From assembly GCF_004362525.1 (NCBI RefSeq), contig NZ_SNXS01000004.1, positions 620,001 to 684,000 of the forward strand: a DNA stretch of 64,000 nucleotides, read 5' to 3'. Both the position numbers and the translations under genes were made by a program. This DNA is from Roseateles toxinivorans (GTDB lineage Bacteria; Pseudomonadota; Gammaproteobacteria; Burkholderiales; Burkholderiaceae_C). Shown here in pieces: positions 1-64,000 of this stretch (the stretch's first letter is position 1; the number at the start of each line of letters is the position of its first letter). The notes beneath the pieces were generated by a model. It was not told the origin of the DNA, ran no database searches, and saw only the letters and a program-made list of their open reading frames with translations.

Positions 1-512
1 CGGGTGGTGGGGTCCTTGTCGCCGATCAGCACGATCATCTGGTGGTAGGCCTCGACGGCGATGCGTTCGGCCACCAGATTGGCGCGCACCATGGCCTTCA
101 GATCGGTGGAGTCGTCGTAGTCGGCGTGGCTGCGGGCCAGCAGACCCTCGGGCGAGAAGTCCGGCGAGCCGCCGAGCTGCACGATGCGTTCGGCCAGACG
201 GTCGGCATGACCCGATTCGGCGATGGCGTGGACCATGAACTCCTCGGCAATGCGGGGTGCTGACATGCCATGGGCGGTGAAGTGGTGGCGCTTGTAGCGC
301 AGCACGCAGACCAACTCGGTGGCCAGCGCGCCATTGAGCAGCTTGACGATGGGCTGGGCCCACTGCCCTGAGCTCGGGGTCACCGCGCCGTCGCTCAGGT
401 CCGATCGGGCCTGCTTCAGGGCGCCCTCGTCAAGTTCCATCCGCTGATCTTGAGCAGCGTCTGTGGGGAAGGGCACGGCTGACACCGGTGAGTGGCTTTG
501 TTTGTGGCTCAT
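1..512 (-). CDS. Ferritin-like (bacterioferritin/Dps-type) protein, 3' end cut by window edge
   Basis: The gene starts at the ATG at 510-512, preceded by a GAGG ribosome site, and runs off the left edge after about 170 residues. An internal ATG at 440 is in frame, but the upstream one has the better ribosome site. The protein reads as a four-helix ferritin-like fold: a helix with NGALATELVCVLRYKRHHF, then EEFMVHAIAESGHADRLAERI (spacing of Glu and His as in di-iron carboxylate helices), then an acidic stretch and LVAERIAVEAYHQM. Such proteins store iron or protect DNA from Fenton chemistry. The call comes from helix pattern and metal-ligand-like residues; the exact subfamily (bacterioferritin or DPS-like) is open because the C-terminus is missing. 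Confidence 0.8.
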   Translation of the reverse strand, partial: MSHKQSHSPVSAVPFPTDAAQDQRMELDEGALKQARSDLSDGAVTPSSGQWAQPIVKLLNGALATELVCVLRYKRHHFTAHGMSAPRIAEEFMVHAIAESGHADRLAERIVQLGGSPDFSPEGLLARSHADYDDSTDLKAMVRANLVAERIAVEAYHQMIVLIGDKDPTT

Positions 513-578
513 GGGGACCTCGGAATGTTCAGGAAGGCAGGCACGGCTGTCGCCGCACGGAGAAGAAACTGCGCGGCG

Positions 579-755
579 TCACTTTCGGGCGGCGGCAATA
601 CCCAGCAGGGCCAGGGACAGCAGCACGATGACGACGGCCACGCAGATGAAGAACAGCAGCTTGGCCACGCTGGCCGCGCCAGCGGCAATGCCGGTGAAGC
701 CCAGCAGGCCGGCAAACACGGAAACGATGGCAAGAATCAGGGCCCACTTCAGCAT
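579..755 (-). CDS. DUF1328 small membrane protein
   Basis: This 58-residue protein starts MLKWALILAIVSVFAGLLGF and has two hydrophobic helices separated by a short Gly/Ala loop, ending in a basic AARK tail. Length, the MLKWAL start and the two-helix layout match the DUF1328 (YtjA-type) family of inner-membrane proteins, whose role is unknown but which is often found among stress genes. A GGAG ribosome site lies about 10 bases upstream. It is transcribed in the same direction as the ferritin-like gene 67 bases downstream and may be co-transcribed with it. Confidence 0.88.
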   Translation of the reverse strand: MLKWALILAIVSVFAGLLGFTGIAAGAASVAKLLFFICVAVVIVLLSLALLGIAAARK

Positions 756-929
756 GGTGTCGTCGCTCCGGGGTGATGGGCAAGTCCTGACCCTTTTGGT
801 CCGCGGTGCCAGCCCTTGGTGATTGATTCCAGTCTAGACAGGGGCTCCATCGGCAGCCATCGGCGCAACCCGCCTGGGCGTGTAGGACGGCGCCGCATGC
901 CGGGCCTGGCTTGCGGTCGCCCCCCGGGG

Positions 930-944
930 CGGCACACCGATTGC
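930..944 (+). promoter_or_regulatory. Sigma-54 (-24/-12) promoter for the glycine-zipper lipoprotein gene
   Basis: The sequence CGGCACACCGATTGC matches the sigma-54 consensus TGGCAC-N5-TTGC with exactly 10 bases between GG and GC; only the first T differs. The predicted start of transcription is near 956, leaving a 64-base leader before the start codon at 1020. It nearly matches the promoter at 1254-1268 base for base. Confidence 0.72.
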
Positions 945-1019
945 CCGCTAAGGGCAGCTGTGACTTCAATTCCGAAGCCCAAGCCGGGCTGGCGCCTTGC
1001 CGGCCATCAGGAGAAACAC

Positions 1020-1244
1020 ATGAAGTCCCTCAGAACTGTCTCCACCGCCGCTTTGATGCTGCTGCTGGCCTCCGGGCTCGGCGCTTGCTCAAACATGTCT
1101 GCGCGCGAACGCGCCACCGCCACCGGCGCGGCGGTCGGCGGTGTTGCGGGTGCCGTTGTCACCGGCGGCAGCACGGCCGGCGTCGTGGGCGGTGCGGTGG
1201 TGGGTGGAGTGATCGCCAATGAGCTGGACAAGAAGAACAAGTGA
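1020..1244 (+). CDS. Small glycine-zipper lipoprotein (OsmB-like)
   Basis: The start is the ATG at 1020, after AGGAGAAACAC; upstream in-frame codons lack a ribosome site. The 74-residue product has a signal peptide ending in the lipobox LGAC (Cys at about residue 24), so the mature form should be lipidated. The rest is a run of GxxxG-type glycine repeats (GAAVGGVAGAVVTGG, VVGGAVVGGVIAN) and a charged ELDKKNK tail. This resembles osmotically inducible lipoprotein B and other glycine-zipper outer-membrane lipoproteins, which affect cell aggregation or envelope stability. A sigma-54-type promoter lies at 930-944. Family is inferred from composition and length. Confidence 0.75.
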   Translation: MKSLRTVSTAALMLLLASGLGACSNMSARERATATGAAVGGVAGAVVTGGSTAGVVGGAVVGGVIANELDKKNK

Positions 1245-1253
1245 CCTGGGCGC

Positions 1254-1268
1254 GGGCACACCGCTTGC
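1254..1268 (+). promoter_or_regulatory. Sigma-54 (-24/-12) promoter for the PEP-CTERM gene
   Basis: GGGCACACCGCTTGC has the GG-N10-GC spacing and both elements (GGCAC, TTGC) of a sigma-54 promoter. It begins 10 bases after the stop of the lipoprotein gene. The predicted transcription start is about 1280, giving a leader of about 78 bases. Thus each of the two adjacent genes has its own copy of the same promoter type. Confidence 0.72.
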
Positions 1269-1357
1269 CACAACCCAGCGCGGCGCCTTGCCGCAAGCAA
1301 GACCGCGTTCCCACCCGCTCTTGTCCAGAAATGATTGAAGAAAACCCGGAGTTCACT

Positions 1358-1882
1358 ATGAACCTGAAGAAACTAGCCCTGGTCGCTGCCCTGACCATCG
1401 CTTCCACCGCGTCGTTTGCCGAAAACATCAACCTGAATCTGCCGGTGGTGCCGAATGCGGCGATCCCGGGCGCGTTCTCGGGCGGCTTCGGTATCACCCA
1501 CATCGAAGCAGGCGCATTCACCGATGTTCTGACCTTCACCGGCGGCATCGACGGCATGTTCTCGTCGGCACTGATCACCACCGGCTTCTTCACCAACTCC
1601 AACATCGATCTGTCGAGCGTCTGGGTCAACGGCCTGCCCTATGCGCTGTCGCCCACCGGCACCCTCGAATGGGCCTCGATCGGCCCGGTCAGTCTCAATC
1701 AGCCCTTCGTGATCACGATCATGGGCATGGCCGCTCCCGACCTGGCGCCGGGTTCTGCCATCTCGGCCAGCTATGCCGGCACTGTCAACATCACCCCGGT
1801 GCCGGAACCCGAATCGTATGCACTGATGCTGGCCGGACTGGCCGCTCTGGGCTTCATGGTCAAGCGCCGCACCAACAGCTGA
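1358..1882 (+). CDS. PEP-CTERM sorting-domain protein, FxDxF-like
   Basis: The start is the ATG at 1358, 8 bases after GGAG. The 174-residue product has an N-terminal signal peptide (MNLKKLALVAALTIASTASFA, cut after about residue 21), a beta-rich middle with a GAFTDVLTF segment (residues 52-60) like the motif of the FxDxF PEP-CTERM family, and a C-terminal sorting signal: VPEPES at 148-153, a hydrophobic helix, then VKRR. Exosortase is expected to cut at the PEP motif and release the protein to the cell surface or matrix. No exosortase gene lies in this window. A terminator follows directly, and a sigma-54-type promoter precedes it, in line with the known link between PEP-CTERM genes and RpoN in floc-forming betaproteobacteria. 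Confidence 0.88.
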   Translation: MNLKKLALVAALTIASTASFAENINLNLPVVPNAAIPGAFSGGFGITHIEAGAFTDVLTFTGGIDGMFSSALITTGFFTNSNIDLSSVWVNGLPYALSPTGTLEWASIGPVSLNQPFVITIMGMAAPDLAPGSAISASYAGTVNITPVPEPESYALMLAGLAALGFMVKRRTNS

Positions 1883-1925
1883 ATCGTCCCCTCCCTGCGC
1901 TGAGTCGAGCCTCAGCCGGGATTTG

Positions 1926-1957
1926 CGCCGCAGGTCTTCACGACTGCGGCGTTTTTT
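1926..1957 (+). terminator. Intrinsic terminator after the PEP-CTERM gene
   Basis: A perfect 8-base-pair stem (CGCCGCAG 1926-1933 with CTGCGGCG 1944-1951) closes a 10-base loop and is followed by six T. It overlaps the last codons of the convergent response-regulator gene, whose stop codon is at 1938-1940. Confidence 0.85.
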
Positions 1958-3326
1958 CGTCGGGCGCGGCGGTGCTGCCGTAGTCCTTGAGCCGGTTGTA
2001 CAGGGTCTTCAGGCTGATGCCCAGGGCAGCGGCCGTGCGCTCGCGCTGATGCTCGAAATGGGCCAGGGTGGCCAGTATCAGCAGGCGCTCAGCCTCGGCC
2101 AGCGAACTGCCCAGCGGTATCACCAATGACGCGGCCTGCGGTTTCTCCAATCGGGATGTAGACGAGGCCTGGCCGGTCTGCGGCAGCCATTCGTCGCTGA
2201 TGGTCGGGCCGTCGGCCATCACATAGGCACGCTGCACCACATTGCGCAGCTCGCGCACATTGCCGGGCCAGCGGTAGCCGCTCAGCAGCGCCAGCGCCGC
2301 CGGAGAAAAGGCCTTCAGCGAACCCTCGCGCTGGCAGACCTCGGCCAGAAAGTGCTCGGCCAGCAGAGGCACATCCTCGCTGCGCTCGCGCAGCGGTGGC
2401 AGTTCGATCGGGAACACATTCAAGCGGTAGAGCAGATCCTCGCGCAAACGGCCCGAGGCCACGGCCTGGTCGGGCGAGCGGTTGGTGGCGGCTATCACCC
2501 GCACATCGGTGGCCTGGGGCTGGGTCGAGCCCACCCGCATGAAGGTGCCGGTGCCCAGCACGCGCAGCAGCTTGACCTGCAGCTCCATCGGCATCTCGGT
2601 GATCTCGTCGAGGAACAGGGTGCCGCCATGGGCGCGCTCGAAAAAGCCCTGATGCTGGCGATCGGCGCCGGTAAAGCTGCCCTTCTCGTGACCGAAGATC
2701 TCGCTCTCGATCAGATTGGGCGAGATCGCGCCGCAATTGACCGCCAGGAAGGGCTGCTTGCGGCGCCGGCTGAGGTCGTGCACGGCCTGCGCCACCACCT
2801 CCTTGCCGGTACCGCTTTCGCCGGTGATGAACACCGTCACCGCCGTGCCGGCCACCCGAGAAATCTGCTCGTAGATGCGCTTCATGGCCGGTGCGCGGCC
2901 CCATAGCGGGCCGAAGTGGCCGCTTTGCTGCCACTTCGTGTTCAGCGAGGCCAGCTCGGCCTGCAGGGTCGAGGGCTGCATCACCCGCGACAGAATGCCC
3001 TGCAGCTGCTTCAGATTGACCGGCTTGATCAGGTAGTCGGCCGCACCCATGCGCAGCGCCTGGATCGAGGTGTCGAGGCTGGCGTGGCCGGTGATCAACA
3101 CGATCTCGGACTGCGCGGTCAGCTGAGGGTCGGCGAACAGGTCCATGCCGCTGCCGTCCGGCAGCTGCAGGTCCAGCAGCACAATGTCGGGGGTCTGCAG
3201 CGCCATCTGGCGGCGCGCATCGCGCAGGCTGTGCGCGGTGGCGACGCTGAAATTCTGTGTGGCGATCAAGGCGGCCATCAGCTCGGCCGAGTCGGCGTCG
3301 TCTTCGACGATCAGTGCGTGGCCCAT
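1938..3326 (-). CDS. NtrC-family sigma-54-dependent response regulator
   Basis: The start is the ATG at 3324-3326, after GGAG; longer in-frame readings upstream lack a ribosome site and receiver-like sequence. The 462-residue protein has a receiver domain (acidic pair E8-D9-D10, phospho-acceptor D52 in LLDLQLPDGSG, K101 in the YLIKP motif), an AAA+ domain (Walker A GESGTGKE at 169-176, Walker B LFLDE at 237-241), and a Fis-type helix-turn-helix near the C-terminus. The loop that contacts sigma-54 reads GSFTGA (216-221) instead of the usual GAFTGA, a known working variant. It should activate sigma-54 promoters when phosphorylated. No partner kinase is adjacent. It lies between two sets of sigma-54-promoter genes and 3 kb from rpoN, so it is the obvious candidate activator, which is inference. 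Confidence 0.93.
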   Translation of the reverse strand: MGHALIVEDDADSAELMAALIATQNFSVATAHSLRDARRQMALQTPDIVLLDLQLPDGSGMDLFADPQLTAQSEIVLITGHASLDTSIQALRMGAADYLIKPVNLKQLQGILSRVMQPSTLQAELASLNTKWQQSGHFGPLWGRAPAMKRIYEQISRVAGTAVTVFITGESGTGKEVVAQAVHDLSRRRKQPFLAVNCGAISPNLIESEIFGHEKGSFTGADRQHQGFFERAHGGTLFLDEITEMPMELQVKLLRVLGTGTFMRVGSTQPQATDVRVIAATNRSPDQAVASGRLREDLLYRLNVFPIELPPLRERSEDVPLLAEHFLAEVCQREGSLKAFSPAALALLSGYRWPGNVRELRNVVQRAYVMADGPTISDEWLPQTGQASSTSRLEKPQAASLVIPLGSSLAEAERLLILATLAHFEHQRERTAAALGISLKTLYNRLKDYGSTAAPDEKTPQS

Positions 3327-3530
3327 ATCGAGTTCTCCGTGGACAGCGGGCTTGCCGCGCCGACAGGCGCGGTCAAGGGTGCAGAACTCTGCGGCGGTGT
3401 CGTCGCACTGAGGCTTCGGTCGTGCGCATCGGTAATGTTTACGCAGCATACCTGAGTGCCTTGCCGGTGCCGGCAAAGGGCCCATCGGGCAGGTAAGCGC
3501 CTGTTGCCGAATCGGCGTGCCCGCTGCGGC

Positions 3531-3545
3531 GGGCATGCCGATTGC
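3531..3545 (+). promoter_or_regulatory. Sigma-54 (-24/-12) promoter for the DUF883 operon
   Basis: GGGCATGCCGATTGC has GG-N10-GC spacing with a perfect TTGC -12 element and one change (C to T) in the -24 element. The predicted transcription start is near 3557, 43 bases before the start codon at 3600. The spacer resembles those at 930 and 18,785. A GGTAAGCG octamer at 3492-3499, also seen twice upstream of rpoN, lies about 40 bases upstream. Confidence 0.68.
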
Positions 3546-3599
3546 CAACTACGGTGTTCCGGGGCCATACGGCCTTGTCAACCCACTCAGGAGCGCCAC

Positions 3600-3953
3600 A
3601 TGGCCATCGTCAATGCCAACACCTCATCCAACAACGCCACCGGCACCGCCGATGCCGCTGCCGGCCTGGACCGCCTGCTCGACGGCGCGCATACCGACGA
3701 GTTGATCAACCGCGTCGCCAAGGGCGCCCACGAGGCCGTGGACCGCCTTGCCGCCACCGCCGGCCCGGCGGTGGACCGCATCCGCCGCGGCGTCGATCAG
3801 GCCTCGGACTCGGTGCATGCCGGTGCCGATCGACTCAGCGAGACCCAGCAAGAGTGGACGGAAAGCCTGCGCTGCACCGTGCGCGAACATCCGCTGGCGG
3901 CCCTGGCCACCGCGGTGGCCCTGGGGGTGCTCGTGAGCCGTCTGGCGCGCTGA
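3600..3953 (+). CDS. DUF883 (ElaB/YqjD-type) membrane-anchored protein
   Basis: The ATG at 3600 follows AGGAGCGCCAC. The 117-residue product is a long amphipathic helix rich in Ala and charged residues (about 25-90), followed by REHPLAALATAVALGVLVSRLAR, the C-terminal membrane anchor typical of DUF883 proteins. In E. coli, YqjD and ElaB of this family bind ribosomes at the inner membrane in stationary phase; transfer of that role here is inference. It heads a run of four genes with tight spacing (4 bases, then overlaps of 14 and 4), in the same order as E. coli yqjD-yqjE-yqjK. A sigma-54-type promoter precedes it. Confidence 0.85.
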   Translation: MAIVNANTSSNNATGTADAAAGLDRLLDGAHTDELINRVAKGAHEAVDRLAATAGPAVDRIRRGVDQASDSVHAGADRLSETQQEWTESLRCTVREHPLAALATAVALGVLVSRLAR

Positions 3954-3957
3954 GCCG

Positions 3958-4377
3958 ATGTCGGCGCCCAACACCACCGCTGCGCCGCCAGCGGCCGAGC
4001 CCACGCTGCCTCAGCTGTTGAGCGGTGTGCTCCAGCAGCTGCCCGGCCTGGTCAGCGACCGGGTCCATCTGCTGGCGCTTGAGTTGCGGCGGGCCGGTAT
4101 CGCGCTGAGCCGCCTGCTGATGCTGGGCGCGGCCGCGCTGGTGCTGGCGGCCACCGCCTGGCTGGCGCTGTGGGTCGGGCTCACGGCTGCGATGCTGGCC
4201 GCCGGGCTGGGCTGGGGCTGGGCCCTGCTGGTCGTGCTCGGGCTCAACAGTCTCGCCGCGGCGCTGGCCTTCGGCAAGGCCTGCGCCTGGGCCAGGCAAC
4301 TGGGCGTGCCCGCCACGTTGCGCCACCTCACCGCCGCGCCTTCAACCGCAACAGGTACTTCTCATGAGCCGCACTGA
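3958..4377 (+). CDS. Phage-holin-superfamily (YqjE-like, DUF1469) inner-membrane protein
   Basis: This 139-residue protein has an N-terminal soluble part (SGVLQQLPGLVSDRVHLLALELRRAG, residues 21-46) and two long hydrophobic helices (about 50-75 and 82-105) separated by a glycine turn. This is the layout of the YqjE/holin-superfamily III group, which here is not phage-related but part of the conserved yqjD-yqjE-yqjK gene set. It begins 4 bases after its upstream neighbour, and its end overlaps the next gene by 14 bases, implying translational coupling. Its function is unknown; a role in membrane stress is a family-level guess. Confidence 0.8.
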   Translation: MSAPNTTAAPPAAEPTLPQLLSGVLQQLPGLVSDRVHLLALELRRAGIALSRLLMLGAAALVLAATAWLALWVGLTAAMLAAGLGWGWALLVVLGLNSLAAALAFGKACAWARQLGVPATLRHLTAAPSTATGTSHEPH

Positions 4378-4783
4378 ATCACCGGCCAGTGGCCTGCAGG
4401 CGCTGGACGCACAGATCCGGCTGGCCGAGGCCCGGCTGATCGCGCGCGAGCTGCAGCTGCGCAAGCAAGGCCGGGTGCTGGTGACACGCGTCAACGACAG
4501 CCTGCTGCGCCGACTGGGCCAGGGTGCGCTGACCGTTGCCGGTGCATGGCTGCTGGGCCGCGTCTTCAGGCCTCGTGCTGCGGCGCCCCCGGTGTCCACG
4601 GCCGCCGTGCCCGGCGCCCTCGGGCTCGGGGCGCTGCTGCTGCAGACCCTGTGGCCCCTCGTGCCGAAGCTGCTGCGCACCCATATCAGTCCGGCGCTGG
4701 CGCTGAGCCTGCTGGGCCGGCTGTCCAGCCTCTGGACGCGTCGGCGCCGAGCGTCCAACCACCCAACCCAGGATCCCATATGA
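4364..4783 (+). CDS. YqjK-like hypothetical protein
   Basis: The 139-residue protein starts inside the preceding gene. Its first half is a charged helix (ALDAQIRLAEARLIARELQL) and its second half holds one or two hydrophobic stretches (about 60-90 and 105-118), ending in a basic RRRR tail. Position after a YqjE-like gene suggests the YqjK-like slot of the yqjDEK cluster, but sequence similarity cannot be judged by eye. The stop codon overlaps the next start codon as ATGA. Confidence 0.6.
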   Translation: MSRTESPASGLQALDAQIRLAEARLIARELQLRKQGRVLVTRVNDSLLRRLGQGALTVAGAWLLGRVFRPRAAAPPVSTAAVPGALGLGALLLQTLWPLVPKLLRTHISPALALSLLGRLSSLWTRRRRASNHPTQDPI

Positions 4784-4962
4784 AACCCGAAAAGCTTGTT
4801 TTTGTCGTCGCACTGTCAGCGCTGGTCACCAGCAGCCTGATGGCCTGCCGCCGCGTCCACCGCCATCGCCTGCAAGCCGTCGTGCCAAGGCCGAAGTCCG
4901 AGGCCATGCAGACCTGGGAGGGCGAGGGCGGCAATCTGAGGCCGGCGCCGCAGCAGCCGTGA
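4780..4962 (+). CDS. Small predicted lipoprotein, function unknown
   Basis: A 60-residue product whose ATG overlaps the preceding stop codon (ATGA at 4780-4783). A hydrophobic N-terminal segment ends in SLMAC, a plausible lipobox with Cys at residue 23, followed by a basic RRVHRHR stretch and a Gly/Pro-rich tail. It ends exactly at 4962, abutting the stop codon of the convergent antiporter gene (TGATCA). Short length means the call rests on the coupling to the operon and the signal-like start. Confidence 0.55.
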   Translation: MKPEKLVFVVALSALVTSSLMACRRVHRHRLQAVVPRPKSEAMQTWEGEGGNLRPAPQQP

Positions 4963-6237
4963 TCACCCCGGCGGGGTCTTCCCCGCCCTCCGGCTCCGAT
5001 GCTTCTGATAGTGCCCCATCAGCGGCGTCGCCGACACACCGTGCAGCACGATGGAGCCGGCGATGCTGAGCAGGCAGACCGAGGTCAGCACGCTGGCCTG
5101 CTGGCCCTTCAGGCCATGCTCCAGCGCAAATGCCAGGTAGAACAGCGAGCCGACGCCGCGTATGCCGAACCAGGCCAGCAGGCGGCGCTGGGTGGCGGGC
5201 AGGCCGCTGCCCAGCAGCGAGGCATAGACGCTGACCGGCCGAACGATGAAGATCAGCAGCAGGGCGAAGCCGACCTGCGGCCAGCTCCAGTCCACCCAGG
5301 GCATGGCCACGCCCAGGCACAGCACCATGCTGACCTCGACCAGGCGCTCGCAGCGCTGCCCGAAGGCCAGCAGGCGGCGTGACAGATGGGTGCTGTCGGC
5401 CTTGGCCTCAGCCATGGCGGCGGCGGCCCGGGTACCCTCGTGGAACAGCGCGACGCCGGCCACGAACACGACCAGAAAGGCCGAGGTGGCCGTGGCGCGG
5501 GCCAGCCCATAGCTGAGGGCGATGGCGCCCAGATACAGCAGCTCGTCCCAGCCCAGCTCGTGCTGGCGGCGCAGGCGCATGCGTATCGCCCAGCCCAGGC
5601 CATGGCCGCAGGCCCAGCCCAGCAGCGCGCCGCCGACGATGGGCCATAAGAGGTCGGCCCACACCCACTTCAGCCAGGGCAGGTCACCGGTGCCGAGGCT
5701 GTGCAGACCCAGCAGGCCGAGGGCCAGCATCACCGCCGGCAGCGCCGTGCCATCGTTGAGCCCGCCCTCGGCGGTGAGCGACAGGCGCACCGCGTCGCGG
5801 TCATTTTCGGAGCGTATCTGCACCTCCGAGGCCAGCACCGGGTCGGTAGGCGCGAGCACGGCGCCCAGCAGCAGGGCCAGCGGCCAGCCCATGCCCAGCA
5901 GCCAATGGGCGGCGGCGGCCGACAGCGCAATCGTGATCACCATGCCCACCGTGGCCAGCAGGGCGGCCACGCGCCAGGCCCGCCAGAGCGGCGGCACGCG
6001 CAGGCGCAGGCCGACGGCAAACAGCGAGATCAGCACCGCCACCTCGGTGACCACCACCATCACCGGCGCGTAGCCCTGAGCCGTGGCCTCGTGCCAGGGC
6101 TTGACCAGGGCACCGACACCCCAGCCGACCATCAGATAGACGACCGCCGGTGACAGCGGCAGGCGCCGCATCGGGTGCTCGGCCAGGCCCATGGCGATCA
6201 GTACGACGCCCAGCAGCAGCAGCGAGGCGGTCAGCAT
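4963..6237 (-). CDS. CPA1-family (NhaP-type) sodium/proton antiporter
   Basis: The 424-residue protein has about 12 hydrophobic helices. Typical CPA1 marks are LAPTDPVLASEV (near residue 134, the ion-binding TDP motif) and EGGLNDGTALP (near 160, the family's FND-like motif). It should exchange cytoplasmic Na+ or K+ for protons across the inner membrane and so help in pH and salt balance. There is no cytoplasmic RCK/TrkA-C domain at the C-terminus, which ends in a short basic tail. It is divergent from rpoN, with 239 bases between the start codons, and convergent with the small lipoprotein gene. Confidence 0.88.
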   Translation of the reverse strand: MLTASLLLLGVVLIAMGLAEHPMRRLPLSPAVVYLMVGWGVGALVKPWHEATAQGYAPVMVVVTEVAVLISLFAVGLRLRVPPLWRAWRVAALLATVGMVITIALSAAAAHWLLGMGWPLALLLGAVLAPTDPVLASEVQIRSENDRDAVRLSLTAEGGLNDGTALPAVMLALGLLGLHSLGTGDLPWLKWVWADLLWPIVGGALLGWACGHGLGWAIRMRLRRQHELGWDELLYLGAIALSYGLARATATSAFLVVFVAGVALFHEGTRAAAAMAEAKADSTHLSRRLLAFGQRCERLVEVSMVLCLGVAMPWVDWSWPQVGFALLLIFIVRPVSVYASLLGSGLPATQRRLLAWFGIRGVGSLFYLAFALEHGLKGQQASVLTSVCLLSIAGSIVLHGVSATPLMGHYQKHRSRRAGKTPPG

Positions 6238-6302
6238 TGCGGGGCGGTCAGGGAGTTTGAGTGCATGGGCTTGTGGCGTGGGTTGATTGGAGCCAGGGTA
6301 CT

Positions 6303-6387
6303 CCGCTTACCTCGGGATACGTTTGCAGCCGGCGGAGTGTCTGTCTGCAAACCTTGCCGCAAGCCGCGACGGCATATCGGTAAGCGG
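6303..6387. promoter_or_regulatory. Candidate upstream activator sites of the rpoN promoter
   Basis: Two perfect inverted-repeat pairs lie upstream of the rpoN -24/-12 element. CCGCTTACC (6303-6311) and GGTAAGCGG (6379-6387) are 9-base arms; GTTTGCAG (6321-6328) and CTGCAAAC (6345-6352) are 8-base arms. They fall about 65-150 bases before the predicted transcription start, where enhancer-binding activators of sigma-54 usually bind. An octamer of the first type also occurs at 3492-3499. The binding protein is not known. Confidence 0.4.
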
Positions 6388-6423
6388 CAGCCACCCACGG
6401 TGCGGCCACCCTGGGTGGCAATC

Positions 6424-6438
6424 GGGCACGGCACTTGC
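6424..6438 (+). promoter_or_regulatory. Sigma-54 (-24/-12) promoter of rpoN (autoregulation)
   Basis: GGGCACGGCACTTGC contains the full GGCAC and TTGC elements at 10-base GG-to-GC spacing. The predicted transcription start is near 6450, just before the ribosome site GGAGGA at 6461-6466. If functional, this rpoN gene is transcribed by its own product. Confidence 0.72.
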
Positions 6439-6476
6439 GTCATTCGGCTGACACGACACCGGAGGACTTTCCCAAG

Positions 6477-7880
6477 ATGAGTTCCATGGCCCTGCACGCG
6501 GATCACAGACAGCAGCAGACGCTGTCGCCCAGGCTGCAGCATGCGGTGAAGCTGCTGCAGCTGTCGTCCCTGGAATTTGCCCAGGAGCTGAACCAGCTGA
6601 TGGGCAGCAATCCCTTTCTCGAAAGCGAGGAGGCGGAGGCTGAGGTGGAGGCGCAGGCCGACAGCGACTCGGAGGTCGAGCCGCAGGATGAGACCGAAGA
6701 CGAACGCGACCTCTGGCAGGCCGAGGGTGTGGCCTCCGGCCAGTCGGGTGCCGGCGGCGAGGGCGGGGACACCAGGGCGCTGGACCTGATCGCGATGCCC
6801 GGCTCGCTGGCTCAGCATCTGCATGGCCAGCTGGGCGTGCTGTCGCTGCCGCAGCGCGATGGCCTGCTGGCCAGCGCCCTGGTGGACTCGCTCGATGACG
6901 ACGGCTATCTGCGTTGCGAATTGAGTGAACTGGTGGCCGTCACCGCGCTGTCGCCGCCGGCCCTGCCTGAGGAGTTGCAGATCGCGCTGTGCCGCGTGCA
7001 GTCGCTGGACCCTGCCGGCGTGGCCGCGCGCAGCCTGGCGGAGTGCCTGCTGCTGCAGCTCCAGGTCGTGAGTGATCCGGCTCAGCGTGCGCTGGCACGC
7101 CGCATCCTCAACGAGCAGCTGTCGGCCCTGGCCGCGCGTGACGTGGCCGGCATGGCACGCAGCCTGGGCAGCAGCGTGGCCGGGATCGATGCCGTGTGCG
7201 CCTTGATCCGCCGCCTTGATCCGCGGCCGGGGGCTGCCTTCGGTCATCAGCAGATCCACTACCTGGTGCCGGATCTGATTGCGCGCAAGCTGCGCGGCAG
7301 CTGGACGGTGCAGCTCAATCCCACTGTCGTGCCGCGCCTGCGCCTGAACCAGGGCTATGCCGAGCTGTTCCAGCGCCACCGGAGTGCTCAAGACCATGCC
7401 ATGGCCGCCCATCTGCAGGATGCCCGCTGGACCCTGAAGAACGTGGCACAGCGCTTCTCGACCATTCTCAGCGTCGGCGAGGCCATCGTGCGCCGCCAGC
7501 AGCGCTTTCTGGACTATGGCGTGATGGCCATGAAGCCGATGGGGCTGCGCGAGATTGCCGAGGAGCTGGGGCTGCACGAGTCCACCGTCTCGCGGGTCAC
7601 CAACAACAAGTACATCGCCACTCCGCTGGGCGTGTTCGAGCTGAAGTATTTCTTCTCCCGGGCGATGACCATGGCCAGCGGCAACAGCTGCTCGGGCACG
7701 GCGCTGCGTGGCCTGGTCCAGGACATCATCGAGGCCGAGAAGCCCGGCGCGCCGCTGTCCGATGCCGCCATCACCCGCCAGCTGGCCCGCCAGGGCCTGG
7801 TGGTGGCGCGGCGCACCGTCACCAAGTACCGCCAACTGCTGCACATTCCCGCAGTTGGGCGCCAGGGCCGACCGGCCTGA
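6477..7880 (+). CDS. rpoN: RNA polymerase sigma-54 factor
   Basis: The start ATG at 6477 lies 10 bases after GGAGGA. The 467-residue protein has the three regions of sigma-54: a Gln/Leu-rich activator-binding region I (LSPRLQHAVKLLQLSSLEFAQEL, residues 15-37), an acidic region II (about 55-95), a core-binding region, a helix-turn-helix (near 365-385, LGLHESTVSRVTNN), and the RpoN box ARRTVTKYRQ near the C-terminus. The usual neighbours of the housekeeping rpoN in betaproteobacteria (lptB and the hpf/ptsN group) are absent, so this is probably an additional copy, as is common in Burkholderiales. A sigma-54-type promoter in front suggests autoregulation, and four more sites of the same type lie within the surrounding 18 kb. 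Confidence 0.96.
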   Translation: MSSMALHADHRQQQTLSPRLQHAVKLLQLSSLEFAQELNQLMGSNPFLESEEAEAEVEAQADSDSEVEPQDETEDERDLWQAEGVASGQSGAGGEGGDTRALDLIAMPGSLAQHLHGQLGVLSLPQRDGLLASALVDSLDDDGYLRCELSELVAVTALSPPALPEELQIALCRVQSLDPAGVAARSLAECLLLQLQVVSDPAQRALARRILNEQLSALAARDVAGMARSLGSSVAGIDAVCALIRRLDPRPGAAFGHQQIHYLVPDLIARKLRGSWTVQLNPTVVPRLRLNQGYAELFQRHRSAQDHAMAAHLQDARWTLKNVAQRFSTILSVGEAIVRRQQRFLDYGVMAMKPMGLREIAEELGLHESTVSRVTNNKYIATPLGVFELKYFFSRAMTMASGNSCSGTALRGLVQDIIEAEKPGAPLSDAAITRQLARQGLVVARRTVTKYRQLLHIPAVGRQGRPA

Positions 7881-7888
7881 GGGGCGGT

Positions 7889-7917
7889 GCTGAGTCGGCG
7901 CGTCGTCGCCGCTCAGC
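7889..7917. terminator. Hairpin between rpoN and the convergent gene
   Basis: GCTGAG/CTCAGC and CGGCG/CGCCG form an 11-base-pair stem with one bulged T and a 6-base loop. There is no T-run, and it overlaps the stop of the minus-strand gene. It could act as a bidirectional terminator; support is only the structure and its place between convergent genes. Confidence 0.45.
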
Positions 7918-9880
7918 CCAGCGCGCATCCGGCCGCCAACCCCGGGAAGGCGCGCTCGACGGTGCTGCCGTCGGCCCGAGGTGCGTGCAGCAGCGGCCAG
8001 TCGCCGCCCTTGAGCACCAGCACGGCCAGATATCTGAAATGCTGGCTCCGGGTCTCTTCGAAGCCCTGGCCGTCGGTCACCAGCAGGGCGGCAGGGTGCG
8101 GCTGTGAAGGCGGCAGCTCGATATGCAGACCAACACCGGGCCTGATGAGCCCACGGATGGCCGCAATCAGCGCCTGCGGGCTTGGGGTCGGGGACATCTC
8201 TTCGCGGCGCTCCTGGTTGATGATGACGATCTGCGCACCGGGGTGGGCGATCGCCGCCCAGAGCGCGGCGACCTCGGTATCGTCGAGCTGCTCCGGCAAC
8301 TGGTCCACCATCGAGCCGGATGCGTCGATCACGACCATCGGCCGCATTGGCAGCGGCCGGGCCTCAAGGCTGGCGCGGATGTCGGCGCTCAGCCGGGCGA
8401 CATCGTCACGGCGGCTGGGTTCGACATGGCCGAAGGGTCGGCAGCGCAGGACCAGCTCATCCGCGGCGCCGACCCGGCTCGTGGCGATCAGCTCGCGAAG
8501 GCTCGCCTCCAGGTCGGGGGTCATCGGCCCGTAGTTGGCCAAGGCGACGACAGCAGCAGGGTGCACCGCTGCATAGTCGTGCAGTGCGGCGGCGAAGTTG
8601 CTCCGACTGGGCTTGCGGTACTGCTTGGCTTCGAGCACGTAAAACACCTGCTCCTCGACGCCGGTCTGTGTCAGCACATAGTCGGGCTGTATGCCTTCCT
8701 GACGGCTCTTGCCCTGCAGACTCACGCCGTTGCGGCCGGTGTACAGCTCCGCGACCAGCTGGATCGGCGCGGCGGCGCCATCAATGTCGGCGACATGGGT
8801 GGCCTTGAAGGCGAACTCCAGTCGGCCATCGACCGGGTGCAGGCTGAAGCGCAGCGGCGGCGGCACGGCTGCCTCCACGACGGTGACCAACCAGACGCTG
8901 TACAGCTGGTGGCGCTGCTGCCACCAGGGCAGGTCCAGCAGGTCCTCGAGCTGCCGAACGGGATCGCGGTGAATGCTCTGCTCAGAATGCTGGGCGATGG
9001 CCGCTTCGATCTGCCAGGCCAGTTGGGCTCGCAGCGGCGAGGGAGCCCGATGACGCTCGAACAGCTTCCAGCAAAGGCGCAGCAGCTGCCAGGCCAGCAA
9101 GTCCGACTGGGCGTAGCCGAAGGTCTGCTCGCCCCACTCCAAGATGCTGCTGCGCAGTGTGCCGCCGGGTTCGGGCGAATCTCCGTCACCAGCCGCCGCG
9201 AGCATGCGCTCCCGGTCGGCATACCGTGCCATGCGCGAGAAGGACAGGCCGGCGGCCATCAACACAGGCGCCATGGCCTGGCGCAACTCGTTGCCGGCGT
9301 CCGCCGGCGGCAGCGGCGCCGGCCGGGTGTAGGGCCAGCCATTCGGGGCCAGGGCCTCGACGAGCCAGGCCCGCGCCGGCGCATCGACTGGCAGGGCGTG
9401 GAAGTCTTGGTCCTGCGGGGGCAGACAACTCAGCAACACCTCACGCAGCTGCCACAAATCCCGCTTGTCGAACAGGTGCACGGCCACCGCTTGTTGCAGG
9501 GCCTGATGGCTGGCCATCGCGCACCGGAAGTGATGGGCGTCGAAACCCAGCTTGCCCTCGGCCTGCCCGAAGTCGAACTGCACCAGCATGCCGTCATTGC
9601 TGCCCTTGACGCCGTGGCGCTCGAACATCGCTAAGGTTTCGCTGAGCATCAGACCGAAGGGCTCCAGGGCCGTCAGCACCGCAATCAGAAAGCTGCTGAC
9701 ATCGATCGGCCGGCTGGCCAGAAAGGTCCCGATGTCACTGCCGGCAGGAACGCCCAGCGAGTGGCACAGGCTGGCGACCAAGCTGGCGTCATGGCTGGCC
9801 GGGGCTAGGCCGCCCTTGCGGTTCAAGAGCTCCCAGAGGGTCAGGGCATCGGTGACGGGCGTCGATGAGGTGTTGTCCAT
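7913..9880 (-). CDS. Unfamiliar protein with PD-(D/E)XK nuclease-like and vWA/MIDAS-like regions
   Basis: The start is placed at the ATG at 9878-9880 (MDNTSSTPV); the ribosome site is weak and a longer reading would enter the ndvB 3' end. I do not recognise a named family for this 655-residue protein. Residues 1-340 are mostly helical with no clear motif. Residues 345-450 show the pattern of PD-(D/E)XK nucleases: E378 in VAELYTG, P399-D400 in IQPDYVL, and E417-A-K419 in VLEAKQY, as in the nuclease part of McrC/DUF2357-like proteins. Residues 513-605 resemble a von Willebrand A domain: VVIDASGSM (MIDAS D519, S521, S523) and LLVTDGQGFEET (T602, D603). There is no signal peptide or membrane helix. 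It lies 50 bases downstream of ndvB on the same strand. Function is unknown; a DNA-related or defence role is only a hypothesis. Confidence 0.8.
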   Translation of the reverse strand: MDNTSSTPVTDALTLWELLNRKGGLAPASHDASLVASLCHSLGVPAGSDIGTFLASRPIDVSSFLIAVLTALEPFGLMLSETLAMFERHGVKGSNDGMLVQFDFGQAEGKLGFDAHHFRCAMASHQALQQAVAVHLFDKRDLWQLREVLLSCLPPQDQDFHALPVDAPARAWLVEALAPNGWPYTRPAPLPPADAGNELRQAMAPVLMAAGLSFSRMARYADRERMLAAAGDGDSPEPGGTLRSSILEWGEQTFGYAQSDLLAWQLLRLCWKLFERHRAPSPLRAQLAWQIEAAIAQHSEQSIHRDPVRQLEDLLDLPWWQQRHQLYSVWLVTVVEAAVPPPLRFSLHPVDGRLEFAFKATHVADIDGAAAPIQLVAELYTGRNGVSLQGKSRQEGIQPDYVLTQTGVEEQVFYVLEAKQYRKPSRSNFAAALHDYAAVHPAAVVALANYGPMTPDLEASLRELIATSRVGAADELVLRCRPFGHVEPSRRDDVARLSADIRASLEARPLPMRPMVVIDASGSMVDQLPEQLDDTEVAALWAAIAHPGAQIVIINQERREEMSPTPSPQALIAAIRGLIRPGVGLHIELPPSQPHPAALLVTDGQGFEETRSQHFRYLAVLVLKGGDWPLLHAPRADGSTVERAFPGLAAGCALG

Positions 9881-9930
9881 ATCTCGGGGTTTGATGTGAC
9901 GGTGCCTACGGCGGCAACAGTGTGCCTGCG

Positions 9931-12900
9931 CTATGCCCGGTTGTCCTCCTTCGCCCTGGGGATACACCCCGCGTTGGGCGGCAGGCGCAGCAGCGCCTCA
10001 TGCGTGAGCCCGTCGTCGCGCAGGGGCAGGCTGATCGTTGCTTGCGGCTGGCCATCCATCGTCAGGGCGGCCTTCGTGCCGGTCTCCACTTGCTCCACCA
10101 TCACCTGGTAGTGGCTGCTCCGGTAGCGGTAGCTGAACTTGAAGCCCGGCCAGTGCGCCGGCAGACGCGGCGCCAGCCGCAGCCAGGCCTGACCGTCACG
10201 GTGCTCCAGGTGAATGCCCAGCAACTGCTCGATGATCAGCCGGTACATCCAGCCGGCCGAGCCGGTGTACCAGCTCCAGCCGCCGCGCCCGACGTGGGGG
10301 GCGACGCTGTAGACGTCGGCGGCCATCACATAGGGCTCGACCTTGTAGACGTTCAGCTCGGCCGGCGTGCGGCCATGGTTGACCGGGTTGATGATGTCCA
10401 GCAGCTGCCAGGCGCGTTGCACGTCGCCAAGCTCGGCAAAGGCCATGGCCGCCCAGATGGCGCCATGGGTGTACTGGCCGCCGTTCTCGCGCACGCCGGG
10501 CACATAGCCGCGGATATAGCCGGGGTCGGGGCCGGCACCGTTGAACGGCGGATCCAGCAGCTTGACCAGGCCCTGAACGGGGCTGACCAGCCGCACGGCC
10601 AGCGCGTCCATCGCCTGGCGCGCGTGGGCAGGCGGCGCGACGCCGGACAGCACGGCCCAGCTCTGCGCGATCGAGTCGATCTGGCACTCCGGGCTTTCGC
10701 TGGAGCCCAGCGGCGCGCCGTTGTCGAAAAAGGCGCGGCGGTACCAGGCGCCGTCCCAGCCATGCAGCTCCAGCTGCTGCGCCAGGGCCTTGCGCTCGGC
10801 CTCGCAGCGCACGGCCAGTGCATCGTCGTCCAGGCTCTGAGCCAGCGGGGCGAACTGGCGCAGAACCTCGCACAGGAAGAAGCCCAGCCAGACGCTCTCG
10901 CCCCGGCCCTCGTGGCCGACGCGGTTCATGCCGTCGTTCCAGTCGCCGCCATCCATCAGCGGCAGGCCGTGCTCGCCCAGGCGCAGGCCATGCAGCAGCG
11001 CGCGCCTGGCGTGCTGGTACAGCGTGCCCGACTCGCTGGAGCGCATCGGCAGCTCGAAGTTGGATTCGTCTTGCGGCGCCACCGCGCGGCCGTCCAGGAA
11101 GGACACGGACTCGTCCAGGATGCTGCGGTCGCCGGTGCATTCGAGGTAGCGGCTCAGCCCGAGCGGCAGCCACAGATAGTCGTCCGAGATATGGGTGCGC
11201 ACGCCGCGGCCCACCGGCGGATGCCACCAGTGCTGAACATCGCCCTCGACGAACTGGTGTGCCGCGCACAGCAGCAGCTGCTCGCGCAGCAGGTCGGGGC
11301 GGGTGTGCACCAGGGCCATGGCGTCCTGCAGCTGATCCCTGAAACCATAGGCTCCGCCTGACTGGTAGTAGCCGCTGCGCGCCCACATCCTGCAGGCCAG
11401 GGTTTGATAGACCAGCCAGCCATTGGTCAACTGGTTCAGCGCCGCATCGGGCGTGTGCACCTGCACGGCACCCAGCGCCTCGTCCCAATGCCGCTGCACG
11501 GCCTGCAAAGCCATCGCCGCCGCGCCCGGCAGCCGCATCCTGTGTACCAGCTGCTGGGCTTCATCGACATTGCGCGCCGCACCGAGGCGGAACACGATCT
11601 CGCGCGTTTCGCCGGGGTCCAGGTCCAGCGGCGCCTGGATCGCTGCGCAGGGGTCCAGCGCCGCGCCGACGCGGCCCAGCAGCCGTTGGCTACGCAGGGC
11701 CATCGGGTCGACCAGGCTTCCATTGCGGCCGATGAACTCGCTGCGGTCGCAGGTCATGCTGCCGGCGCGGTGGTGATGGGCATCGACATCGAAGAAGGCC
11801 ACCCACTCCGGGTAGTCATTGCTGTAGGGGTTGCGCACCATCAGGGGGCCGGCCTCGCCCGACATCGAGGTGACCAGGTGGGGCGCAGTGGCCTCGCGCA
11901 CGGCGCCCAGCACCCATTCGACATAGCCGGTGGCCGAGAGGCGACGTGGCCGATCGGAGCGATTGGTGAGACGCAGTACGCTGAACTTGACGGCCGCGTC
12001 CACCGCAACAAACACCTCCAGCTCGCTGGCGATGCCGTCCACCGTCCGCTCGAAGCGGCTGCAGCCGAAGCCGTGGCGGGTGGTGCAGGTGGCCGTCGTG
12101 TCAGCGCGGCTCGGCGACCAGACGTGGCCGGTTTCCTCGTCGCGCAGATAGAAGACCTCGCCGCAGGCGTCGGTGACCGGGTCGTTGTGCCAGGGCGTGA
12201 GGCGGAACTCGTGGGCGTTCTCGAACCAGGTGTAGGCCGAACCGGCCTCGGAGATGACGCTGCCGAAGCCCGGGTTGGCGATCACGTTCGACCAGGGCGC
12301 AGGCGTGGTCTGGCCCGGTGCCGGCGCAATAACGTACTCACGGCCATCGGCACTGAAGCCGCCCAGGCCGTTGAACAGGGCCAGATCGTCGCCGCGTGAG
12401 GCCGAAAGCTGGCCAGGCAGCGGGCCCGGCTGTGGGCGGTAAGCGCGGCTGGCCACCAGAGGCTGCTGGCGTCGCTCATGGCCGGCACGCGCCGTCGCGG
12501 CATTGTTGCTGCGCCGCTCCATACGCGGGCCGCGCTCCAGCTGCTCGGCCAGGCTGCCGCGCTGGTCGCTGAACACGGCGCGCGCCACCGACTGCAGCAG
12601 CACCCGGTCTTCGTACGAGATTTGCTCGGCATGGCGCACGAAGATGCCGCCCGGCCGGTCAATCACATGGGCCTCGACGCCGGCCGACACCAGGCCCAGG
12701 ATCTGCTCATGCAGCTGCTGGCGGTAAATGTCGCGCTCCTCGTTCCAGACCACCAGATCAACGGCCAGGCCCTTCAGTCGCCACCAGGCATGGGCCTGCA
12801 CCAGCTGGCGCACCAGCTCTATATGGGCGATGTCGCCGATCTGCACCAGCACGATGGGCAGATCGCCCGAGATCGTGTAGCCCCACAGGCCCGACTGGCC

Positions 12901-15900
12901 GCGGCGGTTCTGCTTGATGATGGCCGGGTCGGCGCGCAGGGTGCTCTGGTTGAAGATCACCGCGCTGGCCAGGCGGGCATACAGCTGCACCTCGGCCTCG
13001 CTGCTGTTGAGCTGGCGCTGCACCACCTGGCTGTGCGTCCAGGCCAGCTCGAACACCCGCTCGGCCAGGCGCCGGTCGCGGTATTTCTCGACCAGGGCCA
13101 GGCAGCCGTCGCGGCTGTCGGCCACGCCGATGACGATGTCCACGATGATGCTCTGGTCCGGCCCTAGGGTGACCACGCAGCGGCTGGCCGCCACCGGGTC
13201 CAGCACCGAGCCGGCGGTGTTCGACAGCGGCCCGCGCTGGCGCAGCGCCAGCGGCTCCTGCAGGCTGCCGCCACGGCCGATGAAGCGGGCGCGGTCGGTC
13301 TCATGCGATACCGTGCCGCCCTTGCTGCCGCGCATGCCGTGCACGGCCAGCAGCTGCAGCATCCAGGGTGAGGCGTCATTGGAAGCGCGCGGGCGGCGGT
13401 TGCACAGCAGGGCGCCGGTCTCGGCCAGGATCTCGGTCTGCACGAACAGCTTGCTGAAGGCCGGGTGCTGCATATCGCTGGCCGCCGTGGCCAGCACCAC
13501 CTCGGCATAGCTGGTGATCTCGATCTGGCGCGTGCTGCGGCTGGTGTTCTTGATGCGCACACGCTTGAGCTCGATCGCATCCTCGGGGGACACGGCGATC
13601 TCGGTATGCGTCTCGATGCCATGGTCGCGGCGCCGGAACTCGGCCCGGCCCTCCGAGAAGATGGCCTGGTAGTGGCCGCCGGTGCTGCGGGTCGGCTGGT
13701 GGGCGGTGGACCACACCGCGCCGCTGTCAACGTCGCGCAGGTAGCAGAAGCTGCCCGAGGCATCGCAGGTGCTGTCTTCGCGCCAGCGGGTCACGGCCAT
13801 GTCCCTGTGTCGGCTGTAGCCGCCGCCGGCCTGGGTCACCATCACGTGGTAGCTGCCATTGGACAGCAGATGCACCTCGGGCGCCGGTGTGTTGGGGTCG
13901 GTGAAACAGCGCACCGGCACCTCGCTGCCGGAGGTGGGGCTGCGCAGCGCCGCCCGCTCGGCCGCAGCCGCATGGGGCACCACGCCCTTGGGCACCCGCT
14001 CGTGCAGCAGGGGCAGGGTGGCCAGCAGGCGCGGGTCGGCCGCGAAGAACTGCTGCATGCGCGGGCCGCGCAGCACCTGGGCCATGGCCAGCAGGCCCAT
14101 GCCCTGGTGATGGGCCATATAGGAACGCACCACTGCCTGGCTCTGGCCGCGAGGCAGGCGCAGCGGCGTGAAGTCAACCGCCTCGTGAAAGCCATAGATG
14201 CCGCTGGCGCCCAAGGCTTGCAGCCGCTGCAGGTTCTCGCAGGCCGCCACCGGCTCCAGCAGCAGGGCCATCTGGCTGGCGTAGGGCGCCACCACCAGGT
14301 CCTCGGCCAGGCCCCGCTTCAGGCCCAGGCCGGGCACGCCAAAGGCGCGGTACTGGTAGTTCAGCGCCGCATCGGTGGCGTTGTAGCCCGACTCCGAGAT
14401 GCCCCAGGGCACGCCGCGCTCGCGGCCATACTCGATCTGCCGGCCCACCGCCGCCATGCAGCTTTGGTCCAGCAGGGTATGGGCGTCGCTGGGCATCAAG
14501 AGCATGGGCATCAGGTACTCGAACATCGAGCCGCTCCAGGACATCAGCACCGGCTCGCCATTGACGGTGCTGAGCTGGCGGCCCAGGGCAAACCAGCTCT
14601 CCTGCGGCAATTGGCCCAGGGCGATGGCCGCGAACACGCCCAGCCGCGCCTCGGAGGCGAGCAGATCGTAGTAGCCGGTGTCGGCGCTGTGCTCGTCCAC
14701 GTTGTAGCCAATCACCATCTGGTGACGGAAGCTGTCGTACAGAAAGCCCTGCTCCATCTCGCATAGTGCGCCGGCGCGGGCGGCGAGCGCCTCGAGCCGG
14801 GCCAGGCAGGCCTGCGCGGCCTCGCTGGCATCGACCCGCCCGGCGAGTTCGCGCAGGGTCGCATCACCCGCCAGATGCGGGTGCTCGAGCGGCGTATCGG
14901 CATCTGGCAACAGATCGGCCAGCTCGTCCAGCGCCGCCAGGCATTGCAGGGTCAGGCGTTGCGCCCAGCGCTTGGCCTCGCCGGTCAGTGCCTGCAGGGC
15001 CACGGCCGCCAGCAGCTCGGTGCAGGCGGCATGCAGGCTTTCCAGCGCCTGGCGCAGGCCGCCCAGGGTGACGATGGGCGTGTCGCACCAGCGCTGCAGC
15101 AACTGCTCGAAGGCCGCCAGCGGCAGGGTGGATTCGCTCTCGGTCAGGGCCTCGCGCAGCAGCGCATAGGTGTCGGCCAGGCCGGCGCACCAGGTCGGCG
15201 TCAGCAGCGACTCGTCGGCCATCGTCAGCAGGCCACCGCGCAGCGTCAGCAGCTGGGCCATCAGATTGCCGCTGTCCACGGTGGACACATAGCGGGGCCG
15301 CAGCGGCTCCAGGGTCTGGGTGTCGTACCAATTGAGAAAGTGGCCGCGGTGGCGCTCCAGGCGCTCCAGCGTGTCGAGTGTGGCGCCGATGCGCGCCAGC
15401 ATCTGGCTCAAGGTGATGTAGCCCAGGTCATGGGCCGTAAGATTGGCCAGCAGCGCAAAGCCGATATTCGTCGGCGAGGTGCGGTGGGCGATGCGGGGCA
15501 CCGGGTGCTCCTGCAGATTGTCGGGCGGCAGATGGTTGTCTTCGGCGCCGACGCAGGTGTCGAAAAAGGCCCAGGTGCGGCGCGCCATGGCGCGCAGATA
15601 GCGCTGCTGCGCCTGGCTCAGCGCCGGGCGGCGGGCGCGCAGCGGACGGTCCAGCCACCACATCAGCAGTGGCGAGGCCAGCCACAACAGCAGCATCGGT
15701 GCGGCCTGCGGCAGCGCCTCGGGGCGCAGCCGCAGCAACGCGGCAGCCGCGAGTGCCGCAACCAGCGGCCCCAGCCACATGCGTGCGGCTGTCTGGCCCA
15801 GGGCCCTCAGGCTGCCGGCCGGCGCACCCTGGCGCACATCGGCCGAGGCCGTCCATTCGAGCAGATTGCGCTTGGTGGCGACGCTGCGCCACAGCGTCAC

Positions 15901-18717
15901 CGCGATCGCATGCAGTGTGTAACCGGCCTCGTGCGGCAGGCAGGCCAGCGTCTGCACGAGCTGCAGCAACTGCTGGCCGAACGGCTGCACGCCGACATGG
16001 CGGGGATTGAGTCCGGTCAGATTGAGCGGGCGCTTCAGCAGGTCCAGCAGCTGCGCGGTCAGCGGCACCAGGCCGATGATGAGCAGCACGCGCACCGTCC
16101 ACATGCCCGGTTCGGGCAGGGCCAACCAGCCGATCAGCAACAGGCTCAGCAGCACGGCGGGGCCGAGGCTGCGGCGAAGGTTGTCAAACAGCTTCCAGCG
16201 CGACAGGGCGGACAGAGGATTTAGGGGCCGGTCTGGCAGCAGGTACAGGCGCGCACGCAGCCAGCCCAGCAACTGCCAGTCGCCGCGTATCCAGCGGTGG
16301 CGGCGGGCCACGTCGGCGCCGTAGCGCAGCGGCGCCTCTTCCATCAGCTGCACATCGCTGAGCAGGCCGGCGCGGGCATAGCACCCTTCGAGCAGGTCGT
16401 GGCTGAGGATGCGGTTGTCGGGCAGCTGTTCGCCCAGCGCGTACTCGAACGCATCGACGTCGTAAATGCCCTTGCCGATGAAGGAGCCCTCGTCGAACAG
16501 GTCTTGATAGACGTCCGAGACGGCGCGGGTGTAGGGGTCGATGCCGGGCTCGCCGCCATGCAGGCGGGCATAGCCCGAACGGGCGGTGCTGGGCAGGCTC
16601 AGGCCGACGCGGGGCTGCAGGATGGCATGGCCCTCGACCACGCGACGCGCCTGCACGCCGCTGCCGAAGCGCGGGCGGTTCAGCGGGTGCGCCATGCTGG
16701 CCGCCAGCTGCAGGGCGCTGCCGCGCGGCAACTGGGTGTCGGTGTCCAGGGTGATCACATAGCGCACCGCGGCCAGGGCGCTGCGGTCGCCCACCAGGTG
16801 CGAAAAGGCCTCGTCCGGGCCGGCATTGGCGCGGCCGCGCAGCAATGCGTTCAGATCGGCCAGCTTGCCGCGCTTGCGCTCGCGGCCCATCCAGTGCCCC
16901 TGACCCGGGTTCCAGCGCCGCGGCCGGTGCAGCAGCAGAAAGGGCGCGCTGCCGCCGCTACCGGCATAGCGGACATTCAACGCAGCGATACCGGCGCTGG
17001 CCAGGGCGATCAGCCCGGCGTCCTCGGGCCGGTGCTCCTCGCGGGCATCGGCCAGATCGGTCAGCAGGGCGAACTGCAACTGGGCATCGCGGTTGGCGAG
17101 GAAGCGCAGCTCCAGGCCTTCAAGCAGGGACTCGATGCCGGCCGGGCTGCTCAGCATCGTCGGCACCACCACCAGTGTGCGGGCACTGGCCGGCAGGCCC
17201 AGCGCATAGTCCATGCGCGGCAGCACCTGCGGCCGCACGAACAGGGTGACGACCCAGTTCAGCAGTGCCAGCGACAGCTGCCAGGTGGCCAGCAGCAACA
17301 GCAGACCCAGGCCCACCAGGGCCCAGGGTGGCAGTTGCGCACCCAAGGCCACTTTCAGGAAGGGCCCGGCCGCCAGCAGAAGGGCCCCAGCCAGGCCGGC
17401 ACCGACATAGGCGCGCAGCGGCATGGCCCAAGCCGGATGCCGCGCCCGCCAGCGGCTGACGCGCAGGCCCAGCAACTGCTCCAGTGCCGAGCGGCCGTTG
17501 CCCAGCAGGTAGTAGCCGACATGGCCCTGGCGCTCCAGCCCCTGCGCATCGCTGAGCCGCTGAGTCGCCAGCTCGGCCAGCTCGACCGCATGGCTGGCCA
17601 CCTCCAGCTCGCTGCGGCCGCTGCGCCGCGCCAGGCGCTCCACCGCCAGGCGGTAGGCGTCGCGGGTGATGAAGTCCATCTGCTCGTAGACCGCACTGGG
17701 GTCACGGCGCAGGGTCTGCTCGACATTACTCAGGTTCTCGACGAACTCGGGCCAGTTGATGGCGCCCAGCAGGCGCAGGCTGCCTATGCTGTTGGCCACC
17801 GAAACCTGGCTGGCCGCCTGCGACTGGCTTTGCAGATGCACCATCTGCTCGATGCTCTGGCCCTGGTCGGCCAGCCGCTGCTCGACCCAGGTCAGTGGCA
17901 GCGCCAGCTGCGCCCCCTGGCCCTGCAGTCGGCGCGCAAAGGCCGCCACAAAGGCGCTGCTGAGCGTGGGCGCGGCGCGCGCCATGTCGGCAATCACCAG
18001 TATCAGGTCGCTGGAGCGCAGCTCCAGCGCCTCCAGCATGGACTGGGCCCAGCCGTCGGCGGCGTCGCGGTCCTGCCGGCCCAGCGAAACGCTGACGCCG
18101 ACACGGCGCAGGTTTTCGATCAGCGCCAGTCGCAGCATGATGGGAAAGGCCCACAGCTCGCCCAGGGTCAGCGGCTGCACGCTTTGGTAGGCGGCGACGA
18201 AGCGGCTCAGCGTGCCGCGGCTCAGGCTGCCGTCGGCATGGGCTATCGCCTGCAGCGCCAGCTCATAGACGCGCGGCCGGCCCACACCCTGGGCGTCGCC
18301 GCTGCGTGCGGCCAGCCGCGGCAGCTCGCGGCTGTAGCCCTTGGGCAGGTGGCGGCGGGCGGTGCGTATCTCTTCCTCGATCAGATAGAGGTTGTCGAGC
18401 AGCCACTCGGCCGCCGGGGTGATGGGCAGCTCGGCCGCCACGGCCTCGGCCAGCAGCTTGCCCACGCCGGTGAGCACCTCTTCATTGGCGCGCAGCCGGG
18501 CCAGCAACTGGTCGGGGCGGCGCTGCGGGTCCAGCACATGCTGGTGGGCCAGGGCCAGGCCATGGGCGGCCATCTGGTCGGCGCTGAACAGCGCCTCACG
18601 CAGCGGCGCCTCCTCGCGGCCCAGGTCCAGCCGGCCCAGGCTCAGGCGTCCCCATTGCCGCCACTGACCCGCTGTCGCGGTATGCCAGACCCGTGCCGCC
18701 AAATTGCCAACCGCCAT
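9931..18717 (-). CDS. ndvB: Cyclic beta-1,2-glucan synthase (NdvB/ChvB/Cgs type)
   Basis: At 2,928 residues this matches the size of rhizobial NdvB and Brucella Cgs (about 2,800-2,900). The ATG at 18,715-18,717 follows GGAGGATGGTTTG. Order of parts: a soluble N-terminal region (1-430), membrane helices near 435-515, a GT84 glycosyltransferase domain with the DxD-like ITLDTDTQLP near 655 and RRHRWIRGDWQ near 800, more membrane helices (about 860-1000), a glycoamylase-like domain (GISESGYNATDAALNYQY near 1440), and C-terminal GH94 phosphorylase modules with RDQLQDAMAL near 2460 and the catalytic-acid motif GGDWNDGMNRVG near 2590. The enzyme builds, elongates, trims and cyclises glucans from UDP-glucose at the inner membrane; the product sits in the periplasm and affects osmotic adaptation and surface traits. 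A sigma-54-type promoter precedes it. Confidence 0.93.
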   Translation of the reverse strand: MAVGNLAARVWHTATAGQWRQWGRLSLGRLDLGREEAPLREALFSADQMAAHGLALAHQHVLDPQRRPDQLLARLRANEEVLTGVGKLLAEAVAAELPITPAAEWLLDNLYLIEEEIRTARRHLPKGYSRELPRLAARSGDAQGVGRPRVYELALQAIAHADGSLSRGTLSRFVAAYQSVQPLTLGELWAFPIMLRLALIENLRRVGVSVSLGRQDRDAADGWAQSMLEALELRSSDLILVIADMARAAPTLSSAFVAAFARRLQGQGAQLALPLTWVEQRLADQGQSIEQMVHLQSQSQAASQVSVANSIGSLRLLGAINWPEFVENLSNVEQTLRRDPSAVYEQMDFITRDAYRLAVERLARRSGRSELEVASHAVELAELATQRLSDAQGLERQGHVGYYLLGNGRSALEQLLGLRVSRWRARHPAWAMPLRAYVGAGLAGALLLAAGPFLKVALGAQLPPWALVGLGLLLLLATWQLSLALLNWVVTLFVRPQVLPRMDYALGLPASARTLVVVPTMLSSPAGIESLLEGLELRFLANRDAQLQFALLTDLADAREEHRPEDAGLIALASAGIAALNVRYAGSGGSAPFLLLHRPRRWNPGQGHWMGRERKRGKLADLNALLRGRANAGPDEAFSHLVGDRSALAAVRYVITLDTDTQLPRGSALQLAASMAHPLNRPRFGSGVQARRVVEGHAILQPRVGLSLPSTARSGYARLHGGEPGIDPYTRAVSDVYQDLFDEGSFIGKGIYDVDAFEYALGEQLPDNRILSHDLLEGCYARAGLLSDVQLMEEAPLRYGADVARRHRWIRGDWQLLGWLRARLYLLPDRPLNPLSALSRWKLFDNLRRSLGPAVLLSLLLIGWLALPEPGMWTVRVLLIIGLVPLTAQLLDLLKRPLNLTGLNPRHVGVQPFGQQLLQLVQTLACLPHEAGYTLHAIAVTLWRSVATKRNLLEWTASADVRQGAPAGSLRALGQTAARMWLGPLVAALAAAALLRLRPEALPQAAPMLLLWLASPLLMWWLDRPLRARRPALSQAQQRYLRAMARRTWAFFDTCVGAEDNHLPPDNLQEHPVPRIAHRTSPTNIGFALLANLTAHDLGYITLSQMLARIGATLDTLERLERHRGHFLNWYDTQTLEPLRPRYVSTVDSGNLMAQLLTLRGGLLTMADESLLTPTWCAGLADTYALLREALTESESTLPLAAFEQLLQRWCDTPIVTLGGLRQALESLHAACTELLAAVALQALTGEAKRWAQRLTLQCLAALDELADLLPDADTPLEHPHLAGDATLRELAGRVDASEAAQACLARLEALAARAGALCEMEQGFLYDSFRHQMVIGYNVDEHSADTGYYDLLASEARLGVFAAIALGQLPQESWFALGRQLSTVNGEPVLMSWSGSMFEYLMPMLLMPSDAHTLLDQSCMAAVGRQIEYGRERGVPWGISESGYNATDAALNYQYRAFGVPGLGLKRGLAEDLVVAPYASQMALLLEPVAACENLQRLQALGASGIYGFHEAVDFTPLRLPRGQSQAVVRSYMAHHQGMGLLAMAQVLRGPRMQQFFAADPRLLATLPLLHERVPKGVVPHAAAAERAALRSPTSGSEVPVRCFTDPNTPAPEVHLLSNGSYHVMVTQAGGGYSRHRDMAVTRWREDSTCDASGSFCYLRDVDSGAVWSTAHQPTRSTGGHYQAIFSEGRAEFRRRDHGIETHTEIAVSPEDAIELKRVRIKNTSRSTRQIEITSYAEVVLATAASDMQHPAFSKLFVQTEILAETGALLCNRRPRASNDASPWMLQLLAVHGMRGSKGGTVSHETDRARFIGRGGSLQEPLALRQRGPLSNTAGSVLDPVAASRCVVTLGPDQSIIVDIVIGVADSRDGCLALVEKYRDRRLAERVFELAWTHSQVVQRQLNSSEAEVQLYARLASAVIFNQSTLRADPAIIKQNRRGQSGLWGYTISGDLPIVLVQIGDIAHIELVRQLVQAHAWWRLKGLAVDLVVWNEERDIYRQQLHEQILGLVSAGVEAHVIDRPGGIFVRHAEQISYEDRVLLQSVARAVFSDQRGSLAEQLERGPRMERRSNNAATARAGHERRQQPLVASRAYRPQPGPLPGQLSASRGDDLALFNGLGGFSADGREYVIAPAPGQTTPAPWSNVIANPGFGSVISEAGSAYTWFENAHEFRLTPWHNDPVTDACGEVFYLRDEETGHVWSPSRADTTATCTTRHGFGCSRFERTVDGIASELEVFVAVDAAVKFSVLRLTNRSDRPRRLSATGYVEWVLGAVREATAPHLVTSMSGEAGPLMVRNPYSNDYPEWVAFFDVDAHHHRAGSMTCDRSEFIGRNGSLVDPMALRSQRLLGRVGAALDPCAAIQAPLDLDPGETREIVFRLGAARNVDEAQQLVHRMRLPGAAAMALQAVQRHWDEALGAVQVHTPDAALNQLTNGWLVYQTLACRMWARSGYYQSGGAYGFRDQLQDAMALVHTRPDLLREQLLLCAAHQFVEGDVQHWWHPPVGRGVRTHISDDYLWLPLGLSRYLECTGDRSILDESVSFLDGRAVAPQDESNFELPMRSSESGTLYQHARRALLHGLRLGEHGLPLMDGGDWNDGMNRVGHEGRGESVWLGFFLCEVLRQFAPLAQSLDDDALAVRCEAERKALAQQLELHGWDGAWYRRAFFDNGAPLGSSESPECQIDSIAQSWAVLSGVAPPAHARQAMDALAVRLVSPVQGLVKLLDPPFNGAGPDPGYIRGYVPGVRENGGQYTHGAIWAAMAFAELGDVQRAWQLLDIINPVNHGRTPAELNVYKVEPYVMAADVYSVAPHVGRGGWSWYTGSAGWMYRLIIEQLLGIHLEHRDGQAWLRLAPRLPAHWPGFKFSYRYRSSHYQVMVEQVETGTKAALTMDGQPQATISLPLRDDGLTHEALLRLPPNAGCIPRAKEDNRA

Positions 18718-18784
18718 CAAACCATCCTCCGACCCTTGCGGGCACCATTCATGCGGGTGAGACGTTCACCCATGACCCGACAGG

Positions 18785-18799
18785 GCAATTGGCGTGCCC
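18785..18799 (-). promoter_or_regulatory. Sigma-54 (-24/-12) promoter of ndvB
   Basis: Read on the minus strand, GGGCACGCCAATTGC has GG-N10-GC spacing and intact GGCAC and TTGC elements. The predicted transcription start is near 18,773, giving a 56-base leader before the ATG at 18,717. It lies in the 139-base gap between ndvB and the upstream kinase gene, so ndvB has its own promoter. Confidence 0.7.
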
Positions 18800-18856
18800 G
18801 CTCTCGGCGCGCGCAGGGCAAGGCGCGCTCCTGGCTCCAAATGCCGAGGTGTCGGC

Positions 18857-20470
18857 TCAAGTGGCGAGCGGCAGGGTGACGACGAACTCGCTGCCCTGGT
18901 CCTGGCCGCCACTGCGGGCCAGCACGCTGCCGTGATGGGCTTCCACCAGATTGCGCACCACCGCCAGGCCTATGCCCAGGCCCCGGTTCGGATGGGGCCA
19001 GGCCTGCGGTCCCTGCACGAACAGGTCGAAGATGTGCGGCATCGCCTCGGCCGAAATACCGATGCCGGTATCGGCGATACCGATGCAGGCCACCCCACCC
19101 AGCGACTGCACGGTCAACGTGATGGTTGCGCCCTCGGGCGAGTATTTGGAGGCGTTCTCGAGCAGATTGCTGAACACCTGGGCCAGCCGCACCGGGTCGG
19201 CCAGCACCGGCAGCGGGCCGGGCAGCGGCGGCATCGCCAGGGTCTGGCGGCGAGTCAGCATCGCCGGGCGGCAGCTGTCGATGGCGGCGCCAAAGACCTC
19301 AGCCAGATCGATGCGGCTGCGCTCGAGCCGGAACTTGCCCACGCCGACGCGCGAGCCATCCAGCAAATCGTCCACCAGCCGGGCCATATGGGCCACCTGG
19401 CGCTCGATGATGATCTTCAGCCGCGTCATCAGCGCGGCGTCGTGGCGGCCCTTGTCCAGCAGTTCGGCGGCGGTGCGTATCGGCGCCAGCGGGTTGCGCA
19501 ACTCATGGGCGACGATGGCCAGGAACTGGATCTGGCGCCGGTGGGCGACTGCGGCCTGCGCCTCCAGATCGCGTGCCAGCATGGCCGAGAGCACCAGCTG
19601 CTCGTTGGCCTCGCGCAGGTCACGCATGCGCGGTTCGTGATCGACCGCTGGCGTGGCGAGCAGGCGCTGCACCCGGGGCAGCAGATCGGCGCCGTAGCGG
19701 CCGGCACTGGCGCTGTCGGCCGCCAGTTCGGCGTGCATCTGGAAGCCCCCCGGCTCGCGTTTCTTCGCGTGGTACATGGCCTCGTCAGCGCTCTTGATCA
19801 GGGCTGCGGCGTCCAGCCCGTCCTCCGGATAGACGCTGATGCCGACGCTGGCCGAGATGCGAAACAGCAAGTCCTCGATGTGGCAGGGCATGGACAGCGA
19901 GCGCAGCATCTTGCCGGCGATCAGTGCCGCATCGGAGGCGTGGGCCACCTCGGCCAGCAGCACCAGGAACTCGTCGCCGCCGTGGCGGCTGACGGTGTCC
20001 GAGTCGCGCACCACCGACTCCAGGCGCCGCGCCGCGAGCTGCAGCACCTCGTCGCCTACGGCATGGCCCAACGTGTCGTTGATCTGCTTGAACTGGTCGA
20101 GGTCGACGAACAGCACCGCCATGCGGGTCGCCCGCCGCCGCGCCAGGCCGATGGCCTTGTCCAGCCGGTCCAGCATCAGGCCTCGGGTGGGCAGCCCGGT
20201 CAGCGGGTCGCGCTGGCTGGTGCGGGCCAGGTCATCAAGGTTGCTGACCGCGGTCTCGGCGATGCTCTCGGCATGCAGGGCCGCCAGCACCAGTTGTTCA
20301 TTGGCCTCCAGCAACTGCGCGCCGCGCTGGTTGTTGTACTCCTGCTGCAGCTCCTGCAGATCTCCGCGCAGTCGGGCAAGTTGCGCACGCACGTCGTCCG
20401 CCTGACTTTGCAGCAACTTGAGCGTGCGTTGCGCCTCGGCCGCCTTGCGTGAGTCAGACAGGTCGGTCAC
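18857..20470 (-). CDS. GGDEF-histidine kinase fusion protein
   Basis: The gene starts at a GTG (20,468-20,470), 24 bases after the KaiC-like gene; no ATG fits better. In the 537-residue protein a coiled coil (10-70) leads to a GGDEF domain (88-235) with an intact SRHGGDEF active site (GGDEF at 164-168) and a product-inhibition site R155-x-x-D158. A second coiled coil (285-315) leads to a histidine-kinase core with phospho-acceptor H322 (AHELRNPLAP), an N-box (NLLENASKYS), and the G-boxes DTGIGIS and GLGIGLAVV. The helix EANEQLVL occurs before both domains (55-62 and 288-295). There is no membrane helix and no sensor domain, so input probably comes from the KaiC-like partner. The protein could make c-di-GMP and phosphorylate a response regulator; the partner regulator is not in this operon. 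Confidence 0.9.
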   Translation of the reverse strand: MTDLSDSRKAAEAQRTLKLLQSQADDVRAQLARLRGDLQELQQEYNNQRGAQLLEANEQLVLAALHAESIAETAVSNLDDLARTSQRDPLTGLPTRGLMLDRLDKAIGLARRRATRMAVLFVDLDQFKQINDTLGHAVGDEVLQLAARRLESVVRDSDTVSRHGGDEFLVLLAEVAHASDAALIAGKMLRSLSMPCHIEDLLFRISASVGISVYPEDGLDAAALIKSADEAMYHAKKREPGGFQMHAELAADSASAGRYGADLLPRVQRLLATPAVDHEPRMRDLREANEQLVLSAMLARDLEAQAAVAHRRQIQFLAIVAHELRNPLAPIRTAAELLDKGRHDAALMTRLKIIIERQVAHMARLVDDLLDGSRVGVGKFRLERSRIDLAEVFGAAIDSCRPAMLTRRQTLAMPPLPGPLPVLADPVRLAQVFSNLLENASKYSPEGATITLTVQSLGGVACIGIADTGIGISAEAMPHIFDLFVQGPQAWPHPNRGLGIGLAVVRNLVEAHHGSVLARSGGQDQGSEFVVTLPLAT

Positions 20471-20494
20471 GGACAGGCGCCTGCCGCGCCGGGG

Positions 20495-21982
20495 TCAGTC
20501 ATCATTGGCCCCGTTGACATGGGCCGGTGGCCGCGGCCGCCGGGTCGGCTTGCCGCCCAGCAGGCCCTCGTAGTTGGGCAGCATCTCGCCCACCTGGATG
20601 CCCTGGTCGTCGATGTTGAACAGGTGCAGGGCCTTCGAATGGGCACTGGCGCGCAGCTTGACGACTGCCATCACCCGTTCCAGGCTGCTGCCCACCTCGA
20701 CATAGCGCTGCACGATGATGGCATCGGTCAGGAAGGCCGTGCCGTAGGGGCTGAAGCGCAGGTCACTGAAACGGTCTTCCAGCTCGGATGTCATCATCAC
20801 CGTGACGCCGGTGGAGGCCAGCGCCGCCACCAGACGCGCCATCGCTTCGCGATAGTCGGAGCGGAAGGTCGGCGCCAGCGCCAGCTCGAAGCCCGACAGC
20901 GAGTCGATCACCACACGCGTGGCCTTGAGCCTACCGATCTCGGTGATCAGAAGCCCTGCAATCTCATCGACTGACAGCCCCGGTGCACGGGTATCCACCA
21001 CGCCGACCTTGCCGTCGCGTATCAACTCGGCCATTTCACGACCGCGCGATTGGGTGGGGCGCTGTTCAAAGGCGGCGATGACGCCGGTCTCGCCTTGGCG
21101 CGCCCCCTCGGCCAGGAAGGCTGCCGCCATGATGCTCTTGCCCGAGCCCGACGGCCCTGCCACCAGCAACGAGTAGCCGCAGGGCAGGCCGCCCCCCAGC
21201 ATTTCATCCAGACCCGTCACGCCCATCGACAGGCGCGCTGGCGCCGGCGCGTCCACGGCCACCTCGGCGGGGAGCGGCAGCTGCGGCGGCGCGAACACAT
21301 GGATGCCGCTGGAGGTGATGCGGAAGGTGTGCAGCCCCGGCAGGGTGGGCTGGCCGCGCATCTTCATGATTTCCATCTTGCGCACCATCGAATTGCCCTG
21401 AACGCTCTGGCGCAGCCAGATCAGTCCGTCGGACACGGTGAAGACCGGATTCGGCTCGGTATCGTTGAAGTATTCGCCGATCAGAAAGGTGGTGGCCTGC
21501 CAGCTGGTCATCAGCACGCCCAGGTTCTGGATGAAGCGCTGCAGACTCAGGTAGTTATGGCCCTCGCCTTCGCTGGCCAGGATGACCGAGCGGAACGAGT
21601 CAACGAACACCAGGCCCGGGCCGCGCGCCTCGACCTCCTCGACGATGCGCGACAACACCTTGTCGAGATCACCGCTGACCATGTCATCGGCCAGGTTGAT
21701 GAAGCGGATCGATTTGTTCAGCTTGTCGAGGTCGAAGAAGTCGAACTGCTGCTGGTAGCGCAACATCTTCAGTGGAGGCTCGCCGAGCACGGTGAAGTAC
21801 AGCGCCGGCCGCTCTGGCGTGGCCAGCGCAAACATGATCTGGTGCGCGAGGGTGGTCTTGCCACAGCCCGGTGTGCCCGCGATCAGATTGAACGAAAACT
21901 CAGGCAAACCGCCGCCAAGGATTTCGTCCAGGCCGGGTACGCCCGTTGCTAGGCGTTGAATGTTTGCTTTGGCAGTGGTCAT
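20495..21982 (-). CDS. Two-domain KaiC-like ATPase lacking the clock phosphosites
   Basis: The 495-residue protein consists of two RecA-like KaiC domains: CI with Walker A GTPGCGKT (36-43) and CII with GPSGSGKS (276-283); VVIDSLSG (357-364) is the CII Walker B. The start ATG overlaps the previous stop codon (ATGA at 21,979-21,982). Compared from memory with cyanobacterial KaiC, the phosphorylated Ser431-Thr432 align with A416-F417 here (segment PYGTAFLTDAIIVQRYVE), and the paired catalytic Glu residues appear as single Glu (E68 in CI; E306 followed by Gln in CII). No kaiA or kaiB is present. It is therefore probably a signalling KaiC paralogue working with the downstream GGDEF-kinase rather than a clock oscillator. 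Confidence 0.9.
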   Translation of the reverse strand: MTTAKANIQRLATGVPGLDEILGGGLPEFSFNLIAGTPGCGKTTLAHQIMFALATPERPALYFTVLGEPPLKMLRYQQQFDFFDLDKLNKSIRFINLADDMVSGDLDKVLSRIVEEVEARGPGLVFVDSFRSVILASEGEGHNYLSLQRFIQNLGVLMTSWQATTFLIGEYFNDTEPNPVFTVSDGLIWLRQSVQGNSMVRKMEIMKMRGQPTLPGLHTFRITSSGIHVFAPPQLPLPAEVAVDAPAPARLSMGVTGLDEMLGGGLPCGYSLLVAGPSGSGKSIMAAAFLAEGARQGETGVIAAFEQRPTQSRGREMAELIRDGKVGVVDTRAPGLSVDEIAGLLITEIGRLKATRVVIDSLSGFELALAPTFRSDYREAMARLVAALASTGVTVMMTSELEDRFSDLRFSPYGTAFLTDAIIVQRYVEVGSSLERVMAVVKLRASAHSKALHLFNIDDQGIQVGEMLPNYEGLLGGKPTRRPRPPAHVNGANDD

Positions 21983-22404
21983 TGCGGGGTGTCCTGCACG
22001 GCTTGGCCGCTCAAAGGGTTGTGCCAAACGAAACCGATCATTCTCTCGGTCAGCGATGCGCCGATCAACTGGCTCAAAAGGTCGTGGAAAGCGGAGAGCA
22101 GGGCGGTAGCAGCTGCCGTTGCTTCGGTGCTGGCTATGGCCGCCAGCGCCCGGTGCAATGCGTTGAAGTCACCCGGCTGCAGCGCGCCCTCGTAGGCGGC
22201 CGACAGGCACGGATGGGCGGCGCGGGTCAGGTACAGACTGCGCTTGTAGAGCGCGGCCACACCTCGCTGGCCGACAATGGGCGACAGCGCCGCATCGATT
22301 TGCTGCCACAGGGCCAACACCACTGCGGCCACCTGCGGTGCATCGACGGCCTGGTCGTTCAGATGACCGAGCGCCGCTGGGGGGGTAAGCGCCTCACTGG
22401 GCAT
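21979..22404 (-). CDS. Small helical protein of the KaiC-like operon, function unknown
   Basis: The ATG at 22,402-22,404 (MPSEALTPP) has a GGAA ribosome site; an upstream in-frame ATG at 22,494 would add 30 unlikely residues. The 141-residue product is almost entirely alpha-helical, rich in Ala and Leu, with a conserved-looking centre (GQRGVAALYKRSLYL) and no transmembrane segment. It is first of three co-directional genes and coupled by ATGA to the KaiC-like gene, so it may be its regulator or partner. I do not recognise its family. Confidence 0.7.
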   Translation of the reverse strand: MPSEALTPPAALGHLNDQAVDAPQVAAVVLALWQQIDAALSPIVGQRGVAALYKRSLYLTRAAHPCLSAAYEGALQPGDFNALHRALAAIASTEATAAATALLSAFHDLLSQLIGASLTERMIGFVWHNPLSGQAVQDTPQ

Positions 22405-22547
22405 CGGGATTCCGGTGTTTGTCCGCACATGCGGCTGGCGCCATAGTACGCCCACGCTCGGGGGCGATTCGGACGGATTGTTGTATTGCAGCACGTCGGC
22501 TCACGATCAGGCTTGACATGGGTTGGACCTGGCTCTTCGCTGCATCG

Positions 22548-24644
22548 TCAGGCCAGCGAGCGTAGCGAAGGCTCCCGGTCCCAATGTCGGGTCATGGCCG
22601 CAGCGATGAAGGCCGGTACCGCGTGGGCGGCGATCACGCCTGCATCGGGGTTCACGCCGGCAGCGGTCAGCAACTCGCGGCCTCCAGTGTCAACGGCAAT
22701 GGTTTTCAGATGGGCGAAGGCCTGGCACACGAAATCCTGCGCAGCGGCCTGCTTGGACAGTTGCGCGGCAGCGGCCTCGGACAACACGACGGCGACCGCG
22801 TCGAACAACACCGAGGGGGTGCCGGCCAACTGGCCATCGACCGCCAGCCGGGTGCCGTCGGCCAATTGCACGCCGCCTATCGAGGGAGCGACGATCTTGA
22901 CGGTGGCCCCGGCCTTGCCGATGGCGGCGACCAGCTTGCTGATCGCTGCGCCGTCCGAGCCATCGGCCACCAGGATGGCCAGCGCACGGCCTGTCAAGGT
23001 GGGCGGCGTCTTGCCGATGATGCGCAGGGCCGGTGATGGGGGCAGGTCTTGCACCGGGGCAGCCGCGAGCGGCACTTCGGGCAGCTCGGCCAGGCCCAGG
23101 CCGGCGCTGACGCGCCGGGCCAGATCGTCATCGATATGGCGCAGATGGCCCACCATCGCCTCGCGGATGTGCAGGTGTGCGACCTTGGACAGCTCGAACA
23201 CCAGGGCCGAGGCCAGGTGGGCCTGCTCATGTACGCCCTGGCTCAGGTAGAACTGGCGCGCCTGGCTGTAGTGGTCGGCAAAGCTGGTCTGGCGCAGGCG
23301 GCCCTTGATGCCGAGCACCTGTTCGGGAGCGTTGGCGCTGCGAAAGCCGGTGGCCGGAGACTCGCGCGCCGGGTCTGGCGTCAGGGAGCTGGGCTCGTAG
23401 GCGACGCGACCACGCGGGATGCCCATCTGCATGTGGCCGTCTCGCTGCTGGTTGGCAAACGGGCATTTCGGGGCGTTGATGGGCAGCTGATGAAAATTGC
23501 TGGAGCCCAGCCGCGACAGCTGTGTGTCCAGGTACGAGAACAGGCGCCCCTGCAACAGCGGGTCATTCGAAAAATCCATGCCCGGCACCAGGTGCGAGGG
23601 GCAGAAGGCGACCTGCTCGGTCTCGGCAAAGAAGTTGTCGGGCCAGCGATCCAGCACCAGCCGACCTATCACCTGCAGGGGCACCAGCTCCTCGGGTATC
23701 AGCTTGGTCGCGTCCAGGTGGTCGAACGGGAAGGCATCGGCCTCGGCCTGCGAGAACAGCTGCACGGCGAACTCCCACTCGACCGGCGGGCCCTCGGTCA
23801 GGGCCTCGAACAGGTCGCGGCGGTGGAAGTCGGGGTCGGCCCCGGCGATCGCACAGGCCTCGTCCCAAAGGGTGGATTGCAGGCCCAGCTTCGGCCGCCA
23901 GTGGTATTTGACGAAGGTGGACTCACCCTGGGAATTGATGAGCCGAAAGCTGTGCACGCCAAAGCCCTCGATCATGCGCAGCGAGCGCGGCAGGGTGCGG
24001 TCCGACATGATCCACATCACCATGTGCATCGCTTCGGGCGTCAGCGAGATGAAGTCCCAGAAGGTGTCATGCGCGCTGGCGGCTTGGGGGAAGCCTCGAT
24101 CGGGCTCCATCTTGACCGCGTGCACCAGGTCGGGAAACTTGATCGCGTCCTGGATGAAAAACACCGGCACGTTGTTGCCGACCAGATCCCAGTTGCCCTG
24201 AGGTGTGTAGAACTTCAAGGCAAAGCCACGCACGTCGCGCGGCGTGTCGGACGAACCGGAGCCTCCGGCCACCGTGGAAATGCGTGCGAACAGCGGTGTC
24301 TTAGCGCCGACTTCGGTCAGCACCCGGGCCGTTGTGAAGGCGGCGAGCGACTGCGTCAGCTCGAAATAGCCATGGGCGCCACTGCCGCGCGCATGAACGA
24401 TGCGCTCGGGAATGCGCTCGTGGTCGAAATGGGTGATCTTCTCCCGCAGGATGAAGTCCTCCAGCAGGGTCGGGCCACCGGGACTGGCGCGCAGCGAGTT
24501 CTGGTTGTCGGAGACCGGCAGGCCCTGATTGGTTGTCAGCACGGACTGGTCGCCCTGCGCAGCCTGATGCAACTCACCGCCGGCACGCCGCGTTGTCTGC
24601 GCGACGGGATCGGGAGAGGCGTGCTTGCCAGTGGGTTGCTTCAT
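22548..24644 (-). CDS. katE: Large-subunit (clade 2) catalase, KatE/HPII type
   Basis: The 698-residue protein starts at the ATG at 24,642-24,644 with GAGG upstream. It has a long N-terminal arm, the catalase core ([19 protein letters not shown] with the active His, then [25 protein letters not shown] with the catalytic Asn, and the heme-ligand region [14 protein letters not shown] with the proximal Tyr), and a C-terminal DJ-1/glutamine-amidotransferase-like domain (about 545-690) with no obvious catalytic Cys in a nucleophile elbow. This is the domain set of HPII catalases, which destroy hydrogen peroxide in the cytoplasm, usually in stationary phase. The PRC-barrel gene ends 11 bases upstream, so both are probably on one transcript. 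Confidence 0.95.
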
Positions 24645-24655
24645 TGCTGCCTCGC

Positions 24656-25075
24656 TCAGTTGCTCAGCGAGTCGGCGTAGGGCTTGGTGCCGTAATAGGA
24701 GTGGATGCTCTTGGCCCAGGCCGGGTCGGCCATATTGGGCCATTGGTCCTGGTCGAAGCCGGGAGCTTCTTCGAGGCGGGACTTGTCCACATTCAGGGTG
24801 AAGCGCTTGTTGACGGTGTCAAGCGTCAGTGCGCTCCAGGGCACGGCAAAGAGCTTGTCGCCCATGCCCATGAAGCCACCGAAGCTCAGCACCGCATAGG
24901 CGACCTGGCCGCTGTGCATGTCGAGCATGATTTCCTTGATATCGCCCAGGTCATCGCCGGCCGCGTTGTAGACGTCATTGCCGGTCAGGGTGTTGGCGCC
25001 CATCAGTTCCGGGCCCGGGCCGGTGCCCGCTTCGCCCTTGTACATGCCGTAGGGGTCGCGTTCTGTGTAGTTCAT
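24656..25075 (-). CDS. PRC-barrel domain protein
   Basis: The 139-residue protein carries a PRC-barrel at about 25-95: [20 protein letters not shown] followed by an [19 protein letters not shown] strand set and [11 protein letters not shown]-barrels occur as single-domain stress proteins in many bacteria and mediate protein or RNA contacts. The tail after residue 100 is acidic and aromatic. It is the first gene of a likely two-gene unit with the catalase, which points to oxidative or general stress; the exact role is unknown. Confidence 0.85.
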
Positions 25076-25183
25076 GGGGTGCTCCGATTGCAGGTGAGGT
25101 GTTGTGGGTGGCGCGGCAATTTGCTGCGCTGGCCCGAAGTTAGGCCCATGTGTGCCGGCCGTCTGTTCGCCAGCGCACCCAGC

Positions 25184-25687
25184 TCAGTTCAGGCGGATCT
25201 CGCCGCTGTCGCTGTTGTTGTCGGGCGCCGTGCCGCTCAGCGCCGCCTTGGTCAGCTCGTAGAGCTGGGTGATGCGGCTGTCCTTCACGTTCCAGTAGTG
25301 GGCGTGGCTGATCTTGACCTGGACGAGGCCCAGGTCGGGGTCGTTGATGCCGTCAGCGAACCACAGCTCGGCCAGCGGCGACCACAGCGCGGCGGTTTTC
25401 GCAGGGTCCTCGACCAGGCGGGCCAGACCCGACACCGACACGTACAGGTCTTTGCCGGTGTGCACATAGGCCAGATTGACGTTGCTGTCATGGCTCAGGT
25501 CAATCAGGGGGGAGCGGTGGCGGGACATGAAGAACCACAGGCTGCCATCCTCGTCGATCTGCTGGTTCTGCGTCGTCATCGGGCGCGAATGCAGATGGCC
25601 GTTGGTATGGCGGGTGGTGAACATCGTCAGCTTGATGCCCTTGATCAGCTCCCATAGCTGCTCTCGCGGTTGTAGGGTGGTTTGCAT
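25184..25687 (-). CDS. Pyridoxamine 5'-phosphate oxidase-fold general stress protein
   Basis: The start is taken at the ATG at 25,685-25,687 (MQTTLQPRE), giving 167 residues; the in-frame stretch further upstream looks non-coding. The sequence has the split-barrel pattern of the general stress protein 26 group: KLTMFTTRHTNGHLHSRPM (flavin-phosphate contact strand), DGSLWFFMSRHRSPLIDL, VNLAYV and DLYVSVSGLARLVED. Family members bind FMN or FAD and protect against oxidative or other stress. It lies 108 bases downstream in transcription order of a divergent promoter region shared with the esterase gene. Confidence 0.85.
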   Translation of the reverse strand: MQTTLQPREQLWELIKGIKLTMFTTRHTNGHLHSRPMTTQNQQIDEDGSLWFFMSRHRSPLIDLSHDSNVNLAYVHTGKDLYVSVSGLARLVEDPAKTAALWSPLAELWFADGINDPDLGLVQVKISHAHYWNVKDSRITQLYELTKAALSGTAPDNNSDSGEIRLN

Positions 25688-25857
25688 GGGCGACTTTCGT
25701 TGGTGGTGCTTGCGTTGCACAAGGGATTCGTGCCACGGGCCATGGCTCAAGCTTGCACCTGGGGCTCTGGTGCCGACGTAGGACGAGGGGCCGTCTGGCC
25801 GCAGGGCCATGACTTGCGCGCACCCGCCCTGTAGGTGCAGAGGCCGCCCGGGTGTCG

Positions 25858-25890
25858 GTGGATGCTCATTTGCTGCGATGCAGCATCCAC
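25858..25890. repeat. Inverted repeat upstream of the esterase gene
   Basis: GTGGATGCT (25,858-25,866) and AGCATCCAC (25,882-25,890) are perfect 9-base arms around a 15-base centre, in the 232-base gap between the divergent stress-protein and esterase genes. It ends 29 bases before the esterase start and could be an operator or leader hairpin. A weak sigma-54-like match overlaps it (25,859-25,873). Confidence 0.4.
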
Positions 25891-25919
25891 AACCCTGCAA
25901 ACGCCGTTAGCCTGAGGTC

Positions 25920-26918
25920 ATGCCCAGAAAACGCAAGACCTCGCTATGGCCCATGGCGCTCTTCAAGGCCGCAAAGTCGATGACGCGGGCCTTGCGCAGG
26001 GTGCGCCCTGTGGTCAGGGCCCCGCGCGGCACCGGTCTGTGGAGTTCAGGCGCGGCCCTCGGGCCGGCCGGTATGCGGCGCTACCACTTGCTGCTGCCTC
26101 CCGGCTTGAGGGTAGGCGAGCGCCTGCCGCTGCTGGTGATGCTGCATGGCTGTGCCCAGGACGCCAACGGCTTTGCCTTGAGCACCCGGATGAACCGCCT
26201 GGCGGTGCAGCAGCGCTTTGCCCTGCTCTATCCCGAGCAGGACCGCCATGCCAATATGCAGGGCTGCTGGAACTGGTTTGACACCGACAGCGGCCTTGCC
26301 TTTCGCGAGGCGGCCACGGTGCTGGCAATGATCGATCAGGTCTGCCTGCTGCCTGCGCTCGATCGCACCCGTGTCGCCGTGGCCGGTCTGTCGGCCGGCG
26401 CCAGCCTGGCGGCGCTGCTGGCCAGCCGCTACCCTGCGCGTTTCGCCGCCGTGGCCATGCACTCGGGCGTGCCGCCTGGGGCGGCCCATTCCACCGCGTC
26501 GGCCCTGCGCGCGATGCGCGGCCATGCGCCTGAGCCTGCGTCCATGACCCTGAGCGCTCTGCCGCCTCTGCTGGTGATACATGGCACGGCCGACAACGTG
26601 GTGGCCACGGGCAATGCCCTGGCCGCCGCGCAGCTGTGGGCCGGGGCGGCCGGCGCGCAGCCATCGGCCAGCCGCGTGGTACGCCGCGGCCAACGCAAGC
26701 CGATGACGGTGACCGACTTCAAGCAGCGGGGCCGCCTTGCAGTGACGCTGTGCGAGATCCAGGGCCTGGGCCATGCCTGGAGCGGCGGCGCGGCCGGTCA
26801 GCCCTTCAGCGACGCCAGCGGCCCCGACGCCTCGCGGATGATCTGGTCCTTTGCGCAGCGCCAGTTCGGCATGGTGCGAACAGCGGACAAGACCGTCGCC
26901 GTGGGTTTGCAGGCTTGA
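25920..26918 (+). CDS. PHB-depolymerase-family esterase
   Basis: This 332-residue alpha/beta-hydrolase shows the marks of the PHB depolymerase/esterase family: MLHGCAQDANGFA (oxyanion region, near 75-87), PEQDRHANMQGCWNWF, the nucleophile elbow GLSAGAS near 161, an Asp in HGTADNVV near 222 and a late His in GLGHAWSGG. The N-terminus is basic but is not a clear signal peptide, so the enzyme may be intracellular or a general esterase. The dienelactone-hydrolase gene follows after 46 bases. A related esterase lies at 32,749. Confidence 0.85.
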   Translation: MPRKRKTSLWPMALFKAAKSMTRALRRVRPVVRAPRGTGLWSSGAALGPAGMRRYHLLLPPGLRVGERLPLLVMLHGCAQDANGFALSTRMNRLAVQQRFALLYPEQDRHANMQGCWNWFDTDSGLAFREAATVLAMIDQVCLLPALDRTRVAVAGLSAGASLAALLASRYPARFAAVAMHSGVPPGAAHSTASALRAMRGHAPEPASMTLSALPPLLVIHGTADNVVATGNALAAAQLWAGAAGAQPSASRVVRRGQRKPMTVTDFKQRGRLAVTLCEIQGLGHAWSGGAAGQPFSDASGPDASRMIWSFAQRQFGMVRTADKTVAVGLQA

Positions 26919-26964
26919 CTTCAATCAATCAAGCTCGACCCCTCTCTCACTCAGGAGCCTCGAC

Positions 26965-27855
26965 ATGACCCGTTTGACCGCCAAGGACTTTTCCCCCGAC
27001 GTGCTGCGACTGTTCGACCGCTATGTGCATGGCGACCTGAGCCGGCGTGGCTTCATCGATCAGGCCGCACGCGCCGCCGGTGGCACGGCCGCCGCGGCGG
27101 GGCTGCTGGCCGCGCTGAGCCCGCAGTTTGCGCAGGCCCAACGCGTGGTGCCCACCGATCCGAGAATAGCCACGCGCACGCTCAGCTTCGATTCACCGAT
27201 GGGCAATGGCCAGGTCAAGGGCTATCTGGCCAAGCCGGCAAGGGCCACGGGCAAGCTGCCGGTGGTGATCGTCGTGCACGAGAACCGCGGTCTGAACCCG
27301 CATATCGAGGACATCACCCGCCGTCTGGCCCTGGACGGCTTCCTGGCCTATGCCCCGGATGCGCTGGCGCCCTTGGGCGGCTACCCGGGCGACGAAGACA
27401 AGGCGCGCGAGCTGTTCGGCAAGCTCGACGGTGCCAAGACCCGCGCCGACTTCGTGGCCGCCACCCGTGCGATGCTGGGTTTTGCCGAGGGCAATGGCAA
27501 AGTCGGCACGGTCGGTTTCTGCTTCGGCGGCGGCATGGCCAACTATCTGGCCACCCAGGTGCCGGAGCTGGCGGCGGCCGTGCCCTTCTACGGCGGCCAG
27601 CCGGCGGCCGCCGAGGTGCCCAGGATCAAGGCGCCACTGCTGATCCACTACGCCGGTGTCGATGAGCGCATCAACGCCGGCTGGCCCGCCTATGAAGAGG
27701 CGCTGAAGGCCGCCGGGGTCAAGTATGAAGCCCATATCTATGCCGGCACCCAGCACGGCTTCAACAACGACACCACGCCCCGCTTCGACGCCGCCGCCGC
27801 CGATCTGGCCTGGAAGCGCACGGTAGGCTTCCTAAAGGCGAATCTGGCGGCTTGA
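26965..27855 (+). CDS. Dienelactone hydrolase-family protein with Tat signal
   Basis: The ATG at 26,965 follows AGGAGCCTCGAC. The N-terminus has a twin-arginine motif (SRRGFID at about 25-31) and a hydrophobic stretch ending in AQAQ, predicting export by Tat. The 296-residue protein has the full dienelactone-hydrolase set: the Glu of VVHENRGLNPH, nucleophile Cys in GFCFGGGMA, Asp in GVDERIN, and His in GTQHGFNND. It hydrolyses ester or lactone bonds, with the substrate unknown. Its stop codon abuts that of the next, convergent gene (TGATCA). Confidence 0.9.
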   Translation: MTRLTAKDFSPDVLRLFDRYVHGDLSRRGFIDQAARAAGGTAAAAGLLAALSPQFAQAQRVVPTDPRIATRTLSFDSPMGNGQVKGYLAKPARATGKLPVVIVVHENRGLNPHIEDITRRLALDGFLAYAPDALAPLGGYPGDEDKARELFGKLDGAKTRADFVAATRAMLGFAEGNGKVGTVGFCFGGGMANYLATQVPELAAAVPFYGGQPAAAEVPRIKAPLLIHYAGVDERINAGWPAYEEALKAAGVKYEAHIYAGTQHGFNNDTTPRFDAAAADLAWKRTVGFLKANLAA

Positions 27856-29103
27856 TCAGTTCTTGCGGAACAGCGCCAAGGTGCCCAGCACCGCCTCGCC
27901 GCGGTTCTCGCGCAGCTTCGCTCCCTCCAGCAGCCGGGTCTCGAAGCCCTGGGCGGCGGCCAGTCGTTCCAGGTAGTGGCGGGCATGGGCGAAGCGGCGG
28001 GTCGGGGGCAGAACGAAGTCTTCGCTGCCCTCATGGGCCTCGACCGAGAAGGCGAAGTGCCCACCCGGGCGCAGCGCTCGGTGGGTGGCGGCGAACACCG
28101 GGGCCAGGTCTCCGATGTAGACGAACACATCGGCCGCCAGCACCAGATCCTGGCAGGCCTGCTGGGGCTGCAGGTGCTCGATCAGCTCGGCGCAGACCAG
28201 CTCGTCGTAGAGATCCAGATCGCGCGCCTTGGCCAGCATATTGCTCGACAGATCGACGCCCACCAGCCGGCGCGACATCGGCTTGAGCAGGGGGCCGCAG
28301 AGGCCGGTGCCACAGCCGAGGTCGAGCACGTCGGCGTTGCGGGGAGAGGCCAGGCGCTCGATCATGTCGCACAGCAGCTTCGGCGTCTGGTACTTCAGCA
28401 ACTGGGTCAGGTGCTCGTCGAAGCGGTCGGCATAGTCGTCGAACAGGGTCGCCACATACTGGCGCGGTGAGGCCGCCGGGGCTTCCTCCGTGCCCAGCGC
28501 GCCGAGTGCGGCCAGGTGGTAGCGCAGCTCCTCGGCGTTGCCGCCCAGCGCAATGGCCTTGCGGAAGTTGTCGGCCGCCGCCGCTCGGTATTCTTCCTTG
28601 CGCTCCGGGTGCTGCTCGGACAGCATGGCCAGCAGCTCGCTGACGTTGAGCCGCGCCTCCAGCAGATCCGGGTCGATCTCCAGCGCACGCTCCAGGCTGG
28701 CCAGCGCGTCCTGCGGGCGCTTGAGCTTGCGCAACAGCTTGCCGCGATTGGCCCAGGCCTTTGCGTTGAGCGGCTTCAGCGCCAGCGAGCGCTCGTAGCT
28801 GGCCAGTGCCTCGTCAAAATGCTTCGCCAGGCTGAGCGCAATGCCCAGGCTGTTGTGGGCGGCGGCGCTGTCGGGCCGTACCTCGGCGGCCTTTTGCAGC
28901 AGGGTGATGCCCTCGGCCAGCCGGTTGCTGCGCGCCAGCAGGCCGCCGAACAGGTGCAGGGCGTCGAAGTGCCTTGGCGCCCGCTTCAGCAGCTTGCGGT
29001 ACAGCGCCTCGGCCTGCGACAGCTGCTGGCGCTGCTGCAGGGCCAGCGCGCGCTGGCATTCTTCGTCAAGGGCTCTGAGCGCGTGGTGTTGCGGTGCGGG
29101 CAT
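27856..29103 (-). CDS. TPR-repeat SAM-dependent methyltransferase
   Basis: The start at 29,103 (MPAPQHHALR) is chosen because it begins just before the first TPR helix; no good ribosome site is visible, so it is uncertain. The 415-residue protein has about five TPR repeats (15-190, for example AAHNSLGIALSLAKHFDEAL) and then a class I methyltransferase domain: VLDLGCGTGLCGPLL (SAM-binding motif I, near 265), VGVDLSSNML (motif II) and VLAADVFVYIGDL. It resembles predicted TPR-containing methyltransferases in Burkholderiales; the substrate is unknown. The periplasmic-binding-protein gene is 26 bases upstream on the same strand. Confidence 0.85.
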   Translation of the reverse strand: MPAPQHHALRALDEECQRALALQQRQQLSQAEALYRKLLKRAPRHFDALHLFGGLLARSNRLAEGITLLQKAAEVRPDSAAAHNSLGIALSLAKHFDEALASYERSLALKPLNAKAWANRGKLLRKLKRPQDALASLERALEIDPDLLEARLNVSELLAMLSEQHPERKEEYRAAAADNFRKAIALGGNAEELRYHLAALGALGTEEAPAASPRQYVATLFDDYADRFDEHLTQLLKYQTPKLLCDMIERLASPRNADVLDLGCGTGLCGPLLKPMSRRLVGVDLSSNMLAKARDLDLYDELVCAELIEHLQPQQACQDLVLAADVFVYIGDLAPVFAATHRALRPGGHFAFSVEAHEGSEDFVLPPTRRFAHARHYLERLAAAQGFETRLLEGAKLRENRGEAVLGTLALFRKN

Positions 29104-29129
29104 AGATGGGTGGGGGCCGGGCGACGGAG

Positions 29130-29918
29130 CTATTGTGGGCCCAGCGGGCGTGGCTTTGTGGCGAGGATGCGCTGGTACTCCGCGCTGCCGCGCGCGCTGG
29201 CAATGGCCGCCCAAAGCTGAGTCACCAGGGCCGGATGACGGGCCCGGAACTCACGGGTGACGATCAGGTAGAGGTTCTGCTGCATAAAGGGTTGGGGCAG
29301 AACCTCGATCTTGCCGGCGAAGCGTGTCTGAACCAAGGCCTGGCCCTGTTCCTCCTGCAAAACGGCCAGCGGAATGCGCCCGCGCTCAAGCTTGCGCAGC
29401 ACCTGCTCGGCGGATGGTGCCTTGTCGTCCAGTGGCACGCCCAGGCGTTCCAGCTCCAGGCCATAGCTGAAGCCGAACTGCACGCCGATGGCGCCATGGT
29501 CTAGATGGTAGAAGCGTTTGCCGTCCCAGTCGGCGGTCGAACCGCTGCGCCGATAGACCATGAAGCGCAGCTGGGCCAGGCTAGAGCCGGCATCGGGTTC
29601 GCCACCCTTCATCGGGTAGCTCAGCCATTGCAGGCGCTCGGTCGAGAACACGCCCACCAGCGCGTCGGCCTGGCCGCTGCGGCTGTCCTGCAGGCAGCGC
29701 GCCCGCGGCGCCATATGGTTTTTCAGCTGCACAGGCAGGCCGCGCAGCGCCAGCCGTATCAGCTGCTGCGAATAGCCGCTGCCGTCGGGCATGGTGTAGG
29801 GGTAGAAGGGAACGTCAGCCGTGCACAGGCGCAGGGTCGGGGCGGCCTGCAGGCTCGCGGCGACGAGGCTCATCAGGGCAGCCAGCAGGGCATGCCGGAT
29901 CGACTCCGGCGTCCGCAA
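29130..29918 (-). CDS. Periplasmic substrate-binding protein, SBP family 3
   Basis: The protein has a signal peptide (LLAALMSLVAASLQAAP). The best start that includes it is a TTG at 29,916-29,918, giving 262 residues; an ATG eight codons before the end of the signal would truncate it. The mature part reads LRLCTADVPFYPYTMPDGSGYSQQLI, then GVFSTERLQWLSYP, FMVYRRSG and QTRFAGKIEVL, like extracellular solute-binding proteins of family 3. No permease or ATPase is next to it, so it may be a sensor-type binding protein rather than an ABC partner. Confidence 0.75.
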   Translation of the reverse strand: MRTPESIRHALLAALMSLVAASLQAAPTLRLCTADVPFYPYTMPDGSGYSQQLIRLALRGLPVQLKNHMAPRARCLQDSRSGQADALVGVFSTERLQWLSYPMKGGEPDAGSSLAQLRFMVYRRSGSTADWDGKRFYHLDHGAIGVQFGFSYGLELERLGVPLDDKAPSAEQVLRKLERGRIPLAVLQEEQGQALVQTRFAGKIEVLPQPFMQQNLYLIVTREFRARHPALVTQLWAAIASARGSAEYQRILATKPRPLGPQ

Positions 29919-30017
29919 GTGGCTTGCGCCGCGTACAGCTGAGGGTCTAGGCAACGGCGCTCCTTGGGTAATTGCGCGATTGTGGATCGGAATCCGGGCC
30001 GCTGGTATTCTTGGCCG

Positions 30018-31271
30018 ATGACAGCATTTGACAAGCAAGGCCCGCGTACCGGCCCCAGTACCGACAACGTTCATGCCGACCGTCGCTTCGGTGTAGAGCA
30101 TGGCGCCATCCACAAGCCGATACACACCTCGGTGCAATACGGCTTCGAGCGCGTCGAGGACCTGATAGGCGTGTTCCAGGGCACGGTCAAGGGTGGCTAC
30201 AACTATGCGCGTCAAGGAACGCCGACGACAGCCGCACTCGAAGCCAAGCTCACCCAGCTGGAGCAGGGCCTGGGCACGATCAGCTTTGCCACCGGCATGG
30301 CGGCGATCTCGGCCGTCTTCCTGACCCTGCTGCGCAAGGGCGACCACATCATTTCCAGCCGCTATGTGTTCGGCAACACCAACAGCCTGCTGGGCACCCT
30401 GGAGGACCTGGGCGTCGAGGTGAGCAAGGTCGATGCGGGTTCGGCCTCGGCCGTGGAGGCGGCGCTGCGGCCCAACACCCGCATGGTATTCGTCGAGACC
30501 GTGGCCAACCCCGGCACCCAGGTGCCGGACCTGGTGGGCATAGGCGCGCTGTGCCAGGCGCGCGGCCTGGTCTATGTGGTGGACAACACCATCACCTCAC
30601 CGGCGCTGTTCCTGCCGCGCTCGGTCGGTGCCAGCCTGGTCATCAATTCGCTGACGAAGACCATTGCCGGCCATGGCGATGCGCTGGGCGGCGCCGTCAC
30701 CGACACCGGCCTGTTCGACTGGCAGGCTTTTCCGAACATCTTCGCCGCCTACCGCAAGGGCGACGCCAGGCAATGGGGCCTGCAGCAGATCCGCAAGAAG
30801 GGCCTGCGCGATATGGGCGGCACGCTATCGTCCGACGCGGCACACCGCATCAGCGTCGGTGCCGAGACGCTGCCGCTGCGCGTCCGCCAAGCCAGTGCCA
30901 CAGCACTGGCCCTGGCCGGTTGGCTGCAGGCCCATCCCAAGGTCGCCGCCGTGCACTACCCCGGACTGGAATCACACCCTCACCATGCCCGCGCCGCCGA
31001 GCTGTTCAAGGCCGGTTCCTGGCTGCTGAGCTTCGAGCTGCGCGACCCGGCGGACCTGGTACAGGTGCTCAACCGTCTGCAGCTGCCGATCAAGGCCACC
31101 GGCCTGGGTGATACCCGCACCCTGATCATCCCGGTTGCGCCGACGATCTTCTGGGAAGCCGGGCCCGCGGTGCGCGCCGAGATGGGCATCGCCGACGGCC
31201 TGATACGGCTGTCGGTCGGGCTGGAAGACGAGGCCGACCTGATCGCTGATTTCGCGCAGGCGCTGGGCTGA
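30018..31271 (+). CDS. Cys/Met-metabolism PLP enzyme (O-succinylhomoserine sulfhydrylase / cystathionine gamma-synthase type)
   Basis: The start is the ATG at 30,018 (MTAFDKQG). The 417-residue protein contains YARQGTPTTAALEAKLTQLE (PLP-phosphate contact), FATGMAAISAVF, and the PLP-lysine motif SLTKTIAGHGDALGG (Lys near residue 215), followed by the conserved GTLSSDAAH and SVGLEDEADL. This is the trans-sulfuration family that makes homocysteine or cystathionine from activated homoserine. Which activated substrate it uses cannot be told from the sequence. The ribosome site is poor. Confidence 0.88.
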   Translation: MTAFDKQGPRTGPSTDNVHADRRFGVEHGAIHKPIHTSVQYGFERVEDLIGVFQGTVKGGYNYARQGTPTTAALEAKLTQLEQGLGTISFATGMAAISAVFLTLLRKGDHIISSRYVFGNTNSLLGTLEDLGVEVSKVDAGSASAVEAALRPNTRMVFVETVANPGTQVPDLVGIGALCQARGLVYVVDNTITSPALFLPRSVGASLVINSLTKTIAGHGDALGGAVTDTGLFDWQAFPNIFAAYRKGDARQWGLQQIRKKGLRDMGGTLSSDAAHRISVGAETLPLRVRQASATALALAGWLQAHPKVAAVHYPGLESHPHHARAAELFKAGSWLLSFELRDPADLVQVLNRLQLPIKATGLGDTRTLIIPVAPTIFWEAGPAVRAEMGIADGLIRLSVGLEDEADLIADFAQALG

Positions 31272-31289
31272 AGAGGCTGGCAGAGGGGG

Positions 31290-31319
31290 CCGCGCCTGTG
31301 CGTCAGCGCACAGACGCGG
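31290..31319. repeat. Intergenic hairpin, first copy of a CTGTGCG palindrome
   Basis: CCGCG-C-CTGTGCG (31,290-31,302) pairs with CGCACAG-A-CGCGG (31,307-31,319), with one mismatch and a TCAG loop. No T-run follows. Its core matches that of the hairpin at 33,828-33,865. Confidence 0.6.
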
Positions 31320-31370
31320 GGCCAAGACCCGGCGATAAGTGGGCATTACCGCAACCCAAGGAGCCCCTCC

Positions 31371-31592
31371 ATGTCCAGCAACGTGACCATCGTCGGCGAA
31401 GTCAGCTACCGCGAGGGTGACGGACCGATGATGCTGATACGCCCCGGCCTGTGCGAGCTGGACTTGACAACCAGCGACGCCACCCTGGGTTGGCAGGAGG
31501 GCGACAACCGCCTGTCTGCCGTGATGCCGCGCGGGGATTTCGAGCGCTTTGTCAAGAGTGGGGCGGTTCGAATGGAGGCGGCTCGGGCTTGA
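31371..31592 (+). CDS. Small hypothetical protein
   Basis: A 73-residue protein with a clear ribosome site (AAGGAGCCCCTCC before the ATG). It is acidic, with alternating beta-like strands (VTIVGEVSYREGDGPMMLI) and no membrane segment. Nothing in it is recognisable. It stands alone between the PLP enzyme and the convergent hemerythrin-like gene. Confidence 0.6.
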   Translation: MSSNVTIVGEVSYREGDGPMMLIRPGLCELDLTTSDATLGWQEGDNRLSAVMPRGDFERFVKSGAVRMEAARA

Positions 31593-31615
31593 GGCGGGCC
31601 GCGCCGCCGCCGGCA

Positions 31616-32104
31616 TCAGGCGCGTAGGGCAAGCAACTCCGCCTTGCGCGCGCTGATTTGTACCCCCAGCGCGACCATGTTCAGTGAGGTCGCTTTCGCT
31701 TTGGGGAACATTTCGTTTTGCTCCTCCTTCACATGGTGCTTGACGTACTCGGACAGCACCTTGATCTTGGCGTCGAACATCTCGCCATCGGGCTCGACGC
31801 CTTCGACCTGAGCGATCAGGTCTTTCAGCGTTGCATGTTCCACCGTCGCTTCGGGCACCAGCAGTTTATCTTTCAAAGCCCGCTTGACGGCCGGGTAGAA
31901 GATCTCCTCCTCGACCTGGGCGTGCACGCTCAACTCGGTGCAGATCTGCGCCACCAGCCTCTTCTTCTTGGCCACGGAACGGGTCTTCTCGTAGTCGGCG
32001 AACAGGCCGCTGACGAGTTTGTGGTCGGCGCGCAGCAGCTCTGTGGCGGCTTGCGGTCCGGCTTTCTTCTTTGGCGAGGTCGCCTTCTTTGCAGCAGTTG
32101 CCAT
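31616..32104 (-). CDS. Hemerythrin HHE-domain protein
   Basis: The 162-residue protein begins with a Lys/Ala-rich tail (MATAAKKATSPKKK) and continues with HHE helices: LLRADHKLVSGLFADYE (H28), CTELSVHAQVEEEIFYPAV (His and Glu ligands), TVEHATLKDLIAQVE and YVKHHVKEEQNEMFPKA. These supply the His/Glu/Asp pattern of the di-iron hemerythrin cation-binding fold, which binds oxygen or nitric oxide or protects iron-sulfur sites. The start has GGAAT upstream. It is divergent from the ribbon-helix-helix gene. Confidence 0.9.
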   Translation of the reverse strand: MATAAKKATSPKKKAGPQAATELLRADHKLVSGLFADYEKTRSVAKKKRLVAQICTELSVHAQVEEEIFYPAVKRALKDKLLVPEATVEHATLKDLIAQVEGVEPDGEMFDAKIKVLSEYVKHHVKEEQNEMFPKAKATSLNMVALGVQISARKAELLALRA

Positions 32105-32262
32105 GTCTATTCCGATCCTGGTGTTGAGGGTGGGCAGGGCACTTGTTGCGCCGAGTCCCTAGCTCCGTAATCTGAGGCTTTGCGCCCGGACGGTCTGTGC
32201 GTTGGCGTACTTCGCTCGCAAAAGGCCCATGCGTCGGAAGTTCTGCGAAAAACATCTGTATG

Positions 32263-32278
32263 CCATCCATATGGATGG
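32263..32278. promoter_or_regulatory. Perfect 16-base palindrome, likely operator of the RHH regulator
   Basis: CCATCCATATGGATGG is fully palindromic and ends 14 bases before the ATG of the ribbon-helix-helix gene. RHH repressors usually bind such inverted repeats over their own promoter, so autoregulation is likely. Confidence 0.6.
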
Positions 32279-32292
32279 TGCTAGGATGTCGC

Positions 32293-32718
32293 ATGAACCG
32301 CAAACCCCTTTCCCCGGCGCCCAAGGCCAAGCCCGCAGACTCGGAGAAGATCACCATCAACCTCGGCTTCGTCGATCTGGGCCAGATCGACCTGCTGGTG
32401 GCCGAGGGCTTCTACGGCAACCGCAGCGACTTCATCCGCACGGCCATCCGCAACCAGGCGGCCAGCCATGCCGAGGTCGTCAAGCAGGCGGTGGCCCGCA
32501 AGATGCTGGTGCTCGGGCTGCAGCACTTCAGCGCCGCCGATCTGCGTGCGCTGCAGGCCGCCCATCAGACGCTGCAGGTGCGGGTGCTGGGCCTGGTCAC
32601 GATTGCCGACGACGTCAGCCCCGAGCTGGCGCGGGCCACCATCGACTCACTGGACGTGCTGGGTGCGCTGCATGCCAGCCCCGCCGTCAGGGCTGCACTG
32701 GCCGATCGCCAGCGCTGA
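32293..32718 (+). CDS. Ribbon-helix-helix (CopG-type) transcriptional regulator
   Basis: The ATG at 32,293 is chosen because the ribosome-site-like AGGATG lies just before it. The 141-residue protein has a basic tail and then the RHH fold at about 18-55: KITINLGFVDLGQIDLLV (DNA-contacting strand and helix A) and FYGNRSDFIRTAIRNQ (helix B with the G/S-N-R-S turn). The rest forms helices and strands of unknown role. It is followed after 30 bases by a PHB-depolymerase-like gene, and a perfect palindrome sits directly upstream, so it probably represses this two-gene unit. Confidence 0.87.
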   Translation: MNRKPLSPAPKAKPADSEKITINLGFVDLGQIDLLVAEGFYGNRSDFIRTAIRNQAASHAEVVKQAVARKMLVLGLQHFSAADLRALQAAHQTLQVRVLGLVTIADDVSPELARATIDSLDVLGALHASPAVRAALADRQR

Positions 32719-32748
32719 AGCGCAAGACTCCACTCACACAAGGATTGA

Positions 32749-33822
32749 ATGAACCACACACTGCAGGATCTGATGCGCGATGCCGCCCGACTGACACAGG
32801 CGGGGCGCCTGAGCGAGGCCACCGCGGCCATCCAGCGCGCCCTGGGCGGCGGCCCTCGGCTCGCAATGCCCGTGGCCACGCTTGCTGCCGCCGGCGAGGT
32901 GCTGGAGGGCTGCGTGTTCGAGAGTGCGCCCCAGCGGACCGCAGGCAAGCCTGCCCCGGCCAAAGCGGATGACGGTGAGTTCCGCGCCGGCTCGTACACC
33001 CATTCGTCCTTGACCCGCCAGTACAAACTCTATGTGCCACCGGAACGGGCAGGGCAGGCGCTGCCGCTGGTGGTGATGCTGCATGGCTGCACGCAAAACC
33101 CCGATGACTTTGCCGCCGGCACCGACATGAACAACCGTGCCCGAGAGCAGGGCTTTTGCGTGCTCTACCCGGCCCAGGGGCAGGAGGCCAATCCGTCACG
33201 CTGCTGGAACTGGTTCAAGCACAGCCATCAGACCCGCGAGCGCGGTGAGGCAGCACTGATAGCCGCGCTGACCCGGGCCGTGATGCAGGAGCAGGGCACG
33301 GACCCGCAGCGGGTCTTCATCGCCGGCCTGTCCGCCGGTGGGGCCATGGCCGGCCTCGTGGCCGCTGCCCACCCCGAGTTGTTCGCAGCGGTCGGCGTCC
33401 ACTCCGGCCTGGCGCCCGGCGCCGCGCGCACCTTGCCCGAGGCGATGGCGGCGATGAAGGGCGGGGCCGCCCCGGGCCATGCCCCCGTGTCGCTGTCCAT
33501 TCCGTTGATCGTCTTCCATGGTGATCAGGACTCGACAGTGCATCCCCTGAACGGCGAGCAACTGATCGCCGCCGCAACCGTTCAGGGAGGCACTGCCTCG
33601 CGCATCGAGCCAGGCCAGTCGGCCCAGGGACGCCGTCATACCCGCACCCTCCACATGGGGACGGATGGCAGCGTCGCGGCCGAACACTGGCTGCTGCACG
33701 GAGCCGGCCATGCCTGGGCGGGAGGGCAGGCGACGGGCTCATACACCGACCCCAAAGGCCCCGACGCGACCCGGGAGATGCTGCGCTTCTTCTTCGAGCA
33801 TCCGCGCCAAGCTGGTCATTGA
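32749..33822 (+). CDS. PHB-depolymerase-family esterase, second copy
   Basis: The 357-residue protein starts after AGGATTGA. A helical N-terminal part (1-80, including DAARLTQAGRLSEATAAIQRAL) precedes an alpha/beta-hydrolase domain: VVMLHGCTQNPDDFAAG (near 102-118), GQEANPSRCWNWF, nucleophile elbow GLSAGGAMAG near 187, Asp in HGDQDSTVHP, and His in GAGHAWAGG. It is the same family as the esterase at 25,920. No signal peptide is visible, which fits the mobilisation of intracellular polyester or a general esterase role. It is co-transcribed with the RHH gene in front. Confidence 0.88.
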   Translation: MNHTLQDLMRDAARLTQAGRLSEATAAIQRALGGGPRLAMPVATLAAAGEVLEGCVFESAPQRTAGKPAPAKADDGEFRAGSYTHSSLTRQYKLYVPPERAGQALPLVVMLHGCTQNPDDFAAGTDMNNRAREQGFCVLYPAQGQEANPSRCWNWFKHSHQTRERGEAALIAALTRAVMQEQGTDPQRVFIAGLSAGGAMAGLVAAAHPELFAAVGVHSGLAPGAARTLPEAMAAMKGGAAPGHAPVSLSIPLIVFHGDQDSTVHPLNGEQLIAAATVQGGTASRIEPGQSAQGRRHTRTLHMGTDGSVAAEHWLLHGAGHAWAGGQATGSYTDPKGPDATREMLRFFFEHPRQAGH

Positions 33823-33827
33823 TGGAT

Positions 33828-33865
33828 CGCGCCTCGTCTGTGCGAAGGCGCACAGACGAGGCGCG
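33828..33865. repeat. 17-base-pair perfect hairpin, second copy of the CTGTGCG palindrome
   Basis: CGCGCCTCGTCTGTGCG (33,828-33,844) and its exact complement (33,849-33,865) enclose a 4-base AAGG loop. It lies 5 bases after the esterase stop and 23 bases before the next gene. There is no T-run, so it may be a Rho-type end, an mRNA-stabilising hairpin or a dispersed repeat. Confidence 0.7.
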
Positions 33866-33888
33866 CTTCGCCGGCGTACAAGCATCAC

Positions 33889-34758
33889 ATGCCATCCGAT
33901 GCAAACCCGTCACCGCCACCGCCCGGAAGCCTGGCGGCGCTTGAGCTTGCGCTGGAGCAAAGCCAGCAGGTCAAGGCCAAGGTCGAGGCCTGCGTGGAGG
34001 ACCTGTCCAGCAGCAATGACGCCACCAAGACCGCCATCGCCGAGGGCACGCAGTTGCTGTCCGCCCATGCCGTGCTGGTCGAGAGCGAGGCGGTCGAAGG
34101 CCGTGTGCAGGAGGTTGCCGACGATCTGCACGACGCGACCGAGGCGCTGAGCCAGGGCATAGACGACCAGAAGCTGACGGCCGCAGTCCTGAACCAGACC
34201 GAGCAGGAACTGGCGCAGACGCAGGTCGCCCTGGCGATCTCGCAGGCGGCCGAGCATCAGGCGAATCTGCGGGCCATGCACGACTCAGCCACCGGCCTGC
34301 CCAACCGCGAACTGTTCGATGACCGGCTGGAGCAGGCCATCGCGCTGGCCGCGCGCCATCGCTGGACCCTGGCCGTGATGTTTCTCGACCTCGACGGCTT
34401 CAAGGCGGTCAACGACACCTACGGTCACGCGGCAGGCGACGCGGTGTTGAAAGAGGTCGCCGCACGGCTGCTGAACCAATCCCGGGAGGAGGACACCGCC
34501 TGCCGCCACGGCGGCGACGAATTCCTTTTTCTGTTGCTGAACCCTGGTGACGCCGCCAACATCGAACGCCTGGCCGGGCTCGTGATCGCCGAAGTCGAGC
34601 AACCCATTCCATTCGGCGACCTGCAACTCAGCATCAAGCTGAGCGTGGGCATCTCCATGTATCCCCAGCAGGGCACGACCAGCGAGCAACTGGTCAGGTG
34701 CGCCGACGGCGCGATGTACAAGGCGAAGGCCAAGGGCGGTGGCATCGTGGTCTGCTGA
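33889..34758 (+). CDS. Diguanylate cyclase (GGDEF)
   Basis: The 289-residue protein has a long coiled-coil N-terminal part (15-125) without a membrane helix and a GGDEF domain at 130-285: DSATGLPNRELFDDRLEQAI, MFLDLDGFKAVNDTYGHAAGD and the intact active site CRHGGDEFLFLL. The position where the inhibitory RxxD usually sits reads SREED, so the site is partly kept (R-E-E-D). It makes c-di-GMP from two GTP in the cytoplasm. The ATG at 33,889 lacks a ribosome site. Confidence 0.92.
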   Translation: MPSDANPSPPPPGSLAALELALEQSQQVKAKVEACVEDLSSSNDATKTAIAEGTQLLSAHAVLVESEAVEGRVQEVADDLHDATEALSQGIDDQKLTAAVLNQTEQELAQTQVALAISQAAEHQANLRAMHDSATGLPNRELFDDRLEQAIALAARHRWTLAVMFLDLDGFKAVNDTYGHAAGDAVLKEVAARLLNQSREEDTACRHGGDEFLFLLLNPGDAANIERLAGLVIAEVEQPIPFGDLQLSIKLSVGISMYPQQGTTSEQLVRCADGAMYKAKAKGGGIVVC

Positions 34759-34785
34759 CCCGGCCCGTCAGCTGACCGCGGAAAC

Positions 34786-34812
34786 AAAAAAGCCGTTGCT
34801 TCACAACGGCTT
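34786..34812 (-). terminator. Intrinsic terminator downstream of tRNA-Ala
   Basis: On the minus strand AAGCCGTTG and CAACGGCTT pair around a 5-base loop and are followed by a run of T. It starts 9 bases after the tRNA 3' end. Confidence 0.85.
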
Positions 34813-34821
34813 CTTGCTGGT

Positions 34822-34897
<76 letters not shown>

Positions 34898-34944
34898 GAA
34901 CCGTAGAAAAGTATAGCGTGGGTTTTTCGCGTCGCGACACCGGT

Positions 34945-35943
34945 TCAACCCGAGGTTTGACGGGCGTCATGCCAGGCGGCCAGCAGCGCCTGCTCGCGCT
35001 CCGGTTTGAGCTGGCGGGCAAGGCTGGCCTGGCCGGCCGGCGTATTGACCCAGGCCAGGGTGCTGCGCAGGGTGTCGGCGATAGTGCGGCAGTGCAGGCC
35101 GTGTGCGCGAGCCTTGCTGCAGTCGACGCGCAGCATGCCGGCAAGGCTGACGTCGGCGCTGGGTATCCACAGCGGCAGCTCGACCCAGGCGCCCACGCCC
35201 TGCTGCTCCAGAAAGGCCTCGCTGACCCAGGTCACGCGGGCCTCGCTGTCAGAAACCGATCGCGCGGTGTCCAGCACCTCGCCGAGGGTCAGGTCTGAGG
35301 GTCCGCTGGCGTTGAAGTCGTCACGGGCGCCTTGCTCCACCAGGGTCAGCATGAAGGCGGCAAGGTCGTGCACGTCTATGCACTGAGCGGGCAGGTCGGG
35401 GGCTACCGGCGCCAGCACCTCGCCGCCGCGGGCGATGCGGTCGGCCCAGTAGCCGAAGCGGCCGGAGGGGTCCTGCTCGCCGACGATCAGTCCGGGGCGG
35501 ACGATGATGGGGTGGGCGGCATGGGCCATCAGTTCGCGCTCGCAGGCAGCCTTAAGCGGGCCGTAGGTCTCGCCGGTTACCGCCTCGACGCCGCTCATGT
35601 CCTGCTGATGGAGCTGCGCGCTCTCGGTCATGCCGGGCTCGGGGAGGGCCGCGAAGGCCGAGATGCTGGAGACCAGCAGATAGGGGCAGCTCGGTCGCAG
35701 TGCCTCGATCGCGCCGCGCACATCGGCGGGCAGGTAGGCGCAGGTGTCGATGATGGCGTCCCAGTCGCCGGTAGCGCGGGCCAGGTCGGTCTTGCGGTCG
35801 CCGAGGATGCGTTCGACGCCAACCGGTGGGACGGCGCTGCTCTTGCCGCGCTGGAACACGGTGATCTGGTGGCCGCGGGCGAGGGCGGCGCTGACGAAGG
35901 CCGAGCCGAGGAAGACACCACCGCCGATGACAAGCAATTTCAT
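34945..35943 (-). CDS. NAD-dependent epimerase/dehydratase-family protein
   Basis: The start is the ATG at 35,941-35,943 (MKLLVIGGGVFLGS), which opens directly with a Rossmann nucleotide-binding glycine motif (GGGVFLG, residues 7-13). The 332-residue protein shows IIDTCAYLPADV, SSISAFAALP and TYGPLKAACERELM (Tyr-x3-Lys of extended short-chain dehydrogenases). Substrate is unknown; similar proteins in the family act on nucleotide sugars or are involved in RNA binding. It is divergent from the esterase gene. Confidence 0.85.
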   Translation of the reverse strand: MKLLVIGGGVFLGSAFVSAALARGHQITVFQRGKSSAVPPVGVERILGDRKTDLARATGDWDAIIDTCAYLPADVRGAIEALRPSCPYLLVSSISAFAALPEPGMTESAQLHQQDMSGVEAVTGETYGPLKAACERELMAHAAHPIIVRPGLIVGEQDPSGRFGYWADRIARGGEVLAPVAPDLPAQCIDVHDLAAFMLTLVEQGARDDFNASGPSDLTLGEVLDTARSVSDSEARVTWVSEAFLEQQGVGAWVELPLWIPSADVSLAGMLRVDCSKARAHGLHCRTIADTLRSTLAWVNTPAGQASLARQLKPEREQALLAAWHDARQTSG

Positions 35944-36068
35944 GGTTGTGAGGGGCCGGCACCGGCCTGACCCCGAGGGTGACTCTGGGCGGTCAGTGTA
36001 GGGGCCCAGACCCGATCGGCGCCACTTTTGCGACACTGCTTGTCATTCCACCCAACCCGTGAGTGCCC

Positions 36069-36989
36069 ATGCCCCGTTACGCCGATCCCGAGCCCGATCC
36101 CGCCTGGCTCGACGTGCAATACAACAACCGCGCGCGCATTGCCGACAGTGCCGACATCTTCCAGCGCTGGCAGCGCGCCTCGGCGCTGTCGCGCGAGCGC
36201 TCCTCCTGCAGGCTGGGCCTGGCCTATGGCGACGGGCCTGATGAACGCCTGGACCTGTTCACCACGACCAGCGCGGCCGCGCCGGTGCTGGTGTTTCTGC
36301 ACGGCGGCTATTGGCGCTCGCTTGACAAGGCCGACCACTCCTTCGTCGCGCCGTCCTTCGTGGAGGATGGCGCGCTGGTCGTGGTGCCCAATTACAGCCT
36401 GTGCCCGGCGACGAGCATGGACCGCATCCTGCTGCAGACGGCGCAGGCGCTTGCCTGGACCTACCGCAACGCAGCTTTGCATGGCGGTGACCCTCAACGC
36501 ATCGTCGTCATCGGGCATTCGGCCGGCGGGCAGCTGGCGGCGATGCTGCTGTGCTGCCGGTGGCCGCTGCTGGGCAGCGATCTGCCTGCCGATCTGGTGA
36601 AGGGGGCGATGGCTATCTCGGGCCTGCTTGATCTGGAGCCGGTGCGGCGTTCGCCCTACCTGCAGCGGGATCTGCATCTGACCCCGGCCCTGGTTCGCAA
36701 ACTCAGCCCGGCCTATCTGCCGGCGCCCAGCGCCCCGCTGTATGCCGTGGTCGGCGGCCTGGAGAGCGAGGAGTTTCTGCGCCAGAACCGGCTGATACGC
36801 AAGGCCTGGGGCGCCAAGACGGTGCCGGTATGCGAGCCGATAGCGGACTGCAACCACCTGACCATCCTGCATGACCTTGCCGACCCCCTGGGCCGCTGCC
36901 ATTTGCTGGTCAACGAGTTGCTGGGCCTTGAGGCCGCCGGGAGCAGCCTGCCATTGGCCCGCATAGCGGCCACCTATGGCAAGGATTGA
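36069..36989 (+). CDS. Alpha/beta hydrolase, HGGYW esterase (kynurenine-formamidase-like)
   Basis: The start is probably the ATG at 36,069 (MPRYADPEP); a GTG two codons upstream is also possible. The 306-residue protein has [20 protein letters not shown] (oxyanion HGG motif), the nucleophile elbow [10 protein letters not shown], and late Asp and His residues ([15 protein letters not shown]). HGGYW and the size fit bacterial arylformamidase-like or HSL-type esterases. The real substrate cannot be assigned: no other tryptophan-degradation gene is nearby. Confidence 0.82.
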
Positions 36990-37106
36990 CGCTTTGTATT
37001 GCGGCAAGGCACGGCCTGGGTTACCGTCTGCGGGTGCTGCTGAGGCACCACGTTGAGTCGGCAGCCGCTTTGGAACACCACCACGAACTTCAACTGGAGA
37101 GCGATC

Positions 37107-37526
37107 ATGGGCTTGAAAGGATCGAAGACCGAGCAGCACCTGAAGGACGCCTTCGCGGGCGAATCGCAGGCGAACCGCCGGTATCTGTATTTCGCCAACA
37201 AGGCTGATATTGAAGGGCAGAACGATGTGGCGGCGCTGTTCCGCTCCACCGCCGAGGGTGAGACCGGCCATGCGCACGGGCACCTGGAATTTCTGGAAGC
37301 GGTAGGCGACCCCGCCACCGGCCTGCCGATAGGCTCCAGCCGCCAGAACCTCGCCGCCGCCGTGGCCGGCGAGACGCATGAGTACACCGATATGTACCCC
37401 GGCATGGCCAAGACCGCCCGGGACGAGGGCTTCGACGAGATCGCCGACTGGTTCGAGACCCTGGCCAAGGCCGAGCGCTCGCATGCCAACCGCTATCAAA
37501 AGGCACTGGACGCCCTGGTCGACTGA
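37107..37526 (+). CDS. Rubrerythrin, short form without rubredoxin domain
   Basis: The ATG at 37,107 follows GGAGAGCGATC. The 139-residue protein has the di-iron helix pattern [56 protein letters not shown] and [18 protein letters not shown] (repeated E-x(2)-H and E). It lacks the C-terminal Cys4 rubredoxin domain. Such proteins reduce hydrogen peroxide using electrons from a partner. It is followed by an Fe-S oxidoreductase and a DUF3501 gene, a trio found together in many proteobacteria, so these probably act together. Confidence 0.92.
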
Positions 37527-37556
37527 CATGCCGATGTAAGCACTTCAACGGTTATG

Positions 37557-37576
37557 CGGCGCTCTCGGGCGCCGCA
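37557..37576. repeat. GC-rich hairpin between rubrerythrin and Fe-S gene
   Basis: GCGGCGC and GCGCCGC (7 base pairs) enclose a TCTCGG loop in the 75-base gap inside the rubrerythrin-Fe-S operon. There is no T-run. It could balance expression of the two genes by partial termination or mRNA processing; this is inference. Confidence 0.4.
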
Positions 37577-37601
37577 ATCGCTTGGCAGCCTGGAGCCACC
37601 C

Positions 37602-38954
37602 ATGAGCATGCGCGAAGGCAATCTCGAAGCCCCGACCCGGCATCCGCTGGACTGGAAGAATCCCGAGTTCTACGACGAGGACAAGTGCCTGCACGAACTG
37701 GAGCGCATCTTCGACATCTGCCACGGCTGCAGGCGTTGCGTGAGCCTGTGCCACTCGTTCCCGACGCTGTTCGACCTGGTCGACGAGAGCAAGACGGGCG
37801 AGGTGGACGGCGTGGCCAAGGCCGACTACTGGAAGGTGGTGGACCAGTGCTATCTGTGCGACCTCTGCTACATGACCAAGTGCCCTTACGTGCCGCCGCA
37901 CCAGTGGAATCTGGACTTCCCGCACACGATGCTGCGCGCCAAGGCGATCAAGTTCAAGAAGGGTGAGGTCAAGGCGGGGGAGCGCTTCCTGGCCTCGACC
38001 GATGTGCACGGCCAGTTCGCCGGCATACCGGTGGTGGTGCAGGCCGTCAACGCCGTCAACAAGACCGGGCTGGCGCGCAGGCTGCTGGACAAGACGCTGG
38101 GCGTGCATCCCGAGGCCTGGATGCCCGAGCTGGCCGGCCAGCGCTTTCGCTGGGGCGCCAAGTCGGCCGGCACGGCCACGGTGGTGACCAACGGTGAGCG
38201 CACGCCGGGCAAGGTGGCGATTTTTGCCACCTGCTACGTCAATTACAACGAGCCGGGCATCGGCCATGACCTGATCAAGCTGCTGGAGCACAACGAGATT
38301 CCGTACGTGATCGTCGAGAAGGAAAGCTGCTGCGGCATGCCCAAGCTGGAGCTGGGCGATCTGGAGTCGGTGGCACGGCACAAGGAGGCGAATATGCCGG
38401 TGCTCGCCCGCTATGCTGCGAAGGGCTATGCCATCGTCAGCGCCATTCCCAGCTGCACGCTGATGTTCAAGCAGGAACTGCCGCTGATGTATCCGGACTG
38501 CGCCGACACCCAGGCGGTGATGGAGGCCATGTTCGACCCCTTCGAGTACCTGATCGCCCGGCACAAGGATGGTCTGCTGAAGCTCGATTTCAAGACCGCC
38601 CTGCGGCGTGTCAGTTACCACATTCCCTGCCACGGCAGGGTGCAGAAGATAGGGAAGAAGACCGAGGAGATGTTCAAGCTGATTGGGGCCACGGTGCAGG
38701 TGCAGCTCAATACGGTGGAGCGATGTTCCGGACACGCCGGCACCTACGGCGTGAAGACGCTCTATCACCCGATCGCGATGAAGATCGGCAAGCCGGTGTT
38801 CAAGGCCATGGCCAAGGACGAGCCCGACTACATCAGCAGCGACTGCGCCTTGGCCGGCCACCATATCGCGCAGGGCATGGCGCAGGCGGGCACGCCGGCG
38901 AAGAACCTGCAGCACCCTTTGAGTTTGATGCGTTTGGCCTACGGCCTGAGCTGA
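37602..38954 (+). CDS. Fe-S oxidoreductase with two [4Fe-4S] sites and CCG domains (GlpC/HdrD-like)
   Basis: The ATG at 37,602 follows TGGAGCCACC. The 450-residue protein has two ferredoxin-type clusters, C40-C43-C46-C50 and C83-C86-C89-C94, followed by two CCG-type cysteine regions (ATCYVNYNEPG with EKESCCGMPKLELGD; then HIPCHGR and SSDCALAGHH). This is the layout of GlpC and heterodisulfide-reductase D-like subunits, which pass electrons between a flavoprotein or quinone and a substrate. Gene order with rubrerythrin and DUF3501 suggests it supplies electrons for peroxide reduction. No membrane helix is seen. Confidence 0.9.
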   Translation: MSMREGNLEAPTRHPLDWKNPEFYDEDKCLHELERIFDICHGCRRCVSLCHSFPTLFDLVDESKTGEVDGVAKADYWKVVDQCYLCDLCYMTKCPYVPPHQWNLDFPHTMLRAKAIKFKKGEVKAGERFLASTDVHGQFAGIPVVVQAVNAVNKTGLARRLLDKTLGVHPEAWMPELAGQRFRWGAKSAGTATVVTNGERTPGKVAIFATCYVNYNEPGIGHDLIKLLEHNEIPYVIVEKESCCGMPKLELGDLESVARHKEANMPVLARYAAKGYAIVSAIPSCTLMFKQELPLMYPDCADTQAVMEAMFDPFEYLIARHKDGLLKLDFKTALRRVSYHIPCHGRVQKIGKKTEEMFKLIGATVQVQLNTVERCSGHAGTYGVKTLYHPIAMKIGKPVFKAMAKDEPDYISSDCALAGHHIAQGMAQAGTPAKNLQHPLSLMRLAYGLS

Positions 38955-38965
38955 GGAGTCTTGCC

Positions 38966-39547
38966 ATGACCATCACCATAGACAGCCTGATGAGCCTCGA
39001 GGCCTACACCCGCCAGCGCAAGGAGTCCAAGCCCCGGGTGATCGCCCACCGCCGCCTGCGCAGCGTGCGCTTAGGCGAGCACCTGAACCTGCAGTTCGAG
39101 GACGAACAGACGGTGCGCTACCAGATCCAGGAGATGCTGCGCATCGAGAAGATATTCGAGGAGGAGGGCATACGCAGCGAGATCGAGGCCTATGCGCCGC
39201 TGGTGCCCAATGGCTCGAACTGGAAGGCGACGATGCTGATCGAGTACCCCGACCCGCATGAGCGCAAGCGCGAACTGGCCCGGCTGATCGGTGTGGAGGA
39301 CCGGATGTTTGTAGAGGTCGAGGGCCACCCGCGGGTCTATGCCATCGCCGACGAGGATCTGGACCGCGAGAACGACGAGAAGACTTCGGCCGTGCACTTC
39401 GTGCGCTTCGAGTTCCCCAAGGCAGCGAGAGATGCGCTGCTGGCCGGTGCGGGAGCCAAGCTGGGCTGCGACCACACCCATTACCCGGCCCATGTGCAGA
39501 TTGCGCCGGAAACGCTGGCCAGTCTGGCCGGCGATCTGCGGCCCTAG
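38966..39547 (+). CDS. DUF3501 family protein
   Basis: The ATG at 38,966 follows GAGGAGTC, 11 bases after the previous stop. The 193-residue protein begins ITIDSLMSLEAYTRQRKE and contains FEDEQTVRYQIQEMLRIEKIFEE and VYAIADEDLDRENDEKTSAVHFVRFEF, typical of DUF3501, which is nearly always encoded beside rubrerythrin and the Fe-S oxidoreductase. Biochemical role is unknown. Its stop codon abuts that of the next convergent gene (TAGCTA). Confidence 0.88.
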   Translation: MTITIDSLMSLEAYTRQRKESKPRVIAHRRLRSVRLGEHLNLQFEDEQTVRYQIQEMLRIEKIFEEEGIRSEIEAYAPLVPNGSNWKATMLIEYPDPHERKRELARLIGVEDRMFVEVEGHPRVYAIADEDLDRENDEKTSAVHFVRFEFPKAARDALLAGAGAKLGCDHTHYPAHVQIAPETLASLAGDLRP

Positions 39548-40114
39548 CTAGGCCCGCTCGTTCAGCACATTGCCCTTGGTGTGGACCACATTCGTCTGGT
39601 TGTCCAGATTGCGCTGCAGGGTGCTGAGCAGGTCCTGCGTCGTGGGCAGGCTGGCGGCGCTCCCGGTCTGGGAGCTTTGCAGGTCCTGCAACACCCGGCC
39701 CAGGGCGGCTTCGAGCGAGCTGACCGAGTCGCCGCTGGACAGCTGCGAGGTCAGCGAGGCCAAGGCGGCGGCAAAACTGGATGACTCGCCGGTGGTCAGC
39801 GGCGGTGAATGGGCGTGCACGGCCTGGAACAACGCCTGCATCAGCCGGCCCAGATCGGTCTTGCGCTGGCTGCTGGCGGCTTCATCGGCCTGGCTGGTGG
39901 CTTCTGCCGTGCCGGCGCTCAGCCCCAGTTGCTGGAAGGTCAGCTCCATCGCGTCGGCCAGGCCGCCGCTGCCGCGGCTGGCGCTCTTGGCCGCAGCGGC
40001 ATAGCTGTCGGCCTGTCGTTCGATGCGTACCGGGGTGGTGCTGGCCTGCGTTGCCGAGGGCACGGCGTCCGTACGGCTGGGCGGTGCGATGCCGGGTAAT
40101 CCATTCAAGCTCAT
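39548..40114 (-). CDS. Hypothetical Ser/Ala-rich protein
   Basis: The ATG at 40,112-40,114 (MSLNGLPGIAPP) follows CGGAG. The 188-residue product is rich in Ser, Ala, Gln and Thr, with a low-complexity first third and helical segments (LGRLMQALFQAVHAH, FAAALASLTSQLSSGDSVSSL, DLLSTLQRNLDNQ). There is no signal peptide or membrane helix. I do not recognise it; similar composition is seen in some hypothetical flagellar- or surface-related proteins. Confidence 0.65.
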   Translation of the reverse strand: MSLNGLPGIAPPSRTDAVPSATQASTTPVRIERQADSYAAAAKSASRGSGGLADAMELTFQQLGLSAGTAEATSQADEAASSQRKTDLGRLMQALFQAVHAHSPPLTTGESSSFAAALASLTSQLSSGDSVSSLEAALGRVLQDLQSSQTGSAASLPTTQDLLSTLQRNLDNQTNVVHTKGNVLNERA

Positions 40115-40318
40115 GATGAACTCCGATGCAGGAAGCAAACGTGTTGCGTTCTGTGCCGGGGGCCGGGAACCGGCCTGGATGCTTGAGAACGCGCCAATGG
40201 GGGTTGTATCGGCCGATTTCTCCAAACCTTCAATTTGCCAGGGTTTTTGGCCGCATTTCCCGCGATCTGATGCCGGCCTGATGCTCCGCCGAGCTTGAAA
40301 ATCGACGCTTGACCGACG

Positions 40319-41374
40319 TCAAACGCTGTGCAGCAAGGCCTGGGCGGCGCGGACCAGGCTGGCCGAGCCACCGTCTTCCAGTGCGAGCACCGGGGCATGA
40401 TCGAGCTGACGATAGCTGTTGCGCAGCGAGCGCTCGTAGCCGGGGTCGTAGTGCAGGCGCATCAGCTCGGCGAACAGGCCGGCCCAATCGCCATCGCGCG
40501 CGGCCTGCTGCCAACGTGCAACGGTTTCCTTGCCCCGCAACTCGGTCAGGGCCTGCAGCTTGGCGCAAAAACCGTCCACGTCGTCGGCAAAGTGACCGTA
40601 GTCCTCCAGCAGCAGCCGGACCCGTGCAGGTTCGGGCATGTCCACCCACCAGCACTGGCCCTGCTCGCGCATCGCCTGATGCAATTGCTCGGGCACGCGC
40701 AATTGGCCAATCTTGCGGCTTTCGCTTTCCAGGTACAGGGGCTTGCTGGCATCCAGGCCGCGCAGTGCCTGCCAGATCAGCGTCTCAAAGCGCTTCTGGC
40801 CGGGCTGGGGCTGGTCGGGCAGGCCGCCCAGCACCGATCCGCGGTGGCAGGCCAGGCCCTCCAAGTCCAGGATCTGGCCGCCCTGTTGGCCCAAGGCCTG
40901 CAACAGCCGGGTCTTGCCCGAGCCGGTGCGGCCGCAGAGCACGCGCAGCCGGGCGGTGATGGGCAGCGTCTCCAGATCGTGGCGCACCTGGGCGCGGAAG
41001 GCTTTGTAGCCACCGGTCAGCTGGCGGCTGTTGAAGCCGATCTGGCCCAGGAACCAGGCCATGGCGCCTGAGCGCTGGCCACCGCGCCAGCAATAGACCA
41101 GGGGCTTCCAGCCCTTGGGCATATTGGCGACCTCGCGGTCGATGTGGGCGGCGATATTGCGTGCCACCATGGCCGCGCCGACCTTGCGGGCCTCGAAGGC
41201 CGAGATCTGCTTGTACATGGTGCCGACAATGCGCCGCTGTTCATCGTCCAGTACCGGCCAGTTGACGGCACCGGGCAGATGGTCTTCGGCGAACTCGGAC
41301 GGGGAACGCACGTCGATGATCGCGTCGAACGGCTGCGCCAGTGCCTCGGCAATGCCGATCGGGGTGCTGCTCAT
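40319..41374 (-). CDS. mnmH: tRNA 2-selenouridine synthase
   Basis: The 351-residue protein (also called SelU or YbbB) has an N-terminal rhodanese domain ([18 protein letters not shown], catalytic C95 in [11 protein letters not shown]) and a P-loop domain (GRTGSGKT at 148-155). This is the complete MnmH layout; it replaces sulfur by selenium in the wobble 2-thiouridine of tRNAs, via a geranylated intermediate. No selD (selenophosphate synthase) lies in the window, so selenium supply must be encoded elsewhere. Its start codon overlaps the glnD stop codon (ATGA, 41,371-41,374), so it is translated with glnD, an unusual pairing. Confidence 0.93.
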
Positions 41375-43995
41375 AGGGTTGGCGAGACCGCGTCAAGCAG
41401 CTCGCTCTCGATCTGCAACTGCGCCCGGTTCTGCTGCAGGGCCGCGCCATCGACGAGAAAGGTGTCCTCGACCCGCTCGCCCAGGGTGGTGATCTTGGCC
41501 AGTTGCAGATTGATCTGGTGCTGCGCCAGCACGCGGGCGATCGCGTAGAGCAGGCCGGTGCGGTCGCTGGTGCTGATGCTCAGCAGCCAGCGCTGGGCGC
41601 GCTCGTCGGGCCGCAGCGAGATGCGCGGCGTGAACGGGAAGGACTTGACCCGCCGTGACAGACGCCCCTTGCGCGGCTCGGGCAGCGGCCCCTGGGCCTT
41701 CAGCGCCAGGCTCAGCTGCGACTCGACCAGGGACACCAGGTCGCGGTACTGCAGGTCCAGGTCGGGGCTGATGACCTGGAAGGTGTCCAGCGCAAAGCCG
41801 GTGCGGGTGGTGTGCACCTTGGCGTCAAGAATGTTGAAACCGGCGCCGTCGAAATAGCCGCAGATGCGGGCGAACAGATCGGGCCGGTCGGGCGCATAGA
41901 CCAGCACCTGCAGGCCTTCACCGACCGGCGAGGGCCGGGCGCGCACCACTGGCACCTCGCTCTGCACATGGCGCCACAGCGCCCGCGCATGCCAGGCCAG
42001 GTCGGCCGCGTCATGGCGTGCGAAGTAGCTCAGCTCCAGCGTCTGCCACAGCGGCGTCTCTGTGTCGGGCAGCATCGAATGCAGGGCCAGCATATGGCGG
42101 GCGTCCTGCTTGCGGGCCTCGATCTCGGCGTCGGCATTGGGCTTGGCCCCGCCCAGGGCGCGCAAGGTCGAGCGGTACAGCTCCTCCAGCAGCTTGCCCT
42201 TCCAGGCATTCCAGACCTTGGGGCTGGTGCCGCGGATGTCGGCCACCGTCAGCAGGTAGAGCGCCGTCAGCCAGCGGGCGTTGCCGACGGTGGCGGCAAA
42301 GCCCTCGATCACCTCGCTGTCCGACAGATCTTCCTTTTGCGCGATGCGCGACATCGTCAGATGGCCCTTGACGAGGAAGGCGATCAGCTCGGTGTCTTCC
42401 TTGGCGATGCCGTGCTCGCGGCAGAAACGCCGCACCTCGACGGCGCCCAATTCGCTGTGGTCACCGCCGCGGCCCTTGGCCACGTCGTGGAACAGCGCCG
42501 CGATATAGAGCACCCAGGGCCGGTCGAACTGGGCCGCCAGCTGCGAGCAGAACGGGTACTCGTGTGTGTGCTCGGGGATGAAGAAGCGCCGCACATTGCG
42601 CAGCACCATCAGGATGTGCTGGTCCACCGTGTAGACGTGGAACAGGTCGTGCTGCATCTGGCCGACGATGCGCCGGAACACCCACAGATAGCGTCCCAGC
42701 ACCGAGGTCTGGTTCATCAGCCGGAAGGCATGGGTCTGGCCCTCGGGTTCCTGCAGCATCTGCATGAACAGCGCGCGGTTCTGCGGGTCGCGGCGGAAGT
42801 CAGCCCCCATCAGCGCGCGGGCGTTGTAGAGCGCGCGCAGCGTGCGGGCCGACAGGCCCTTGATGCCCGGCGTCTGCTGGTACAGCAGAAAGGTTTCCAG
42901 GATCGCGTGCGGGTGCTCGGTGTAGAGCTCGTCGCGGTCCACCTCCAGCATGCCGGCCCGGTCGAGGAAGTGCGCGTTGATGCGGCGCATCGGCGCGTCC
43001 TGCGAGCCGTTGATGCGCTCCTCGATGTTCAGCATCAGGATCTGGTTCAGCTGCGTCACCGCCTTGGCCGCCCAGTAGTAGCGGCGCATCAGCATCTCGG
43101 AGGCGCGCAGCGTCTTGGTCGACTGGTAGCCGAAGCTCTCGGCCACCGCCGTCTGCAGGTCGAACACCAGCCGGTCCTCGCGGCGGCCGGCGACCATGTG
43201 CAGGCGGGCCCGTATCAGCTTGATCAGGCCCTCGTTGCGCTGCAGCTGCTTGACCTCGAACGGCGTGATCAGCCCGCGCCCGCACAGCTCGCCCCAGCTC
43301 TTGCCCAGGCCCGCGCCACGGGCCAGCCACATCACCACCTGCAGATCACGCAGGCCGCCGGGGCTTTCCTTGCAATTGGGTTCCAGCGAGTAGGGCGTGT
43401 CCTCGAACTTGGTGTGGCGCTGGCGCATTTCCAGCGTCTTGCCGCGCAAGAAAGCCTTGGCGTCCAGCGCCTGGGCATGCTGGCCGCGAAACTCGCGGAA
43501 CAGGCTGCGCGAGCCGCACAGAAAGCGCGACTCCAGCAGCGAGGTCTGCACCGTCAGGTCGCGTTCGCCCTCCTGCAGGCATTCGTCGATGGTGCGCACC
43601 GAGGAGCCGATCTCCAGGCCGATGTCCCAGCAGGCGGTGATGAAGCCCTCTATCGAGGCCCGTGTCGCGGCATTGGTCAGCGCCTTGCCCGAGGGCAGCA
43701 GCACCAGCACGTCGACGTCGGAGTAGGGGTAGAGCTCGCCGCGACCATAGCCGCCGACTGCGATCAGGGTGGCGTGGGGCGGCATCACCGCGTGCTGCCA
43801 CAGCTCGAACAACGTGCCGTCGACATGGCGGCTCAGCGCGCGCAGCAAGCGCAGCGCGGCCGGCGCGGTGGCCCGCGAGGCGCGGAAGTGCTGGATCAGC
43901 GCCTGCTTGCCCTGGCGGAAGCTCTGCCGCAGCGCGGCCACGCCGTGCTGGGCCCGGGCGGGATCAGTGCCGGTGGTCACCACGGGCTCGGCCAT
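41371..43995 (-). CDS. glnD: Bifunctional uridylyltransferase / uridylyl-removing enzyme
   Basis: The start is the ATG at 43,993-43,995 (MAEPVVTTG). The 874-residue protein has a nucleotidyltransferase domain ([19 protein letters not shown], with the G-x-x-G and DxD residues), a GlnD-specific helical part, an HD domain ([18 protein letters not shown]) and two C-terminal ACT domains ([38 protein letters not shown]). It uridylylates PII proteins when nitrogen is low and removes UMP when glutamine is high. It lies 8 bases downstream of map, matching the conserved map-glnD order. Confidence 0.97.
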
Positions 43996-44003
43996 GGGCC
44001 GCC

Positions 44004-44816
44004 TCAGGTCGCGGCGGCGGTGATGAAGGCGGGCGGGGGCGGACTGCCGGCCGAGAGTGTCAGCACCTCGTAACCGGTCTCGGTCACCAGCACCGTGTGT
44101 TCCCACTGGGCGGAGAGGGACCGGTCCTTGGTGACAATGGTCCAGCCATCGCCCATCTCGCGGATCTCGCGCCTGCCGGCATTGACCATGGGCTCGATCG
44201 TGAACACCATGCCGGGCACCAGCTCTTCCATCGTGCCGGGGCGGCCATAGTGCATGACCTGGGGCTCTTCATGGAACTTGCGGCCTATGCCATGGCCACA
44301 GAACTCGCGCACGATCGAGAAGCCGAGATTCTCTGCAAAGGTCTGGATGGTGTGGCCGATATCGCCCAGGCGCATGCCCGGCTTGACCTTGGCAATGCCC
44401 TTCCACATCGACTCGTAGGTCATCTGGCACAGGCGCCTGGCGGCGATCGAACCCTCGCCGACGACGAACATGCGGCTGGTGTCGCCATGCCAGCCGTCCT
44501 TGATCACGGTCACGTCGATATTGACGATGTCGCCATTCTTCAGCGGCCTGTCATTCGGGATGCCGTGGCAGACCTGGTGGTTGATCGAGGTGCAGATCGA
44601 CTTGGGGTAGGGCGTGTAGCCCGGCGGCGCATAGTTCAGCGGGGCCGGAATGGCCTGCTGAACGTTGAAGATGTAGTCGTGGGCCAGTTTGTCGAGCGCC
44701 TCGGTGCTGATGCCGGGCACGACATGGGGCGTCAGCATGTCCAGGACTTCGGAGGCCAGGCGTCCGGCCACGCGCATGCCGTCAATGTCGGCGCCGGTTT
44801 TGATCGTGATCGTCAT
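44004..44816 (-). CDS. map: Methionine aminopeptidase, type I
   Basis: The 270-residue protein shows all five metal ligands of type I MetAP: Asp in [10 protein letters not shown], Asp in HGDTSRMF, His in [12 protein letters not shown], Glu in [10 protein letters not shown] and Glu in [10 protein letters not shown]. It removes the initiator methionine from new proteins. No N-terminal zinc-finger extension is present, as expected for bacteria. It heads a map-glnD-mnmH run and is divergent from purL with 106 bases between start codons. Confidence 0.97.
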
Positions 44817-44880
44817 GGGGCGGATTATCTCTCATGGCGCCTGCCGGGCAGGTTTGCGGGCTTGCCGCGCCGCTACCCCG

Positions 44881-44886
44881 TAAAAT
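44881..44886 (+). promoter_or_regulatory. Probable sigma-70 -10 element of purL
   Basis: TAAAAT lies 36 bases before the purL start codon and is preceded by CCCCG, a frequent housekeeping -10 form in betaproteobacteria. A good -35 at 17-base spacing is not evident. Confidence 0.35.
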
Positions 44887-44922
44887 CCCGCACTTCTCCA
44901 GGCCCACCCACATCGGGACCCC

Positions 44923-48899
<3,977 letters not shown>

Positions 48900-48903
<4 letters not shown>

Positions 48904-51536
48904 TTCGTCAGTTCCGGCGCCACTCGCGGCATCCGGAACACAAACCGGCAGCCCTGGCCCGGGGCGCTGTGCAGCTCGACCTGGCCGCCGAGCACGCCGG
49001 TGACGATGTTGTAGACGATGTTCAGGCCGAGACCGGTGCCGCCACGGCCCATCTTGGTGGTGAAGAAGGGGTCGAAGGCGCGGCGGCGGACTTCTTCGCT
49101 CATGCCCACGCCGTCGTCCTCGACGACCAGCTCGTAGTCCTGCTCTGACAGGGCGCGGGCGCTGATGCGCAGCAGGCCCTGCTCGCGGCCCTCGAAGCCG
49201 TGCAGCAGCGCGTTGAGCATCAGGTTGCTGAGCACCTGACCCAGCGGGCCAGGGAAGCCGTCAAGGGGATCTTCCAGCTCGATCGCAGTTTCGATGCGGT
49301 AGGGCGTTGACTTCCAGCGCGCCCGCATCAGGCTCAGCACGTCATCGACCACCGACTGCAGCGTGAAGCGGCGGCGCTGCACGCTGGTCTGATCGACCGA
49401 CAGCTGCTTGAAGTGCGCCACCAGCTCGTTGGCCGTGCCCAGGCCATGGAGCATGATCTTGGCGGCCGTGCCGGCGTCCTCCAGATAGGCCTCCAGTACC
49501 GAGCGCCGCAGGCTGTTGTCGGCAAAATGGCGGCGCACCTCCCGGGTGCGCTCGTCCATCGTCGATGCGGTGGTCAGGCAATTGCCCAGCGGCGTGTTGA
49601 GCTCATGGGCCACGCCTGCCACCAGCGAGCCCAGCGCGGCCATCTTCTCGGAGCGCAGCAGCTCGTCCTGGGCCTGGCGCAGATGGGCGAGCGCCTCGCT
49701 GAGTTCGGCCGTGCGGGCCTGCACCCTTGACTCCAGCTCGGCATTGAGCTGGCGCAATTGCTGCTCGGCCTGGCGCTGCGCGCTGATGTCGCGGGCCACG
49801 CCCAGAAAACCCAGCGGGCTGCCGTCGGGTGCGCGCACATGGGACACGCTCAGCGACACGGCCAGCGGGTGCCCATCCTTGTGGCGGTAGGTCCACTCGC
49901 GGGTTTCGCTGCCTTGCTCGGTGGCCCTCAGCACAAAGGTCTCGAAATCCTCCACCTTGCGACCCACCTCGATGCTGAGCTCGGCGGCACGGGCCGTGAC
50001 CTCATGCTGCAGATGCAGCAGGGCCGGATTACGGCCCAGCATCTCATGCTCGGCATAGCCCAGCATGCGCTCGGCGCCGCGGTTGAACAGAATCATGCGG
50101 CCTTCCATGTCGGTGGCGATGATGGCGACCTCGACCGCAGCATCCAGCACCGCCTGCAGCCGGTCACGGGCCTGCAGCAGGGCTGTCTGCGATTCACGCA
50201 AGGCGGCCTCGGCCCGCTTGGCCGCGGTGATGTTGCGGCCGGTGCCACGATAGCCCTGGAAACGGCCCTGGGCGTCGAACACCGGCGCACCCGACACACT
50301 CACGTAGCGCAGCTCGCCGTTGCCGGTGTGCTGGGCATATTCGAAGTCGCGGAACGGTTGACGCCGCAGCAACAGCGCGCGGTGCTCCTCCCAGTCGGTG
50401 CCGGGCATCAGATTGGGCGAGTCCCAGCGCAAATGGCCCAGCACATTCTGCGAGGGCACCTCGGTGGACTCCTCTGCGGCACGTGACACAAAGGTGAAGC
50501 GCAGATCGGCATCCTGCTCCCAGACCCAGTCGCTGGCCAGCGCCGCCATGCTGCGAAATCTGGCCTGCGACTCTTCGAGCTGCTCCCGCGCCACGCGCCC
50601 CTGCTCGATCTCGTCAAACAGGGCCGCGTTGCGCTGGCGCAGCGCGAGCTGCTGGCGCATCAGCAGGGCCAGCAGGGCGCTGACCAGGGCGCCACCCAGC
50701 AAGGCGGCCAACACATCGGGGGCCAGCCAGTTCGATGCGGTCTGCCAGCCGCCCTGGGGCACCGCCAGCAGGGCCCAGTTGGCGCCGGGCAGCTGCGCCA
50801 TCTGTATCACCGGCGCACCATCCCGCATCGCGACCGGACCCCATAGGTGTTTGCCGGGGCGGCCCGGCGTATCGGCCTCGAACAGGGCCAGCTCCAGCGG
50901 GCCCCTGTCGCTCAGGCCGCTGCTGGCCACGAATTGCTGCAGATCGGCCACCACCGACACCACGCCCCAGTAGCGCCGGCCCTCGGGAAGCGTGGCGTCG
51001 CGCAGAAACACCGGCGTGCGCTGGATGATGCCCTGGCCACCCTGGATCAGCTTCAGCGGCGCCGCAATCACCGGCCGCCCCAGCCGGCGGGCCTCGCGCA
51101 CCTGCTGCCATTGCTCGGGCAGGCGGCGATAGTCCAGGTTCAGCACCTGCTCATTGCCCTGCAGCGGGAAGACATGGCGCACCACGTCATCAGGTGCGGC
51201 GCTGACGCTGCGGATATGGGGCAGGTGCTTGATGGCCCGGGCGATCAGGTCGGCGAAACGCTGGGCCGAAAGATCGCCATCGAGCTGGATCATGGCCTCC
51301 AGGCTCTGGGTCGGGCTGAACGTGGCCTGGGCGGTGGCCTCCAGCTTCAGTCGCAGCAGGGCCAGCTCGGCCTCGACCCGGCTGCGCGCCTGCGCCACAT
51401 CGTTCTGCTGGTGCAGGCGCAGCAGCACGATCACGATCAGCACGGTCAGGGCAGCGCTCAGCAGCACCGGCCAGTATGCCCATGGCCTTCCTGGCCAGAG
51501 GGCCGGAACGGGCTGGGGCGGCGGTGGGCGGGTCAT
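48900..51536 (-). CDS. CHASE-PAS-PAS sensor histidine kinase
   Basis: The 878-residue protein has an N-terminal membrane helix (about 20-42), a periplasmic CHASE-type domain (50-270, with [19 protein letters not shown] and [15 protein letters not shown]), a second helix (about 270-295), two PAS domains with PAC ends (about 330-455 and 460-585), a coiled coil, and the kinase core: H-box [13 protein letters not shown] (His near 643), N-box [14 protein letters not shown], and G-boxes EDDGVGMS and [12 protein letters not shown]. No receiver domain is fused, and no response regulator is adjacent. The periplasmic ligand is unknown. It is a candidate partner for orphan regulators, but nothing links it to the one at 1,938. 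Confidence 0.93.
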
Positions 51537-51597
51537 CCTCGGCGCATGTCGGGGGGCTTGGGTTCAAGGTATCACAGGCTGCGGCTAGACTGCCCCG

Positions 51598-52362
51598 GTG
51601 TTGACCCCTGCCCGCCACATATATCAGCCCCTGACACCGAACCACGCGCAGCCGCGCCACGCACGGCTGGACGTTTTGCGTGGCCTGGCCATGCTGTGGA
51701 TGACGCTGTTCCACTTCGGCTTTGACCTGAATCACTTCGGCTGGATTCGCGCAGACTTCTACCGAGACCCGTTCTGGACCTGGCAACGCACCTGCATCGT
51801 CAGCCTGTTCCTGCTCTGTGCCGGCATCGGCCAGGCGGTGGCGGTGGGCCAGGGCCAGTCCTGGCCCCGCTTCTGGCGCCGCTGGGGGCAGGTGGCCGTA
51901 TGCGCGCTGCTGGTCTCGCTGGGCTCGTGGCTGATGTTCCCGCGCAGCTTCATCAGCTTTGGCGTCTTGCATGGCATGGCGGTGATGCTGTTGCTGCTGC
52001 GCTGGGCCGCGCCGCGGTTGCCGACGGTCCTGCTGGTGGCTCTGGCGCTGCTGGCCCTGGCCGCTCCGAGTCTGTGGCAGCACCCCTGGTTCGACACCCG
52101 CTGGACCAACTGGCTGGGCCTGATCACCCACAAGCCGGTGACCGAGGACTATGTGCCGGTGCTGCCCTGGCTGGGTGTGATGCTGCTGGGGTTTGTGCTG
52201 GGCCGCTGGCTGACCGCCCGCGCGGCCTGGCTGGAAGGCCCTGTGCCGCGCGGGCTCTCACCGCTGGCCCGGCTGGGCCGCTGGTCGCTGAGCTACTACA
52301 TGCTGCATCAGCCGGTGCTGATAGCTGCACTGTCGCTGCTGCAGTGGCTGCGGCTACCATAG
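51598..52362 (+). CDS. DUF1624 (heparan-alpha-glucosaminide N-acetyltransferase-like) membrane protein
   Basis: The 254-residue protein begins at a GTG (51,598) and has about seven hydrophobic helices. The segment RLDVLRGLAMLWMTLFHFGFDLN (residues 23-45) is the conserved start of DUF1624/acyltransferase-like proteins related to the human lysosomal HGSNAT; a membrane His pair (FHFGFDLNHF) may be catalytic. It may transfer acetyl groups across the inner membrane; the acceptor is unknown. It is 3 bases upstream of rlmB, so they form one unit. The start is uncertain because a signal-like upstream start is lacking. Confidence 0.8.
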   Translation: MLTPARHIYQPLTPNHAQPRHARLDVLRGLAMLWMTLFHFGFDLNHFGWIRADFYRDPFWTWQRTCIVSLFLLCAGIGQAVAVGQGQSWPRFWRRWGQVAVCALLVSLGSWLMFPRSFISFGVLHGMAVMLLLLRWAAPRLPTVLLVALALLALAAPSLWQHPWFDTRWTNWLGLITHKPVTEDYVPVLPWLGVMLLGFVLGRWLTARAAWLEGPVPRGLSPLARLGRWSLSYYMLHQPVLIAALSLLQWLRLP

Positions 52363-52365
52363 CGC

Positions 52366-53112
52366 ATGAGTGCTCAAAAAATCCTGTTCGGCTTCCATGC
52401 CGTGACCGTGCGGTTGAAGACCGCCCCCCAGTCGATCGTCGAAGTCCATGTCGACGCCACGCGGCGCGACCAGCGCATGCGTCAGTTCGTCGAGCGCGTC
52501 AAGGAGTCCGGCGTCAAGCTGTTCGACAGCGACGATGACCGCCTCAACAAGATCTGCGGCAGCAGCCGCCACCAGGGCGTGGTGGCCCGGGTGCAGGCCC
52601 TGGCCCAACAGCATTCGCTCGACGATGTGCTGGACGCCGTCGAGGGACCGCCGCTGCTGCTGGTGCTGGACGGCGTGACCGATCCGCACAATCTGGGCGC
52701 CTGCCTGCGGGTGGCCGATGGTGCCGGAGCGCATGCGGTGATTGCGCCCAAGGACAATGCGGCCGGCATCAATGCCACGGTGGCCAAGGTGGCCAGCGGC
52801 GCGGCCGAGACCGTGCCCTACTTCATGGTCACCAACCTGGCCCGGACCTTGAACGAGCTGAAGGAGCGCGACATCTGGGTCATAGGCACCTCGGACACCG
52901 CCACCAAATCGCTGTACGAACTGGACCTGAAGGGTCCGGTGGCCCTGGTGCTGGGCGCTGAAGGGCATGGCATGCGTCAGCTGACCGGCAAGACCTGCGA
53001 CGAACTGGTGCGCGTGCCGATGAAGGGGGCGGTCGAGAGCCTGAATGTCTCTGTGGCCGCGGGCGTGTGTCTGTACGAGGCGCTGCGCCAGCGGGAATCG
53101 CGCGAGGCCTGA
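52366..53112 (+). CDS. rlmB: 23S rRNA (guanosine-2251-2'-O)-methyltransferase
   Basis: The 248-residue SpoU-family protein has a substrate-binding N-terminal domain (ILFGFHAVTVRLKT) and a knotted methyltransferase domain: LVLDGVTDPHNLGACLR (motif 1, conserved Asn-Leu-Gly-Arg), LVLGAEGHGMRQL (motif 2) and VPMKGAVESLNVSVAAGVCLYEA (motif 3). It methylates G2251 in the P-loop of 23S rRNA. It starts 3 bases after the DUF1624 gene and 3 bases precede the sirtuin gene. Confidence 0.95.
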   Translation: MSAQKILFGFHAVTVRLKTAPQSIVEVHVDATRRDQRMRQFVERVKESGVKLFDSDDDRLNKICGSSRHQGVVARVQALAQQHSLDDVLDAVEGPPLLLVLDGVTDPHNLGACLRVADGAGAHAVIAPKDNAAGINATVAKVASGAAETVPYFMVTNLARTLNELKERDIWVIGTSDTATKSLYELDLKGPVALVLGAEGHGMRQLTGKTCDELVRVPMKGAVESLNVSVAAGVCLYEALRQRESREA

Positions 53113-53115
53113 TCC

Positions 53116-53874
53116 ATGCCGATGCGCGAGCAGGCCCGGCTGGCCATTCAAGCGGCCCACGAGGCAGTTGCCGCGGCCGGACGCATCGTCGTGCTCAGCG
53201 GCGCCGGCATGTCCAGCGAGAGCGGCATCCCGACCTTTCGCGATGCGCAGACCGGCCTCTGGGCTCGCTTCGACCCGATGCAGCTGGCCAGTACCGAGGG
53301 TTTTCGCTCCGATCCGCGCCTGGTGTGGGATTGGTACGCGGAACGCCGCGCCGGCGTGCGCGCCGCCGTGCCCAATGCCGGCCATCTGGCGCTGGCCCGC
53401 TTTGCCGCCGCGCGCCCGGGCCGTTTGCAGATCATCACGCAGAATGTCGACGACCTGCATCAGCGCGCTGGAAGCCCCGATGTGATACGCCTGCATGGTG
53501 ACATCCTGCAAAGCCGCTGGCTGGACCCCTGCCGGGCCCCAGAACCCTGCGATCCGGCCACCGCCGAACCCGAGCGGCCGCCGCATTGCACGCAATGCGG
53601 CAATCTGCTGCGGCCGGCGGTGGTCTGGTTTGGCGAGCAGCTGCCGCCCGATGCACTGACCCGCGCCGAGAGCCTGGCCCGGCAGTGCGATCTGATGCTG
53701 GTGGTCGGCACCTCGGGCACCGTCTATCCGGCTGCGGGCCTTGCCAGCCTGGCGCGTGACGCCGGGGCCATGGTCCTCATCGTCAACCCCCATGCCAGCG
53801 ATCTGGACGCGGTGGCCCATCAGTGCCTGCGCGGCACGGCCGCGGCGGTGCTGCCGCTGTTGTTCGGGGACTAA
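53116..53874 (+). CDS. Sir2-family NAD-dependent protein deacylase (CobB-like)
   Basis: The 252-residue protein has [15 protein letters not shown] (29-43, NAD binding), [13 protein letters not shown] (107-119), catalytic H127 in RLHGD, and a zinc site (C139, C145, C158, C161). Tyr74-x-x-Arg77 (DWYAERR) matches the Tyr/Arg pair that lets class III sirtuins such as CobB and SIRT5 remove acidic acyl groups, so desuccinylase activity is likely as well as deacetylation. It begins 3 bases after rlmB. Confidence 0.93.
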
Positions 53875-53909
53875 ACTCGGCCCATCGCAGACCCATCAAA
53901 GACACCACC

Positions 53910-54542
53910 ATGTCCGTCATCGAAGTCCACCACCCGCTCGTCAAGCACAAGATCGGCCTGCTGCGCGAGGACAATATCTCGACCAAGAAGTTCCGCGAGC
54001 TGACCGGCGAGATCGCCCGCCTGCTGGCCTACGAGGCCACTGCCGACTTCCCGCTGGAGAAGACCACGCTGCAGTGCTGGAGCGGCCCCACCGAGGTGGA
54101 CCAGATCTCCGGCCGCAAGGTCACCGTGGTGCCGATACTGCGGGCCGGCCTGGGCATGCTGGACGGCGTGCTGGACATGATCCCGAATGCCAAGGTCAGC
54201 GTCGTCGGCCTGTCGCGCAACCATGAGACCCTGCAGCCCGAGCACTATTTCGAGAAGTTCGTCGGCCATCTGGACGAGCGCACCGCGCTGATCGTCGACC
54301 CGATGCTGGCCACCGCCGGGTCGATGATAGTGACCATAGATCTGCTGAAGAGCCGTGGCTGCAAGGACATCCGGGCCCTGGTGCTGGTGGCTGCGCCCGA
54401 GGGGGTCAAGGCCCTGCAGGCCGCCCATCCCGATGTGCGCTGCTGGACGGCGGCCATCGACAGCCATCTGAACGAGATCGGCTACATCATCCCGGGCCTG
54501 GGGGACGCCGGCGACAAGATTTTCGGAACCAAAGAGGGTTGA
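53910..54542 (+). CDS. upp: Uracil phosphoribosyltransferase
   Basis: The start is the ATG at 53,910 ([10 protein letters not shown]). The 210-residue protein has [12 protein letters not shown] (uracil-side), the PRPP-binding motif [11 protein letters not shown], and the C-terminal [12 protein letters not shown] signature of UPRTase. It converts uracil and PRPP to UMP. It is last in the DUF1624-rlmB-sirtuin-upp run; a REP-like hairpin follows. Confidence 0.97.
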
Positions 54543-54545
54543 ACT

Positions 54546-54591
54546 TGTAGCCCGGCTGCAATCCGGGGCCCCGGATTGCATCCGGGCTACA
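54546..54591. repeat. REP-like imperfect palindrome / bidirectional terminator
   Basis: TGTAGCCCGG at 54,546 and CCGGGCTACA at 54,582 are exact complements, followed inward by one mismatch and TGCAATCCGG with CCGGATTGCA; only GGCC is left in the middle. The 46-base structure lies between convergent upp and chrA genes and overlaps the chrA stop codon. The core resembles the widespread TAGCCCGGATGCAATCCGGG intergenic repeat of proteobacteria. Confidence 0.75.
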
Positions 54592-55144
54592 CGAGTCCCA
54601 ATGCCCCGACCACCCCACCAAGCAGCACCAGCCACACCGGGCTGATCCGCGTCTTCAGCATCATCCCCACCGTCACCGCCAGTAGCACCAGCACCGCCGC
54701 CGGCCGCGAGCTGTCGCGCAGATAGGGCGTGGCCAGCACCCAGCCGGTGGCGATCAGCAGACCCAGTATCAAGGGCGCCAACCCTTGCGTGAAGGCACGC
54801 ACGCCGCGGGTCTCGCGCCGCGCGCGGCCCCAGCGGGTGGCGACCAGGGCCAGGGTGGTGGAGGGCAGCAGGATGCCGGCCATTGTCGCCAGCGCGCCCA
54901 GCGGGCCGGCCACATTCCAGCCGAGCACGGCAACGAACAGGATGTTGGGCCCGGGCGCGGCCTGGGCCAGCGCGATCGAGCTGCTGAACTGGGTGTCGCC
55001 TATCCATTGGTGCTCAACGACCAGGTAGCGGTGCATCTCGGCCGTGGTGGTGATGGCGCCACCGACGGCCAGCATCGACAGCAGCAGGAAGTGCCCGAAC
55101 AGCTGCAGCAGGTCGGCCGGGCTCAGCACTGCGATCGGCGTCAT
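54587..55144 (-). CDS. Chromate transporter ChrA half, second gene
   Basis: The 185-residue protein (start ATG 55,142-55,144) is a single CHR domain with about five to six hydrophobic helices. It keeps the family marks FLLLSMLAVGGAITTTAEMHRYLV and ALAQAAPGPNILFVAVLGW (the Pro-Gly-Pro-Asn motif). With the upstream gene it forms the short-chain CHR pair that works as an antiparallel heterodimer exporting chromate in other bacteria. ATGA overlap with the first gene indicates coupled translation. Confidence 0.9.
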   Translation of the reverse strand: MTPIAVLSPADLLQLFGHFLLLSMLAVGGAITTTAEMHRYLVVEHQWIGDTQFSSSIALAQAAPGPNILFVAVLGWNVAGPLGALATMAGILLPSTTLALVATRWGRARRETRGVRAFTQGLAPLILGLLIATGWVLATPYLRDSSRPAAVLVLLAVTVGMMLKTRISPVWLVLLGGVVGALGLV

Positions 55145-55707
55145 GGCCTGAGCCTCGTCCAGGCGGCGAACATCGCCAGACTGCCCAGGCCCAGGATGAC
55201 CCAGATCAGCGGCAAGCGCAGCAGCGCAATGGCGGCAAAGGTCAGCACCGCCAGGCCCAGGCACAGGGTCAGGCCCAGCACATTGAGCTTCAGTGAGGGC
55301 AGCAGCTTGATGCCGGTGGCCAGCACCAGGCCGGCCGCCACCACGCCCATGCCGCGCAGGGCGCCGGCCACCACCGGCCGGCTCGACAGCTCGCCATACA
55401 GGGCGGCCAGGCCCAGCACGATGAAGGAGGGGAACAGCAGCATGCCCGCGCAGGCGGCAAAGGCGCCGCGCCAGCCGAAGAAGCGGTCGCCGACCATCAG
55501 CGACATATTGACGATGTTCGGCCCGGGCAAGACCTGGCCCACAGCCAGCAGCTCGACGAATTCGGCCTGGCTCAACCAGCCCAAGCGCTCGACCAGCTCG
55601 CGCTGGGCCACCGGCAGCACACCTCCAAACCCCTGCAGCGCCAGCCGGTTGAAGGCCCAAAACAGGACCCAGGTAGATGCCGGGCCCGGATGCGCCGGTT
55701 CAATCAA
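55141..55707 (-). CDS. Chromate transporter ChrA half, first gene
   Basis: The 188-residue protein has the CHR-domain start WAFNRLALQGFGGVLPVAQRELV and AVGQVLPGPNIVNMSLMVG. The start is a TTG at 55,705-55,707, whose bases overlap the stop of the hydroxyacid-dehydrogenase gene (TTGA); an ATG start would cut into the conserved helix. It is the partner of the second CHR gene. Chromate export would give resistance to Cr(VI), but sulfate or other oxyanion transport cannot be excluded. Confidence 0.88.
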   Translation of the reverse strand: MIEPAHPGPASTWVLFWAFNRLALQGFGGVLPVAQRELVERLGWLSQAEFVELLAVGQVLPGPNIVNMSLMVGDRFFGWRGAFAACAGMLLFPSFIVLGLAALYGELSSRPVVAGALRGMGVVAAGLVLATGIKLLPSLKLNVLGLTLCLGLAVLTFAAIALLRLPLIWVILGLGSLAMFAAWTRLRP

Positions 55708-56711
55708 CGCAGAACCTTCAGTGCGTCCGGATTGACGATATTGCTGGGCGTGCCATTGACGAAGTTGACGACGTTGTCAAAGGCGGCGTTGAAGTAGAGC
55801 TCGTAGCTGTCCTGCTCGACGTAGCCGATATGCGGCGTGCAGACGGCGTTTTCCAGGCGCAGCAGCGGGTGACCCTGCAGTATCGGTTCGCTCTCGAACA
55901 CATCGACGGCGGCCATGCCGGGGCGGCCGCGGTTCAGCGCCGAGACCAGGGCGTTCTCCTGCAGCAGCTCGGCGCGCGAGGTGTTGACGAACAGCGCCGC
56001 AGGTTTCATCCGCGACAGGTCTTCGAGGCTGATCATGCCGCGCGTGTCCTCGTTCAGGCGCAGATGCAGGCTCAGCACGTCGCAGGTCTCGAAAAAGGCC
56101 TCGCGGGTGTCGGCGCCCTGGTAGCCGTCGGCCACCGCCTTGGCCCTTGAGGCCTCGCTGCCCCAGACCAGCACCTGCATGCCGAAGGCGCGGCCGAAGC
56201 CGGCCACCATCTGGCCGATCTTGCCGTAGCCCCAGATGCCCAGGGTCTTGCCGCGCAGCACCATGCCGACGCCAAAATTGGGCGGCATGCCGGCGGCCTT
56301 GAGCCCCGACTGCTGCCAGGCACCGTGCTTGAGGTTGCCGATGTACTGCGGCAGGCGCCGCATCGACGCCATGATCAGCGCCCAGGTCAGTTCGGCCGGC
56401 GCCACCGGCGAGCCGACGCCCTCGGCCACCGCGATGCCCTGGCGCGTGCAGGCGTCCAGATCGATGTGCGAGCCGATGCGACCGGTTTGCGAGATCAGCT
56501 TGAGTTTGGGCAGCTTTTCGAGCAGTTGGCGCGGGAACTGGGTGCGTTCGCGTATCAGCACCAGCACGTCGGCGTCGCGCAGGCGCACCGACAACTGGCC
56601 TATGCCCTTGACCGTGTTGGTGAAGACCTTGGCGTTCAAGGGCTCCAGCTTGCTGGCGCAGTGCAGCTTGCGCACCGCGTCCTGGTAGTCGTCGAGGATG
56701 ATGATATTCAT
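55704..56711 (-). CDS. D-2-hydroxyacid dehydrogenase family protein
   Basis: The start is the ATG at 56,709-56,711 (MNIIILDDYQD). The 335-residue protein has the family's Rossmann motif LGIWGYGKIGQMVAG, Arg-Glu-His catalytic set (NTSRAELL, then VFESEPI, then CTPHIGYVE), and SQTGRIGSHIDLDAC in the substrate domain. It oxidises or reduces a 2-hydroxyacid with NAD(H). Its substrate is unknown. It is first of a three-gene unit with the chromate transporter pair, an arrangement that suggests co-expression more than joint function. Confidence 0.9.
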   Translation of the reverse strand: MNIIILDDYQDAVRKLHCASKLEPLNAKVFTNTVKGIGQLSVRLRDADVLVLIRERTQFPRQLLEKLPKLKLISQTGRIGSHIDLDACTRQGIAVAEGVGSPVAPAELTWALIMASMRRLPQYIGNLKHGAWQQSGLKAAGMPPNFGVGMVLRGKTLGIWGYGKIGQMVAGFGRAFGMQVLVWGSEASRAKAVADGYQGADTREAFFETCDVLSLHLRLNEDTRGMISLEDLSRMKPAALFVNTSRAELLQENALVSALNRGRPGMAAVDVFESEPILQGHPLLRLENAVCTPHIGYVEQDSYELYFNAAFDNVVNFVNGTPSNIVNPDALKVLR

Positions 56712-56819
56712 GGTGTGTAGGCTGCATTCTGCCCGCACCTTGAGGCCTTCTCGACGCGCGCTGCACAAAAGGCGACGACTCGTTACCATCTCGCGCACCT
56801 CAAACCCACGGAGACTTCC

Positions 56820-57326
56820 ATGACCATTTCCATGTACTCAGCCAGCGTACCGGTATTCGTCAAACTGCTGAGCAATACCTTGAAGTGGCTGGACAAGGCC
56901 GAACAACACGCCGAGGCGAAGAAGTTCGACACCAGCGTCTACCTGGGCCTGCGTCTGGCGCCCGATATGCTGCCGTTCACGCGCCAGATCCAGATCGCCA
57001 GCGATGCCGCCAAGGGTTGTGTGGCGCGGCTGGCTGGCATCGAGAACCCTAAGTGGGAAGACAAGGAAGCCAGCCTTGCCGAGTTGCGCGAGCGCATCAG
57101 CAAGACGATCGCCTTTGTGCAATCGGTGACGCCGGCGCAGATCGATGGCTCGGAGCAGCGGGCGATCGAGATCCCGACACGCGCCGGCGAACCGCTGCGC
57201 TTTGACGGCGAGACCTATCTGAAGCACTACGCGCTGGCCAACTTCAACTTCCACCTGAGCATGACCTATGCCCTGCTGCGGCATGCGGGGGTTGACCTGG
57301 GCAAGAAGGATTTCCTGGGGGGTTGA
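56820..57326 (+). CDS. DUF1993 family protein
   Basis: The 168-residue protein (ATG after GGAGACTTCC) begins MTISMYSASVPVFVKLLSNTLKWLDKAE and holds LAPDMLPFTRQIQIASDAAKG and KHYALANFNFHLSMTYALLRHAGVDLGKKDFLG, the signature of DUF1993, a DinB-like four-helix-bundle family of unknown role. It is divergent from the dehydrogenase gene. Confidence 0.9.
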   Translation: MTISMYSASVPVFVKLLSNTLKWLDKAEQHAEAKKFDTSVYLGLRLAPDMLPFTRQIQIASDAAKGCVARLAGIENPKWEDKEASLAELRERISKTIAFVQSVTPAQIDGSEQRAIEIPTRAGEPLRFDGETYLKHYALANFNFHLSMTYALLRHAGVDLGKKDFLGG

Positions 57327-57346
57327 GGCCGGGCCGGTCGGAGAGC

Positions 57347-57688
57347 TCAGGCGCTCTTCATCGGAAACACCCGCGCCAGCGCTTCCTGCAGCGCCTGGCG
57401 GTGCTGGTCGCCGCGCAGATGGTCCAGCGGCAGGCTGGCCAGCAGGCGGGTGTGCATCAGCCACAGTTCGATCGGCTCGGCGGCCTGGCGCACATATTCC
57501 TGCAGCGCCTGGCCCTCGCTGCCCTGCACCTCGGCCGCGGCGCGCATGAAGCTCATCTTCAGATCAACGAAGCCGCGACGGGCACCTTGGCGGGCACGTC
57601 GCTCGTCGGGCCTGCCCACCTTGGCGAAAGTCCAGGGCGGCAGGAAGGCGGGAATGTCGCGCAGTGTCAGTTCCATGCTCATGTCCAT
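57347..57688 (-). CDS. Hypothetical protein
   Basis: A 113-residue protein with a good ribosome site (GAGGAG, 7 bases before the ATG at 57,686-57,688). It is mostly helical, with PPWTFAKVGRPDERRARQGARRGFVDLKMSF and a C-terminal helix rich in Leu and Gln. Nothing is recognisable. It lies 38 bases downstream of another unknown gene on the same strand, so they may form an operon. Confidence 0.6.
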   Translation of the reverse strand: MDMSMELTLRDIPAFLPPWTFAKVGRPDERRARQGARRGFVDLKMSFMRAAAEVQGSEGQALQEYVRQAAEPIELWLMHTRLLASLPLDHLRGDQHRQALQEALARVFPMKSA

Positions 57689-57726
57689 TGCGTGCTCCTC
57701 GGGTATCGATGAGGTCGGTGTCGGAC

Positions 57727-58185
57727 TCAGTGGCGGATTCGTCGGCCCGACCGGCCAGCCCCCGGCCGGGCCGGGAACATCTGATTGATGCCGTGCATGC
57801 GCAACTCGGCCTCGCCCTGATCGTGGGCGCGGGCCACCATGTTGTAGACGGCCGGGCGCAGATGCCAGAGGTCGCGCAGCGAACGGCTGCGCTTGATGCG
57901 CGCCAGCAGGGCCTCGACGTCGTCGCGGTGGATGTCGTCCAGTTGGGCGATGAAGCGTGCCCGCATCACGGGCAACTCGTCATGGGCACCGATGCCTCGG
58001 CTGTGGCCTATGGCATCCCAGGCGTCGGTCTCACCGGGCATCCAACGCAGCAGGGTCTGGAAGAAGGAGTCGCCCCGGTACAGCGACGGCGGGTTGATGC
58101 TGGCCTGCCAGCGGCCAATGTCGGCGCGTTCGCGCGTCGGCGGGGCGGTGGGGCGAAGCCAGCGGGTCAGCAATCGATTCAGCAT
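57727..58185 (-). CDS. Hypothetical protein
   Basis: A 152-residue protein that begins MLNRLLTRWLRPTAP and is mainly helical, with SRSLRDLWHLRPAVYNMVARAHDQGEAE in the second half and a basic tail. There is no signal peptide. I do not recognise a family. The start codon is not preceded by a clear ribosome site. It is divergent from the penicillin-acylase gene and directly upstream of another unknown gene. Confidence 0.65.
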   Translation of the reverse strand: MLNRLLTRWLRPTAPPTRERADIGRWQASINPPSLYRGDSFFQTLLRWMPGETDAWDAIGHSRGIGAHDELPVMRARFIAQLDDIHRDDVEALLARIKRSRSLRDLWHLRPAVYNMVARAHDQGEAELRMHGINQMFPARPGAGRSGRRIRH

Positions 58186-58331
58186 GAGCGGATTCTGGGC
58201 AGGCGGGCCGGACCCTGAAAGGCCGAATAGCCGCCCAATGAGGGGCCAGATTTCGTGACAAATGGCATAAGCACCGATGCGCGGGCCGCGCGTCGCCGCT
58301 AGGCTGGCAGTTCAAGTACAGAGGGGAAGCT

Positions 58332-60728
58332 ATGCGTTGGTTGCGTCGTTTGGCGGTCGTGGTGCTGGTTTTGCTGCTGTGCCTGGCCCTTGCCTTCTGG
58401 CTCTACAGCCGTCAGGTCTTGCCCATGACCGAGGGGGTGCTGACGGTGTCAGGGCTGAAGGCCCCGTTGACGATAGCGCGAGACGCCCATGGCATCCCGA
58501 GCATCAAGGCCGACTCGATGGAGGATCTGGTCTTCGGCCTCGGTTTCGTCCATGCGCAGGACCGGCTCTGGCAGCTGCAAACGCACAAGCGCATCGGCTC
58601 GGGCCGCTTGGCCGAGGCCTTTGGCGAGGCGGCGCTGGAGAGCGACCGCTTTCTGCGCGCGCTGGGCGTGCGGCGCGCCGCCGCCGCGCAATGGGCGCTG
58701 GCCTCGCCGGAGAGCAAGGCCTTGTTGACCGCCTATGCGGCCGGTGTGAACCGCTATGTGCGCAGCCATCTGGGCGCCCGGCCTCCGGAGTTCCTGATAC
58801 TGGGTCTGCAGCCCGAGGACTGGGAGCCGGTGGACAGCCTGGCCTGGAGCATCATGATGGCCTGGGACCTGGGCGGCAACTGGACCACCGAGCTGCAGCG
58901 CATGCGCCTGGCGCTGAAGCTGCCGGTGGAGCGCATCAACGAGCTGATTCCGCCCTATCCGGGCGAGAAGGCACTGGCCACGGCCGACTATGCCGCGCTG
59001 TACCGCGACCTCAAGATCGATGGCGAGCTGGGCCAGCAGGCGCTGAACAGCGCGCCGCCCTCCGGCATCGAAGGTGTGGGCTCCAACAACTGGGTCGTGC
59101 ATGGCAGCCACACGGTCAGCGGCAAGCCGCTGCTGGCCAATGACCCGCACCTGAAGCTCAGCGCCCCGGCGCTGTGGTACTTCGCCCGGCTGGAGGCTCC
59201 CGGCTTCAAGCTGGCGGGCGCCACCCTGCCGGGCCTGCCGCTGGTCGTGCTGGGGCAGAACCAGCACATCGCCTGGGGCTATACCAATACCGCGCCCGAT
59301 GTGCAGGATCTCTATCTGGAGCGCATCAAGCCCGACGACGCGAGCCAGTACCAGACGCCGAACGGCTGGGCGGCATTCACCACCTTGACCGAGACGATCA
59401 AGGTCAAGGGCAAGCCCGATGTGCAGATGACGCTGCGCAGCACGCGGCACGGCCCGGTGATCTCGGATGCCGGTGTGACCGAGGGGCTGCTCGGCCCGAA
59501 GGGCAAACCGAGCTATGCGCTGGCGATGCGATGGGTGGCGCTGGAGCCCGAATTCGACGCCGTGGCCGCCGGTCTCGCGATGAGCCGCGCGAACTCGGTG
59601 CAGGACTATGTCAAGGCCTCGGCCGCCTGGCTGGCGCCGATGCAGAACATGGCCGTGGCCGACCGTGATGGCCATATCGGCATGGTCGCGGCCGGCAAGG
59701 TGCCGATACGCAAGCCCGAGCATGACCTCAAGGGCTTGGTGCCGGCGCCGGGCTGGGACGCGCGCTATGACTGGGCCGGCTTCATCCCCGCCGCCGAGAC
59801 GCCGCGTGAGATCGACCCGCCGCGTGGCTGGATTGCCACCGCCAACCAGCGCATCCACGGGCCCGACTATCCGCACTATCTGACCAGCGAATGGGCAGCA
59901 CCCTATCGTCAGCAGCGCATCGAGCAGCTGCTGCAGGCGACGGCCAGGCACGATCTGGCCAGTCTGCGGGCCATCCAGGCCGATCAGCTGTCGCTGGGCA
60001 CCTTGAAGCTGCTGCCCTATCTGCAAAAGGCGAAGTCGAACCATCCGCTGGCCGCGGCCGCCCAGGCCCAGCTGCAGGGATTTGACGGTGTGCTGGGTGC
60101 CGATCATGTGGCGCCGACCCTGCTGTGGGCCTGGTCCCGCCAGCTGACCCTGGGTCTGTTCACCGAGAGGGTGGGCGGTGACGCGGCGATGCAGAAGCTG
60201 CTCGGTGCACGCAGCTTCCGTGATGCGCTGGAGCTTGTGCTGGAGCGCAACGATACGTGGTGGTGCAAGACCGATTGCCCATCTCAGATCGACGCCGCCT
60301 TCACTCGCGCACTGGATGAATTGCAGGGGCGCTTGGGCGGCGATGTCGCCAACTGGCGCTGGGGCAGGGTGCATCTGGCCCGGTCCGAGCACCGGCCGTT
60401 CAGCCGCGTCAAGCCCTTGGCGGGCTGGTTCGAAACCCGGGTGGCCGTGGGTGGAGACGCATTCTCCGTCAACGTCTCCCGCGTCAGCCAGCGACCGGAT
60501 CCCACCACCGGGGAGCTCTACCTGGACGAACACGGTCCGTCGCTGCGGGCGCTGTACGACCTGGGCGATCTCCGCCGCTCGCGCTTTGTGCACTCGACGG
60601 GGCAGTCCGGCCTGCCGTTCTCGCCGCATTACCGCGACTTCGTGGCCACCTGGGCCAAGGTGGAGGATGTGCCGCTGTGGGGCGACGGCCAGCCGGGCAG
60701 GGTGCTGAGCCTGCAGCCTGCGCCTTAA
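58332..60728 (+). CDS. Penicillin acylase-family (Ntn) hydrolase
   Basis: The 798-residue protein starts after GAGGGGAAGCT and has an N-terminal membrane anchor or signal (residues 8-28). Penicillin-acylase family marks: IARDAHGIPSIKADS near the N-terminus, the self-cleavage site G250-S251 (GVGSNNWVV), where Ser251 becomes the N-terminal nucleophile of the beta chain, then GLPLVVLGQNQHIAWGYTN and a conserved RSTRHGPVIS. Predicted alpha-chain is 1-250. Related enzymes hydrolyse acyl-homoserine lactones or beta-lactam amides; the substrate here is not evident. It stands alone. Confidence 0.9.
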   Translation: MRWLRRLAVVVLVLLLCLALAFWLYSRQVLPMTEGVLTVSGLKAPLTIARDAHGIPSIKADSMEDLVFGLGFVHAQDRLWQLQTHKRIGSGRLAEAFGEAALESDRFLRALGVRRAAAAQWALASPESKALLTAYAAGVNRYVRSHLGARPPEFLILGLQPEDWEPVDSLAWSIMMAWDLGGNWTTELQRMRLALKLPVERINELIPPYPGEKALATADYAALYRDLKIDGELGQQALNSAPPSGIEGVGSNNWVVHGSHTVSGKPLLANDPHLKLSAPALWYFARLEAPGFKLAGATLPGLPLVVLGQNQHIAWGYTNTAPDVQDLYLERIKPDDASQYQTPNGWAAFTTLTETIKVKGKPDVQMTLRSTRHGPVISDAGVTEGLLGPKGKPSYALAMRWVALEPEFDAVAAGLAMSRANSVQDYVKASAAWLAPMQNMAVADRDGHIGMVAAGKVPIRKPEHDLKGLVPAPGWDARYDWAGFIPAAETPREIDPPRGWIATANQRIHGPDYPHYLTSEWAAPYRQQRIEQLLQATARHDLASLRAIQADQLSLGTLKLLPYLQKAKSNHPLAAAAQAQLQGFDGVLGADHVAPTLLWAWSRQLTLGLFTERVGGDAAMQKLLGARSFRDALELVLERNDTWWCKTDCPSQIDAAFTRALDELQGRLGGDVANWRWGRVHLARSEHRPFSRVKPLAGWFETRVAVGGDAFSVNVSRVSQRPDPTTGELYLDEHGPSLRALYDLGDLRRSRFVHSTGQSGLPFSPHYRDFVATWAKVEDVPLWGDGQPGRVLSLQPAP

Positions 60729-60895
60729 GAGCTGGCGTCAGAAATTGCACTCCGACCCTATTTAAGGGGCTCAAGGCGGGGGGCGGCTTGCCGATACAGG
60801 GTGGGATTAGCTGCGCTTTTGCAGCCCTAATCCCGTGGCCGCTCCGGCCGGCTCGCTCCTAACATGGAGGGGTACTCGCTCCCACGCCCTGACCC
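60729..60895. other. Intergenic leader with hairpin upstream of the GT41 gene
   Basis: This 167-base gap holds a bulged hairpin at 60,803-60,834 (GGGATTAG-CTGC paired with GCAG-CC-CTAATCCC, loop GCTTTT), 61 bases before the next start codon. It also has a stretch (TCAGAAATTGCACTCCGACC at about 60,738) similar to dispersed repeats that I recall from Burkholderiales. A sigma-54-like match at the same place has the wrong spacing (11). Confidence 0.4.
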
Positions 60896-62740
60896 ATGGA
60901 CACTCTTGCTGCTATGCCCACCGCGCCCATCGAGCCCGAGCCTCCGGTCAACCCTGCAGGGCAGCTGCCGCTGGGTGACCTGATCGCCCGCGCCCAGGCG
61001 CTCAGCGACGGTGGCATGGCCGAGGCCTCGGCCAAGCTGTACGAGGAGTGGATTGCCAGCACCGATTCGCCCTACCGCCATGTCGCCTGCTTCAACTGGG
61101 GCACGGTGCTGGGCAATCTGCACCGCCACGCCGAGGCCGAGAAGGCCTACCGTCACGCGCTGGAACTGAACCCCGATTTCCCTCAGGCCCGCCTGAACCT
61201 GGGCCATCAGATCGAGCACCTGCACCGTCCCGACGAGGCCCTGGCCGAGTGGCGCCAGGTGCTGGACATGACGGCCAACGGCGGCCCGGCCGTGCTGGAG
61301 TTTCGTCTCCATGCGCTGAACAACAGCGCGCGGCTGCTGGAACTGCTGCGCCGCCTCGACGAGGCCGAACAGCTGATGGTCGAGAGCCTGAAGCTCAAGT
61401 CCGACCAGTCGGACGTGATCCAGCACTACGTCCATATCCGCCAGAAGCAGTGCGAATGGCCGCTATACCAGGCGGTGGGCGAGGTCACGCAGAACCAGCT
61501 GCTGCTGGGCACCTCGGCCCTGGCCACGCTCAGCGCCACCGACGACCCCGCGCTGCAGCTGCTGGCGGCGCAGCGCTTCGTCAACGAGCGCATCAAGAAG
61601 CCCGCCACACCGCCGCTGCACGAGGTGTTCGCGGCGCGCACGCCGCGCAGCGGCAAGGTCAAGATCGGCTATCTGTCCGGTGACCTGTGCATGCACGCGG
61701 TGGGCCTGCTGACCCCCGAGCTGTTCGAGCTGCACGACCGCAGCCGCTTCGAGGTCTATGGCTTCTGCTGGAGCCGCGAAGACGGCACCGCCCAGCGCCA
61801 ACGCATCCTCGGCGGCATGGACCAGGTGTTCCGCATCGGCGGCCTGGACGACAACAGCGCCGCCCGGCTGATCGCCCAGATGGGCGTCGATGTGCTGGTG
61901 GACCTGCAGGGCCTGACCAATGGCGCCCGGCCCGTCATCCTGGCGCACCGCCCGGCGCCGATACAGGCCGGCTATCTGGGCCTGCCGGCGACCTCGGCCC
62001 TGCCCGGCGTGGACTGGATCATTGCCGACCGCTTCGTGATGCCGCCCGAGTCGCTGCGCTACTACACCGAGAAGCCGCTTTACGTGCCCACCTGCTACCA
62101 GGTCAGCGACCGCAAGCGCGATGTCGCGCCGACGCCGACCCGGGCTCAGTACAACCTGCCCGAGGACGCCTTCGTCTTCTGCTCGTTCAACAACAACCAC
62201 AAGTTCACCGAAGAGGTGTTCCACAGCTGGATGCGCATCGTCAAGGCGGTGCCCAACAGCGTGCTGTGGCTGCTGGCCGACAACCCCTGGGCCCAGGCCA
62301 ATATGCTGGCGGCTGCCCAGGCCCATGGTGTGGCGCCCGAGCGGCTGATCTTTGCGCCCCGGGTCACGCCGGCCGAGTACCTGGCCCGCTTCCAGCTGGC
62401 CGATCTGTTCCTGGACACCTTCCCCTTCAACGCCGGCACCACGGCCAGCGATGTGCTGTGGATGGGCACACCGATACTGACCCGCTCCGGCCGCACCTAT
62501 ATTTCACGGATGGCCGGCAGCCTCCTGACCCATGTCGGACTGCCCGACCTGATCACCCACAGCCTGACCGAGTACGAGCAGCGCGCGGTGCAGATCGGCA
62601 ACAACCCGCTGCGCGCCAAGTCCTACAAGCGCTACCTGACCGAGCAGGGCCGCAACTCGACGCTGTTCGATATTCCGCGCCTGGTGCGCGATCTCGAGAA
62701 CGAGTTCGAACGGATGGCACTGGAGCGTCGCGCGGCCTGA
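60896..62740 (+). CDS. TPR-containing GT41 glycosyltransferase (O-GlcNAc-transferase-like)
   Basis: The 614-residue protein has TPR-like repeats at about 30-180 (NWGTVLGNLHRHAEAEKAYRHALELNPDF) and a C-terminal domain of the O-GlcNAc-transferase SPY/SEC type: KIGYLSGDLCMHAVGLLTPELFELHDR, DVLVDLQGLTNGARPVI, FNNNHKFTEEVFHSWMRIV and LDTFPFNAGTTASDVLWMGTPILTRSGRTY. Such enzymes transfer sugars from UDP donors to Ser/Thr or Asn of proteins. It is 25 bases upstream of a type I secretion ABC gene, so it may glycosylate a secreted adhesin; this is inferred from order. No strong ribosome site precedes the ATG. Confidence 0.88.
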   Translation: MDTLAAMPTAPIEPEPPVNPAGQLPLGDLIARAQALSDGGMAEASAKLYEEWIASTDSPYRHVACFNWGTVLGNLHRHAEAEKAYRHALELNPDFPQARLNLGHQIEHLHRPDEALAEWRQVLDMTANGGPAVLEFRLHALNNSARLLELLRRLDEAEQLMVESLKLKSDQSDVIQHYVHIRQKQCEWPLYQAVGEVTQNQLLLGTSALATLSATDDPALQLLAAQRFVNERIKKPATPPLHEVFAARTPRSGKVKIGYLSGDLCMHAVGLLTPELFELHDRSRFEVYGFCWSREDGTAQRQRILGGMDQVFRIGGLDDNSAARLIAQMGVDVLVDLQGLTNGARPVILAHRPAPIQAGYLGLPATSALPGVDWIIADRFVMPPESLRYYTEKPLYVPTCYQVSDRKRDVAPTPTRAQYNLPEDAFVFCSFNNNHKFTEEVFHSWMRIVKAVPNSVLWLLADNPWAQANMLAAAQAHGVAPERLIFAPRVTPAEYLARFQLADLFLDTFPFNAGTTASDVLWMGTPILTRSGRTYISRMAGSLLTHVGLPDLITHSLTEYEQRAVQIGNNPLRAKSYKRYLTEQGRNSTLFDIPRLVRDLENEFERMALERRAA

Positions 62741-62765
62741 AATCCGGCCCGCAACCTGAATCACG

Positions 62766-64000
62766 ATGTCAGACCAAGACTTCTTCGACCCTCAAGCCCC
62801 GGGCTCTGCGCCCGAGGCCGGGCCTGCGCGCGACGATCCGCTGGCGCAGGCACTGAGCTGGTTGACCAAGCACCATGGTCGGGCGCGTTCGGTCGAATCG
62901 CTGCTGGCCGGCATGCCGATGGAGGGGCCGTTGGGGCCCGACCAGGCGATGCGGGTGCTGCGCGAGGCCGGTTTCAATGCTGGCATGGTGCAGCGGCGCA
63001 TTGCCGACATCCACAGCCTGCTGCTGCCGGCCGTGCTGCTGCTGAACAATGGCGACGCCTGCGTGCTGGTGCGCCGCATCGAGGGCCAACCGGGCCAGCT
63101 GCAGTCCTACGAGGTTGTGTTTCCCGGTCCGCAAAGCCATAGCTGCGTGGCCGAGGCGTCCGATCTGGAGGCCGAGTACACCGGCTTCGTGCTGCTGGCC
63201 TCGCCGCAGCTGGTCGGGCCCGGTGCCGTGCCCAGCGCGGCCAGCCTGAACCAGTCGGGCGGGCATTGGCTGTGGAGCACGATGAAGCGCTTCCTGCCCT
63301 ATTACCGGGCCTCGCTGATCGCCGCGCTGCTGACCAATGTGCTGATGATGGTGACCGGCCTGGTGACCTCGGTGATCTACGACAAGGTGATTCCGCACCA
63401 GGCCATGGTCACGCTGTGGACGCTGGCCACCGGCGCCTTCATTGCCCTGGTGTTCGACCTGATCGCGCGCCAGCTGCGCAGCCATCTGATCGACCTGGCC
63501 GGTCGAAAATCGGACCTGATCATCGGCTCGATGTTGTTCCGCCATACGCTGGGCGTGCGCATGGAGCACCGGCCCACCTCGGCCGGCACCTATGCCCACC
63601 ATCTGGCCCAGATCGAACTGGTGCGAGAGTTCTTTGCCTCGGCCTCGCTGTCGGCGCTGTCCGATTTGCCTTTCGTGATCCTGTTCGTCGCGATGACCTT
63701 CATCATCGGCGGCCCGCTGGGCTGGGTGCTGGTGATCGCGATACCGATCATCATGATCCTGGCGGTGGTGATTCAAAGCTCGCTGCGCCGCTCGATGCGC
63801 GCCAATATGGCCCAGCAGGCCGATCTGCAGGGCGTGCTGGTCGAGGCGGTCGAGGGCCTGGAAGACCTGAAAGCAGCGGGTGCCGAGGGCCGCTTCCTGC
63901 GCCATTACGAGACCAGCACGGCCATTGCCGCCGAGGCCTCGATGCGTGCCCGCTCGATGTCGAGCTGGAGCAATAACGTCACCGCCGCGCTGCAGCAGCT
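62766..64000 (+). CDS. Type I secretion ABC transporter with C39-like domain, 3' end cut
   Basis: The ATG at 62,766 begins a gene that leaves the window after 411 residues. Residues 20-130 look like a C39-peptidase-like domain (LAQALSWLTKHHGRARSVESLLAG, MRVLREAGFNAGMVQRR), but the catalytic Cys position is not Cys, so it is a non-proteolytic CLD as in HlyB/LapB. Residues 165-400 hold the transmembrane region (YYRASLIAALLTNVLMMVTG, FASASLSALSDLPFVILFVAM). The nucleotide-binding domain is beyond the edge. Such transporters export large RTX or LapA-like adhesins without leader cutting. It probably shares a transcript with the GT41 gene. Confidence 0.88.
   Translation, partial: MSDQDFFDPQAPGSAPEAGPARDDPLAQALSWLTKHHGRARSVESLLAGMPMEGPLGPDQAMRVLREAGFNAGMVQRRIADIHSLLLPAVLLLNNGDACVLVRRIEGQPGQLQSYEVVFPGPQSHSCVAEASDLEAEYTGFVLLASPQLVGPGAVPSAASLNQSGGHWLWSTMKRFLPYYRASLIAALLTNVLMMVTGLVTSVIYDKVIPHQAMVTLWTLATGAFIALVFDLIARQLRSHLIDLAGRKSDLIIGSMLFRHTLGVRMEHRPTSAGTYAHHLAQIELVREFFASASLSALSDLPFVILFVAMTFIIGGPLGWVLVIAIPIIMILAVVIQSSLRRSMRANMAQQADLQGVLVEAVEGLEDLKAAGAEGRFLRHYETSTAIAAEASMRARSMSSWSNNVTAALQQ

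Follow-up and report, generated by a model that had tools for sequence, protein, structure and literature searches.

The window considered here, that is, the whole 64,000-nucleotide stretch of Roseateles toxinivorans DNA that was analysed, carries on its minus strand an open reading frame at 7913-9880 that starts with an ATG at 9880, ends with a stop codon at 7913-7915 and encodes a protein of 655 amino acids. By alignment and structure model the product comprises a mostly helical N-terminal region (residues 1-314; 8939-9880) and a PD-(D/E)XK nuclease-like region (residues 315-511; 8348-8938), followed in the structure model by a vWA-like domain (residues 512-650; 7931-8347). Translation of the codons and the alignment place the candidate active-site acid E378 at 8747-8749, the P399-D400 motif at 8681-8686, the E417-A-K419 motif at 8624-8632 and the first MIDAS motif, DASGSM (residues 519-524), at 8309-8326, all as claimed in an earlier sequence-only reading of this DNA. 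The VTDG motif with the second MIDAS aspartate is also present, at residues 601-604 (8069-8080) rather than at 602-604 as first given. Immediately upstream lies an ndvB-like open reading frame of 2929 amino acids (9931-18720), and on the other side the gene is convergent with an RpoN-like open reading frame on the plus strand (6435-7880); both names were assigned by eye. The gap of 50 nucleotides between the gene and the ndvB stop (9931) holds provided that the ATG is the start, an alternative upstream GTG (9967) producing an overlap with ndvB.

In another genome of the same genus (G001), ndvB and rpoN are adjacent without the gene: G001 matches the window at 12144-10075 (90.5%) and at 7887-4963 (86.5%), and between the two matching blocks there are 148 bp in G001 versus 2187 bp in the window. 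The gene was therefore gained here or lost there. Its composition is ordinary (GC 0.679; ndvB has 0.700 and the window as a whole 0.675), and a repeat search of 7700-10200 returned short repeats only (at most 28 nucleotides, mostly imperfect), none readable as the border of a mobile element. By eye the window contains housekeeping genes, with no recognisable IS gene and no defence gene beside the one described here. The adjoining RpoN-like protein (481 residues) is apparently a divergent second copy, being 87% identical to the G001 protein beside ndvB, 73% identical over residues 307-480 to one protein of G013, and 41-47% identical to other RpoN-like proteins in G001, G002, G005, G009 and G013.

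Sequence searches place the protein in no named family, in line with the sequence-only reading, which knew of none. There was no Pfam match above cut-off, no NCBIfam, PADLOC-DB or PHROGs match at E ≤ 1, and no match among PDB sequences at E ≤ 10; a Pfam NarE row (E 0.12, below its cut-off) was taken as chance, and the full-length and vWA profiles, run against PDB sequences, retrieved nothing but weak, unrelated rows. Relatives were nevertheless found at 22 other loci, 18 of them in genomes of four phyla (Pseudomonadota, Bacillota, Bacteroidota, and Planctomycetota) and four on rhizobial plasmids. The 18 genome loci came from a core-alignment search of a collection in which 84,980 species are represented by one genome each, and are a lower bound, because the scan relies on short patterns, while the four plasmid records were found by tblastn. 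Identity to the window protein is 19-27% for the 18 other full-length proteins, with 34% for the closest. Two genome loci, L006 and L011, encode the same protein, and L011 alone was counted; a hit matching 41 residues (L007, E 2e-4) was excluded from the homologues, as was L009, found in the phylum search (E 4.4e-4), where profile positions 103-168 match a larger NTPase-like protein. The latter, from the same phylum as the source genome, is a 1358-residue open frame that weakly matches the surroundings of the nuclease ExK motif and the part beyond it; an NTPase-like stretch bearing a GASGQGKST loop comes next, and the protein may represent a distant nuclease-NTPase fusion.

The family is rare in the sampled genomes and patchily distributed. 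Among 60 relatives of the source organism the only match is the source genome itself, both other genomes of the genus lacking the gene. Broader samples gave matches in three of 399 genomes of the order (including the source genome, and one of them a weak match of 41 residues), one of 369 of the class, again the source genome, and two of 398 of the phylum, the source genome and one doubtful case. The phage records and viral contigs searched yielded no relative. A single family match per genome or record is the rule (22 of 23), the exception being the fragmented Neorhizobium plasmid copy, which was counted as a locus. In this copy (L005 4273-8939, Neorhizobium petrolearium plasmid) the family gene is broken, with IS66 genes between its pieces.

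The residues expected of a nuclease are constant in the family. In an alignment of 19 full-length sequences, comprising the window protein and the 18 genome loci and leaving out the four plasmid proteins, E378, P399, D400, E417 and K419 are invariant, so that the E ... PD ... (D/E)xK motifs of the PD-(D/E)XK nuclease superfamily are conserved family-wide. Also invariant are W16, D31, P74, M78, F118 and D260 in the N-terminal region, P318, W320, Y327, W330, F358, R393 and Q398, and, further on, V415, Y421, F429, D435, Y436, L447, and G451. The AlphaFold model of the full protein (mean pLDDT 76, pTM 0.71) contains a restriction-endonuclease-like fold. In a second look at structure alignments, which cover mostly residues 73-512, 45 of the 50 rows listed are nucleases or VC1899 and five are GTPase entries. 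BsoBI (Z 9.5, 201 residues aligned, 8.1 Å), Can2 (Z 9.1, 140 residues, 4.0 Å), Cdn1, VC1899 (Z 8.0, 131 residues, 3.7 Å) and a chain of the McrBC complex (Z 7.7, 170 residues, 4.2 Å) lead this listing, with Bax1, NucC (Z 6.9, 139 residues, 4.5 Å) and many restriction enzymes lower. Foldseek with the full model gave no E-value below 0.001; Cdn1 and VC1899 head its list, and unrelated proteins such as fumarases and transporters stand among restriction enzymes and integrin domains in the lower rows. Absence from the Foldseek or VIA-align listings was not read as excluding other folds. Judged from this conservation, the family probably consists of active, metal-dependent PD-(D/E)XK enzymes, and the alternative raised earlier, that the nuclease fold is inactive, is unlikely because the active-site residues are fully conserved in all 19 proteins. 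Neither of the outcomes that the sequence-only reading had named as refuting it, lack of the restriction-endonuclease fold or variation at D400, E417 and K419, was observed.

Two types of C-terminal tail follow this nuclease. Fifteen of the 19 proteins have the D-x-(S/T)-x-S and TD..G signatures of the vWA type, and the other four (L010, from Neobacillus, L011, L021, and L027) carry a DLDL[HY] motif with conserved W, G and E positions. D519, S523, T602 and D603 are present in all 15 vWA-type members, and position 521 is Ser in 14 of them and Thr in one. The middle MIDAS Thr is found in 12 of the 15, being replaced by Ser in L026, by Asn in L020 and by Leu in the window protein, which thus has the DxSxS and the second Asp of the complete motif (DxSxS...T...D) with Leu for Thr. 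Metal binding in the window protein is unsure for this reason, and on the same sequence grounds this branch of the family may bind metal only weakly, if at all. When the C-terminal 168 residues were modelled with the 15 vWA-type members (pLDDT 75), the model aligned mostly to vWA and integrin I domains (best Z 5.4, rmsd mostly 4-5 Å, about 100-146 residues aligned), with matches to inter-alpha-inhibitor heavy chain, TFIIH, Rpn10, NorQD, midasin, integrin I and CMG2. Its best Foldseek E-value is 0.004, none being below 0.001, and a weak VWA_CoxE signal occurs in three of the 19 members (best E 0.0032). The conserved residues and structure matches together make the pairing of a nuclease with a vWA domain in one protein, described in the sequence-only reading, a real one. 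Pfam listed nothing above cut-off for the four members with the DLDL[HY] tail, which may resemble DUF2135/YfaP.

By the alignment, the tail is exchangeable between the vWA and DLDL[HY] types. In the tree, one well-supported half of seven rows contains all four DLDL[HY] members together with the window protein, L026 (from Mitsuaria, the closest relative of the window protein) and L019. Accounting for both kinds of tail takes three changes on this tree; no number of exchanges is claimed, because the well-supported branches force one only.

Defence genes are present around several of the relatives. Thirteen of 30 scanned neighbour proteins, spread over seven of the 22 loci, matched PADLOC profiles at E ≤ 1e-50 and 17 fell below this threshold; the 30 were chosen, many of them as promising-looking, from 353 neighbouring open reading frames of at least 70 amino acids, some of which are spurious. 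At 11 of the 22 loci two neighbours at most, or none, were scanned; the locus count is a lower bound. The matches comprise HerA in L010, beside which lie a DUF4297 gene (1.5e-37) and an NsnA/GmrSD-like gene (5e-40), GajA-GajB (Gabija) and MzaC/MzaE (Mza) in L017, pAgo and a Dsr1-like SIR2 protein in L002, a TIR pAgo partner and IetA/IetS in L004, whose island is common to L002 and L004, PDC-M01A (also PtuA-like) in L023, LmuB (Lamassu) in L025 and a subtilase in L024. Weaker signals came from E1-E2 and MBL genes in L016, an MBL gene in L011 and a type IIG-like enzyme in L003, and Pfam added patatin genes in L011, L014 and L019 and an integrase in L023. Two neighbouring reading frames, L013_3545 and L018_7191, were left uninterpreted as apparent antisense artefacts.

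As a control, open reading frames of 350-900 amino acids were taken from 13 of 20 stretches fetched at fixed positions on the chromosomes of 10 relatives of the source genome, which are taxonomically unmatched to the case loci; one of 86, an RtcR-type regulator, reached E ≤ 1e-50. Of the 13 hits on the case side, 10 fall within the same size range. By protein the contrast is strong, with a selected case side; by locus it is seven of 22 versus one of 13, with the case side both selected and from other taxa.

Several relatives thus lie among anti-virus genes, short-pAgo genes among them, and the family is therefore probably a little-known anti-phage weapon. The reading that we favour, at a probability of about 0.6, is that of rare, horizontally moving, metal-dependent PD-(D/E)XK nucleases acting as effectors against phages or mobile elements; of the functions first proposed for the window protein, defence is the one that fits the neighbourhoods of several relatives. 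In such an effector the N-terminal helical region would assemble the nuclease or hold it in check, restraint being exerted by this region or by the tail. The C-terminal module, vWA/MIDAS or DLDL[HY], would bind some peptide or protein as a sign of infection, and this binding would release the nuclease, which might then cut phage DNA or all of the DNA in the cell. More tentatively, the protein may be a single-gene immune system whose MIDAS or DLDL[HY] domain directly senses an invader protein and switches on the fused nuclease; this direct sensor would operate without a MoxR chaperone, a cyclic-nucleotide signal or a guide. The interest of the family lies in its spread across four phyla and in the combination of an intact nuclease active site with either of two sensor-like C-terminal modules. 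Should it prove to be a one-gene defence, comparing the two kinds of tail would reveal how swapping them redirects an otherwise unchanged nuclease, and the family would allow the role of MIDAS domains as bacterial infection sensors to be tested in a simple way.

The gene may instead encode one subunit of a multi-gene conflict system, formed with patatin, HExxH-protease-like and MBL-fold proteins or with IetAS, of which the window copy would be an orphan or have its partners elsewhere. We regard this as rather unlikely. The family gene is the last of a compact run in two relatives: in L011 it follows protease-like, MBL and patatin genes and a 79-residue open reading frame at gaps of 8-12 nucleotides, and in L014 it follows patatin, protease-like and MBL genes with gaps of 67 and 30 nucleotides and one overlap of 7. 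These co-directional sets, with gaps or overlaps of 7-67 nucleotides, look like operons. In a third relative, L019, the gene stands directly after a patatin gene, which overlaps it by 4 nucleotides if the first start codon is used, and in L016 protease-like and MBL genes lie upstream, 1.2 kb away. An S8 peptidase cluster (IetS in L004) is next to or near the family gene in L002, L003 and L004. However, members of the patatin/protease/MBL clusters occur in only four of 22 loci and the S8 peptidase cluster in three, and the window copy stands alone; for these reasons such genes are not obligate partners. Few other neighbour families recur on clustering. The protease call is based on an HExxH motif seen by eye, with no Pfam support. 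The set of HExxH protease-like, MBL-fold and patatin genes closely or directly upstream of the family gene (L011 4703-8777, L014 4922-9100 and, without patatin, L016 3504-7296) is itself a possible uncharacterised defence operon.

The pairing of a nuclease with a vWA domain is not unheard of, since the MoxR-vWA ternary conflict systems of the VMAP, iSTAND and FtsH types are described as using restriction-endonuclease (REase)-fold effectors with vWA proteins (PMC7159879). There the effectors are C-terminal to the vWA domain, MoxR is linked, and a counter-invader role is predicted (PMC7159879). The family shares with these systems the combination of vWA and REase fold, and by analogy the two may work alike, but the family differs in that its nuclease precedes the vWA domain, it has a large N-terminal helical region, and no MoxR is linked. 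Across the 23 genomes or records, and as far as the contigs covered extend, no PF07726 (MoxR) match lies within 80 kb of the family gene, and by this feature the family is not a MoxR-vWA ternary system. PF07726 matched somewhere in 20 of the 23, distances being subject to the limits of short contigs. On the gene's own contig in the source genome the nearest match is 245 kb away; it is at about 97, 120, 85, 158 and 232 kb in L011, L012, L021, L022 and the L004 plasmid, respectively, two of these five matches being weak, and in the remaining genomes or records it is on other contigs or absent. A diverged relative of the ternary systems that has lost its MoxR chaperone, to which the REase effectors and the weak VWA_CoxE similarity might point, is consequently improbable given the lack of nearby MoxR and the reversed domain order. 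Title and abstract-start searches of open-licence PMC texts found no description of a MoxR-free family with a helical N-terminus, a middle nuclease and an exchangeable tail. MIDAS-containing VWA proteins of the TerY type also occur in CoCoNuT defence loci, where some copies lack the middle Thr (PMC11090510); these are separate genes with kinase and phosphatase partners, whereas the vWA domain of the family is fused.

Nucleases joined to a sensor domain are a further point of comparison. Can2, Cdn1 and VC1899, which with BsoBI are among the best-aligning structures, share this arrangement with the family. Their sensor is an N-terminal CARF-type domain, which binds cyclic nucleotides in Can2 and Cdn1. 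The family, in contrast, has a vWA-like tail and no identified CARF region, although the vWA model also aligns weakly with the CARF-type part of Can1/Can2 (Z 4.4). NucC, a small cA3-activated nuclease and an effector of CBASS and type III CRISPR systems, has the PD-(D/E)XK fold in common with the family (Z 6.9), whereas no linked cyclase was recognised among the annotated neighbours of the family loci. In the predicted structure the nuclease part resembles defence effectors like Can2 and NucC by fold only.

A nuclease of DNA repair or recombination with the vWA domain as docking module is very improbable: Bax1 and MUS81 are among the structure matches, and TFIIH subunits among the Foldseek vWA matches, yet the distribution is very patchy, with both other same-genus genomes lacking the gene, and defence genes stood out among the recognised neighbours (repair genes were not sought as such). 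That an inactive nuclease fold acts as a regulator linked to ndvB, as the same-strand position 50 nucleotides downstream might suggest, is hardly credible: the active site is invariant, the site beside ndvB is empty in G001, and blastp detected nothing homologous to ndvB in the 11-20 kb around the 22 other relatives. The link to ndvB is incidental. Linkage was also discarded as a clue on account of G002, where ndvB is followed by an antiporter, with neither the family gene nor an rpoN paralogue. Beyond ndvB, at 18857-20470 on the minus strand, lies a gene for a 537-residue protein with, by eye, a GGDEF domain and a histidine-kinase-like C-terminus, adjoined by a KaiC-like open reading frame (20495-22027, minus strand).
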